A stretch of 64,000 nt of DNA, from the NCBI GenBank assembly GCA_950295325.1, contig OX485804.1, positions 3,286,001 to 3,350,000 of the forward strand, given 5' to 3'. Both the position numbers and the translations under genes were made by a program. Of the stretch, positions 1 through 64,000 are shown in pieces. Source of the DNA: Polytrichum commune. Taxonomy: Eukaryota > Streptophyta > Polytrichopsida > Polytrichales > Polytrichaceae. How positions within the stretch are numbered: the stretch's first letter is position 1; every line of letters starts with the position of its first letter. The notes below the pieces were generated by a model, which was given only the letters and a program-made list of their open reading frames with translations, did no database searches and was not told the DNA's origin.

Positions 1-1152
1 TGGAAAAATAAATTATGTGGCGGATATGCTATTAAGAGCTAGATATAATTGTAAAGAAGAGATGGAAGCAATAAAAGTTAGTGAAGATGATGAGGATGAA
101 GAATATGGCTATATGCATGTCACTTATGGAGCGAATTTAGGTATAGATGATTAGTTTTATAAAGAAGATCTTTATGTAGGCAAATTAAGAGACATTGGTA
201 TTTATTTGAATACACATGAGAGACAAGAGAATTGGTCGAACAAGGCTTTTAGAGACATTAGACATCAATCTTACGGCTATTTGCTAAGAGATGGATTATT
301 GTGGAAACAACCAAAAATGAAAGACGGAGTGTCATTGAAAGTAGTAGATGATGTGGAGACCAAGAATCAAGTTCTCAAGGAGTTTCATGATACACTTTGG
401 GCAGGGCACAGAGGAATTTGGACCACGTACCATAACATCAAAGAACAGTATTGGTAGAAGGGTCTCTATAAAGACATAGAGGAATTTTAGGTTTCTTGCA
501 CTAGATGTCAATCACAATTTAAAACCAGATACAGAGACGGGTTGCATCCTACTTATTCACTCAGTATGCATTTCCAGTGGTTGATTGATTTAGTAACTAT
601 GCCTTTGGAATTATGGGGCATAAGATATCTTGTTTTAACAAGGGAGGAACTCTCAAACTATGTTAAAGGTAGAACTTTGAGAACTAAAATTACAGAAGGT
701 GTGTGTAGATTCATCTTGGAAGATATATTTAACAGATATGATAGCATTGGTAGGATGAGGGCTGATCGAGGAGAATTATTTGCAATCGAGGCTAGAGATT
801 TTTTTGAAAGATGTGGTGTGAAGTTGAAGTTGACAACTGCTTACAATCTTGAGGCAAATGGCAAGAATGACAGAGGATATCCTCGCATTGTAAATGCTTT
901 TGTCAAAGCTTGTAGAAGTAAGTCCCAACACTGGCCAAGATTTCTACCATTTGCTTTATAGGCAGATAGATCTACTCATAGCACTATTACTGGATTTATG
1001 TCTAGTGAGTTGATATTAGGCCAGAAACCCATTCTGCCTTTAGAAGATTATGTTCCTACGTGGTTAGTGTTGAATTGGGAGGATGACATTACAAGAGAGA
1101 GGTTATTGGGGCTCCGAATTCAACAACTTGAAATATTGCCTGAAGATCAAGA
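1..1152 (+). pseudogene. Ty3/gypsy polyprotein remnant: RNase H tail and integrase (left half of a split element)
   Basis: The start reads as the end of an RNase H domain (NYVADMLLRARY), then an HHCC integrase zinc-binding domain (HDTLWAGHRG near 385-420, CTRCQ near 500). The integrase core follows: a first Asp in LIDLVTMP, a second in RADRGELF, and GKNDRGY where gypsy integrases normally have an E-R pair, so the catalytic Glu appears replaced. Stops interrupt it at 154, 457 (where Trp is expected), 490 and 961. The reading stops abruptly at ...PEDQ at 1152 and resumes at 9953 with KLKAARLHNKEKF, the normal continuation of this family. It is therefore one old element split by a later insertion. 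Its 5' LTR and gag lie upstream of the window. Confidence 0.9.
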
Positions 1153-2930
1153 TGTCACGGTATGTGGCGTCGACGGCCGCACCTTATCCGTTGGGTTTCA
1201 TCCATCTAAATTTGGATGGATGAATCTAGATGTGAAGAGGAAGGCTCCTAAGTGAGGAGCCTCCTCCTTGGCTTGGCATTCTTGCCAAGTCAAATCTTGT
1301 GAATTAGTGTGTGGAGAGAGCTTGTGTGAGGTATAGATTGCATGATTTTGCAATAAATCTTCAGTTCTTCTTCCCTTACTTACACTCTTCGATTCTCCCT
1401 TGGTGAAGTGAGAGATAACTTGACTAGTTGTGTGCATTTGGAGAGAAATTAGAGTTTTATGAATGTTCTATTCTTTTCCTTCTCACTTGGCAAGATTGTG
1501 CATGATTCCTTTTGTTTTCTTCAAATCTTGAGCTCCAACACTCGAGAAAGACTGTGAGGATAAGTGTTTGCGACATTTTGGAGTGGAGGAAGACAAACAT
1601 TGCGGATTCGCGGAGAAACAAAGAGGAAAAATGTGTGCAAATGATGTGTTCACATCATTTTGAATTGTGGTGAGAAATTTCTCAATACTACAGGGAATTT
1701 CTTGTTATGAGTTGCCTACAAGCATGAATTTGTGAAGTAGGAGGTGGAGGAGGCATTTTTGATTTTCAAGAAGGATCACATTTTTGACAAAAAAAAAATA
1801 AACAAAAAAAAAATTGAAGAAGAGGGAGGCAGCCTGCCTCCCTCTACAGCCTGGCCCCTGGCCCTGGTCTGCAGGCTGCTTGCGACTGCCGGCGTCGGCG
1901 TCTATCTACGGTTGTCTGTGGTCTGTCTGACTGTCGGCGTCTGTTTGCGGTTGCAGGCGTCTGCGAACTTTAATTTTTTTCGCTTTCTGTTGTCTGCGTC
2001 TGCCTTCTACTAAGTGATGCAGACTTAAGTTATGATTGGAGGGATTTGTGGGCGTAATCGGTTGATTTCCGAGTGCTTGCAAGTCCAACTGGTTGTGGTT
2101 TATTTTGTTTTTGTTTTTGTTTTAATTAATCAATACGTTAATGAATTAAAACCGGACTTAATTTAATTTAATAATTAGTTTATGTTTCTTTTCAACTTCT
2201 ATTTTTTCTCCTCTCTAAGAGGTTAATTTCTTGGGCTCATTAATCAAGGACACAAAGAAGAAAACCTAAGCTCTTATGAAATATTAAAAATACTTAGAAT
2301 TTCTTTTGAGGGATTGTGTTGGGATTATTTGGGGATAGGTTTAATAGATTGTTGAAGAATTGCCTAGGGATGAAGCAAATTGGCACATGGAATCCCCATT
2401 CGACTTAACAAGATAATTGTTAAGAGCGAATTGTCTTGAGAAACACAGATTCCAGGGACTTCAAGGAGGAGAGGATTTTATGTGGTAGACTAGATGAGCG
2501 ATGTACTTATGCAATTTCTTTTCTTAAGTAACAGGGGCTCTCCATTTTGACCACCATCCGCAGGTGGGTGCCGGTTGGTCGCGGTGCTTTTAATTTTTGT
2601 TTAAGTATTATTTTGGGGAAGAGAATCCAGTGTTGTTATTGCATTGTTCCTTATATTTTGTTTTGGTACCTTCCCCCGTGGCGGGTTGTTGTGTTGGAGT
2701 CTTCCAATATTACCCCATTGTGTATTATCCTAGTTTGTGATAGGATATTGTGGGGGTGAGGTCGGAGTAATGACCGACGAGACCCTTGTGTGTGCACCAA
2801 GTGGGCTGTGTTTGTTTTCACTTGTGGTGAGGCTGGGTTAATGACCAGCAGACCATAAGTTTTGGTGGTGGTTGCAGGTGCAAGTGCAGGTTGTCTTTGA
2901 CCATTTTTCTCTTTGTACATGGATACTAAT
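1153..2930 (+). repeat. 5' terminal region (probable LTR) and leader of the inserted gypsy element
   Basis: Non-coding. It begins with TG right after the AAGA target site. It contains short inverted repeats (AGGCTCCTAAGTGAGGAGCCT near 1242-1262 and CTTGGCTTGGCATTCTTGCCAAG near 1267-1289), an A-rich stretch near 1788-1815 and a GC-rich stretch 1818-1960. The last part (2750-2900) carries the words GTCGGAGTAATGACCGACGA and GGGTTAATGACC, which recur at 33.05-33.19 kb. I could not locate a convincing tRNA primer-binding site, so where the LTR ends and the leader begins is uncertain. Small open frames here look fortuitous. Confidence 0.55.
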
Positions 2931-3041
2931 TCATTTGGGTTGTTGATTCGGTGACCATCCCATTGTGGGTTTATGGTTACAACTCGTATTCAACACTATC
3001 TTTCTCCGTCCCCAGGAGCATCGGAAGGTCATCCCTCGGAC

Positions 3042-3991
3042 CTCTCGGACGTTGAACCAGTGGTAGCACCCAACGAGGCTTTTCAGCCTACTTCGGCGTG
3101 GGGGACTATCACTCGGTCTGACGTCCTGTGAGTGGGAATCTTTAACGATATGGAGGAGGAGACTAGGGAAGGGATACGGGACCGGTTTTCCGGTCGAGCA
3201 GGGACCATTTCTCTGCAAGACTGGAAAATCGGGTTTCGTACGTGGATGCAAAAGAAACGCCAACACAATACCAATTTTAACGATTGGTATGCGTTCGAGC
3301 TTCTGCCTCAGCATTTGGAGCATGAAGCTCCCAATCTTATGAGCAGTGGACAGAGGCTCATTAGATGGAGCTGCGCCAGGTGGAGTGGTACTGGGAGACT
3401 CGGGTTGAGTTGGTATCCGCATTGAAGGAAGGCGCAGCTTCCAGTTTCATGGCCGTCCATGAGGTTAAGTCGGAGGTGCCAGAGGGAGTATTTGTGATGG
3501 ACGTGGAGGAAGCTTCTCCTAGTGAACCCAATGATAAGGGTTCTGCTCCTGTTGTGGCGAGTACGTCGAGCCCCATTCTTCCACTCTTCCGTTATGCCCA
3601 GGCTACCCAAGCGGCTTTAGCCTCTTTGGGGGCTCCGCCAGTTTTTGAGCCGTTGCGTGCATTTGAGCTGCATCTACATGAGGAGTACGGAGGATTCCAT
3701 CGGGACCAGATGCAGCGGATACAAGATTTTAGACGGGAGAAGGACGATACACCTCGTACCATGTATATGAGGTTGGCGAGGTTATATGTGGCAAGCTCGC
3801 GAGCTCGGGACAATGTGCCCGTGGACCAAATTGGTCAGGCACGACTACCATTATCTTTTGGATTGGCCGATGCCATCCAATATGTCAGTGGTCGTCATCC
3901 GAACGATGAGGTTTCACATTCATCGACCGACGTGGCTCACACGTTGGCATCTAAGATGTTGCATACACTTTTGTTCACAACTATAGAATAG
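3042..3991 (+). pseudogene. gag (capsid) region of the inserted gypsy element
   Basis: The second half reads as a gypsy gag domain: the block around LHEEYGGFHRDQMQRIQDFR followed by MYMRLARLYVASSRARD and LPLSFGLADAI has the pattern of the retrotransposon capsid family (hydrophobic helices, conserved R-x-x-x-D-T/S spacing). The upstream part (3132-3425: WKIGFRTWMQKKRQHNTNFN) is in another frame; a frameshift plus a stop near 3340-3363 separates the two. No CCHC zinc knuckle was seen. The reading ends at a TAG at 3989-3991. Start not assignable; the coordinate marks where gag-like sequence becomes plausible. Confidence 0.7.
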
Positions 3992-4069
3992 TCGTCGCCA
4001 GAGTTCCAACCTGCTAAGGTTTTTCACTTAGCAGGTAGGGTTTTAGAAGGGAAGGCATCCTTACCTTCT

Positions 4070-5010
4070 ATGACCATGGCTCAAGCCACTACGGACATTC
4101 ATGCTTCTGAACATCATGAGGAGGTGGCCAAACGGCGAGCGAGACTTGCGGCAGAGACCATTGCGTCTTTTGACGCACACGCCTCAAATGACAAGGCACC
4201 GACCACGTCTTATGACTCACCAGTATCCGCGGGAGCAGTTTATCTGTCTGATGTCGCTGCTAGACCTGCCAGCGAGCGGCGCGGCATTCGACATGGCGTT
4301 GTGCATATGGTCAATGATACCGGCATTTTGGTGGTCAGTCGCACTATGAGCAATACTACTCGGGTTGCTCCCTGTTGTATGATGATGGATTCAAGGGCAC
4401 AGCCAGTTATGATCGGCAAGAGGCTTGCCCAAGAGTTGGGGTTGACGGCCGAGGATTTTGCTCCCTGTCCATTCACCAATGTCACATCCATTGGTCACGT
4501 GGAGCGAGCCATGGGTTATACTCGGGAGCCATTACAGCTTAGCTTCCGAGTGAAGCCTGGAGATTCACCCGCACCTCTTCTTCTTAGGTGTGCGGTGACG
4601 GATGCGACCAACTATGACATTTTAGTTGGTCAGCAAGCACTTTACCCTCTTGGTTTTGGTTTGGACAACTTAACTGAGGAGGCGTGGATCCGATCAGGTT
4701 GGTCGGCTGGGGATGGCCGCAGGGAACTTATTCCCGTTACTTTCGCGGCGGCCGCGACCATAGCACCATTATCTATGGTTTTTGGATGTGGTGCTATGGT
4801 GGACACATTGCCTTATGGTTCCGCATTGTTGGAGGAGTCATTGGCATTCATGGGGAGTACAGACGATCAACGGGATATGGCACCTAAGGGTGCATTGGTG
4901 CGTCATCCCAAAGATCCCCTTCCTCCTTGGCTTGATTCCGCCGAGCTATTTCGGAGGTGGGAGGATATTATTCACTCTCTCACTCCTAAGACACCGGCAT
5001 ACCGGGTGTC
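4070..5010 (+). pseudogene. Retropepsin-like aspartic protease region
   Basis: The stretch MMMDSRAQPVMIGKRLAQEL (about residues 108-127 of the open frame from 4070) matches the active-site loop of retroviral-type aspartic proteases, where D-S/T-G-A is normal. Here the Gly is Arg (DSRA), so this copy should be inactive. The flap and second hydrophobic segment are plausible (LLLRCAVTDATNYDILVGQQ). The block lies between gag and the methyltransferase, the normal position for protease at the start of pol. Past about 5010 this frame is a shadow; the meaningful frame shifts to the methyltransferase. Product if intact: it would process the polyprotein. Confidence 0.75.
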
Positions 5011-5019
5011 CTCTCGGCA

Positions 5020-6200
5020 TTGGCACATCCCATTTTATGGCAGCCGCCAAACGATGGAATTACTTTGGCAGAGCTGTTTGGGGGCATTGGCACAGGTTTG
5101 GCAGCCGTATTGGAGGTTGGCCTTACGGTCAACCGATATGTCTATGTAGACAACTCTCCAGTGTCCACCCGTGCGGCTCGTCATCATCTTCACCGGTTGA
5201 TAGTGTTGTACCCACAGCAGTTACACCCAACTGCCATTCGTGGGTGTTTTTGACGTCTCCCTCGTGATGTCACACTCATCAGTGAGGCCGACTTACGACA
5301 CTTAGGTCCGGTGGATATGGTGATTGCGGGATGGCTATCCCAGGGCCATTCACGTGCTGGAGCAGGCGGAGGACTAGAGGATCCCAGGTCTACTCTATTT
5401 TGGGACCTCATCCGCCTCATGCAGTGGTGGTATTCCCACCAACCTTTCCCTCCAGGGTATATTTTCGAGAATGTACCTTTGTTGGGAGACTCTCGGGACA
5501 AGATGTTGGAAGGCGATTATTATGTTCGTCAACACCTTGGAGATCCCATTTTTGTGGATGCCGCGAGCATTGGTTTTTATGCCCACCGGCCTCGGTGAAT
5601 TTGGACCAACGTCGCACCATCATCTACTTTAGCTGCAGCATTTTCTGCAGTGCCTCCACATTTTGATCAAAAGGTGGATGACATCTTGGATCCAAACCGA
5701 ACTTCTTTGCCGGTTGTTCGAGATTATTTACCCCCGTTGGCATTGGTCAACAAAATGGGGCACCACGGCGGGCCTTTCCCACATTTATGATGTTTCCACA
5801 GTCCTTCGCTTTCCGCGATAGGGGGCCGGGTATGGTGTGGGATGTTCATACCAAAACTCACACCGAACCATTGGCTAACAAACGGGAGCGTGCCATGAGA
5901 TTCCGCACTGGCACCACCGTAGCTCCCGGCCTTTCTGAGGGCCAACGACGATTCGTGTTGGGCCAAGCTATGGATCTTCATACCATGGTGTGGACTGTTG
6001 CTTTATGCCTTTCATTGCAAAGGCATCGTGGTGACCAGTGGTTGTCTCTGGAGGCAGAGGACTCTGGTCAGGGGGCACAACGGTCCACACCCATGGAGGA
6101 GGGAATTCACGCCATAGTTGGAGAAGCCGAACGAATTATTCAATTCGAGCAGCATGTGATGGAAGAGCTTCGAGCTCAACATTTTTACATTGCTTCGGTT
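5020..6200 (+). pseudogene. Cytosine-5 DNA methyltransferase domain inside the gypsy polyprotein
   Basis: C5-methyltransferase motifs appear in canonical order: motif I AELFGGIGTGLAA (5068-5106), the motif II acidic turn YVYVDNS (5138-5158), motif IV in DMVIAGWLSQGHSRAG (5314-5361), motif VI YIFENVP (5458-5478), a motif VIII-like AHRPR then IWTN (5581-5616), and motifs IX-X at SFAFRDRGPGMVWD and EGQRRFVLGQAMDLHT (5806-5985). Such enzymes methylate cytosine C5 using S-adenosylmethionine. Motif IV normally reads P-C-Q with Cys as the nucleophile; here it is L-S-Q (5335-5343), so this copy is catalytically dead by family rules. Stops at 5251 and 5596 and a frameshift near 5770 also break it. Canonical motif order argues against a plant DRM (permuted). 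It sits between protease and reverse transcriptase with no sign of a separate insertion. Confidence 0.88.
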
Positions 6201-6325
6201 CTTCGCCTCCGGTGGTGGCTTCATCACCACATATTGGTGGTGATGAAGAAATGTCAGACTCTAGTACTAGCACCGAGACTAGGGACATGGTTAATGCCCC
6301 CTCCTCTCATTAGCAATTAGAGTCT

Positions 6326-7378
6326 GTGCCAACATCAGGTGGTTCTCCTTCGGTGGAGGGGGAGACTACAGAGTTTGATGATTGGCCACTTGAATTAGGC
6401 CCTTGTCTCACTGGTGCTGAGGCACGGAAGGTACGAGCATTTATTCGCTCGTACCGTAGATGTTTTGTTTTTAGCCTTCAGGATCTTGAAGGTTATAAAG
6501 GAAAACCCATCCACATTCAGTTGGAGGACGACCATCCCATTTTTCGGAGACCTCACAGGCTCAGTGTTTCCGAGCGGATTGGCGTTCAGGCTCGTTGCCG
6601 AGAGCTCTTGGCAGCAGGGCTAATCGAACTTTCCAACGGGGAGTATGCTTGTGCTACAGTTATGCCATCGAAGAATGATATCTTTGGCAATTGGACGGAG
6701 AAGCGGATGTGTGGGGATTACCGTCCAGTTAATCGGAAGACCAAGTCGGATCGGTATCCCATGCCGATCCCGAAGGAGTTGTTCGATGCCATCGGATTTT
6801 CTCGGGTCTTTAGCACCTTGGACTTGAGATCCGGATATTACCAACTTCCATTACTTACAGGACATCGGGTGAAGACCGCATTTTGGGGAGTTGATCAAGA
6901 TGGGAAAGATCAACTTTATTATTGGAAGTTTCTTCCATTTGGCCTGGAGAATGCACCCGCTGAGTTTCAGCGGGTGATGGATCAGGTTCTCTCTGGCTTG
7001 CCCTTTGCTCGGTGTTACATAGATGATGTGATCATCTTCAGCACAACACCACAGGAGCATGTGAAGCATCTGCAAGCCATTTTTGAACGGTTGCAGCGGT
7101 GGGGATTGCGTTTGCACCACGGCAAGTGCAAGTTTTTCCATGACCGGCTGGCATATCTAGGGCATATGATTGTTCCAGGAGGTCTTGGGGTACAACAAGC
7201 TAAGGTGGACGCCTTGCAGAAGATTCCGGCACCGGTTGATGTGCCGAGACTTCATGCTTTCTTAGGCTTGGCGAATTACTATCGGCGATTCGTCAAGAAT
7301 TTTAGTTTGATCGCCAAGCCTCTCACCATTTTCACGAGCAAGGACCAACCGTGGACTTGGGGTCATGAGCAACAATAG
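6326..7378 (+). pseudogene. Reverse transcriptase domain of the inserted gypsy element
   Basis: A clear gypsy reverse transcriptase: the RIQLEDDHPIFRR-type entry, then RMCGDYRPVNRKTKSDRYPMP, STLDLRSGYYQL, FLPFGLENAPAEFQRVMD, and the catalytic box CYIDDVIIFS (near 7014-7043), followed by LGHMIVPGGLGV and the thumb segment FLGLANYYRRFVKNFS. All key Asp residues are kept (one in DLRSGY, two in YIDD). The frame is open upstream to about 6038 except for a TAG at 6311-6313, and ends in a TAG at 7376-7378 where homologues read straight on into the RNase H connection, so this is a nonsense break rather than a natural end. Confidence 0.95.
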
Positions 7379-9247
7379 GCGTTTAAAACATTGAAGCAGA
7401 AACTGGGTACGGCTCCAGTGCTTCGACGTCTAGATGTCTCCAAATCTTTCCAGTTGCATACAGATTGGAGTTCATTGGGTTTGGGAGAAGTTCTCACTCA
7501 GAAAGATGATTTTGGCCGGGAGTATGTTGTTGCTTACGCTTCGCGAAGCAATAATACGGCGGAGGCTAATTATTCATCCGACGAGGAAAAAACATTGGCG
7601 GCAGTATGGGCTATTGCCCATTTTTGGCCGTATCTTTATGGTCAACACTTTACTTTAGTGACTGACCATCAGCCGTTACAGTGGTTCATGGAATCGGATA
7701 AGCTTACTGGCAAGCTTCCCAGGTGGGCTTTGTTGCTCCAGGAATATGACTTTGAGGTGGTACACCGTGCTGGGATTACCAACATGGATGCAGATGGACT
7801 CAATCCAAGGCCTTCGGATGAGGATTTGACCGGGGTCAGGTGGCATGGAAATTGTGATCGAGAGGCGGTTCCAGGTTGGCACACGGCTGCCTACCTCACT
7901 TTATTTTCTGGTGCATCTGTTGAGATTCCGATAAAGGGCTCGGATGATGAGACTGATCGGCCTCAAGCTATTACGGATATATGGGAGGATCTTCCCGTAT
8001 TGTATAAGCTTCAACAGGGTACCTTTCCTTTGTCTATTTCGGCAATGGAAAGGAATAGGATTGGACATCGAATAATAAGGTTCTATTGGGAGAACTGTTT
8101 GTTATTTCGATTGTGGCTGGATGGGACAAGGCGTATTGTTCCTAGGCCGGATCAGAGGGCCTCCTTGGTGCGACAAATGCACGAGGAACTTGGCCATTTT
8201 GGCATACACATGACACATTCGATGTTGCGTGGCCAATATTGGTGGACTGGCATGTATCAGCAGGTGGCTGCTTATGTCGGGAGGTATGAAGTTTGTGACC
8301 GGGTCAAGTCTAGCTTTAACACCTTGTCACCTCAGTTACAGCCCTTACCTATAATGGGATTGGGCTACCGTTGGTCGCTAGACTTTGCGGGACCGTTGGT
8401 TGTCACGCCACGTGGAGCAAAGTACGTGTTGGTGATGGTGGAGCATTTTAGCAAGTGGATTGAGCTTGTTGCTTTACCCCAAAACTCTGCAGAGTTGGCC
8501 GCGGCCGCCTTTTTGGATCGTGTGTTGGCACATTTTGGAGCACCGGCTGAGGTGTTGACGGACCAAGGGAGGGAGTTCCTTGGTGTTTTTAAGGAGTTGT
8601 GCACTAAGACGCTCATAGATCACCGCACCACCTCTCGGGATCATCCGGAGGCAGATGGCTTGGCTGAACGGGTTGTTCATACAACCAAGCGTGGCTTGAG
8701 GAAGTATGGATTACTTCGGGGAAGCCACCGGGATTGGGACCTTATGTTGCCTTGGATTGGTATGGGCTATCGATTTAGTAGGCATGACTCTTTGGCTTCC
8801 TACAACCCGTATCAGTTGTTGTATGGACGTGAGCCTATACTCCCGAGTTTTATTCGGGAAAAACTAGCTCCTGTTGTGAACTTGGATGACCCAGACCTTT
8901 GGGCAGAGTGTTTGCAGGAGCGGGGTCAATTCTTCCAGAGGGCCATGCCTATGACCATGGAGAATTTGTCCATTGCTCAGCACCGTGACACATTGCGTTA
9001 TGCACGCATTCGCAGTGGTGCTTACCAACCTCAGTTGCGAAGATTCCGGCAGGGGGATTATGTCTATCTCCAACGTGCGGCGCCTACGACATTGGATGTC
9101 AGGGCGGGGCGCACTATCCTTCGGGTGAAAGAGGTGTTGCCGAGTGGTTTGTTGTTGTTGGAAGGCAAGGATAGCAGGGAATGTCGCGAGAATTCCAAAA
9201 ACTGTGCCCCATGTCATCTACCTATTGAAGGTACAGTTCATCCTTAA
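7379..9247 (+). pseudogene. RNase H and integrase of the inserted gypsy element
   Basis: Same frame as the reverse transcriptase. RNase H has its first Asp in LHTDWSSLGLG, Glu in SSDEEKTLAAVWAI, Asp in VTDHQPLQW and a terminal Asp in NMDADGL. The integrase zinc-binding domain has HEELGHFG, but the first Cys of the usual CEVC is Tyr (YEVC). The core keeps the D-D-E triad: SLDFAGPL, LTDQGREFLG, HPEADGLAERVV. A C-terminal SH3-like domain (FRQGDYVYLQRA, ILRVKEVLPSGLLLLEGK) follows. The frame ends in TAA (9245-9247) within a segment that continues smoothly into the PHD finger. Apart from the nonsense codons at 7376 and 9245 this is the best preserved part of the element. Confidence 0.95.
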
Positions 9248-9454
9248 CTGGCCGTCGTGCCAGAGGATCTTCCATGTTTTGTGTGTGGAGAGAAGAAAGG
9301 AGCGGCTACTATGCTCTTATGTGATCAGTGTCAACGCGGTTGGCACATGGCATGCTTGAGGCCACCCTTGACTTCTCTACCATCTGGACAGTGGAATTGT
9401 CCTCGCAGTCGAGGATCTTCGGTACTTGGTGCTTCCACCAATCGTATTCAATGA
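9248..9454 (+). pseudogene. PHD finger appended to the gypsy integrase
   Basis: In the same frame as the integrase, one stop codon later, the sequence reads CFVCGEKKGAATMLLCDQC, then QRGWHMACLRPPL and GQWNCPRS. The spacing Cys-x2-Cys, Cys-x2-Cys, x4-His-x2-Cys, then Trp-x-Cys-x2-(Cys) is that of a C4HC3 PHD finger, a zinc fold that in many nuclear proteins reads histone H3 tails. The final ligand Cys is Ser here (AGT), so zinc binding is probably impaired. In chromoviruses a chromodomain occupies this place and biases integration; a PHD finger here could play the same role, which is inference. The frame ends at 9454; plausible downstream coding sequence in another frame suggests a longer original C terminus. 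Confidence 0.85.
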
Positions 9455-9738
9455 TCCTGTGTGGTTTTCATCATCTTGTGTCTGCCCAAATGGAAAATGA
9501 GGAGTTATGGCTTAGAGACGCAATCAACATGAGGCGGTGGATTTAATTTTTTTGGGATCTGATGGCCAAACATCAGAGGCAATTAAGGATGGGGCTCACC
9601 TTGCACCCAGCCTACAGTTCCTTGGAATAACGTTTACCACACTAGTTAGTTGCGGAGCAATCTTTCATTATCCATGCTCTTTAGATTGGCGTTGGTCCTA
9701 GCTGTTTGGCGGGACTTCATAGTCAGCTAAGGGGGGCA
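9455..9738 (+). other. Tail of the gypsy internal region and polypurine tract
   Basis: Two frames give protein-like fragments (for example VDLIFLGSDGQTSEAIKDGA, then APSLQFLGITFTTLVSC), suggesting the polyprotein once extended beyond the PHD finger and has been frameshifted. I do not recognise a domain. It ends with the purine run AAGGGGGGCA at 9729-9738, the expected plus-strand primer site just before a 3' LTR. Confidence 0.55.
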
Positions 9739-9952
9739 TGTCGAGGTGTGTTGTTTATGTGTGACTTTGCTATGTTTTAGTGTTGTTTGTTAGTGGTGGT
9801 TGGTACTCGAGCTGCAGTGACACACGATCGCTATTTACACGACAGCTGTCAAGGTGTGTTGTTTATGTGTGACTTTGCTATGTTTTAGTGTTGTTTGTTA
9901 GTGGTGGTTGGTACTCGAGCTGCAGTGACACACGATCGCTATTTACACGACA
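9739..9952 (+). repeat. 3' terminal region of the inserted element: 108-bp unit duplicated in tandem
   Basis: Starts TGTCGAGGTG right after the purine tract and ends ACGACA before the AAGA target duplication. It consists of two near-identical copies of a 108-bp unit (9739-9846 and 9847-9952); the second starts TGTCAAGG. The two terminal bases at each end (TG...CA) fit an LTR, but only the first few bases resemble the 5' end of the element. The 3' LTR may be deleted and duplicated, or the element may be a recombinant. Confidence 0.7.
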
Positions 9953-10340
9953 AAGAGATTGCATTACAGAAGTTGAAGGCTGCCAGGCTGCATAACAAAG
10001 AGAAGTTTGACAAAGTCACCGTTTGAGATCCAAACCAATTAATGTTGGAGATTGGGTGTTAGTATTTGATAGCAATTTGGAGCATCAACATAGCACTTTA
10101 AATTTTTTTGCTCAAATGCGGTTTGTTCCATATGTGGTGATTGTAGTACATGACAATGACACCTATTTTCTTTGTGAGTTGGATGGAACAAGATTGAAGA
10201 TACATATGGCTGGGAAGCGGGTAAAAGCATTTAGGAGGAGAAATAGTAGGTTTATTCGAAATGATCTTGTAGATGTTGTGGAATTTGACTTGGACGAACA
10301 AGAAGATTCGGAGACATGTAAGTCTGATGAAGATATTTAG
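9953..10340 (+). pseudogene. Integrase C-terminal part of the outer gypsy element (right half)
   Basis: Resumes the outer element where 1152 broke off: ALQKLKAARLHNKEKF, then after a stop at 10024 the block NVGDWVLVFDSNLEHQHSTL, RFVPYVVIVVHDNDTYFLCELDGT and AGKRVKAFRRRN. This is the integrase C-terminal SH3-like/GPY-F region of plant Ty3/gypsy elements. An acidic tail follows, ending in TAG at 10338-10340. Joining both halves across the insertion restores a continuous family pattern, which is the main support for the nested structure. Confidence 0.9.
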
Positions 10341-10508
10341 TTTGGCACATACCAAAGGATGTGCAGGTTTGGAGGGGGTGAAATGTCGTGAAACAAAATT
10401 TTACCAAAAAAAAAAAATTAAGATTAAAAAAATCTTTTACAAGAATAGATAGTATAAAGAAAGGTTATAAGTGATCACCTAGTTGTCTTGAAATAGTGGG
10501 TTGCCTAA

Positions 10509-10724
10509 AGTTAGATAGTTGATAGTTATTCATTGAAAGTTTCTTAGAAGATAGAGAGTTGTCTTAAGTTAATAGTTAAAAGTTAGTTGATTGGTAGTTA
10601 TCTATAGAAAGATGCTTAGACGATAGTGAGTTACTTTAAGTTAGTAGTTAAGAGTTAGATAGTTGAGAGTTATCTATAGGAAGTTGCTAAAGAAAAAGTG
10701 AGTTGTCTTAAGTTAGGTGTATGG
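10509..10724 (+). repeat. Three tandem 72-bp repeats in the LTR U3
   Basis: Units begin at 10509, 10581 and 10653, each opening AGTTAG and closing around TTAAGTTA, diverged by roughly a fifth by eye. They lie directly upstream of a TATA box in a presumed U3 region, where direct repeats often act as enhancers in LTR elements. Function is inference. Confidence 0.8.
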
Positions 10725-10744
10725 ATGTCTAAAATGCGAATGAA

Positions 10745-10752
10745 TATATAAA
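10745..10752 (+). promoter_or_regulatory. TATA box of the outer gypsy LTR
   Basis: TATATAAA, followed about 25 bp later by a CT-rich stretch (CTTCTCTCTCCTCC), a typical plant promoter and start-site context. Its position after the 72-bp repeats inside the LTR supports the call. Confidence 0.6.
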
Positions 10753-10916
10753 CTTGGGGAAGAGGAAGTCTTCTCTCTCCTCCAAACAATTTCCACACTC
10801 TCATGTTTTCATCAAGAGTTTCAAGTTTTGAGTTTGATTTTCCCCATCCTTAACTTAGTCCAGTTGCAACTAGGAACCCCGCGTTTTCCCATAGTTAAGT
10901 TCTCTATGTGACAGCG

Positions 10917-11229
10917 TGTCATGGTCGCTTGGAATATTTTCAAAAACCGCCTCTTGGAGGTAGGCCTGACACAAAACCGGAAGACCATGGCACTTTGAAA
11001 TCTCATAACCATTGATTTGGTATCTTTTATCATGTGTCAGGAACCCACATAAATAAAAATTCATTGAAACAACATTTGGTTGAGGGTTTGGTTAGATACA
11101 ACTTCACACTACACTAGAGGACTCGTGACCATACTACATGATTTTGGAAGTGTCTTGGGACGGTCTTTGGACACTTCGTTTGGGCTCTCACAATTTATAA
11201 CATCTCTTGGCTTGTGTGTGAAGTGGCCC
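10917..11229 (+). mobile_element. Truncated PIF/Harbinger-like MITE (copy 1)
   Basis: Aligns by eye at about 80% with 55257-55549 (shared words include ACACAAAACC, TAGAAATTCATTGAAA or its variant, and GGGCTCTCACAATTT). The right end is CTTGTGTGTGAAGTGGCCC followed by TAA, matching the right terminal inverted repeat of the complete copy at 55075-55549. The left terminal repeat is missing, so this copy is truncated on the left. Confidence 0.8.
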
Positions 11230-11232
11230 TAA

Positions 11233-11859
11233 GAATGTGACATGTTCATCACATGCTATGTCCATGAATGGGAAGTAGAAATTGACCGTCCACATGCCAG
11301 TTCATTTTTTTAGATATGTTGGGAAGTTGGGACTCGTGGGAGAAAAGGACCAATTTGTCCTTCAAGTTTTGATTTCCAAAGGCAACTTATGAGTTGAGCA
11401 AAATGGAAAGTTGCATAGTTGGATCGACCCAAAGCCTAGAGCCATGAATGTCAGGTTCCTTGCATGAACGAAAAGAAAATTTAAGATTTGTTGCTAATTT
11501 GATGTGAATATGAGCCTATTGGTCCTATTGTGTTTTAAGAGTCCCCATGGTACGGGGTAGGGTTAACTACCTACCTTGCGGTAGGTGGGCTATGGTTTAT
11601 TATATTGGGGTTCCCAACACAAGAACTTATTCACAACATCCAAATTATAGGTCGTTGCACAGAATTGGTTTGCAAACGACAAATTGGGAGCTAAACTATT
11701 AGTGAAAGAGACAACTACAAGACAGGAGGTAGGATATGTTGTCAAAGACGACATGTGTAAGAAAGAAAGTAAATAATCACCACAGTAATGCTCATAGCAT
11801 CATCTAGCTACGACATTAGCCTTGGTGGTGCCAAGAATAAATAAGATACTATTAGGAAC
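11233..11859. other. Intergenic, no gene recognised
   Basis: About 630 bp without a credible coding frame or terminal repeats. AT-rich, probably decayed repeat sequence between two MITEs. Confidence 0.5.
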
Positions 11860-11861
11860 TA

Positions 11862-12267
11862 AGGTAGGGGTGGCAATTTCTGTGCGGGTCCTAAAGTCGA
11901 CCCCTATGTCGGAAGCACCTTTTTAGGTGCTTTTACCTGGGTTTACAAAAGCACCTATCAAGGTGCTTTTACCATTCACAGCGCTGCCATCATTTCATTG
12001 GCTGCCAATGGTCGGTTTAATGCTGCCAGCGGTCGGTTTTAGAAATCCACCCAGTGGATATACCACGTACCCTATGTGCGAGTGTTGGTCACTCTACAAG
12101 GTTTCCTTCAAAAATTTGTAGGAAATCATAAACATGCCGGAAATTTTTTATTTTTTCATAGTTGCTCTTGCACCAACTTTGCAGAGCGCTCAAAATTTAT
12201 AAAAAAATAGTTTCAACATCCCAACTAGGCACATCTGAAATTTGGACGGAAATAGCCACCCCTACCT
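11862..12267. mobile_element. 406-bp MITE with 19-bp terminal inverted repeats and TA duplication
   Basis: Left end AGGTAGGGGTGGCAATTTC, right end the reverse complement with one mismatch (AGGTAGGGGTGGCTATTTC), with TA on both sides (11860-11861, 12268-12269). A TA target and non-coding 400-bp length fit a Tc1/mariner-type MITE. Internally it holds two snap-back words near 11908-11973, AGCACCTTTTTAGGTGCTTT and AAGCACCTATCAAGGTGCTT. A small open frame inside is not a gene. Confidence 0.85.
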
Positions 12268-12448
12268 TATACCATGTTTATTCTCTCTTACCAGTTGATT
12301 CAATCTGATAAATTTGAGTGAAGCACTGTCATTGAATATTATTATAATGGAACGGTTCATAGCAATTGAAGAAGGCCATACTATGTTTGAAAAGATAGCA
12401 CTTATTCATATTCCAAAAATCATGAAGAACTTTTGAATGGGTACATAG

Positions 12449-12585
12449 CATTACTCAGCTTAACCAAGTTGTGTTGTGGACCACGGCTAAGATTCTCGAA
12501 TATTTGAGGAGTTTAGACTGAACTCACCAAATATTCGAGAATCTTAGCAGTGGCCCACAAAACTCCTTGGTTAAGCTGAATAATG
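12449..12585. repeat. 137-bp foldback (long hairpin, about 64-bp arms)
   Basis: The left arm (from CATTACTCAGCTTAACCAAG) is the reverse complement of the right arm (ending CTTGGTTAAGCTGAATAATG). The central 20 bp CTAAGATTCTCGAATATTTG is perfectly paired, and a loop of about 8 bases (TAGACTGA) separates the arms. Roughly nine in ten positions pair. It could be a foldback transposon remnant or a microRNA-type precursor; the sequence alone does not decide. Confidence 0.8.
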
Positions 12586-12891
12586 TTACTTACAGTTAAC
12601 ATCTTTTCTCAAGTACTTGGGCAAGGAATTTTGTTCTCACTGTGACATAGCACACTCTACACAAGGGCAAAGTATGACATTAGGTGATTATCATGACTTG
12701 CTTATTAGAATTTCTCGTCAATCCCCTCAATGTGGTTGATGCATGATGGTCAAGTCATTAATTATCCCATCATCTCTAGAATTATAGCATCACTTGTTTT
12801 ACAATAGAGTAAAATGGTTGAACTTCCTCTTGAATCTTGAAGCAGTGCCTCCAAAAGGGGTCAAGCGGTGCCAGTGAGACCTGTTACTTCA

Positions 12892-13360
12892 GTACACCTT
12901 AAACTCTGTAATATCAACCCTCATAATGTCACTTCCTCTCTAATATCCTGAAACCCTAGGGAACAGATATTCGTAGTTTAAATCTCACTCCTTATTGTCA
13001 CATTTCTCTCCCTTATATCACGGATTTTTGTCATTAATCCAAACCACCAAAGAAGTCAACCCACACCCTCGCATTGCACCATGTGCCAATATGTGAAGTG
13101 CCACCCTCTTATTCTTAATCTTCTTCTTATTGTTATGCCACTTGTTGAATGTTGGTGCATGCATATGCCACATCGCCCGGGAAGGCCAAGTGGAGTGGAC
13201 CACACCACACCACTAAAATGTTGCATTTTGTGTTATTCCATAGTGTCACATGCTACACTAAATTTATAGTATCATGCATCCATGTTAACACTACAAAACT
13301 CTGTAATATCACGTGCATTTTGGTTGCCACATGTGTAATACTACGAAGTTTAGAGTGTAC
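12892..13360. mobile_element. MITE, family shared with 53371-53732
   Basis: Ends GTACACCTTAAACTCTGTAA and, in reverse complement, GTACACTCTAAACTTCGTAG, giving imperfect inverted repeats of about 28 bp. Internal sequence (AATGTCACTTCCT, GAAACCCTA, TTATTGTCA, CATGTTAACA) is shared in order with 53371-53732. Target duplication unclear (ACTTC on both sides is possible). The open frames on both strands (13018-13427) are fortuitous. Confidence 0.75.
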
Positions 13361-13771
13361 TTCGGATTTAGCTAGGTCTCTACATGTTTTAATCCTAATT
13401 CACAGAAGCGAGCAGAACACACTGTAGTTGCCATGGAGACTTCATCCATAATATGGCTTAGTGTTATCTTTGTGCATGTCCATGATGCCTAGAGAACGAT
13501 AAAAGAGAGGCAAGTTCAAATATATAAATTCACCTCCTAATTCTTCCACAACTCATAAGCATAATTTGAAACATACACTCACGAACAATACTAAGTAGTC
13601 TTTGAACATACTCATCTTCAACAGACAACCACAAACAATGCACATGCTCTTTTTAGATTTGAAAATTGGATATGATACTGCACAAACTTGTGCACATGTA
13701 TGCAAAATTTCACATTACATTGATAGTGAGAAGGTATGTTGTAAAGCCAAATGAGAAACTATATACGGATA
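13361..13771. other. Intergenic, no gene recognised
   Basis: AT-rich sequence between a MITE and the Tc1 element. No credible open frame or repeat boundary seen. Confidence 0.45.
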
Positions 13772-14971
13772 CTCAGTTTTGTTCAAGTTGCATACAAAAT
13801 CTTTAGTAATTGGTCCCGTAACTCCTAATTTTCAACACAACATTAATGCTTCGTGGTATGCTCTCTCATAAAATGTCATGCACTCTTGTTCATTGAAATT
13901 GGGATACATTGAACACACATGCTCCCACAATTCTTGGATACCTCTTGGAGGTGCCGTAAATTTGTTCAAGCGCCATTTGAGAAGTGCCTAGAAGTGTTCA
14001 ATGGGATTCAATCCGGAGATTGTACAAGCCATTGAAGGAGTTGAAATGGTTGTGATGCCAACCATACTTGCACAATCTTGCTCGTGTGTTTGGGATCATT
14101 ATCATGTTGATAGACCAACCTACTTGGATCCAGATTGTAATTCTTTACAATGGACCACAAGAAATTTTCTAAAATAAAATTGTACAAGTGTCTATCCATC
14201 CTACCTTCAATTCTATACCATACTCCCGGCCCAAAACCCATCATGCATCCCCAAATCATCACCAACCCACCACCATGCTTCACGATCTGATGACATGTTG
14301 AGGTCCAATGCCTTGTCCAATGCATCTCCAATCCAACATCATGACCTACCATCTGAGTTGAACATATTTGTCTTCGTCTCGTCACCGAAAATCACGCGTT
14401 TTCAATCATCAATGGTCCAATTCTCATACCTTTGAGCAAACCTCAGGCGTGCAAGAACATGTTTACGACTCAAAAACAACTTCCTTTGCTACACTTGTGA
14501 TGCACTCCAATTCAGCCTCTTTCAAAGCACGCCTCACAGTGATGTCAGACAACAATTTACCTGTTTCAGATCGAAATTGTTTTGCTGTCGCAGATGCAGT
14601 TCCAAGTCGACCTTCAGTAACAAGAGTGACACAACGCCTCCTCTCTCGGTCTGTAAGAAGCTTTGGACGCCCTCCTCTTTGTCTCTCAATCTCTTCCCTT
14701 ACATCCTTCCTCAAATGCGCTACAAAAGATTGGCTCATGCCCACTAAAGCGGCAACTTTGCGAGTAGAAATACCGCTTCTAAGTTGCACCAAAGCCTGGT
14801 GCTTCTGTTCTTGAGACAACGGAGGCATACGGTTACAAATGATTCTACAAATTGCACCTCACGTACATGGAACCAAGGGTACACAATGCACAAAAAATCC
14901 TGCGACATTCTCAACTACGCAATACACACACAGATGTCGATGTTGGAAGTGTGACAGTGAACAAAAGCGAG
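13772..14971 (-). mobile_element. Tc1-like DNA transposon, 1.2 kb, ends and target duplication preserved
   Basis: Left end CTCAGTTTTGTTCA, right end in reverse complement CTCGCTTTTGTTCA, with TA on both sides (13770-13771 and 14972-14973), the duplication required by Tc1/mariner elements. A single transposase gene on the minus strand fills it, leaving only 31 and 143 bp at the two sides. Inactive through stops and frameshifts in the transposase. Confidence 0.85.
13803..14828 (-). pseudogene. Tc1-like transposase (DD34E), broken
   Basis: Starts at ATG 14828. The N-terminal helix-turn-helix pair (STRKVAALVGMSQSFVAHLR, then GRPKLLTDRERRRCVTLV) binds the inverted repeats in this family. The DDE domain reads FGDETK, VMIWGCMM, QHDNDPKHTS and SPDLNPIEHF, with 34 residues between the second catalytic Asp (QHD) and the final Glu: DD34E. 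It ends near SYGTNY-stop at 13803, giving the usual length of about 340 residues. Breaks: TGA near 14396 and TAG near 13996 where homologues have Trp, a frameshift near 14350 and another near 13850. DD34E Tc1 elements are best known from animals and fungi; plant mariners are usually DD39D. Confidence 0.9.
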
Positions 14972-14973
14972 TA

Positions 14974-15650
14974 TTGTAACCCTAACCACTTCAACATTTC
15001 CTACTTTAAAAACCCTAAATCCTTTCACTTTTTGGTTTCACATTCATGCAATTGATTACTTGGACTCTAGCTTTGATCATTTCATCACTTTGTTTTCTGG
15101 TTTGAATCGGCTGACAATGGGAGCCGAAGTTGAGTTTGTGTACAATGTAGACAGATTGTTCATAACTATAGAACTAGTGCACCGAATTCGACATAAGCTG
15201 CTACATACTAATCTGCATTTAGATGAACAAGAACACTCTTTTATCAAGAATATGCTTCCACATTTCGGACAATTTGCCACTTGGCTCAAATGGAACATGA
15301 AAGGGAGATTTCATTAAATAGACAAAAATGTGTGTGTTCTGATAAATGAGTGGAATTTCACTTCCATATTACAGCAATGCCTTCAGGAGGGCGAGTGTGC
15401 CAAGTACCAAGTGTAATTTGGTATGCACTGTGGAGGTGCACAGGAATAGCCAACATGCAAAAGCCAGGATAACTTTGCTCCAGGCTTTTGTTGAGCATCC
15501 CAATTAATATACAATGACAAGATTGGCGATCAGCAAAAAACTTCTGTATCTAACCCAGCAACGGAGAGAACAGAGAAAATGCACAATGAAAACCTTGGCA
15601 TAGACTATGCTTCCTGAAGTGACTTCTTGAATTGATGAGGCAACTTTCTA
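14974..15650. other. Intergenic and probable 3' end of FLD
   Basis: No convincing gene. A short open frame at 15060-15317 (plus strand) has no recognised domain. The part nearest 15651 is presumably the 3' untranslated region of the minus-strand FLD gene. Confidence 0.4.
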
Positions 15651-18600
15651 TTATTGTACCTTTGTGGGGTTGGATGAGGCAGGCTGTATAGAATTAGCCT
15701 TCCTTGCATTGCGGTTCCACTTGATAGACACAACAAGTGCATCTCCTTCTGGACCAAGGCCCTTCCGACCAACTAACTTCACCCCAAATTTAATGCACAG
15801 GTGTTGAAGTCTTTCTTTATCTCCGGTCAATTTCCTTAATTCAAATGCTTGTTGCCTGGTTATAGTAGTATACAAGAATAGCTGCTCCTCTGTAGTCGAA
15901 GTTTCACTTGCATTCTCTGCTAGCACACCAGCACCCTTTGTAGATGGGATTTGATATACCATTCTCAAAAGCCCCAGAGATGTAGGCTCCTCAGTCTGCT
16001 GATTCAAAATGACAGAAAAGTTTCCAAACTGAAGATCGGGCTCTTTGAATAGATCTATGAGAACTGAGTTGTATGACTGTACATTCCTTGGTACAGGTTT
16101 TTCCAATGTGGATGTCTCCAATCTGACTAAAGCAGCTCTTGCCATGTTGGCTGCCTCACGATGGCCACTTAAAAGAGCTCCATGCATTGTTGCTGGATAC
16201 TTCCGATTTGTAGCTTCACCTGCAAAAAACAGCCTATCTCCAACAGGCTGTGCCATTATATCATAATCTTCACCTGATGCTCCCACTGCCACATTAGAGT
16301 AGGAACCGTAACATAGGCTATCACTTCCCCAACGTGTGCATACTGTCTGGACTGGATTTGGAACTTTAACCCCTTTTGGTTCAAAAATACCTGCACAAAA
16401 ACAAAATGATTCTCAGCACGAGCTAACTTACAATAAGCACATTCATGCCAGCCATGTAAGTAAAGGACATGGTAGCTCCTAGGGCCCCTCTGTAAAGGGA
16501 AACTTCAGTAATGAGGATGGAGCCCAAAATGTACCTGGCCCAAAAATTACAGGACGGCCAAATTAAGAGCTGACACTATCCTTCGTAAACAAAATACCTA
16601 TATTCAACACCATCTCAAAGGGCAAACCCCTTCTTAGCAATGGACACACCTTCCGAAGCACGACGACCCTTGACAAAATGTAGACAACTACTGCAGAATT
16701 CTTCCTGACAAGGCATGTACAATTACACTGGCAAAAATAGGCCAGGTCCTTCTACAGAGGGAGGAGTCACTCACGGTACCTACCACAGTCAATTCACCCA
16801 ATAAATCTCCATAGGTATGCTTGTAGAACAAAAGCAAGAAATGTGAGAGTACTACTGAGAATGCACATTCCCAACATCATGGCTTCCTGGAGAGGAGTGC
16901 CAAAGTACTAAATACTACCCTTTCTAATATACGGAGGGGTGAGGACACCTGATGAGATTTTCAACAGCGAAGGATGCTAAATTTCCTTGCACAAAAATGG
17001 TGTAGGAAATCTAGCACTCCTCACCCTCACTTTTCACTACTTCACTCTAAGCAGAAATTTTCAAACACGGTGCCACTGCCATTTTATTGAATAATGTTCC
17101 ATATGCATGATTGTAGAAACAAGAGTGAGAAATGTGAGAGTACCTCTGAGAATGCACATCACCCGTGTCACAGCCTCGAGGGGAGGAGTGCGTTCAAACT
17201 CAATGGCAGCCTCTCCAGCCACTAATGCCACCAGTAATGGTCCACCCGCCACTGCAGCATAGCTGTAGAACATGAAATACTCGCCCCGTTTCTTTGGGTT
17301 TTCCTCAAGGTGGCCAAATGTGTCAATATCCTTCTCCCAGAAGACTTTAGGGAAGAGCATCACCACCTTGTTCAGAAGCCCAAACCCTAACCTGTCAATG
17401 GCATCCACCTTATACTGCGGCAAGGGCGGCTCGAAACTGATCATGCGTTTCTTCAGCACCCCCAATGGCACAGTGCACAGTGCCATGTCACCCTTGAACA
17501 CCTGGTTCACAGTTTCCACTTCCACTCCCTCACTGGTGTGCCGGATTTTGAGGACTGTTTTGCCGAAGAAGATAGGCACATTCTCACTCAAGGCCTCCAC
17601 GAACTGCACGTTTCCGCCAGGCAGGAAGCAGTGGTCGCCACCCATTTCATAGGGATCATCCTGGTCCCAATTTGAGAGGGAGAGATTGGTGAGTAACGAC
17701 GCATTTGCATACTCAAGATTTGCGAAATGCCAATCAAAGAGCTGCCGCTCCGCAGGGTTGGAGCCCATGCCATTGCCCACTCGTAGCACCTCAAGGATTC
17801 GGCCGAGCGAAACCTTGCCTGATTCAACTTGATTCGATTCCCGCCACTTGCTACAAGTGTCAAGTAGCTGATTGAACTCTGCTTCCACCTTCTTGTCGAC
17901 TTCGTCGACCGCAGGCTGACCATTAGGTTGGTAGATTGGGCATTTGTCTCGAATTTTGTGAAGGGGCCAATTCATCTGCCTCGCCAAAACACCCAAGGGG
18001 TTTCCATGCATCCCTGTGACAACACTTCCCCCCAAATCCGCAGCTGCAAAAATGTTTTCAACCTCCATTTTCTTGGTGTACACTCTGCCCCCTGCACGTT
18101 GCCTCCCCTCGAGAACAATGACTCTGTGTCCAAGCGCCATCAAATGCCTTGCAGCACCCAAGCCTGCCAGCCCCGCACCAACTATCACCACCGACGCTTT
18201 CTCTTTGAGTGCTGGCATTCTGGCCGTGATGGCAGGGGCAACTCCAAAGTTGATGTAGCCATGGCTGGATAGGAATTTGTATGCCGCAGTGACCAACTTG
18301 CTATGCATGCTGCGAATAGCCTCCATCACTGTCTCCTGCTCCAACCACACAGTCACATTCTCCCTCCATTTTGCCAGGATGTGGTTTCGCACCACAATGT
18401 AATTCTCCTGCTCAGCTCCCCCAATTGTCGAAACCACACAGGCTGCAATTTCCTCCTCTGTCAGTGATTCTCGAGGAAACCCCATCGCAGCCGCGATCAT
18501 CGCCTCCATTGTCATACCCTTCTCCACCGTCTCAAACTTACCCTTGCTACTCCTGGATCGTGTGGAGATGCCCTCAATTTGCTCTTCAATCATCACATCC

Positions 18601-19133
18601 AACGCAGACTCATCATATGTTGAGACTTTTGCATGCTGTCTAGAGGGCCGCTTGCTCCTCCTCCCCATTCCTCCTTGCTCCTCCACCTCCACCTCCACTA
18701 CCGTTTTCTGTCGTCTCTTGCGCTTCTTCCTCCCTTGCGGCACCTCGGCCTCCGCTGTTGCTGTTGCCGTTGCTGTTATTTCTCCCTCCTGAGCACTTAA
18801 GCTTCCTGCTCCATCCCCTACCCCAAGAACATTAACCTCCTCCTTCATCTCCACATTCACCATCTTCGTCGTCACATGTAAACTCACTCCTGGAGACTCT
18901 GCCTTAGGGTTGACATGGTCCTCCTCAATGGCATCCATAGCTGCACCATCCTGGCCACCACCCTCACCTTCAACCTGAGAAACCTCAGCATAACTTGCGT
19001 CTAATGCAGAATAACTGTTCCCTGGATCCACTTTAACAGCCAGCAGCGGTTCGGGAACCCACTTGGATTCTCCAGACACAACAACGTCCTCACCCTTCTC
19101 GGATGGCAGCCCCACCTGTTCTTCCTGTGCCAT
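15651..19133 (-). CDS. FLD: FLD-type lysine-specific histone demethylase (LSD1-like)
   Basis: Two exons, 19133-17144 and 16390-15651, joined across a GT-AG intron (donor GTACTC at 17143, acceptor TGCAG ending 16391); the join restores [13 protein letters not shown]. Product about 909 residues. Residues 1-200 are a low-complexity acidic tail with a basic cluster [10 protein letters not shown] (134-143, probable nuclear signal). A SWIRM domain spans about 210-300; an FAD-linked amine oxidase follows, with [35 protein letters not shown] (its Lys is the LSD1 active-site lysine, about residue 589) and [23 protein letters not shown]1 enzymes remove methyl groups from H3K4 by FAD-dependent oxidation. 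The C-terminal block ([13 protein letters not shown], then [11 protein letters not shown] and [10 protein letters not shown]) matches FLD rather than LDL1. Start chosen at ATG 19133; only GTG precedes it. Well preserved, likely functional. Confidence 0.93.
16813..16910 (-). repeat. Decayed duplicate of the FLD exon 1 end within the intron
   Basis: This intronic stretch aligns with 17098-17195, which spans the end of exon 1, its splice donor and the first intron bases: shared words are AAATGTGAGAGTAC, TGAGAATGCACAT and GGAGGAGTGC-like. The offset is about 280 bp. The copy no longer encodes the exon peptide and its donor has changed, so it is a non-functional partial duplication. Confidence 0.75.
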
Positions 19134-20029
19134 CACTTATTTATTTACTAATTTAATATATATGTATTGACCTGCTTGTGATCCAATGTTCTCCACGGGT
19201 AGTTCATTCTTTCAACAAATCCACAACCACCTGTACCATGTTAAAAGATAACACAAAATTAGACTCCTCGAGATACAAAAAGAAACGATCAGCGGCAACT
19301 AAGGAACTCAGAATCAGAACTGCCATGTGGTCCGTCCACATCCAAGCACATGCTCTTTGTTAAGCCCCAAAACAGTGCCTGCTCGTATCCAACTGCCCTG
19401 TAACCTTGGAGAGTCCCCATCCCACCAACCACTGATCTAAACACATCCGAGTAACCAAACACCTCAAACTCCTCCGGACACATAGTTTAAGAGAAACATA
19501 TAGTGGAACCCTAAGTAACCAAATCCCTTCTTACTAACTCCTCTTGAACTCCTCCTAAACAGACACTTAGAGCTTTTTACTACCAAATGTCACACCTTAG
19601 CACTACCCTCCGACCGACCCTAGCAAGCGATCCAGGAGCCCACCTAAATTACCATAAGCAGCCAATCAAGCCTGCCTTCAACTGAATAGATGATTAAAAC
19701 TGCCCAGGCTCCACATGACTCCGTTCGAACAAAATCTGCCCTAAAACACAACCCAACCCCCCACCCAGACCTCCAAACTACAAACTGGCTCCACCTAACA
19801 CGCCAAATGCAGAATCCGGTACCATTTGGCGCCAGATTAAAGGCGCGACGTCGGTGTGAGAGGCAGCGGGGCCACGGAGGAATGATTCCCAGCGGCCATT
19901 TCCGGAGTAGGAAGGACTCGACCGAGCGAGATAGTAGTGAGCGAGGGAGGGACGCCGCACAGTAATAACTGAGGGTTGGTGGGGTAGCGGGGTCTGATTT
20001 ACATTATTACCCGGCGACGCCATAGCCTT
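19134..20029. other. Upstream region of FLD; no gene recognised
   Basis: Contains the FLD promoter/5' leader on the minus strand. TA-rich sequence (TTTAATATATATGTATTG, near 19152-19169) just upstream of the start could hold a TATA element, but no start site can be fixed. A basic open frame at 19690-19965 has no recognised domain. Confidence 0.4.
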
Positions 20030-21240
20030 AAAGATAAAGATAAAGATAAAGACGAAGCCTCGCGAGGTAAAGGCCAATATAGTGCGGGTATCTAAGTTCG
20101 ATGGGGTATCACCCAGGGTACGTGCGGGTATGAACTACAACCGGCGGGTATCACATTATTGATATCAAATTGATATTTGCACATACACTATTGCAAAATC
20201 CCATGATATCACCTCCACTATACCCTTGGACAATTCCAACAGAGATAAGGTTTAAGAGGAATGTCGTGTGGGTATCTAAGTTCAAATCCGGGTATCAATT
20301 GTGGTAGGTATACATATATAAAGTATCCAACCCATGTAGTACCACATCTTTCAATAGCATTATTGATACCTACCCACTTGATTTTTTGCATATATTGTTC
20401 CAAATACTTTAGTATCACATGTAAAGCCTTGGATGAGTTTTACGGGAGATGAAGATAAATATAAAGGCAAAGACAAAACCTTGCGAAGTAGAGGCAAATG
20501 ATGTGTAAGTATCCAAGTTTAACGTGGGTATCAATTAGGGTACATGTACATGTATAAAGAAAATTATGCATCTGCCCCAATGATCATGATCCTTTTTAAA
20601 ATATGCTTCTCTTATTGTAGTGCTTTACTAACTCAAAATCCTCGGAATCGATCTTATGTGTTGGAGCTCAACATCGTCTTCCTAACTTAAGCTATTTTTC
20701 AAGAGACCCTAACCCTAACCCTAACCCTAACCCTAACCCTAACCCTAACAAGTGGCGTAGGTGCCTCAGAGGGTGGCATTTTTGGAAAGCACTGTAAGCC
20801 TCCTCCTCGAATATATGAACCAGTTGGGATTGCATGCTTTGGTACCATTATTGTACCAACTTGATATTTGCACAACACCATTGCAAGGATTAGGGAGGGA
20901 GTAAACACCAATGCACTATAAAGAAGGGGGGTGATGGGGGAACATCCTTCCGTTCACCTTATTACACTCAGTGATGCCTTCAAGATAAGATAACGCAGTG
21001 GATGAGTGGTGGCACGAACGGTGGAGATTAGGGGAGGAGGGTTACATCGGTCAAATCCGACGGATAAGAAAGCACAGGCAACGTGGCCTCACTAGAAGCT
21101 AGAAGTTGCTTTCATCGCCCATAGACTTCTTCTCGAAGATGAAGATGAGGCCTAGCGAAGTAAAGACTATTGTTGTCTACATCCAACTCATGTATCAATA
21201 GTGGTATGTGTATAGGTATAAAATATTTGACCTAGCCCAT
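20030..21240. repeat. Diverged repeat cluster (about four copies)
   Basis: A composite word recurs at about 20035, 20250 (partial), 20450 and 21140: GATAAAGACGAAGCCTCGCGA-like, then GTAAAG, then a block with TATC(C/T)AAGTT and GGGTATCAATTAGGGTA-like and GTATAAA. Spacing is irregular (200-700 bp). Looks like a decayed dispersed or local repeat; no coding content. Confidence 0.55.
20707..20748. repeat. Interstitial telomere-like tract (CCCTAA)7
   Basis: Seven perfect copies of CCCTAA. This is the TTAGGG (vertebrate-type) telomere repeat, not the TTTAGGG repeat of most plants. It is internal, flanked by ordinary sequence on both sides, so it is not a chromosome end. Confidence 0.95.
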
Positions 21241-21661
21241 TAATTTATGGTCTCTACTATGTAAACTCATCCATTTAAGAAGGTGAAAAAACAATGAGTT
21301 GTTTTGTAGCCTAGAAATGGATGTATTTAATTTATTGTCTCTGCCCCTAAAGAGAAGAGACCACGAAAACGATGCGTTTTCAGGAGTTACACTGCTGAAC
21401 AGTGAAATTCTACAGTGTTGAACAGTGAAACTATGGCCTAAAAGTAAAAAAGTAAAAAAGTAAACTAACTAGAACTATAGTACTAGTAAAAACTCTGACT
21501 AGAACTGTAGAGTCGCCTCCTAAGAGCTTCAATGCGAATCTCGTCCTTCATCTTCTTCCCAATTCTTCTTCGAGCTCTTCATTCTTCCCTGAGAGCTCTC
21601 TCTGGCTTTGTTTTCCTCTGTTTGTTGCTACCTTGTGTGTCATCGTTCTTTTGGAGATATC

Positions 21662-22159
21662 ATGACGAAACGAGCTGAGCGCCCCACTGTATTGTTGGAA
21701 GAGATAGATAATGCTATTCGGGATGTGGTTTTAGAGTGTTTTATACTGTCTTGTTATGGGAGCACCATGTCACCATCGAAATTTCCAACTCATTGGTTAT
21801 TCCACGCAGATGTTACGGATACAGTTGGTACAACGACTATAACCGTAACTGTGAAGGGAAATTTGGTGAAAACGCACGTGGATAAACTGAAAACGGGGAA
21901 GTTTTTGCGGTTGGAGAATTTTAGTCTGAGAGGCCGGTCAGATTATGACAAGGGATATTCGGACTGGACAATAGATATCTCTACTACCACAAAGGTCTAT
22001 GAGATTCCGCCATTTGATCCTCCAATTAAAATTTTCTTCCACGTATCAGATACGATCCATCCCTTTGCACGGCGAATGCTCCAACCGTTTGTCACTTCCA
22101 CACTTGCTATTACTGTCATTGGCGTTAGAGGAGAAATCGATCAAAAATTGAGCTCTTAG
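21662..22159 (+). pseudogene. RPA1-like OB-fold protein fragment (probably Helitron-associated)
   Basis: An open frame from ATG 21662 gives 165 residues. The middle (TVKGNLVKTHVDKLKTGKFL, RLENFSLRGRSDYDKGYSDW) has the pattern of an OB-fold DNA-binding domain of replication protein A large-subunit-like proteins. The frame ends at 22159; an alternative frame runs to a possible donor (GTAAGT near 22196). More RPA-like sequence appears at 24567-25226, then Helitron Rep sequence in the same direction. RPA-like proteins are typical passengers of plant Helitrons, but a host RPA-like gene cannot be excluded. Confidence 0.5.
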
Positions 22160-22199
22160 TTGCTGACGGACATGATGCTGAAGACATTCAAGTTGTAAG

Positions 22200-23382
22200 T
22201 ACTTCCAGTACCTTATTTTTATTATTGTCATTTTCAAAATCACCTTCATCTTTTTTAATTTCAGTTTGCATATGTAGGTGAGTGTAGTAAGGTTTTTAGG
22301 TTTGGGTTCAATCTCTCAAAAAACCCCAGGGAAGACCAAATAAGTGTCAGGTGTAACTTTAGTGTGTCATAATAAGATTAATTGATAGGTTGAAAGGATT
22401 ATGAAATGCTTTTGACAGTCAATTAACTTAGGTTCCACTTTCTCATTTATACTTAGTGACCACTTGTAGGGGTTACTTAACTTATAAAGAGTCTAAGTGT
22501 TCATAAAATAAATTATCATCTTGTTTTATTCACCAAAAGTCTAATAACGAGTAACCGGGACCGAGTCTAAGCGAACGAGTCCTAAGCCTCTTAATCGGCC
22601 TGAGTCCGTGTCACGAGTCTAGTGCCAAGAGTCTCAAGTAGACAACCTAGTCACCAGTGCCAAGTAACGAGTCTAGTAACCAATAACCAGTAGACAATCT
22701 TGTGTCATGAGAAGCGTCTGGACACATTAGCCATTGAGAGAGGATAGGTTATATACCTGCCCTTGGAGTGAACCGCAACCAATATGGGATAAAGGCGCGC
22801 TCAACTCCCACACACAGCTTCTCCTCCTTTTGACTCATGTCTTCTCCGCGTCTCACCTTTCACACTCCGCGACACAGCCTTCCCGGTCTCTCCAAATTCT
22901 TACGACGGCAGCGATCACTTTGAAATTAATGGAGGTCTCTTGAACTATTCAAGTCTGCGAGAATTGCTCCTAGTCGCAATCTGCCACACATAGATTGGTC
23001 TGATTCTCTTTATAAACTTAAATTCGTTGAGAGCTTCTTTAATATCTCCTGTCCTCTCAGACTCCGGATGTGTTTCTTTCATAACTACGAGAACTCCCGC
23101 AGCACATTAGGAATCAACTTAAAGAATCAGCTTTTTACAAGCCAACTCCTCACAATTAAGTTCTTCATTCAGTAAGACTCGGGATTAAACCATGGGGAGG
23201 GGAAGTTGTTCTTAAGAGAGTAGCAGAACTTGAACTCCCCTACAGGTTTATTATAAAGTTAAAACTCATGGATCTCTTCAATTCCAGTTTAAGTGGGATA
23301 TGAGAAATGACAAGCTTCACATCCTGCATTAACAAAGCTTATGGTCGGAACAGATTAACACTCCCACATGAATTTTTCATAA
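22200..23382. other. Unclassified insertion-like sequence, first part
   Basis: No coding frame of note. 22545-22700 is built of repeated short words (CGAGTCT, GAGTC, AACGAGT, AGTGCCAAG). A possible TATA element lies in GGTTATATACC (22747-22757). It separates two RPA-like blocks, so it behaves like an intron or inserted element. Confidence 0.4.
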
Positions 23383-24256
23383 CTCCTTTCACAGGGATAT
23401 GGGCAATTCTTGCACTTACTATGTATAATTTTCATAGACTCTGATTTAGTAAAGGTCACTCCTTCATAAGGGATTGGCATGCGGATGGAATTTTACAGTG
23501 ATTTCCTCTTACTTAATTGAGAAAACTTTCCTCAATCAAGAAGTTAGATTTCATAAGCTAACCCCGGACTGGAGTTCTAATTTCCTTTCACAGGAAATTC
23601 CTGGTGTCTACACTCAGACACAAATTCAATCATAATCCATGCAATCTCTTACACTTCAAGTTCTCACTCTCTTCCCGAGAGTATCATTTATTATTTCTCT
23701 TATGGTATTCTCAAGGATTACTTACGTAATTACCCACAGTGGAACTTCACATTCCACTTGTGAGGGTGACTGAGAGTTTCTCACTCTCCTATTCGTCACT
23801 GACTCCTTCACAAGAAGTTGAAGTCACACAACTAATCCTTACTCCCTTCACAAGAGTAGGATACAATGAATTTCCTCTTAACTTACTCCGAATTAGGGAC
23901 ATTCACTGTCTCCACATTGACTGTAACTTTTCTTAGAACCTTAAGACACTGTCCATATAACTCCATATAAGACTGTTCACAATCCACGCATAAAACACAT
24001 GCGATTCAATTCAAGAGTTTCACACTCCTGAATCACAACTCCACATTAACAACAACACTCCCGCTTTCCACTTCCACAGTGGTAACAACTCTAGGACATC
24101 CACACACCGATCCAATCACAAGACTTTCAATTTCACATTCACAACTTAAAGAAGGATTTAATAATGGCACTTTGTATTGATATAAAAAGAGACTGTACAC
24201 ATAAAATTAAGGGCTTCACACCCTGGGAGTTGAGGAATTCACTCTCTTCACGAGAG
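23383..24256. repeat. Array of mini-hairpins with constant TTCAC(A) loop and variable stems
   Basis: At least seven short perfect or near-perfect hairpins share a loop built on TTCAC. Examples: AATTTCC-TTTCACA-GGAAATT (23579-23599), GTGGAA-CTTCACA-TTCCAC (23739-23757), TACTC-CCTTCACAA-GAGTA (23840-23858), GAGT-TTCAC-ACTC (24015-24027), AGGG-CTTCACA-CCCT (24210-24224), CTCTC-TTCAC-GAGAG (24242-24256). Related ones have loops TTCCC (23666-23682) or TTCTC (23772-23788). Stems differ from copy to copy but stay self-complementary. No open frames. Confidence 0.7.
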
Positions 24257-24566
24257 GAAGATCAAAATAATCATGCCCCCCTTGTCTTCTCCTTCCTTCT
24301 TCTTATCTTTCTATCCTCAAAAGGTGGTGACTGTCTGCAGCTAGGATTCCAAGTGCTACTTCTAATTGTCACATGTGAATTCCATGCCCCCTCATATCCT
24401 TCTAAACTCTGGGCAGCAAAGGAAATTCTTCTTTCCTAGCCTGTTTCCATTTCGGAGTGACTAAGTGTCTAATACTTCACTATTTCACTAGTCTTGAGTA
24501 AAATTTGACATTCATTTACATCTCAAAACTAAAACTTAAGCATTCAGACCAAAAAATGGTACCACA

Positions 24567-25226
24567 GTGAGTTTTTTACCAGCTTTTCAAAGTGATTTTC
24601 ATTCACTTGCGGAACAATTCCACAAAGGTGAACCTACCCATATTATCATAAAAAACATAGCATGCTCCAACAAAAGAGATATTCGGCTTCTTACAATTGG
24701 GTCATCTATTATGGCAACAATTCACTCTAACACATTGAAATCCAAGCTTACCGTTGTTTTCAACATACACATCAAAAATCAGGGCCAAGTTGTTGCTCGA
24801 AAGGTAATGACACTATTCTATTTGATTAGTGTTCTTCTTTCATTCATTTTTATAAATTATGTGCAAATATAAACGTGCATTTCTTGTTGGATTATTGCAT
24901 ATTACGGGGTGTATGACTATGGTCAACCCATCCGCATTACCATACATGCGGGTGCGTTGTAATTGTAAACTCGAAAATATCTATCGTCAACAATTCAGTA
25001 ACTACCATTGCAACATTTGCAAGTTGGATGCTCCGTGCTCTTTTGTGATTCATATCAATGCTACTATTGCCGTCGAGGATGCACCTTTTATTGCTGCATT
25101 TGTGAACGCTGCATGGATTCAAGCCTTTTGCACAAGTCTGAATCTGATTTCCTTGATTTTTATGCAACTGACCGCATTGCAGCAATTGAAGCACTAGAAT
25201 CCATAATAAGCATTCATCCTCAATAG
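24567..25226 (+). pseudogene. RPA-like C-terminal OB/zinc-ribbon fragment at the Helitron 5' side
   Basis: Fragments in two or three frames: SIMATIHSNTLKSKLTVVFN, then YMRVRCNCKLENIYRQQFSN and YHCNICKLDAPCSFVIHINA, a C-x-C...C-x2-C zinc-ribbon-like pattern as in the C-terminal OB domain of RPA large-subunit-like proteins. A third frame continues to 25226 (SDFLDFYATDRIAAIEALES). Same strand and directly upstream of the Helitron Rep; decayed. Confidence 0.5.
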
Positions 25227-27482
25227 AATAACATGTTTGCATTATCACAACAAACCGAAAGTGCCAATTTTGCTGAAAATGTCCCGGGGAGGGCACTCCA
25301 TTGTCAAGTTGAAAACCATGTGCAACGGAAAAAAATATTTTTTTTCTAAAAAGCATCAACAAAATGGGTCAAAATTTTATCAATTTTTTTTTATAAGTAC
25401 ATATACATGGTATCTATTACATAGTAAAATTGATAACCAAATTTGATAATTTTTTTTCTTCTAGAAAACATACCGTTTCTAACTAGAATGACGCAGAATT
25501 GATCTAAAAACATTACTAGAAAAAATGGAGATGACTAAAAATTTCAAAAAAATATACAAAAGATATAACCAATGGATATGTATATATAGAAAAATATCAT
25601 AATTTTTAAAATAATCTATGGCATATTATATAGGGGTAGCAAACTTCCGTTGCACATGGTTTTCAACTTGACAATGGAGTGACCTCCCCGGGGAAAATGT
25701 GCATGATACATATGAAGATGATAATGATGATAATCATAGTTGAGAAACTAACAATGAAGATGGATTTGAAGAACAACATGAAAATGTTGCAACTGATACA
25801 ATGGTGCAAAATCTTTTATTTCCTAAAAAAATATATGACTATTTTAGAAAAATAATAGTTGTTGCTCCTGGACAAGACTCAAAACCATTAGGTCTCTTCC
25901 ATGATGAGTATAGTGAATAATTAAATTTTGCAACATTACTTTTTGGTCAACCTCGTAATAAAGAAAATATAAAACTCTCATACCAAAAACTTGCTAAATG
26001 GAAATTGCTACATAAAAATCATAATTTTGCAATCTCTATACCAAATTTACTCTTCAATGCTATCAAAGTATTGATCCATGGCATGATGACATCGTTTTAG
26101 ATATGCATTCGTAAGGAAAAACTTCTTAATAGAACACTTAAAACAAAAGATGTCATGAAATGCCAAACCTAGATAATATTTTGAAATCCGATATAAGATA
26201 TATGGATCTTTCAAAATTATGTACGTCACCCGATTATTTAAGTCAATTGCGGAAAATGGTATTTGCTATAATTCGACAATTAGGCCCTTCTACGATTTTT
26301 GTCAGATTTACTAGTGCAGAAAGTAAATAGTCACTTTTATTGTAATGTTTGTATGATTTAAATTATAAAAAATAACATTAAAGGTGTCATTTGATAAATT
26401 AGAATCTAAATACATAGTAGACCTCATACGGTGTGACCCCGTAACATGTGCACGCTATTGCCATCATCGTATGAAGTCATTTCAAAAACTTTGTTAAAAA
26501 AAAAATCAATATTTAGTCATCTTATTGATTATTTTTTTATTACAAAATTTCAACACCGAGAAAGCAAACACGACCACGGATTACTGTAGATTGAAAATGC
26601 ACCAATTTATGACATTGTCTCTAATGCAACCATTGAAAAATTTATAGATAAATACATTTCATGTAATAATCATATTTTAACACCAAATTTTCGTGCAGCA
26701 CAAATACATCGTCACAAGAAAACATGCTGGAAAATTAATCAAGTTGTTTGTCGCTTCAATTATCTATGGCCTCCTATGGAAGAAACAAGAATTTAAAACC
26801 CATTATAGGAGTCGATATCATTTATTGATAAGACTCACTTGAATAATATAAATACACAAGTTTTCAATGCTTTAAATAATATGAACATGGAAACAACAAT
26901 GTCTTTTTCAACATTTTTAAATTTCATTATCTATAGATAAACAAACATACATCGACTTGCTAAGAATAAAGTTAAAAAAACCAACTATTTTTTTACAACG
27001 AGCATGTAGAGATGTACGTACAAATCCATTTGGTATACATGTTGGAAATATTTGGCAAGCAAACACATATCTTTAATTTATATTTGATTTATATGCAGTA
27101 GCAAGTTATTGTACTTCTTATTTAACAAAAATAGATAAAACCGTGATCCAAGAATTAAATAAAATCATTGGTAATTGTACTCAAGAAAATATTCAAGCAA
27201 ACATTCGAATACGAAAAATGGGTAATGCCTTCCTCAATGTTCAACAAATGTCCGCACAACTAGCTGTATATGTAGTGTTTTTCATTCCATTATACTATGC
27301 ATCCAGATCATTTAAATTTATTAACATTTCACCGCCTCAGGAACGAACATTTGTTTTAAAAAATATAAAATCTTTGAAAGAATTAAGCTCGGTGTTGCAC
27401 ACCTCTCGCCGGTTGGCAATTGATTTTACGACAACAATCTCTCATAGTAAGGAATTGAAAAAAAAAATTATTTCTTTGTGAG
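25227..27482 (+). pseudogene. Helitron Rep (HUH rolling-circle initiator), broken
   Basis: Pieces in several frames give the Helitron N-terminal pattern: VAPGQDSKPLGLFHDEYSE (about 25863-25919), FGQPRNKENIKLSYQKLAKW (25950-26010), NLDNILKSDIRYMDLSKLC, then QLGPSTIFVRFTSAES (to 26322). The metal-binding motif is FQHRESKHDHGLL, with H-D-H as the HUH signature (26550-26590). Next come AQIHRHKKTCWKINQ and VCRFNYLWPPMEETR. The catalytic Tyr region is YAVASYCTSYLTK (27093-27132), followed by an open frame to 27481 (GNAFLNVQQMSAQLAVYVVF). Rep would nick one strand to start rolling-circle transposition. Stops and frameshifts throughout make it non-functional. Confidence 0.88.
25283..25692. mobile_element. 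410-bp MITE with about 47-bp terminal inverted repeats and 8-bp duplication
   Basis: Left end CCCGGGGAGGGCACTCCATT, right end in reverse complement CCCGGGGAGGTCACTCCATT; the match runs on through GTTGAAAACCATGTGCAACG with a single mismatch in about 47 bp. GAAAATGT flanks both sides (25275-25282 and 25693-25700). Removing it rejoins the Helitron Rep reading (SANFAENV then HDTYEDD). Long inverted repeats and an 8-9 bp duplication fit a Mutator-like or hAT MITE. Confidence 0.92.
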
Positions 27483-27680
27483 ACCTCTAAGTACAATCCG
27501 AGACCAAGTAAGTTTTGGTCAAAGAAGCTCTACCACCCGACCATAGGAGAGAGAACTAACAACCAAAAACCCCCTCTCTCTTCCTCTTATGCCAAAGGCA
27601 TTATTTTTACTTTCTATCTTTACATATAGTAAAAGTATTCTATTGATAGCTCTATATGGTAGTTCTATTATTAATTTATA

Positions 27681-28260
27681 TTCTATTTTTGGCTATTCTC
27701 AAACCTTCTTCAAGTTGGAATTGTCTAACTCCAACTTAGTTTATCCATTCCATCTTCTAGTTGGAACTGTCTAATTCCAAATACTTAGTATTCTATTTTT
27801 GGCTCTTCTCAAACCTTCTTCAAGTTGGAATTGTCTAACTCCGACTTAGTTTATCCATTCCATCTTCTAGTTGGAACTGTCTAATTCCAACTAGTTAGTA
27901 TTCTATTTTTGGCTCTTCTAAAACCTTTTTCAAGTTGGAACTGTCTAACTCCAACTTAGTTTATTCATTCCATCTTCTAGTTGAAACTGTCTAATTCTAA
28001 CTAGCTTTATCTACTCATTGAGAGTTGTCTAACTCCAATGAATAACATTCATCTTTCCAAATATGGATTGGTCTAACTCTCGTGCACCTCATCGAGAGTT
28101 GTCTAACTCACGTGCACATGTTCTCAATTGGAATAGTCTAGTTCCAATGCACTAAATACGGAGTTGTCTAACTCCAGTGCACATGTTGTCAATATGAAGT
28201 TATCTTACTCCTATTCATTCATCTTTAATTGAGAGTTGTCTAGCTCTCATCTTTCTATGC
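27681..28260. repeat. Tandem hairpin array with constant GTCTA loop
   Basis: Three 110-bp units (27681, 27791, 27901, each opening TTCTATTTTTGGCT) contain two hairpin words each, followed by more diverged single words to 28260, about 13 in all. Words such as GTTGGAACTGTCTAATTCCAAC, TTGGAATAGTCTAGTTCCAA, GGAGTTGTCTAACTCC and GAGAGTTGTCTAGCTCTC share the centre (T/A)GTCTA, while the outer stems vary and remain self-complementary. The array lies between the Rep and helicase parts of the Helitron. Confidence 0.85.
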
Positions 28261-28329
28261 TTACACATTGGCACATGTAGTTAGAATATTCCTTAATAAT
28301 TCTAGTTACATTACACTCGGATTCTACAG

Positions 28330-30420
28330 ATATAATGTGCAAGTCATAAATTGACAAATACATTGAAAGTTCAAGAGCTATCCATAACATTAGTTTAATT
28401 GAATATGTTGCCAATTACAATAGAAATAAGAGGAGGAGAAAATCACACGTAGTTCGTTATGTTCATTATAATCAACATCGAGATCCCGAAAATTATTATA
28501 GGAAACAATTATTATTGTTTTTTCCATTTGTTGAAAGTGAAAAATCTCTCAAGGAACATCACACAATGTGGCATGATGCATACATTGCACATGAAGAAGA
28601 CATTCTAAAAGAATTTAAAAAAAAATTGTATATACTTTTCAAAATGAAAATGAACACACCATGAATTGGGTTGATATAGAATCACGAGCTCATGAATTAG
28701 CAAGTGCAAATGATTCAAATGTGTGGATGAATACATTTACAGATGCAGATACTCTGTTGTCACCTCAACCAATAACGGATTGTACGAACGTTGAGTTTTA
28801 CAACATCAATCATGAATATTTTGTTTCGTCATAATCATGTGCTTCAACTATTCATGATTCAAATGATTTTATCGCACAAGATCATATACTATCATTACAA
28901 GAATATTACTCAGTACTGAGAGAAATGAATAAAGAATAACGACACATATTTGATGATGTGATGTACATAAAAAACAAAAGCCAGAGGAACCAATTCATTT
29001 ATTCATTACAGTAGGAGCCGACACAGGTAAAACTTTTACATTGATGTTTCGATTCAAGTTCTTCTTCGTTTTTATAATAGGCACCTTGACTCATATCCTT
29101 TTTAAAAGAAAACCTTGCTTGTGGCGTATATAGAAAAAACAACATACAATATAGATGGGGCAACAATACACTCTAGCCTTTAATTGCCCCTTAATTGCAA
29201 AAACCTTTCATTTTTGAGTTATGAGCGGTTCGACACTTTGGTTAAAAAATATGATCAACTACAATTACTTGTTTTAGATGAAATATCTTTAATAAGTAAA
29301 ATCATATTAAAATTTACCGACCTCCGTTTGAGATCAATTAAACGACTCCGTACAAAATTCTTTGGAAATCTTGATGTCATTATTACATGAGATTTTTTCC
29401 AAGTCCAACATGTTCAGGATTCCGGAGTTTTTAAAAATACCAATGAATATATGGATGACTTAGTGGAAGATTTTTTGTTGGACAAAATTAAATGTTATGA
29501 ACTGAATCAAGTCATGCGACAAAGTGATCAACAATCCATAGATATATTAAACCGATTTAGAACCGCTATGCAAACACAAAATGACATTGATATTGTCAAT
29601 AATCAATGTGTTCGAAACCCTCCCCGTGACCCCAAATTTCCATACTTGTTTTATAAAAATGAACCAAGACTGCAACACAATGAATATGTTTTTCAACGTA
29701 TTGAAGGTAGTGTCTATGTTTTGTACATAAAATATAAACATCATGATTTATGTCCAAAATCATTTCAACTTCGAGATGATCCAAATGAAACAACAGACTT
29801 GCATGCTGAAATCCGTGTCAAAAAAGACATGTCGGTTGAACTTTGTGTTGGTAATTATGCAACTCATGATAGTTTAATAAATGGGGCCAATGGATTATTT
29901 AAGGGATCGAGTCTTTTACCAAATTTTCAAACTATCATTTGGATTCTATTTAACAACTCCAAAACTGGGCATTTAACAAGAATTAAAAAGAATCATCTGT
30001 ATACACAAGAAATAGATAGATAGATAGAAACTCCGGTCCCAGTTTAAGGGGCCGGCGTGAATGAAGTGTCCGTTCGTATTTACACAAGAAATACACCCTA
30101 CATGGACACCAATTGAACCGATTTCTAAAGAAATTCAAATTGGTTCAAATTCTAATCACATCATAATACGGACTCAATTTCCTATTCAATTAGTTGTTGC
30201 TCATACTATACATCGCGCACATGGACTGTCGTTAGATTATTTGGCGTTTGATCCTACTGGTGTTTATAGACATGGTTTAACTTATACTACACTATCCCGC
30301 ATAAAAAAGGAAATTTTATATTTACTTCAACCTTTACAATTGAAGAATTTCCAAGTTTATCCAAATGTGTCAATAGAGATGAATCGCCTACGAACAACAG
30401 CTCGTTGGGTCCCTAATGCG
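28330..30420 (+). pseudogene. PIF1-like helicase of the Helitron, broken
   Basis: After VVRYVHYNQHRDPENYY and a conserved linker block (LLFFPFVESEKSLKEHH), the Walker A motif reads VGADTGKTFTL (29011-29043), then YNIDGATIHSSL. Walker B is QLLVLDEISLIS (near 29260-29300), and there is a CYELNQVMRQ block (29490-29522). The C-terminal signature is AHGLSLDYLAFDP, then HGLTYTTLSRIKK (30217-30310). This helicase class unwinds DNA during rolling-circle transposition. Frames change at least four times, with stops near 28662, 28833 and 29388 and a small disruption at 30023-30060. Confidence 0.9.
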
Positions 30421-31015
30421 CCTATATTAGCAAAATTTAGGGATTCTCACGTTGTTATTTGTTCACTTAACACTAGATCATTATCTCTTCACAAAGATGA
30501 TATTTATGATTAGAATATACAAGCTTCTCACATTTTGTGTCTCAATGAAACACATTTTGACCCCAAAACTTTAGATATTACTTCTTTTATTAATACGTCG
30601 AAACATTAAGTTTTAAGTGTATACGACCGTAATGGCACAATGATAGTTTACGATAATCATACCAAATTATTTTTTCATGAAACACATTTTACTTTAGGAG
30701 CATAATTCATTGTAGCATCGTTCAACACAAACACGAGGAAATCCATTCATATAATAGCTTTGTATAGACCTTCAACACTCCATGTCACAACTTTCTTGAA
30801 CCACCTTCGACATTTTTTGAGTACAATACCAACCTCTTGTCTTACAACAATATTAGGTGATTTTAACATCAACATGCTCAACCAAAATTCATATGATCTC
30901 AAAGAACTCCAACATTTCATGAAATTTTATAACATGTATCTTTAATTTCAAGAAAGTACAACCATATATGATTCCCAAATTGATCATGTATGGACGAATG
31001 CTCCAACTCAACAAT
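30421..31015 (+). pseudogene. Endonuclease (EEP/AP-type) domain after the helicase
   Basis: Follows directly on the helicase in the same frame: VVICSLNTRSL, HILCLNETHFD (first acidic Glu), IIALYRPS, TTILGDFNINML (the GDFN catalytic loop) and IDHVWTN (30984-31004, the SDH/DH box). This order is that of endonuclease/exonuclease/phosphatase-fold nucleases found in non-LTR elements and in Helentrons. Stops at 30511, 30607, 30703 and 30943 break it. Homology ends near 31015, where other repeats begin. Confidence 0.85.
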
Positions 31016-31019
31016 GCAT

Positions 31020-33500
31020 CTTGTGAACCCTTTGAGTGGTCCACCACTCCGCGGGATCACTTTTAGTTAGAATGTTAGCATTAAAAGTTAGAATTGATAG
31101 GGAATTTAGGAAAAATTAGTTCATTTAGCATTTAGCCTAGAAGAAGGAAGATCAAAATGAAACTAAGTAGTGCTAGAAGATAGCAAAGTAGAAAAAATAT
31201 GCTAGCTAGTAAAAACAACTAGCTATTAAGCAAATGTTAGTAGATGTTAGCTAAGCAAATATTAGTAGATGCTAGTTATTAAGCAAATGTTAGTAGATGC
31301 TAGCTAAGCAAGTGTTAGTTATTAGTTAGTGTGAGGCACACAAGACTATTGGAGGTGTTTTGCGTAAGAAGACAAAATCGGCTTGAAAACTTTTGAAGAC
31401 AAAAAAGAAAGAGAGCAAGGGGGCTACTTGCCCACTTGCCCCCTTGCCAACTCGACGGCGGAAAAATTAGAAAGTTTTCTAAAGGTTTCTTGTCGGAGCC
31501 ACCTCGGCGAGAGGGTGGCAACCTCAACCGAGAAAACCCCCGAGCCAAAATTTCGGGAAAGGGTTTGAAAAATGGATCCGGTGGAGGAGGGGTCCAACCC
31601 TTTTGTGAGAGGGTTTAAAAACCCCTCCTTCCACCTTGTAGCTCTCTCTTTTTCTCTAGTTTTTGGGCGAAGCCCTGCTTCAATGTAGTTAGGAAAAAAT
31701 CCTTTAGCATGCATTCTCAATGGCCTAAAAGAAAGGCTTGAGAACCTCCTCTACTCTCTCTCCTAGTTAGAATGTATGTTTGTTAACTCACCAACAAAAT
31801 TATTCCTTCTTTTGTAGAGGTAGGTTGGATGGTAGAGTTTTGAGTGGAGGCATTGTAGACCTCATCTGCCAATGCCCTGAAAGCTTAGTTTAGAAGCTAG
31901 AACAAGATACTTATCATTTTTCTCTTAGAGAGATTTCATATAGCTGTCCATAGCCGTTTTCCATTTGTGATTCGGTTAAGATGACAATTAGTTATGGATT
32001 TCCAAAGATGGAGTAGAAAAACTGGGTGGTCTTGTGGGTAGCGGCTGCTGGATCAGACCTGCGAGCCCAATAGGAATTTTAATTCTAAGAAGTTATATTT
32101 TTCCCAAGTAGAACTTTTGTGTAGCTTTCCAAAATGGCTTAGAACATTTGATTTGAGCATGATTTGAATTAGATATGAATTGTGCAAGATGGGACACATA
32201 GTTTAAGAACTTTTGGTTGACTGCTGCATTACAGAGGATCTGCTGGGTTCACTTCGGCTTACCTTTCTAATCACATATTTTTATCAAATACATATTTTTA
32301 ATATCTCTCCAGGGTCATATAGAACGTTTGATTTGACTAAGATTTGAATTATATATGAATTGTTGAAGGCGAGATACATAGTTTAAGCCTTCTTGAATGA
32401 CTGCTGTGTTACAAGGAGTCTGCTGAATTTCTATTAGCTTAACTTGCTGATGTCATAATTTTCCTAGTTAGAACATATTCATAGTTTTCCAATGGTATAA
32501 GGAAAGCCTAGATCCAAGTAATAAAGAATGTGCTATGAATTTTTGAAGTCAGAAGGTAGATAGGTGGATTGGAAGGGTCGGTTGAATCGACCTCACACTT
32601 CCAACCCTCATAACTTTTGCAATTCTTATCCGATTAAAGTGATTTTTAGATCATTGGAAAGATAATTAGGTGCACTAAGTATAAATATTATGCTTAGGAT
32701 TAAATTACAGTGCAGAATAAATACTTTATATTTTAATTGCTAACTAAGGTACGCTTACTACCAAATTAGTTACAAAGAAGGAGGCAAGGTCGACGCTCGG
32801 GAAGTGGAGCAAGGAAGGAAGTAGCGGCTCGGCCTCCATCGAGCCCAAATCAACCGAGGAAAATTGAGGTAAATTAACTAACCTTAAGCCTTCCATTTAG
32901 GATTGGAGGGAGCACGGCTAAGGTACGCATTTCTAAACCCACTCACCTATTTCGTAAGGTCAAGTGGCTTGACCATTTGACCGCCAAGGGAATACCCAAC
33001 TTCATTGTTTTCGGGGCCCTTGGTATGTTTTGTGGTAGTAGCTTCATTTATTAGTAAGTTTCGTGTGTGGTAAGTCGGATTAATCACCGACATAATCACT
33101 TTTAATGTTGTTCGTGGAAAGGTGGGGTTAATGACCCGCGAATCCACTATTATGTTGTTGGCCCCATAGATTGGGAGTAATGACCGTAATTTATGAAGAT
33201 TGCGCAATAGGTTGAACCTACAGGTTGTCCGTCACCATGGTCCCATTGAGTTGCATTTCGTGGTCTATCCAGTGTAAACACATTTAACAATCAAAACATA
33301 CAAAATAAATCGTAAACCCTTGTTGGCAAGAGACCCGAATCGGAAACTTAACTCGGTAGAGTGATACCACCCTTCGAACCATTGATGTCCGAAGGGTTTG
33401 AGATGTTACTCGACCTTCAAAGGACCTGCACGAGGCCTTAGAAGGTTCCGAGGTAAGGGGTGCACCAACCAGGTAAGGGGTGATGCCTAATATGTTAATG
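31020..33500. repeat. Non-coding repetitive block, probably a decayed LTR and leader
   Basis: 31210-31320 is a tandem of TGTTAGTAGATG / TAGCTAAGCAA words. 31920-32660 holds about four diverged units of 170-200 bp, each with GCTTTCCAAAATGG-like, GAACATTTGATTTGA-like and CTGCTGCATTACA-like words. 33020-33250 has GTCGGATTAATCACCGAC and GGGGTTAATGACCCGCGA, echoing the leader at 2750-2900 of the inserted gypsy element. No coding homology. A GGAGCCACCTCGGCGAGAGG-type segment near 31495-31515 explains the short open frames there, which I do not regard as genes. Confidence 0.5.
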
Positions 33501-36262
33501 TAGTGAGTTAGGACATGCAAACAAAAGTAAGTAATTAAGAAGGAATTTGTGTGAAGGGTGGGACTTAGGCCAAGTTCCCCCGCTTAGAAAACTAAATAGA
33601 ACTAAATAAAGAAATAGGAATAATTAAATGGTCCATCAAATTGTCGTTATTCCGTTCGTTGAGTTAGGGTGGTATGAATCACACCCGGTTGGGTGTATCA
33701 GAACCATCCCAATTCACAAATTAGGATTGCCTTGGTTTCAAGGCTGGTGCGTCTGCGCGTAGAATAGGTTGTAGGTTAAAGTTAGAACTAGATATGAAAT
33801 TGGTTAGTGGAGTTTAAAGCCACACTAGTAAAAAACTAAGGCCCAACCTTCGGAGGTACTACGACGCATATTTAATCTCCCTTAAAAATCTAACTACTCA
33901 CGTTATACACCTATCATCCGGGTTTGGCTTGGGCGCCTGCAAATGCAGGCCACCTTCACCGAAGGGCTTGTGTGATATTTTTAGGCTCCCTCGAAAGGGG
34001 GTGGCCCAAAAGTACCACACATCTCTGGAGTTTTTGAAGCATATTGGACAGACTATAAACCGATAAAATTCCAAATTATGTTCCACAATATCATCATGTT
34101 AATTTTTTTTTTGCTCAAATACTAAGGCAAAGACCACGCGACTAGCTGCTTGTTTGACTTTTGAATGGCATCAAAGAGAATATAAGAACTTAGTCATATA
34201 TGACAGTGATGATCAATTCACTAAGTACACAATTGTATCTCAAGGCACACATGTCGTGTCTTTGAACTGGATTCTTTAATTATATCAATGCAATCAACCT
34301 ATTCTAAAGTGCAATTGATGAACATGTGACTTTCAGATAACATCGTTTTTTACACACTAACTAACAATGGAAGTATGTAGGTCAAACACATATTTTGGTG
34401 CATGTCGAGGCCCAAGTAGGGCCACTTAGGCCCCCTCTACAATAGAGAAGTTGAGAGTTATAAGCACTAGTCCCCTTTGGTAAAGTTCAAAGGTATGAAC
34501 ATTCGTAATGGTGGGGAGCGTCTTTTGCATGCTTGTTTTACTTCGCTCCACTTCACCATTGACCTTTCAACTCGAGAGCTTGAACCTTTATAATAGACTT
34601 ACAATTATTAGATGCCACCTTAATAGATCCTACACAGAATGTTGGAGATAATCTTTGAGTAAATTTTGCCAATCTCTCAGTCGAATTCCTAAGCTACCTC
34701 AAGCTAGTTGCTTCAGGATTCTCGAGTATGTAAGCTCTCATTTTGTGAGTCCCATGCCAATGGCTTTCCAACATTCTTTGGTTTATCACAACCAATCCTT
34801 TGTTGAGTACCATTCTCTCATGAAAGAGAAGAAAAGCAACTAGCATGAGAGAAAAAACAAATCAACCTTTGGCGTTGCCTTTTGAACATCAAGACCACTT
34901 TACACTTGTTCAAACTATTGAGAGCTTTCAAAAGGACTCATCAAACTCCCAATGGTTTGAGCTTTGGATAAAAGCTCATGAACTTCAATTACCAAACCCT
35001 CAAAATTGCAGGTTCAAGCTCTCAACTCAAACTCTAACACTTGGCTTGGGAACCCTTAATTTGGACACGTATAGGCGTAGGTTATTTTTCTATTAAATAT
35101 TGGAAGAAACACAGATGAACGATGGATGAATATCATCCGACCATCAACCGGGGACAAGCGCGGGATGCAACATTCTTCGTGGCTTTCAAATCCGGAAGCT
35201 CATCGGTGCTCGAGCTTCCAGCGAACTCTGAGCAATCTCCTCGAATCCCGATTTCCGATTCAGATCCTCCTCATACGCATACTACATTTTCATCAACGAC
35301 GTGCACACCGATCCTTGAATTCAGACAGGGGGGCGAACCAGTGCACTTAATCTGCACCCGTGTTTGCGAACGGGCTCACGAGAAAATGCGCAGACTCTTG
35401 GGGTGTATGTAAGTAGTTCCGAAGAAAGAAGTCATCACAAATGGTGCGAAATTAGGTCTGGGTAGTCTTGCAGATTGGGCATGCTCGTCATCTCACCACT
35501 TCGAAAATTGGGAGCGGTGGATTGGGGAGTCGGAATAGGGGACCAGAATCCCTGAATCTGCACCTGGAATGAGGGCAATAAGGAGCGTGTATCTTTGGTT
35601 GAAGAGAAACCTGAACCCTGCGAATTCAATCCTTGGTGTCAATTCTTGTACACGTCGCTACTCAATCGATTTGTTTTTGAGCAGAGCGCCGAAAATTGGG
35701 TCAAATTTGGTTGGAGTTAAATATAGTTCATCCTCTTGCCAGTACGACATACTTTTCCATGTCACGCTGAGGTGTATCATCGATTTGGCAGATTTTGAGC
35801 TGGATGTGGGGGGAATACGGGACGTGGATGGAAAGCCTTGAATAGGGACCCATCGAGAAGTGTATGTGGATTGTTCGCGTTGTAGTTACATGTGCGGAAG
35901 TGTGGTAGGAATGTGGAGGGGTTTAAAAGTTGAATAGCAGCATGCAATTGTTCACAAAGCATTGGAGAATCATCCACATTGATGTGGGTTTCGCCTGCGA
36001 AGTGGATTTTTGGGTTGAATGGTAGAGAGGAAGACACAGAGAGAAGGTTATTCTCTCCTTATCGAAAATTTGAGTGCGACACGAGAGGTTGGAATGTCTG
36101 AATAAGTTGGTGGCACACGATGAAGAGGAAGACTAAAGTGCGAGGGAAAGAAGTTGATATTATACTGAAGAAAAGTGTGACCTCATTTCCACTAGCAAAC
36201 AATATGTAGTATACATTTGAACTAGTTATACAATTGAGAGTTCTCCTCAATTTGTTGCTATT

Positions 36263-36263
<1 letters not shown>
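33501..36263. other. Intergenic, only unrecognised short open frames
   Basis: Open frames at 34655-34843, 34845-35096, 35122-35412, 35569-35841 (plus) and 35435-35629, 35777-36037 (minus) are 60-100 residues long and carry no domain I recognise. The minus-strand pair lies adjacent and could be pieces of a decayed exon, but there is no supporting motif. Confidence 0.35.

Positions 36264-36306
<43 letters not shown>
36264..36306. repeat. (AG)n microsatellite
   Basis: Uninterrupted AG dinucleotide run of 43 bp. Confidence 0.98.
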
Positions 36307-36309
<3 letters not shown>

Positions 36310-37241
36310 GTCACATTGCCCAACCTAAGCCAACTATGGAGCTGCATTGGAACCTGCCTTCGGGTGCACATTGCATCCCAACCTAAGGCGCAGATTGTAG
36401 ATGGTGGACAAAAAAATCTTTCTAGTTTTTCTTGCCATCGGGTGTATCAAACTTTGCCGCATGCGAGTAACAAGCCAAGATGCAGGGCCCACGGAGCCGG
36501 CTGGACCAGGTGATCTCTTATCATGTTCTGAGGGGTTTATGCTTCAAATGTTCACAATCATAACTGTGCAAGATAATATAATATGCGTAGTTACATTGAA
36601 TTCTGCTGAATTTTTCTGACCTAACCCTCCATTCTAGAGGCTGGTCTGCTCGGTGAAGGTTTGGGTCCAAAAAAGGTTGATGGTTTTTTTGTTTGAAATA
36701 GTAGGTCCCATCCAGCCACAAGGAAGCCTATAACCTTGGGCCTTGGTGCGTGATTGTGAGTGATTCCTAGTCCAATCGTTCTCTCTGAAGTATCAGATAA
36801 TGGCTTTTGGGATTCACGTAATTCTCGAACGGAATTCTCAAACAATAATTGCCATTCTCGAACGTAGTATTCATGGGGAAGAGATTATGCACATCATTGA
36901 AGAACGTTGTAGACAATCTGTTAGATCATATGACTTTTTCCTGAATGAGGTGGATGTGTTTGAATGTGTGGTTCACCCCCAAGAAGTTTTGGGTGGAGGG
37001 CTTAATCTTCCTGATGGGATCTACGTATGGAAGTCCTTTGTGAGTCTAGCTGTACATGGATATGGTTTGGGGTTGTGTCGCGTCTACGTCGTTTGTAAGA
37101 TGTAAGTGCTGTATCTAAATCTGTATGTATTCTTATGAAGCACAACTACAAGTTGGTGCTTGTTAAGCGTGCAGGCATTTAAAACAGATGTTGCAGCAGA
37201 CATTGCACCTTTCTTTGCTAGTTGTAGCCGCCTTCAATTCA
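36307..37241. other. Upstream region of TEBICHI
   Basis: Should include the promoter and 5' leader. An open frame at 36800-37105 contains DFFLNEVDVFECVVHPQEVL; a related degenerate sequence recurs near 49150-49220 (FLHEVDVLVC), so it is more likely a dispersed repeat than an exon. No TATA box could be assigned with confidence. Confidence 0.35.
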
Positions 37242-45784
<8,543 letters not shown>

Positions 45785-47500
45785 GTACAACAGTGTGGCC
45801 ACCTGGTTGGAGGCACTTATGGGTATTACCCTGAGTGTGGCTGCAGGCTCTGCTACAACTAGCCTACTCATAAACAGAGGGTACCAGGTATTCATGGGAA
45901 TTCCAGAGGATTGTAAGGTAGATGGAATGAAGTACAGAATTTAGCATTCCGAGAATTCTGGTTGAATTAAGTGGGAATCCCATTTCAGTACCTGGAAAGT
46001 AGCTTGGTAGAAGGCAGATGGCAGATGTTTTTCCTGGGGTTCCTTGGATGCTGGCATTCTTTCAAAGCTTGCGTGGAGTGTCTGTAGAGCAAATGAGGGA
46101 TCATGTGTACATGCATGTTGGTTTAAACTGGTCCACTGAAGAATAATTTGTAGGTGTAAATTGTGCAGGACTTGATTTCTAGCTTTCCTCAAACAGTGGT
46201 GAAGAAACGGCCTTCAAAGAGCAGCACAAAGGTGTAGGCAGCGCATTCTGCTGTCTGGAAGCCTCTAAAGTTCAAGAGGTTGGCATCAATTTTCTCTATG
46301 GTTTTAAATCATCATTGTGCTTTGACAATTGCTCTACTTCGTGCGCATAAGACCATGGATACGTTAATACTGACGTATTTGGATGTGAGGTGCAGAGCTG
46401 AACTTGCAGAATGGAAGACTCTACTCTCTTGGGCATACTAGTGTGTGAACTTGCTCCAGACCCCCGATGGAAACTCAAGGGACATGTGGAGGAACCATCA
46501 TGCCTGTTGTTTAATGCTTGCCATTCATATTAAGGGGCCTGAGGTCTCCCTCTTGACCCTTGTGATGGGCGTTCTCACTGCCTCTTGTCACTGTACATTG
46601 TACATCTGCACATTGAGCTGACATGCCCGTCCTCCTCCTTTGTGGTCACTTTATGATGTCGCCCTCACTTGCTTGAGCCCAGTATGCAAAGTTCATACAT
46701 GTGAGGACTTCTTCAACTGCACCTCAGGGTTACCACTCTTGCTGCGAACTTTGATAAATTTAATGTTTCTGCTGCCACTGAGCTGTGGTAGCAAATTGCC
46801 AATATGCTCTGCCGTTCTTTCTACTCCAAGTGCTAATGAACTACCTAGTGTGCAATCTTCAGCAGTTTTGAATTGTGTAATTTTAATTAGAATGCAATAG
46901 GTATTGCCTTGGAATGTTGCGTTATTTATTTTATTTTTATTGCACTTTCTGCAAACTTTCCTGGATTTCCAAGTCCAGATGGTTCTGGGATCCGGTGTCA
47001 AGCAGTTTGGAGTTCCCCAAGGAAGCACATTCTTGCAGGACAGCAGTATTGTTGGACACTGACAAGGAGCACAGTAGCTGAATGATTCTGTTAAGATACA
47101 TCTAATTGCTTCGCAGGAAGGGGTGTGGGTTTGGATTCCAAGACTTTTGCGTAGTAAAATAAGTCTACCTATCAATCCCAAACTTTCTCCAGTAGATACT
47201 CTGAGGGACACTGGCAGGAACTGAGTGTCATGACGAGGGAGATAAGTTTACCCTGTCAGGGGTTCGTGGTCCTTTGCGTCACAAGGATGCTCTGGAGTCT
47301 GCCTTCCTTCTGGCTGTTCCCTGGTTCTCCATACCAGACAGTTTCAATTACCTTCTCCTCAACAAAACCCACAGTAAGGTATGTGGCAAGCTTCATAGTT
47401 AAGCACGGACACTAACAAGACACGTGTTACAATGAGATTGAACTATGTGCTCAAAAAATATAGTAACCACTCTAGGCTCGATGAAATGAACCGAAATGAA
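45785..47500. other. Region after TEBICHI, no confirmed exon
   Basis: I looked for a continuation of TEBICHI. One splice-flanked open piece (46170-46233, LISSFPQTVVKKRPSKS) and an open frame at 47230-47415 are possible but lack recognisable polymerase or exonuclease motifs. May include the 3' untranslated region. Confidence 0.4.
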
Positions 47501-47567
47501 GTTGGTTTTAAAGTCAAGGAAGCCGAAAAGGCTAATGGGACTGAAAGTACATCATCATGGTTTCAAA

Positions 47568-47860
47568 TCAGCTAATTCTCTGGAGTGGCGGAGTGCCGTA
47601 GCATCTGAGATAGAGGCTAATATCAACTTTGTGGTCTAGTTGAAAGAAAGACTTGAGGCTCCTTAGGACTACTTTCTCAATTAGTGATGGGAATTTATTT
47701 GTGATGGGCTTGTATAGGTGACATTCCACCAGGAAATGTACCTCAATTTCAATTACATTGTAGGAGCAAAAGTGGCATAGTCTAGTATCTCTAGAGATGG
47801 GGGTAGTTGACCATCGTCCAATTTCAATGGCCAATCTATGGTTTCAGGTGTGGTAGGTAG
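47568..47860 (-). pseudogene. LINE-like C-terminal tail (zf-RVT-type)
   Basis: The minus-strand frame 47834-47568 reads EIGRWSTTPISRDTRLCHFC, then NVIEIEVHFLVECHLYKPI. The pattern Arg-rich, C-x2-C...H-x4-C matches the zinc-binding tail found after reverse transcriptase in many plant non-LTR elements. Related non-coding copies occur at 57388-57590 and 63785-63960. No reverse transcriptase is present nearby, so these are 3' fragments, as expected of 5'-truncated LINE insertions. Confidence 0.65.
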
Positions 47861-48498
47861 CAATGATCTTGTGTTGTGGTGGTGTCAATGGTTGCTTCAA
47901 AGTATAGTGCATGTTCGTATTTGAGAAAATCCTTGAGGTGGAGGTAATCCAGTTTCTTCCTTGAGAGATGAAAAGGGTTCCATTCTTGAGTAACAAGGGC
48001 GTCCTTGATATCATCATGTGTTACTTTAGATGTGGCTGGGTTGTCGATTGTGATTCACTTCTTCTAACCTCCTACAACTCTTGCACCTCACCTTTGATTC
48101 TAAAACTTGACTAGCCCACTTCTCCGAGGTTAGGAAACATGTGAATAACTAAGTACAAGATAGTTAGCAATCCCAACTCGAGGTTGTAGGCACTTTCGTC
48201 ATAATTTTCAGAGCTCAAATTATCAAATTGAAGATTCTCATGCACATTAAATGTCCATAGAGATCTCTCCCCAACTATGTTGACTATCGAACCAAGAACA
48301 ATTATCATATTTTGAGCACAGATCCTAATCTCTTCTAAACAAATGCCATACCAAACCATGTACCACTCAAATATAGGTGTTCAATTGAAAACAAGTAACT
48401 GAATTAAGCACATCATCTGTGCTATCTTACGTAACTTTCTGTCACCAGATTAATTTCCACTGTCACCAAGTGTAAATAATACTTTGGTGAGTTCATTT

Positions 48499-48501
<3 letters not shown>

Positions 48502-48529
<28 letters not shown>
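48502..48529. repeat. (AG)14 microsatellite
   Basis: Perfect AG run of 28 bp. Confidence 0.98.
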
Positions 48530-48531
<2 letters not shown>

Positions 48532-50444
48532 GACAAGTAGTCCTGATGCAGTTGAACAATCTGAGGCCAGGTGGGACCAAAGGCTCGAGCTCTGTGTTAA
48601 GCTTATTCATACAGTGGACTCGGTCACTGGAGAGGCTCACTTTTAAGCTTAGCTAGTGCAAGGGCGGCAAGTTTTCTCTTCTCTCCCTTTGGAGGGACCC
48701 AAGAGAAAAAGAATACACGCATTCGTCCATATTCGTTGGAACAAATCGTTGTGCACTCATTCGCAACTACATAGGAATTAGAAAAACAAAATTTGAAAAT
48801 TTTGTGATGTCATTCCTCGGATGTGGATCACATTCTTCGTGCCGCATTTGGAATTGATGTTCAAGTGCTACGATGAAGTTTTTTGGGGCTTCAAATGTAT
48901 GACAACAATACATAGAGTTGGATTTTGGGTGTGGCTATCTTACACCAGGTGGTTCGAATAGGTGGTGTGGACTTTCAAAATAGAGTGGATGATTGTGTAC
49001 TCAATAATGGCCATTGGGTGGACTGGGTTGAGCAAATGGTGGCTGCAAGTTGGTTCATGCACTGCCCAGTATCCAATGTAAGTTTAATCAGGAAGAGGTT
49101 AAGCATGGTCATCGTCAAGGAATAAATTATAGTTGACTGTGTTTGGACATTTTCTGCATGAGGTAGATGTGTTGGTTTGTTCGCTTCAACCCAAGAGCTT
49201 TGGGTGGAGGCCATAGTCACTTCATGATGGAAATTAAATAGAACAAAGCAAGATATATTCAATTTCGTTCATTATTGGTGCGGTGCGCATGTTGTTGCCA
49301 TGCGTCGTGGCAAGTGGGTGGGTGATGTGTCACATGACACTTAGGTTGAGGGCACGAAAGATATGATAGATACTATAGCCTTGCATCTTCATGCGCCAAA
49401 AGGGAGTCATTTGTCATGTTATACATAACACTCTTCAAGTACAAAAGCAATGCACCCTTGCCATCTTATTAGGCACGGGTGCATGGTGTGCAAGGCTTGC
49501 AAGGCTTGCCATATAGCACCTACAAAAACATGATAAGATTGGCATATGTGCTCACATTATAGTAACCATTCCAAGATCAATTGTTGACACAATGAGAAGG
49601 GCCTATGTGGTCACTTAAAGAGAATCGATCACTTTGCCATCTTTTAACTTTCAAGTACCGACAATAGGGCCACATATCAAGTTAGTGCAAAGCACACTAT
49701 ATCAAATAATCAATGCACCATCCATCATCTAGAGTAGGTGTTAAGGTAGGTGATAGACATTTGGTGCCAAAATGCTATTTTCTAAAAGAGGTGCTTGTAA
49801 AGGTTCCGGCTAACTTTTTAAATGACACATAGCCAAAACTTGAAATATTTTGTCTCAAACATGCTTGTCACCTAAGGCACATTGACCGTATTAATTCGGT
49901 CATTCATCATAATCAAATGTACATGTATTTGAGTGGTTCGTGCTTAGGGTAGATCTCACAAACGAAACTCAACAAGACACATGTTCAAAACAGATAGGTC
50001 TACATGCTTAGAATTCGTGAACCACTCTAAACTCAACAATCAACACAAATAAAGGAACCTAGATATTCAGTTAACTAATCAACACACATACACTTTCAAT
50101 CATCACAACTGCATCAAAGGAGGTCTGATTTTCGCATATGCTTCATCACGGATTTGCTAATGCAGCACTAAAGCTTCATTATATAAATCTAATCGGTAGA
50201 AGTTGAAGAACATGAAAAACGAACCGAAGAACACACACATACCTTTATGGGTATTCAACTCTTTCTTTCTTATTTTCTTTTCTTTTTGAAGCGAACCTAC
50301 TTGTTTGCCATGCCATGTATATACCGACTTCCATTAACGCATCTTTGAAAAAGCAGGCCGGGTTGCAGGGTATTAGGGTACACCTTCCAATGATGATACG
50401 ACCCGGTCCTAAAGGCCAGTGCGGAGATAGATCATGGTGAGAAA
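48530..50444. other. Intergenic repeats, no gene recognised
   Basis: Short open frames on both strands (48925-49125, 48975-49262) without recognised domains; 49150-49220 resembles 36930-37000. Otherwise AT-rich unassigned sequence. Confidence 0.4.
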
Positions 50445-50457
50445 GGGGGGGGGGGGG
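50445..50457. repeat. Poly-G run (13 bases)
   Basis: Thirteen consecutive G; length may be affected by sequencing error. Confidence 0.9.
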
Positions 50458-50644
50458 TCATAATAAATAAGACCCTTGAACCCCGGACTAGTGTGAATGC
50501 ATCGTGACTTGGAGTAAGTCGAGTTTAGGTTTTTAGTTGGTGTGGAATTGGGTTTAAATGTGGAAGGAGTCTTTGCACCGAAGCTACCAAGCACGAAGGT
50601 GACCTAGTCACATAGTATTGCGGGCACCAAAAGAACAAGTGTCC

Positions 50645-50866
50645 GGGCATAATCGGTCGAGGTCCTAGTGTTTCCAAGACCAACCGGTTACATGTTGACA
50701 TCTTTTGGTTTTCCTTTATTGGATTGGGGAATGTTTCTTAAGTTCTCTAATTGGATCTATCATTTTCATGGAGTCTTGAATTTGAACCGGTTATTTCTCA
50801 AACTCGACTGGTTCATTTATACATGATTTATACCTAGCGGGTGGTTCTCCCCGTTCATTGCAAAGG
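50645..50866. repeat. Dispersed repeat, partner at 54850-55045
   Basis: Begins GGGCATAATCGGTC and ends around TGTTCATTGC; the same beginning, end and several internal words (GTTTCCA, TCTTGAATTTGAACCGG-like, GGTTCTTACTGTTC-like) appear in the same order at 54850-55045, roughly two thirds identical by eye. Non-coding. Confidence 0.65.
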
Positions 50867-50874
50867 AAAAGGAG

Positions 50875-50876
50875 CC

Positions 50877-50907
<31 letters not shown>

Positions 50908-50925
50908 ACACACAAACACACAACA
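50875..50925. repeat. Poly-C then (CA)n microsatellite
   Basis: Nineteen C followed by a CA dinucleotide run with minor interruptions. Confidence 0.97.
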
Positions 50926-51296
50926 CAAAGGTGATTGGAACTTGATTCATTAGCACCGAGCTCCCATGCCAAAAAGATTGGGGGAGAGGTAATTATTGCA
51001 TATGAGCATACCTCTCATTCATCCAACATAAAACCTTGGCACTTTACACATTTGTTGTCGATTCATCTACTACCTATAGATGATCTAGAAGATTGCACTA
51101 AATAGTTTCAATTGTTGTTCATTTTCTACACGTGTTTTAGAAACTCATTTTTACTAGATCACATCCAATTGGTTACAATTTCATATGACTCCCACGAGCT
51201 TCTAATAGATTGTTTGAAATCATTGACATTTTAGGAATGTTTGTTATTTCAAGCAGGAAATGGAACAAGGGGATGACACCCAAGGGGAAAGAAATA

Positions 51297-53270
51297 CAGT
51301 CTAACCCCAATAATACGACACCTTGATTATACGACGCATTTTCCAACGACCAAACTTTTTAGTCTTAATTTACCCCCATGATACGATTACGACACTCGTA
51401 ATAGGGTTTATTTTAGCCCATATTTGTCATATAATAGAGGTAATTGATGCATGCATGTGGTGGGACCCACGATATGATTTGCCTTGGGATCAGGGAGTAT
51501 ATGGTGATTTCATCAATGGGTTAACTTCACACTTTTGAGTCTTTGGATTTGGATGGAGTTTGAAGGAGTTAGGATTGTTGGATATGTAAACTAAAATTCG
51601 GAAGTTGTTGAATTCTCTTCTTGCTTCAATTTTTTTCCTCACACCTAAATCTCACAACTCTTTAGATTGAAAATTTTTAGTCCACTCTAACTTATACTCC
51701 TAGATTTGCCCATGCCACTCTTCAATTTCTTGGCTGCGAAGGTGACAATAGTCTTGAGTGGCGGATGCTTTTCATTTCGATCATATTTTCAACAATTTCG
51801 GTTGTGATGACCACGTCTCCACACAAAACAACTTGCACACAAATTGGTAAGCATTGACCTCCTCGGAATTGGATATGGCAGCAAACAATGTTTACAATAT
51901 GGATGAGACTGGTTTATTTTGTTGTGCCCAACCAAACAAGACACTAGTGCAAGGAAAAGTTCGTGATCGCAAAATTCAAAAGGACCATCTCACTCTTGCT
52001 CTTGTTGTAAGCACAACAAGCACTAGCAAGTTGAAACCTGTGATTGTTTACAAATCTCTACGCCCAAGATGCTTCGGAAGGCGGTTGCCAACAAATGATG
52101 TGTGGTGGTTTGTGAACGAAATGGCATGGTAGACATCATATGTATTTGAGAGTTGGATGATGAGCCTCAATGTAAAATTCAAATTTCAAAAGTGGAAAGA
52201 TACTTTTAAATATGGACAAATATGTTACCCATTCCCTTAAGCATGTTGGTAGGGGTGAATCATTTGGTTTTCAACCTTGCAGGTGAGCAATAATACTATT
52301 GTTTTCTTACCACGTATTATTACAAGTGTGTAAGAACCCTTGGATCATGAAATAATTGCTTCATTCAAAGTTCAATTTAAGTTTAGTTTTGGAATGGGTT
52401 CTTTCTTTGTTTGATTATTCTACTACTCACCAAGATTTGAGAAATACAGTGCCTAATGTAATGTAGGCTATTATGTGGTGCTCTCAAGTTTGGAGAGAGA
52501 TGAATCCCTGAATTATACGAAACAACTGGAGGATGTCCAAGGTTTTACTTGTAGACTGGAGCGCCAATTTTGCCATGGATGATGAATGTGAGACATTGAG
52601 AATGAAAGAAACAACAAAGAAATTGGCAAGTCTCATTCACTCTTTGAATATTGGAAGTGAAGAAATGCCTATTAACGAATACGTTCAGTTGGTAGGGGAC
52701 GAAATTGTTGATGCATAGTACATCATGGTTGAGTTTATAGATTTGGCATGGGGTAGAGAAATCCATTTGGGTTTCAATTTAAATGAAGAGCCAATGGAGG
52801 GGAATGACCATCCAACACCAATAGTCAAGCCTCCTCGAGCCCATGAGTATGCCCAATTACTATCGTATCTAAGCATCCTTTGGAGTTTTCATTTGTTGAT
52901 GTGATGAACATGTAGCCTTTTATGGGTAAAATGAACAAGATGTCAATTTCCAACATCAACAAACATCATCAAAAGACAATAAATTCTTACTTTCGTAGTG
53001 TGTGATATGGTAAAGACATCATCATGGGACTATATATATTTTCTAACTCCATATTATGTGACATTGTGAGCATATTTCTTTAATGAAATAATTCTTTCAT
53101 ATTTATGTATCTTCATTGTGTATAAAAAATGACATTTTACATTTGATATATGTTATTTTTATTGAAAAACCTCAATGGCATGAGGCCAAAAATGTCCTAT
53201 TATTACAACATTTGGATAATACAACACTTTCCTACGCGTCCAAACATGTCATATTAAAGGAGGAGAACAA
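51297..53270 (+). mobile_element. Pogo/Tigger-like DNA transposon with DDE_1 transposase remnant
   Basis: Between TA dinucleotides, the left end starts CAGTCTAACCCCAATAATAC and the right end is an imperfect reverse complement (CTCCTCCTTTAATATGACA). Subterminal TAATACGAC-like words occur at 51311-51340 and 51375-51400. The transposase remnant (about 51880-52980) reads NVYNMDETGLFCCAQPN (first catalytic Asp), LTLALVVSTTSTSKLKPVIV, YKSLRPRCF, FESWMMSLN and IVFLPRIITSV, then a tail with SLNIGSEEMPINEYVQL. This is the DDE_1 (pogo, CENP-B-related) family. The second catalytic Asp region is lost and several stops occur (52130, 52330, 52716), so it is inactive. The N-terminal DNA-binding part is not recognisable. 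Confidence 0.8.
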
Positions 53271-53370
53271 TACATTAAAAATTTATACATAGAAAAAGCT
53301 CTCAAAGGATGATATCTATTGTGGGAACACCTCTACATGAGGCTAGTGATTGGAAAGAGGGACTTATTGT

Positions 53371-53732
53371 ATACATCATAACATTTGTAATATCACCCTT
53401 TGTAATGTCACTTCCTATCTTATATCTTGAAACCCTATGGAATGGATGTGCTCAATGTAAATCTCCCTCCTTGTTGTCAGATTTCTCTCTTATATATCAT
53501 GGATTTTGGCATTAAAAAAATCCACTAAAGAATTCAAACCACATGATCACACGCATGACACTGTCATAATTGCTAATGTTGTCATTATTGCAAAGTTGGC
53601 TTTGTGTTATTCCACATTGTTGCGAGCTACACTAACTCTCTATTATCACGCATTCATGTTAACATTGCAAGCCTCATTGATCCCGTGCACTTTGGTTGCT
53701 ACATGCGTGATATGAGGGAGGTTAGAGTGTAC
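53371..53732. mobile_element. MITE, family shared with 12892-13360
   Basis: Ends ATACATCATAACATTTGTAA and, in reverse complement, GTACACTCTAACCTCCCTCA; shares internal order with 12892-13360 (AATGTCACTTCCT, GAAACCCTA, TTGTTGTCA, CATGTTAACA, GTGCACTTTGGTTGC-like). About 360 bp, internally shorter than the other copy. Non-coding. Confidence 0.75.
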
Positions 53733-54010
53733 GATTGTACCTCTCATCCATCCAACATATAAAATTTGATACCCCATAGGTTTGTTTCCAATTCACCTCA
53801 AATGACCTCAAGTAAATCAATTCAGGGTCTTTAAAGCTAACCCCGGTGTCAAATCAATAAAAAATAATCCATGTTGCATACTATTTAAGGGCCTTCATTA
53901 TGGATGAAAGAGAGGTATGCTCGTATACTCCCTCTCTCCCTAATGATTACCCATTGAATTCCCAAGTCCTCGACACCTCATGAGCCAAGCAAGGCCATGT
54001 TTACACTAAA

Positions 54011-54378
54011 GTCATTAGGCCATGGCTATGAAATGACCATGGTATCCCGATTTTTGGATGAGACCATAGAGAAGTCCATGTACTACAATCCAAAGTCCGT
54101 TGGAAGTCACCAATTCTTAGTGTAAACCCGCAAATTCCCATTGCACATTCCGTTAGCCCTACCTTCAAGAGTTGTCCCAAAAAATTACCCTACAATCCCA
54201 ACCAACATTATCCATACTTGCCATGTGGAATTCCATGAAGATTTTTCATCCATTGAAAATGATATTGCTTGTAGTCCAAAACTGCCCTCATGTAAACCTA
54301 AAGCGGGGTGGGACTTGTGACACTCTCAACCAATGAGAATTCAAGGATTCTCAAGCAAGAGCCATGGCATGATGGTTG
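54011..54378. repeat. Dispersed repeat, inverted partner at 57596-57886
   Basis: Long matching blocks with the reverse complement of 57596-57886, including CTCATGTAAACCTAAAG, CAACATTATCCATA, TTTTTCATCCA and TTCAAGAGTTGT. Both end regions contain GCCATGG. Probably a MITE; boundaries not exact. Confidence 0.7.
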
Positions 54379-54849
54379 TCATGTCGACATGCCCTAAGAC
54401 GGCAAGATGGAACCATTAAAATTTGAAATGGCAACCCCGTTTGAGTTCCACATACAATACAATGAAGGGTTAAAAGGTGAAGCCATTGAGTGAGTTCGAG
54501 GAGATCATAACATGTCCACTCTAACCGCATAAAGCAAGTACTTGAAGTGATTGTTGTGATTCAACATGTTGACTTGAGATTGGATTTGTATATGAGCATT
54601 TCACAATCAAATGGGCCATGTTCCCATCGATTCACAAATTCTTGAACAATTGTTTTTGTCATTAATGGGGTAAGGATGGTTAGGAGTGTTGTAAGGGGTA
54701 TAGTCACGTTGGTTCCTAACAAGGAAGAATTCGCACGCAAGTGCGGACAAGAAGACCGGACAGTGAAGGAGGTGTGGGAGGGGGCGGGGCTCAACTGAAT
54801 GAAGATGTGATCTAGCCCAGGGCTCCGCCCCCCAGTGTTCCGGACGATT

Positions 54850-55045
54850 TTTGGGCATAATCGGTCAAGATCCCTAATGTTTCCATGTCCGACCAGTTCT
54901 AAGTTGTGATCTTTTAGGTTCCCTTCATTAGTTCAAGATATATTCCATAGATTCCTCTAAGATGATCGGTAATTCTCTTGATGTCTTGAACTTCAACCGG
55001 CTCCTTTGTAACTACGTAGCGGTCGGTTCTTACTGTTCATTGCCA
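54850..55045. repeat. Dispersed repeat, partner at 50645-50866
   Basis: See 50645-50866: same start GGGCATAATCGGTC and same end TGTTCATTGC. It abuts the MITE at 55075. Confidence 0.65.
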
Positions 55046-55074
55046 ATTCAAACTAAGAGATAGGCACAGTATAA

Positions 55075-55549
55075 GGGCCACTTCACACACGAGTTCGATC
55101 GCCCGTGACCATTACACTTCAAGCACTCTCATTGATGGAAAAGGCGGAGCCGGTCCAAGTTCACTTCACACTGCACTCGAGGGACCAAATGAGTATGTGC
55201 ATGCATGATGGATGTAAAGCCTACATGCACTCCTACATGCCATCAAATGGATTAGGTTTCATGGTCACTTGGACTATTTTCAAAATCCACCTCTTGGAAG
55301 TAGGCCTTACACAAAACCAGGAGACCACGACACTCGACACCATTGGTTTATTCTATTCTTATCATGTATCAAGAACCCGCATGAATAGAAATTCATTGAA
55401 ATGGCATTCGGTTGAGGGCCCGGTTACACTCGAGGATCCGTGACCACACGACATGATGTTGAATGCGAGTCGGGACGGCCTTCGGACACTTTCTTTGGGG
55501 CTCTCACAATTTCATGGTACCCGCTCTTGGCTCATGTGTGAAGTGGCCC
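55075..55549. mobile_element. 475-bp PIF/Harbinger-like MITE (complete copy)
   Basis: Terminal inverted repeats GGGCCACTTCACACACGAG and, in reverse complement, GGGCCACTTCACACATGAG (18 of 19 match), flanked by TAA on both sides (55072-55074, 55550-55552). A three-base TAA/TTA duplication and a GGG start are typical of PIF/Harbinger (Tourist-like) elements. A truncated relative is at 10917-11229. The open frame at 55105-55443 is fortuitous. Confidence 0.9.
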
Positions 55550-55552
55550 TAA

Positions 55553-57387
55553 GGTAAGAAGATAAGGAGGGCTTTAATTTCGATACTGATTCCATGGCCG
55601 GCCGGCCCTAAGTTAGTTAGTTGAGGAACATCCATCGTCGGCATCGGAGCCTCCGGTCATCCATCGACTTAATAGTAAGTTAAGTTATATATATATATAT
55701 TTATATACATATGTGGCCGTGCCCCCTGACTCCCTGCAACCAAAATTCCTTGGAATCTCGATTTCAATAAACAAGTCGGGGAGGGCAAACCCATGCCCCC
55801 CTCCCAATTTTGGACTGTGTGAGGTGATTGATTGATTGATCGATCGAGGGCTAGCTAACTTAGTGGGCCCGTGAGCCCAGAAAGAAAAGCCTAGGGCTTA
55901 ATAAGTTACCATTTGAATGGCAACCGAGCCAGCCGCCCGCCCGCCCGCCTGCCCCCTTCCCTTTGTAGGATATTTCCAACCTTGATTAATAAATGACATG
56001 TATATTCCGTGATTAGCCGCACAGCGAGCGGGGCTAGTTAACTAGGCCGTATTTCTTAAGCACATCTTTCAAGCTAGTAAATAACGTCGGGCCACACTGT
56101 TTTCCACCCACAATTATAGCTTTCAACCTACAATAGTAAGTGTGAAGGGTGGAATGCTTCGTCGAGGGTTTAGGCGGCCCAATGTTAACAAATCGTGCAA
56201 AACGTTGTGAAGTCGATGTGATAGGTTTCAAAGTGAATGGTTCAAAGTTCATCATATCTTAGAATTTTCTCAACTTCCACGTTGTTGAACATGTAGTACA
56301 CCTAAGACGGAAATCCAACATAAACATGGCATTAGAAATAGTGCAACACTTGAGTTTGTTTAGTCTTTCCTTAATTGATGGTATGTATTTTTGGTGTACC
56401 TCCACTCGTTTGTATTGGACCATTTTAATCTTGCTTGGGGAGTGCCCCTAAAGCCAACGATTGTAGGAGGAAATCAACATGACAGCCATGATATATATGG
56501 AAAATAAATAATATTATTGAAAATATATAGTTTAATGGTCTTCTAAAATCATCATCAGGGTTATCTCGAACAAGTCCATATGTAACCTCCGGAGCTTGAC
56601 AAAGAACAAGTGACATCTCTATTTCATCCATCTATCATCAGGTGATTGTTACGATCAACTCTATAGGGTTTTGTGCTAGCAACAATGGAGCCTAGGAACC
56701 CGACTTCATATGGAATATTTCTCTAAACAAGCTACACACTTATAGGGGTTCAAGTTTTTATGTTAGACGGATGAGAGGTATGCTTGAATCTAACAATCAC
56801 CTCTCATTGGGTTTCTCTTATCATCGATGGAACTTGATCGCCATTGGATTCAAAAAATGTAAAGAAAAAGAAAGAAAGTGGAAAGACATAGTACAAATGT
56901 ACCACTCGTTCAACCAACATAAAACCCTAAAACAATTTGCAATATAGAGGTCATTTGTTTTTAGGTCACTTGACATCAAATTAGCTTCAAAGACAACTAT
57001 GTAGCATAGTTGATGTTATTTGAGATGAATCAACCACAAACTTATAGGGGGTCGAGGTTTTTTTTGATGTTGGATAGATGAGAGATATGGTCATATGTGA
57101 CAATTCCCTCTTGCTTGGAAGTATTGAATACAAGCGTACCTCTCCTTCATCCTACATATAATCCTTAAAATAATATGAAATCTAGAGGCTAACATTTCTT
57201 CATCGATTTGGCACTGAAACTAGTTTCAAAGACCCCCAAATTAGCCTAGCTAGAATGATCTACTATGAATAAGCCACAAACCTATAGGGGTTCGTTCATG
57301 TTTTTACGTTGGACAAATGAGAGAGATGCTTGTTTGTGGCAATTGCCTCTCGCAATGTCCCTCTTATTACCAATGAAAGGACATTGA
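55553..57387. other. Intergenic with short dispersed repeats, no gene recognised
   Basis: Includes (TA)n near 55686-55701, GATT/GATC words near 55829-55846 and a (CCGC)n-like stretch near 55930-55950. From 56740 on, a motif pair recurs in both orientations: GATGAGAGGTATGCTTG-like (56770, 57075, 57315) and its complement CCTCTCATTCATCCAACATA-like (56905, 57140; also 51010 and 53740), probably ends of a MITE family. Open frames at 56034-56255 and 56425-56631 (minus) have no recognised domain. Confidence 0.45.
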
Positions 57388-57590
57388 TATCAAAGTTTGG
57401 GAAACCGAAAGGCTAATGGGAATGAAAGTACATCGAGATGATTTCAAACTGGCTAATTCCATAGAGTGGCGGAGTGCAATAACCTCCATGAGATAGAGGC
57501 TACTCTCAACATGTTGGTCCAATTGAAAAAAAATGACGTGAGACTCCCTAACATTACATTCTCAAATAGTGATGAAAACTTAGGGTATGG
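57388..57590 (-). repeat. LINE-like tail fragment, copy 2
   Basis: Same order of words as 47508-47690: GCTAATGGGA, GAAAGTACATC, TTTCAAA, GCTAATTC, GAGTGGCGGAGTGC, GAGATAGAGGCTA, TTCTCAA, TAGTGATG. Same orientation; no open frame left. Confidence 0.7.
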
Positions 57591-57595
57591 TTATA

Positions 57596-57886
57596 TGAAA
57601 GTCATTAGGTTGAGGCTCTTCAAAATCCTTGGATTTTGATTGGATGAGAGTGTCATGGCCCCCACTTTAGGTTTACATGAGGGTAGTTTTGGATCACAAC
57701 CCATAACATCTTCACTGGATGAAAAATTTACATGGGGATCCCACATGGCAACTATGGATAATGTTGGCTGGGGTTATAGGAGATTTTTTTGAAACAACTC
57801 TTGAAGATAGACATGACAAAATTTGTAACAAGAATTTGGGTTTACCATGGTCATTTAAGAACCATGGCCTATTGCATTTGGTGTAA
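57596..57886. repeat. Dispersed repeat, inverted partner of 54011-54378
   Basis: Reverse complement matches 54011-54378 through several blocks of 10-20 bases. It directly follows the LINE-like tail fragment. Confidence 0.7.
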
Positions 57887-57939
57887 AACGGGCTCTTATC
57901 TTAATGGAACTAGTCTAATCCCCATTGGATTCAAAAAAT

Positions 57940-60518
57940 GTAAAGAAAAGGATGCGGAAAGAAAAGGGTGTGGAAAGAAAAAGTGAATATTTGTGCTGTA
58001 AGACTTGTCAGACATCCACAGCAGCAGCTCCGCTGCCGTTTCTTCCAGCTCTCCTTTGCTGGGCTCCTCCTGTGCAAGGCTCTCCACCTCCTTCGACCCC
58101 GTGCATCTCATCGGATTCCTCCACTTCTGTTACATAAAACAGTACAGCTGCTCCGGGTGCGACTGATACGATCTAGATCTTTACGAGGTAACTAATCGCT
58201 CCGCTAAGTTAATGCTTCAAGCATGTTGCTGTGTTTTGGTTTGTGCGATTCGTTGCGAGTGCTCGATTTGCTGCCTCTGTCTTAGGTTGCTTTATGTTCG
58301 GAGCTTCGATCGAGCTTGGGAGCCAATTGAACCTCCATTATGGACTCCTATTGGCTGCTGTCGAAGTGAGAGCTGTGGTTTTGTATTCTAGCTAGCTTAT
58401 TTGGCGTATTTATGTGCCTTTTTCGAAATCTTGCACCGGATTGTTGTAGGAGAATGCGGCTGGATTGAGGATTTACTTCGCTGTTCGATTCTAATCTAAT
58501 CGATTTTTTTGCGTAGTCGGTTCAAAAGTGATGCGAGGTAATGATACGTGCAGATCTCGATACATCGAGTAGGAAGTGGCGATCTAGTTGTCATCGAGAG
58601 AGCTGTGATCGGGCTGTCCGTGCCGGCCTCCTTCTCTGTTTTTACCTTTTTGCGTTGCCTCCTTGTGCATTGCTGCAAAACCCTGTCATTACAGCGAACA
58701 ATCCTCAACTCCTGTCACCTTGAGGAGTGCGATATACTAGCTGCTCGGCTTGGTCAAGAGACTCGATCCTCTGTGGCCGTTGTCGTTCTCTTCATTCTTA
58801 GAATCGTTTCCTCTCTTTGTACTGTTGACGTAAGATTATTGCGGTTCTTGTCCGAGCTGTTTAGCTCTCCTTTCAAATTGCTATATCAGCGTCTATACAC
58901 TGTTTTGATTTCTCTTCTGTCATGGTGCGACCGTCTTCTGTATTCTGGAGAGTTGTGAAAGGCGGCTTTTGCCTTCTAAGTTTCTTGCCATTCTTCATCA
59001 GTAGAAATTTCTAGTAGATGGACAGCAACAAACGAAGTGTCTTCTTTTCACTTCTCCTTTCCCTTCTTGAGATCTCGTTGCTTCTGCTTTCCTAGGCTTT
59101 CGTCGCCTAGATGTCTGCGAGGCAGACTTATTCAACCTGATTCAGAATTGTATTGATGTTTTACTGTTTTATACGGGAATCAATCAACGCAGTGAACTCA
59201 TTCGGCGAACAGAATTCTCGTGCGAAAAGCAAGGACAGTTGCAATCTCAGAAAGCTGAAGGGATCGTTGCATTAAGTAGCTGCCTGAGCTGCTAATTTCT
59301 CATTAATATGTATTTCTTGTACGTGATTAGGTTGTATCTCAACTGCATATATACTCGTTGCGGTCAAATTTGGGGATGCTACTATAGGATATTTCGTTTC
59401 TGTATGAGATTGATCTTGTCGATCGGGATCTGGATGCGCGTTAAGATATTGGTGTTTTTTTATTGCCGTTGCTGTTGTGGAAATTGTGTGATCTCAGGTT
59501 AGCTGGTTCTATACCAATTTTCAAGGAAGTCCGGCAGGGTTTTCAAGGATGCTAAAGTTTTCCTATGCTTGCGTGTGTAGCTTTTGGTGAACCTGAAGGC
59601 TACGTGTGTTTACTGGTACAACTCAGGCATGGCGGACAAAATCCAACATCAGGTATGGCGCTTTGTTTGGTACTTTGCTTGACTCGATGTCTAGACTAGA
59701 ATGAAGCTGCAATGCTGTCTGATTATGTCATCATCCGAGTGTTGCAAATGTCTAGATGTCTCATTGAAATTATTCAGCTTCTTATTCTTCGTTCATGAGG
59801 TACTCCGTGAGTTGTTACTTATTACAAGATCGATGGCCGATTTAAAGGATGGAGCTATTTGCCCTTAAATTAACGATTCTGCCTCTGTTAATTAAGGAAA
59901 CAGTTTCAACTTACTTCAAAACAGAAATGAAATAGGCTTTGATTATTCTGGAGCATGGCATGGAATTCATCTGTGCACCTAGGTGTACCCTTTCGATTAA
60001 GCTGAAGGAAATAGAATCGAGATCACAAGTATTTTCTGTTTTTGCACTGCGTTTGAGGAGTACAACTGACGAAATTGTAAACTTCAGGAAATCCTTATAC
60101 CTAAATTTCTCGTCGAGAGTAATTTTGTCTGTTTCCAGAGTTTTCGAATTGATGCCTAGGAGATAATTGGCGGCAGTTAATTTTGTACAATCTCACTGAA
60201 GACTGAGCTTCATCAGGATGAAGCGTTTGTTAGTATGTAAGTAATCGTACATATGTTGAAAAAGATTTTTATTTTTTGTGCAGATGCCTGGAGGCACCAG
60301 AATGTCTCTTAGCCTCGAGAAACCGGTTTCCTCGTTTTCAAAGCGAAGCGGTTCTACAGATGTGGATTGCGTGTTGATTTAACTTTCTTCAATTGGTCAG
60401 GTAATTCGGGAGCGCGCCTGTCTAAAGGAACGGCTTAGAAGCAAGCGGATGCGAACAGCATACTCAGACTCAGTTGACCAGAAGAATTAGTTCATTTCAA
60501 GACAAGATACATTAGGTG
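57940..60518 (+). other. Long, probably spliced 5' leader of the gene at 60519
   Basis: 58010-58187 is CT-rich and GC-richer than its surroundings and ends at a consensus donor (ACGAG|GTAACT), suggesting a first non-coding exon. The next kilobases are T-rich like plant introns, with candidate acceptors (TTTTTGTGCAG ending 60283) and a donor (CAG|GTAATT near 60400). Scattered open frames (58541-58958 and others) do not encode anything recognised. Several short upstream ATGs would precede the main start. The exact splice pattern is not determined. Confidence 0.45.
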
Positions 60519-61865
60519 ATGAAGATGGGAAAGAAAATTTTGACCGAGATTGGTCAGCTCATATATAACCATCCGTATATTTCATGCAGTCTTTTGGTTC
60601 TATTCACGCCGCCATTTTTTCCTGTACTGAAGTATTTCTCACCGCTCTTGATTTCAACGGCCTTGTTCGTTGTTGCGCTGGTGACTTTGGGACCTCATTT
60701 TGAAAGCTCTTCTGAACACGCGGATGAGAAGAAGGCTTCAAAAGTGAATATCTCCGAGGACAAAGCTGGAGTCAAGGAAGATGTAGATGGAGAGAGACAG
60801 GCCAAGAGACAGAAATCTGGTTGGATGGATAAGTTCAAGAACGAGAGCAAGAAATCAGGTGCATCATTGGCTGATGAGAATGTTTCCATTCTGCAAGAGG
60901 CGTTTCCAAAGAACAGTGAAGATAAGGACCTGGGCACATCGAACGGAAACAAAAAAGAGGACGCCTCTGAGAATGCGCTAATTCCCGAAGGATCTGTGAG
61001 TGAGAAACAGCATGAACTTCAGGATGTTACCCTACTGGATTCATGGAATTCGGGAGAAGAATACGGTATAGGATATCCCGATTCTACAGCAGACAGAAGC
61101 TTCAAAGATACTCGAGACCTACCTCACGACATTTTCTTCCCCCCTCCGAGTCTTACCAAGATACACGATGGTGATTTGCCATTCTTCGAAGATGTCATGC
61201 CTCCTCCAATTGAGCACGACATGCCTCCACTAGTAACCGGCCCTGCATCCATCACTGATCCTTTACTGAACGATGCGGCGTCTGAGAGTGACGATGAATT
61301 TAATGATGATGACATCGAATATGGAGAGGACGTTATCCCGACAGCTGAGGACCAGATGCCAGATCATCAGCAACCTGGAAGTCCCGTTCGACAACCAGCG
61401 GATCTCGAGGAGCATGAGGAAATTCACGATGTTCCTGAGCTAGAGGACTTTGTACCATCAGAACCCAAGGTTCAGGAATCTCCTGCTCTCGCAGATGCAT
61501 CTATTCCTGAGGCCAATGGTGAAATTGTCGATGGAGATTCGAAACTAAACGAAGCCAACCATTCCACTACAACTGAACTGCCGGTAAAGACTCTAGAGAA
61601 TACTGATGAGCCACCTAATGATTCCGAGACAGAGTTATCCTCCAAGGATCTGCACAAGGGAGAGAATCAAACTGATGCTCCTCCCGAGAATGACAAGGTG
61701 CCAGCGGTTGAGTCAACTGAAATTCCAGAGACATCAACTGATCAGAAAGTAGAATTAGGTTTGGATGAAGAGAGTATTGATGGCGCCAATCCAGAATCGT
61801 GCAGGTCATCTATCGTGCAGGCTGCAGAAACATGCGAAATCCAGCCTGTGCCGCAAGCAGCCTAG
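60519..61865 (+). CDS. Plant membrane protein with two N-terminal membrane segments and a long acidic tail
   Basis: 448 residues from ATG 60519 (the frame is open three bases earlier at a GTG). Residues about 20-37 and 41-60 (SCSLLVLFTPPFFPVLKYF, then LLISTALFVVALVTLG) are two closely spaced hydrophobic helices with Pro between them. The rest is hydrophilic, rich in Asp, Glu, Ser and Pro, with a basic patch (RQAKRQKSGWMDKFKNESKK, about residues 90-110) and DDEFNDDDIEYGED (about 265-278). This resembles plant proteins of unknown function with a short hydrophobic head and a disordered acidic tail; no enzyme motif. Single coding exon, ending TAG at 61863. Even codon use and no breaks support a real gene. 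Confidence 0.7.
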   Translation: MKMGKKILTEIGQLIYNHPYISCSLLVLFTPPFFPVLKYFSPLLISTALFVVALVTLGPHFESSSEHADEKKASKVNISEDKAGVKEDVDGERQAKRQKSGWMDKFKNESKKSGASLADENVSILQEAFPKNSEDKDLGTSNGNKKEDASENALIPEGSVSEKQHELQDVTLLDSWNSGEEYGIGYPDSTADRSFKDTRDLPHDIFFPPPSLTKIHDGDLPFFEDVMPPPIEHDMPPLVTGPASITDPLLNDAASESDDEFNDDDIEYGEDVIPTAEDQMPDHQQPGSPVRQPADLEEHEEIHDVPELEDFVPSEPKVQESPALADASIPEANGEIVDGDSKLNEANHSTTTELPVKTLENTDEPPNDSETELSSKDLHKGENQTDAPPENDKVPAVESTEIPETSTDQKVELGLDEESIDGANPESCRSSIVQAAETCEIQPVPQAA

Positions 61866-62515
61866 GTGCATTCGTTGTGTTTCACCTTCGTGGTTCTGCA
61901 AAGTTTTGTAAAAAATATGTAGACTCTGAATCTCCTTACAGGGTATCGTGCTCTCCTTATTCTTTGAAGGGGTTAATTCATCGTGGCAATCAATGTGCGT
62001 GGCTAATTAGCAGCTCTTCCGATAGCCAGGTGCAGAGTTCCATAATGTTTCCTTCATGCCGCTTTACATATAATCCAGACTTGAGACATACTAGTACGAC
62101 TCATAAGCTTTGTACTAACATTACTGAGCAACTTCGTGGTTGCAATACTAAAACACTGACCCTTTTTTGACTGCACTTTTCGATTCTAGTGTCTTATCGT
62201 CTATGCGACACACCTTGTTCAGACAACAATTTCTACATGACTAATATTTAATTGTTCGCCATGCACGCACATGTAGCAAATTTTGGGAAAAGGGAATGAA
62301 TGTCGAGCATTTCAACATACATGCATGCTAACTGCTTTCATAAAACTAGTAGGATTCCGGTTTTTGGATGTGCAATTGCAATGTAGTGGCATCTTTCTCC
62401 GACTTTTGTTAGCACAAATGCATCATTGATAGCCGCAAATAGAGGTTGTCAGGTTTGTACATGGTCTGGATATCTCTACTAGATTGTTCAGGTTCTGAGC
62501 ATATTGCTTGACATT
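61866..62515. other. 3' region of the membrane-protein gene
   Basis: Likely 3' untranslated sequence at first, then unassigned AT-rich DNA. An open frame at 61799-62170 overlaps the end of the gene in another frame and is a shadow for its first part. Confidence 0.4.
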
Positions 62516-62908
62516 ATGGGGAGAGAGTTGATAATTGTTTCTATGGAGATGCTCCAGAATAACACTCGACTCTCTTCGACCTTGAAGAATGGTGACAGGA
62601 TACGGTGCTTCGAAAGCCTGCAATTAATTCTCGCGCACATCGAGGCGTGCACTCAGAGCCACTGCCAGTTTCATAGCTATGGCTGTGGAATGATGGCACG
62701 ATATGAGTGCACGGATAGGCACTGTCATACTGCGGTTACAGTCTTTCCTTTTTTGACTGAATCTGCTGCTGAGAGTATCGAATTTATCTCAAAGCATGTC
62801 AACATTCGAGAAGTAGCAGGACATTTTCAAGAAGAGAAACAGCAAGGTAAGTCGAAGTCTTGCCTTACTGGACAAGGAGCAGAATCTTTCAAATCAAACA
62901 TTACTTGA
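62516..62908 (+). CDS. Hypothetical small protein or exon, Cys/His-rich
   Basis: Open frame of 130 residues from ATG 62516. The centre contains HIEACTQSHCQFHSYGC and YECTDRHCH, a Cys/His spacing that could bind zinc but that I cannot assign to a family. A donor-like AAGGTAAGTCG occurs at 62845-62855, so it may be an exon rather than a whole gene. Low confidence that it is coding. Confidence 0.25.
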   Translation: MGRELIIVSMEMLQNNTRLSSTLKNGDRIRCFESLQLILAHIEACTQSHCQFHSYGCGMMARYECTDRHCHTAVTVFPFLTESAAESIEFISKHVNIREVAGHFQEEKQQGKSKSCLTGQGAESFKSNIT

Positions 62909-63784
62909 ACAGCATTTGTACCTTTGGGTCACATAATTTAGATATGTGGGTTTGATGAGGTCAATCTCCTCCATCGAACTGCTATATTTGAGTGCTATAT
63001 GGCATGAATTGAGATTATAAATGGACACCAAAAAGACACGTTGCAATCAGACCTTGTGCACATAATAAGTTAACCTTTCTAATGAGATGAAATTGGCTTA
63101 AACTCTTTATTGCCAAAGAGGCCTCCACAGGGCCTTTTTCAAAAAGGGATGCCGCCTTGTCTTCATATGCCCCCCACCACTCGACATGGCAATTATTCAA
63201 TGTTTCAAGAATAGATATGTGCAATTCTTGTTCAATTTCTTTTTTAATTTGAATTTTTTTTGAAGCTAGTGGAAGGTCACTAAGACTTGTCAAGGAACAA
63301 GTTTTTCTTGCTTGTGGGTATTGTCCATTGCAAGATCAACCATCTTTAGTAGTGTGGGCAACACCCCGAACCAACCGTGTTTCAAAATTGTCATGCATTG
63401 TGCGAGGCACTCATTATCCATTCAATGAACTTTGACCACCTTTAGAATAGGCATATGACCTGCAAACTTGGAAATTCAAACTCTCACATATGTGTATTCT
63501 AGATTTAAAAATGATTTCAAATTTAATTGGACTTTTTTATTCAAATTTAGAAATAATCACTAGCTTCCCCAACTTGCAACCGTTGGGTCTTCTCAAATTT
63601 TGTTGAAACGAAGAGATTCCAATGTAAATTTGAAAGCATCTTCCCATACCTTCATAATGGAGTTGGTTTCCACATACAATTGGTTCACCCAAAAATATAT
63701 GTTGGGTAATAGTGGCCTGAATTGTCCCTGACATCAAGGGTGGTGTGAAAGTTCCAAGTTCATTTGAATGCACCCTTTGACAAT
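62909..63784. other. Intergenic, no gene recognised
   Basis: AT-rich; minus-strand open frames at 63015-63293 and 63537-63809 have no recognised domain. Confidence 0.4.
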
Positions 63785-63960
63785 AAAGGTTTAAAGTCCG
63801 GGAAGCCAAAAAGGTTATGGAACTAGAAGTACATCAAGATGGCGTTAAAAAGGCCCTAATTGAGTGCAATGGCCTCAATGACATAGCAACTACTATGAAC
63901 TTGATGGTTCAATTGGAAGAACCACTTGACATTGACTAGTACTACATTACGAAATAGGCC
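63785..63960 (-). repeat. LINE-like tail fragment, copy 3
   Basis: Weaker copy of the 47.5-kb and 57.4-kb repeat: GGGAAGCC, AAAAGGTTATGG, AGAAGTACATCA, GAGTGCAATGGCCT and TGACATAGCAACTAC-like words in the same order and orientation. Confidence 0.55.
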
Positions 63961-64000
63961 CGAAAGAAACCTATCTCACAAAAGTTAGCGGTTAACACAA

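Follow-up and report, generated by a model that had tools for sequence, protein, structure and literature searches.

The window, by which we mean the whole 64,000-nucleotide stretch of the Polytrichum commune genome analysed here (contig OX485804.1, positions 3,286,001 to 3,350,000), contains at positions 1153-9952 a defective copy from a large Ty3/gypsy family, with all features on the forward strand. Identical copies of AAGA at 1149-1152 and 9953-9956 represent the target-site duplication. The left terminal repeat A1 (1153-1484) begins with TGTCACGG, its left end being set by the target duplication, and its first 332 nt are 92.5% identical to the repeat A2 of another genomic copy, L015. Adjoining A1 is a putative primer-binding site (1485-1495), decayed in this copy, which is complementary to the element's own A repeat and forms its longest self-complement within the first 700 nt; the exact 11-nt counterpart lies within A1 at 1280-1290, in the presumed 5' part of the RNA. 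At the right end, the polypurine tract GGGGGGCA (9731-9738) directly precedes the first right-end repeat, B1 (9739-9844), which shares 99% identity with the right terminal repeat B2 (9847-9952), ending in ACACGACA. The A2 repeat between B1 and B2 has shrunk to a few bases. The element is itself nested: a different gypsy element occupies 155-1152 and 9953-10340, and its integrase frame is split by the insertion, with AAGA at the junctions. Just downstream of the nested pair, at 10509-10715, a 63-nt repeat occurs in three copies at 72-nt spacing.

The coding part starts with a gag remnant, the capsid part, at 2970-3781 (tblastn with the ORF1s of copies L009 and L015). Both gag zinc knuckles have been lost by a deletion at about 3782, and about 730 nt of gag are absent relative to L015. 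The remaining Gag and the aspartic protease follow at 3785-4996 (tblastn, 87% to L015 ORF1); by eye, the protease core reads MMDSRAQ here versus MMDSGAQ in L009 and L015, and the Pfam protease models (Asp_protease_2 / gag-asp_proteas) score below the cut-off even in open copies. A DNMT3-type C5-cytosine methyltransferase domain spans 5017-6020 (PF00145 and tblastn), with the PF00145 match at 5254-5598 (E 3.8e-7) and a tblastn alignment of 5026-6020 to the L009 domain that runs in two frames at 58-61% identity. Next come an in-frame TAG-CAA-TTA (6311-6319), a readthrough-type stop at the methyltransferase/reverse transcriptase (RT) boundary that has the form UAG-CAR-YYA in other copies, RT (6698-7171; PF00078, E 1.9e-28), RNase H (7433-7747; PF17917, E 2e-33), integrase with an H2C2 zinc finger and a DDE core (8147-8647; PF17921 and PF00665) and, at the integrase C-terminus, a PHD finger (9275-9406; PF00628, 45.6 bits, G000:C2:3295275-3295406).

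A preliminary description, made from the letters alone, had placed a methyltransferase with canonical motif order between protease and RT, in the orientation of the element and free of extra target-site scars. This arrangement was borne out: RT, RNase H and integrase lie downstream in the same orientation, motifs I, IV, VI, VIII and X could be confirmed in canonical order, and the only duplication is the single clean AAGA around the whole element, which implies that the element brought the methyltransferase along instead of acquiring it at this site. The leaky stop, the PHD finger, the DIRS-like repeats, the self-priming site and the broken state of this copy did not figure in the preliminary description. 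While the observation is thus real, the copy itself is dead. Its ORF1 match shifts frame between the pieces 3785-4996, 4999-5796, 5727-6200 and 6200-6310, internal stops are present, gag and methyltransferase are both broken, and ORF2 contains a stop at 7376-7378. In motif IV of the methyltransferase, which has suffered frame changes and stops, Cys is replaced by Ser; the window copy reads GWLSQ where L009 and L015 have GWPCQ, so that the catalytic Cys required of a DNMT3-type enzyme is lost.

The plastid psaB gene is closest to the photosystem I chains 7ksq, 6l35 and 8htu of the moss Physcomitrium patens (1671.8 bits each, 1634.3 for the next chain), as would be expected of a moss host. The genome (408 Mb in 64 contigs, seven of them large) yielded 123 scored PF00145 matches among 353 candidates, a number that is a lower bound because the window copy is absent from those rows. 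By eye, 18 of the 123 fall in open frames of 1,356-1,386 aa. Twenty-four of the places were inspected, and 23 proved to be elements; the remaining one is a host DRM gene (L027), which is excluded from all element counts. Our set of 24 distinct copies comprises the 19 element copies among 20 fetched stretches, the copies L001, L005, L006 and L008, and the window copy; L002, L003, L004 and L007, which repeat L014, L015, L028 and L026, were dropped as duplicates. Protease, methyltransferase and RT matches were found in all 23 copies other than that of the window, and in 8 of the 19 fetched copies both frames are open with a single stop between them (ORF1 at least 1,356 aa and ORF2 at least 1,045 aa, in one frame). 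A search for the PHD finger gave 150 scored rows among 514 candidates, 29 of which show, by eye, a match without a stop at the full ORF2 length of 1,047-1,048 aa. The copies belong to two subfamilies, I and II, with about 60-65% methyltransferase identity between them. Many subfamily I copies also carry tandem repeats in their long 5' leader (e.g. L009, about 508-694 and 829-1113), which are not reported for L015.

The preliminary description had named a chance insertion or pseudogene fusion, confined to this one copy, as the outcome to expect if no other copy had the domain at this position. The broken state of the window copy would suit such an accident, but the genome-wide recurrence of the same arrangement, often in open copies, and the relatives found in liverworts, Sphagnum and algae rule it out for practical purposes. 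The DNMT3-type methyltransferase is almost certainly a gene of the element.

In complete copies, ORF1 encodes Gag with two zinc knuckles (identified by eye), the aspartic protease and the methyltransferase, which is followed by a tail of about 100 aa; after the UAG, ORF2 encodes RT, RNase H, integrase and the PHD finger. Protease, methyltransferase and RT therefore do not form one uninterrupted frame in the best copies: the frame is the same, but it is interrupted by a conserved UAG before RT. UAG-CAR-YYA, the type I (tobamovirus-type) readthrough motif (PMC3542737; PMC2194720), is present at the ORF1/ORF2 junction of all 24 distinct copies, and the variants observed (TTA, TCA and CCA; CAA and one CAG) all remain within this consensus. 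Genome-wide, subfamily I junctions have TAG in 92 of 93 cases, TAA in one and a sense codon in none, as determined with a pattern that allowed any codon at the stop but itself required CAR-YYA. Since copies are little diverged within a subfamily, they do not count as independent evidence for conservation of the stop. The stronger point is that the stop is kept in both subfamilies despite near-saturated synonymous sites and despite a similarity of just 53% in the 60 nt 5' of it (ungapped, one copy per subfamily compared).

With the methyltransferase upstream of UAG-CAR-YYA, the enzyme should be made at the level of Gag, and its Gag-side expression by readthrough is, on this pattern, very probable. 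The majority of ribosomes would halt at the UAG and release Gag-protease-methyltransferase, and a minority would read through to give the full polyprotein; if termination is the rule and readthrough rare, methyltransferase would greatly outnumber RT in the particle. In the 19 closest relatives (P0001-P0019), too, the frame ends 73-142 aa past the methyltransferase and is devoid of RT. The methyltransferase does run on into RT in one predicted protein in 10 of 35 relatives; P0027 and P0028 belong to these, as do several gene models from Marchantia and Sphagnum. The stop therefore either is not universal or was bridged by the gene predictions.

Instead of two identical full LTRs, the element has A1 at the left end and B1-A2-B2 at the right end. 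Eight copies besides that of the window were measured and have an A2 of about 330-560 bp. Where both B repeats are present, the sequence at the B1-A2 joint is ACACGACA-GC-TGTCACG in the majority of copies, so that both outer element ends recur there around a palindrome. All nine copies for which both ends are available show perfect target duplications of 4 bp. Of eight copies compared, four have no difference between A1 and A2 over 430-432 bp, and the other four have 98.7-99.8% identity, which indicates that some insertions are recent. At the primer site, the self-complement amounts to 13 or 15 nt, exact, in 8 copies and to the 11 nt of the decayed window copy; in all nine it is the longest self-complement within the first 700 nt, and two positions that differ between the subfamilies are compensated between primer site and A site. 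Tf1-type LTR elements self-prime, and the moss element may do likewise, its putative primer site being complementary to what is presumed to be its own 5' RNA. We suggest that an RNA of the form R-U5...U3-R, with B-A as the LTR, would be copied by self-priming at the site after A1, that the linear product would close to a two-LTR circle, and that the integrase would open this circle at one B-A joint. The A2-B2 joint is shifted in 2 of 14 copies (L011 and L021) and in the window copy; in every case the shift coincides with a short shared word, as would fit closure by end joining.

Split direct repeats of the type A1...B1-A2-B2 are those of DIRS/PAT-type elements. Membership in that group, which has a tyrosine recombinase and no target duplication, was nevertheless rejected on the basis of the DDE integrase and the target duplications; a scan of both ORFs in two copies detected no recombinase domain. 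With Ty3/gypsy elements (Metaviridae) the moss element shares the Ty3-type RT followed by RNase H and integrase, the rve (DDE) domain and the short target duplication, and the nearest solved relative of L009 ORF2 is Ty3 Gag-Pol (E 7.4e-102). It differs from them in the absence of a full LTR pair, in the additional methyltransferase and PHD finger, and in the position of the break, which comes after Gag in Ty3/gypsy but, as a leaky stop, after the methyltransferase in the moss element.

The type of the enzyme is clear from several comparisons. From a single sequence, the best solved relative is DNMT3A (1.2e-8). An 11-row profile retrieved DNMT3A (E 5.6e-25) and DNMT3B (8e-23), then 4onj (1e-13), a chain recorded as DNA methyltransferase that we take to be tobacco DRM, and chains named DRM2 (6e-11), both only over motifs I-IV, as well as HhaI (3e-9), HaeIII (7e-9) and DNMT2 (5e-8); no chain named DNMT1 or chromomethylase was among the 57 within 0.01. 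P0106 is a relative that shares 77% identity in the domain; its predicted model has a mean pLDDT of 82.5 (above 90 over most of the domain), and DNMT3 structures fill all of the best 50 PDB rows among its 185 matches at E 0.001. As judged from the model of this relative, the predicted fold is DNMT3-like. The element domain shares its catalytic type and the canonical motif order, I to X, with DNMT3 from animals and from bryophytes. Among host regulatory domains, only the PHD finger on the integrase side was detected in the polyprotein. The DRM-type rearrangement, in which motifs VI-X come before I-V, is absent from the element. Such an order characterizes plant DRM and is seen in the host DRM gene L027 (G000:C2:4698400-4708300), where motifs VI-X lie upstream of I-V. 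Direct capture from the host DRM in its present form was rejected, as that gene is rearranged and the element domain is not.

The catalytic residues are well preserved outside the window copy. The Cys is found in 147 of 151 near-complete sequences (three gaps and one Tyr) and the Glu in 150 of 151, and the catalytic residues are invariant in all 11 aligned sequences. Selection was analysed on copies in which 95% or more of the domain concerned is open; for the methyltransferase, this left 12 of 14 in subfamily I and 6 of 9 in subfamily II. Between subfamilies, the methyltransferase shows a median pN of 0.231 versus a pS of 0.734 (72 pairs, which are non-independent). The corresponding medians of pN and pS are 0.220 and 0.776 for Gag, 0.282 and 0.769 for protease, 0.057 and 0.720 for RT, 0.074 and 0.756 for RNase H, 0.068 and 0.756 for integrase, and 0.104 and 0.705 for the PHD finger. 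Pooled pN/pS between subfamilies is 0.31 for the methyltransferase versus 0.08 for RT, and among young subfamily I copies the methyltransferase is weakly constrained (pN/pS 0.55, 66 pairs). Judging from these substitution ratios, the methyltransferase is under purifying selection, constrained like Gag and protease and less than RT. That it is a selected Gag-side enzyme of the element is the claim that we would defend.

Relatives extend across the green lineage. The search that gave 35 relatives named Marchantia polymorpha and Sphagnum fallax, and further named relatives come from Closterium sp. NIES-53, Haematococcus lacustris and a record labelled Mesvir1, which we take for Mesostigma viride. 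Sphagnum troendelagicum, Calypogeia fissa, Marchantia paleacea and Cymbomonas tetramitiformis appear among the best 120 of 351 matches; no protein named for Klebsormidium is among the matches listed, these 120 included. P0106 is publicly recorded under a bacterium, Candidatus Obscuribacterales, and probably reflects plant contamination of a metagenome bin. Viral contigs were discarded as a source of relatives, since the 12 loci gave short, weak matches that we take for phage C5 methyltransferases.

Methyltransferase and RT occur together in 56 of 224 proteins. Going by where the domains start, 16 have the methyltransferase ahead of RT and 40 have RT ahead (15 without overlap); the named streptophytes with both domains (Marchantia, Sphagnum and Closterium) have the methyltransferase first, and Haematococcus has RT first. 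The PHD finger is present in both architecture types. Trees of the two domains, built from 34 near-complete proteins and two moss copies and containing no non-element DNMT3 outgroup, agree with each other (36 tips, Mantel r 0.77, none of 2000 permutations as high). Ten strongly supported splits are common to both, the RT tree contradicts 2 of the 15 strong splits for the methyltransferase, and by eye both trees divide the family by architecture into two clades with two methyltransferase positions. These two positions, protease/RT and RNase H/integrase, could mean that DNMT3-like domains were captured more than once in the green lineage, all the more so as independent acquisitions with two domain orders are described for Symbiodinium DIRS elements in the main text of PMC5890265. 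The agreement of the trees and the PHD finger in both types speak against repeated capture, which we regard as possible but lean away from.

Capture of a methyltransferase by a gypsy element is already known from Klebsormidium, and the preliminary description was right in recalling such cases from this alga and from dinoflagellates (PMC5890265). KnitGypsy-Dnmt3 of Klebsormidium nitens is, according to the main text of that paper (de Mendoza 2018, PMC5890265), a gypsy element with a DNMT3-type domain under purifying selection, with repeats like those of a DIRS retrotransposon and the domain composition of gypsy. The moss element matches this published description in its gypsy polyprotein, DNMT3 domain and DIRS-like repeats. 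KnitGypsy-Dnmt3 has fewer copies than the elements of Symbiodinium, and its enzyme gave no methylation in yeast, a result called inconclusive by the authors; the main text makes no mention of a PHD finger, readthrough or self-priming for this element (PMC5890265). As described there, SymbioDIRS-Dnmt3 and SymbioLINE-Dnmt of Symbiodinium likewise are retroelements with a cytosine methyltransferase, the DIRS type in two domain orders, but they belong to another host lineage and rely on a tyrosine recombinase or are LINEs, as opposed to the DDE integrase of the moss element (PMC5890265). A 2025 survey reports DNMT3 in streptophyte and dinoflagellate retrotransposons and names LTR Copia and DIRS families (PMC12344493). 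The open-licence literature searched, including PMC9033089, PMC12730594, PMC6453930, PMC8885841, PMC11244446 and PMC3441728, contained no description of the PHD finger, of the leaky stop or of such elements in bryophytes.

Taken as a whole, we explain the locus as a decayed Ty3/gypsy copy from a family whose Gag precursor ends in a DNMT3-type methyltransferase that would mark the element cDNA before integration, an explanation to which we assign a probability of roughly 65%. That the enzyme acts on the element's own DNA is its likeliest use, at about even odds when judged from sequence. Methylation of the new double-stranded cDNA, or of its circle, would precede insertion by the DDE integrase, which generates a 4-bp target duplication, and each copy would arrive already marked. 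The element would probably gain either from cDNA that resembles host DNA or from an immediate quieting of the new copy that limits its harm. The preliminary description had suggested that the enzyme might serve to mask the element or to evade other controls. CpG counts show no excess loss such as self-methylation might cause; the observed/expected ratio is 0.67-0.76 in 12 copies, above the 0.53 of the window at 12001-64000, although coding constraint confounds this comparison. The PHD finger (L009:8319-8486) resembles those of CHD4, PHF12, PHF21A, KAT6A, UHRF1 and KDM5. The finger may steer integration by reading histone H3; we consider the chances of such PHD-guided integration evenly balanced.

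The same finger is borne by the integrase of the same element and is like those of PHF21A, UHRF1, KAT6A and KDM5, several of which read unmodified H3K4, as the ADD domain of DNMT3 does. It would also suit a methyltransferase that works mainly on host chromatin, where PHD-bearing integration complexes or free Gag-side enzyme would mark the landing site or defence loci and alter silencing. However, the stop and, presumably, a protease cleavage lie between methyltransferase and PHD finger, which hence need not travel together; we regard a role on host chromatin as unlikely. Even less probable is a nucleic-acid-binding or structural role of the domain within the particle, with catalysis being dispensable. 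The domain is encoded with Gag and diverges more than RT, as might be the case in such a role, but its catalytic residues are kept in distant relatives, and binding alone would not demand a conserved Cys and Glu. Marking of the element cDNA by a Gag-side enzyme remains our preferred explanation. A wider and rather doubtful extension of it is that a DNMT3 writer and a PHD reader were captured together in a single ancient event by green-plant gypsy elements and kept since before the chlorophyte/streptophyte split. In bryophytes, the Gag-side writer would then make a methylating particle that marks the cDNA, the integrase would be guided by the reader, and two polypeptides would rebuild the logic of host DNMT3.

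The Gag-side placement leads to a concrete prediction about the amount of the enzyme and its site of action, which we did not find in the main text of PMC5890265. Bryophytes are experimental hosts, and the relatives in Marchantia polymorpha are mostly named 'hypothetical protein'. Plants silence such elements by cytosine methylation, yet in many lineages selection has preserved the element's own methyltransferase, and this presents a testable paradox: why would a DNA parasite with more than 100 copies and its own DNA-marking enzyme methylate, if the host silences by the same mark?
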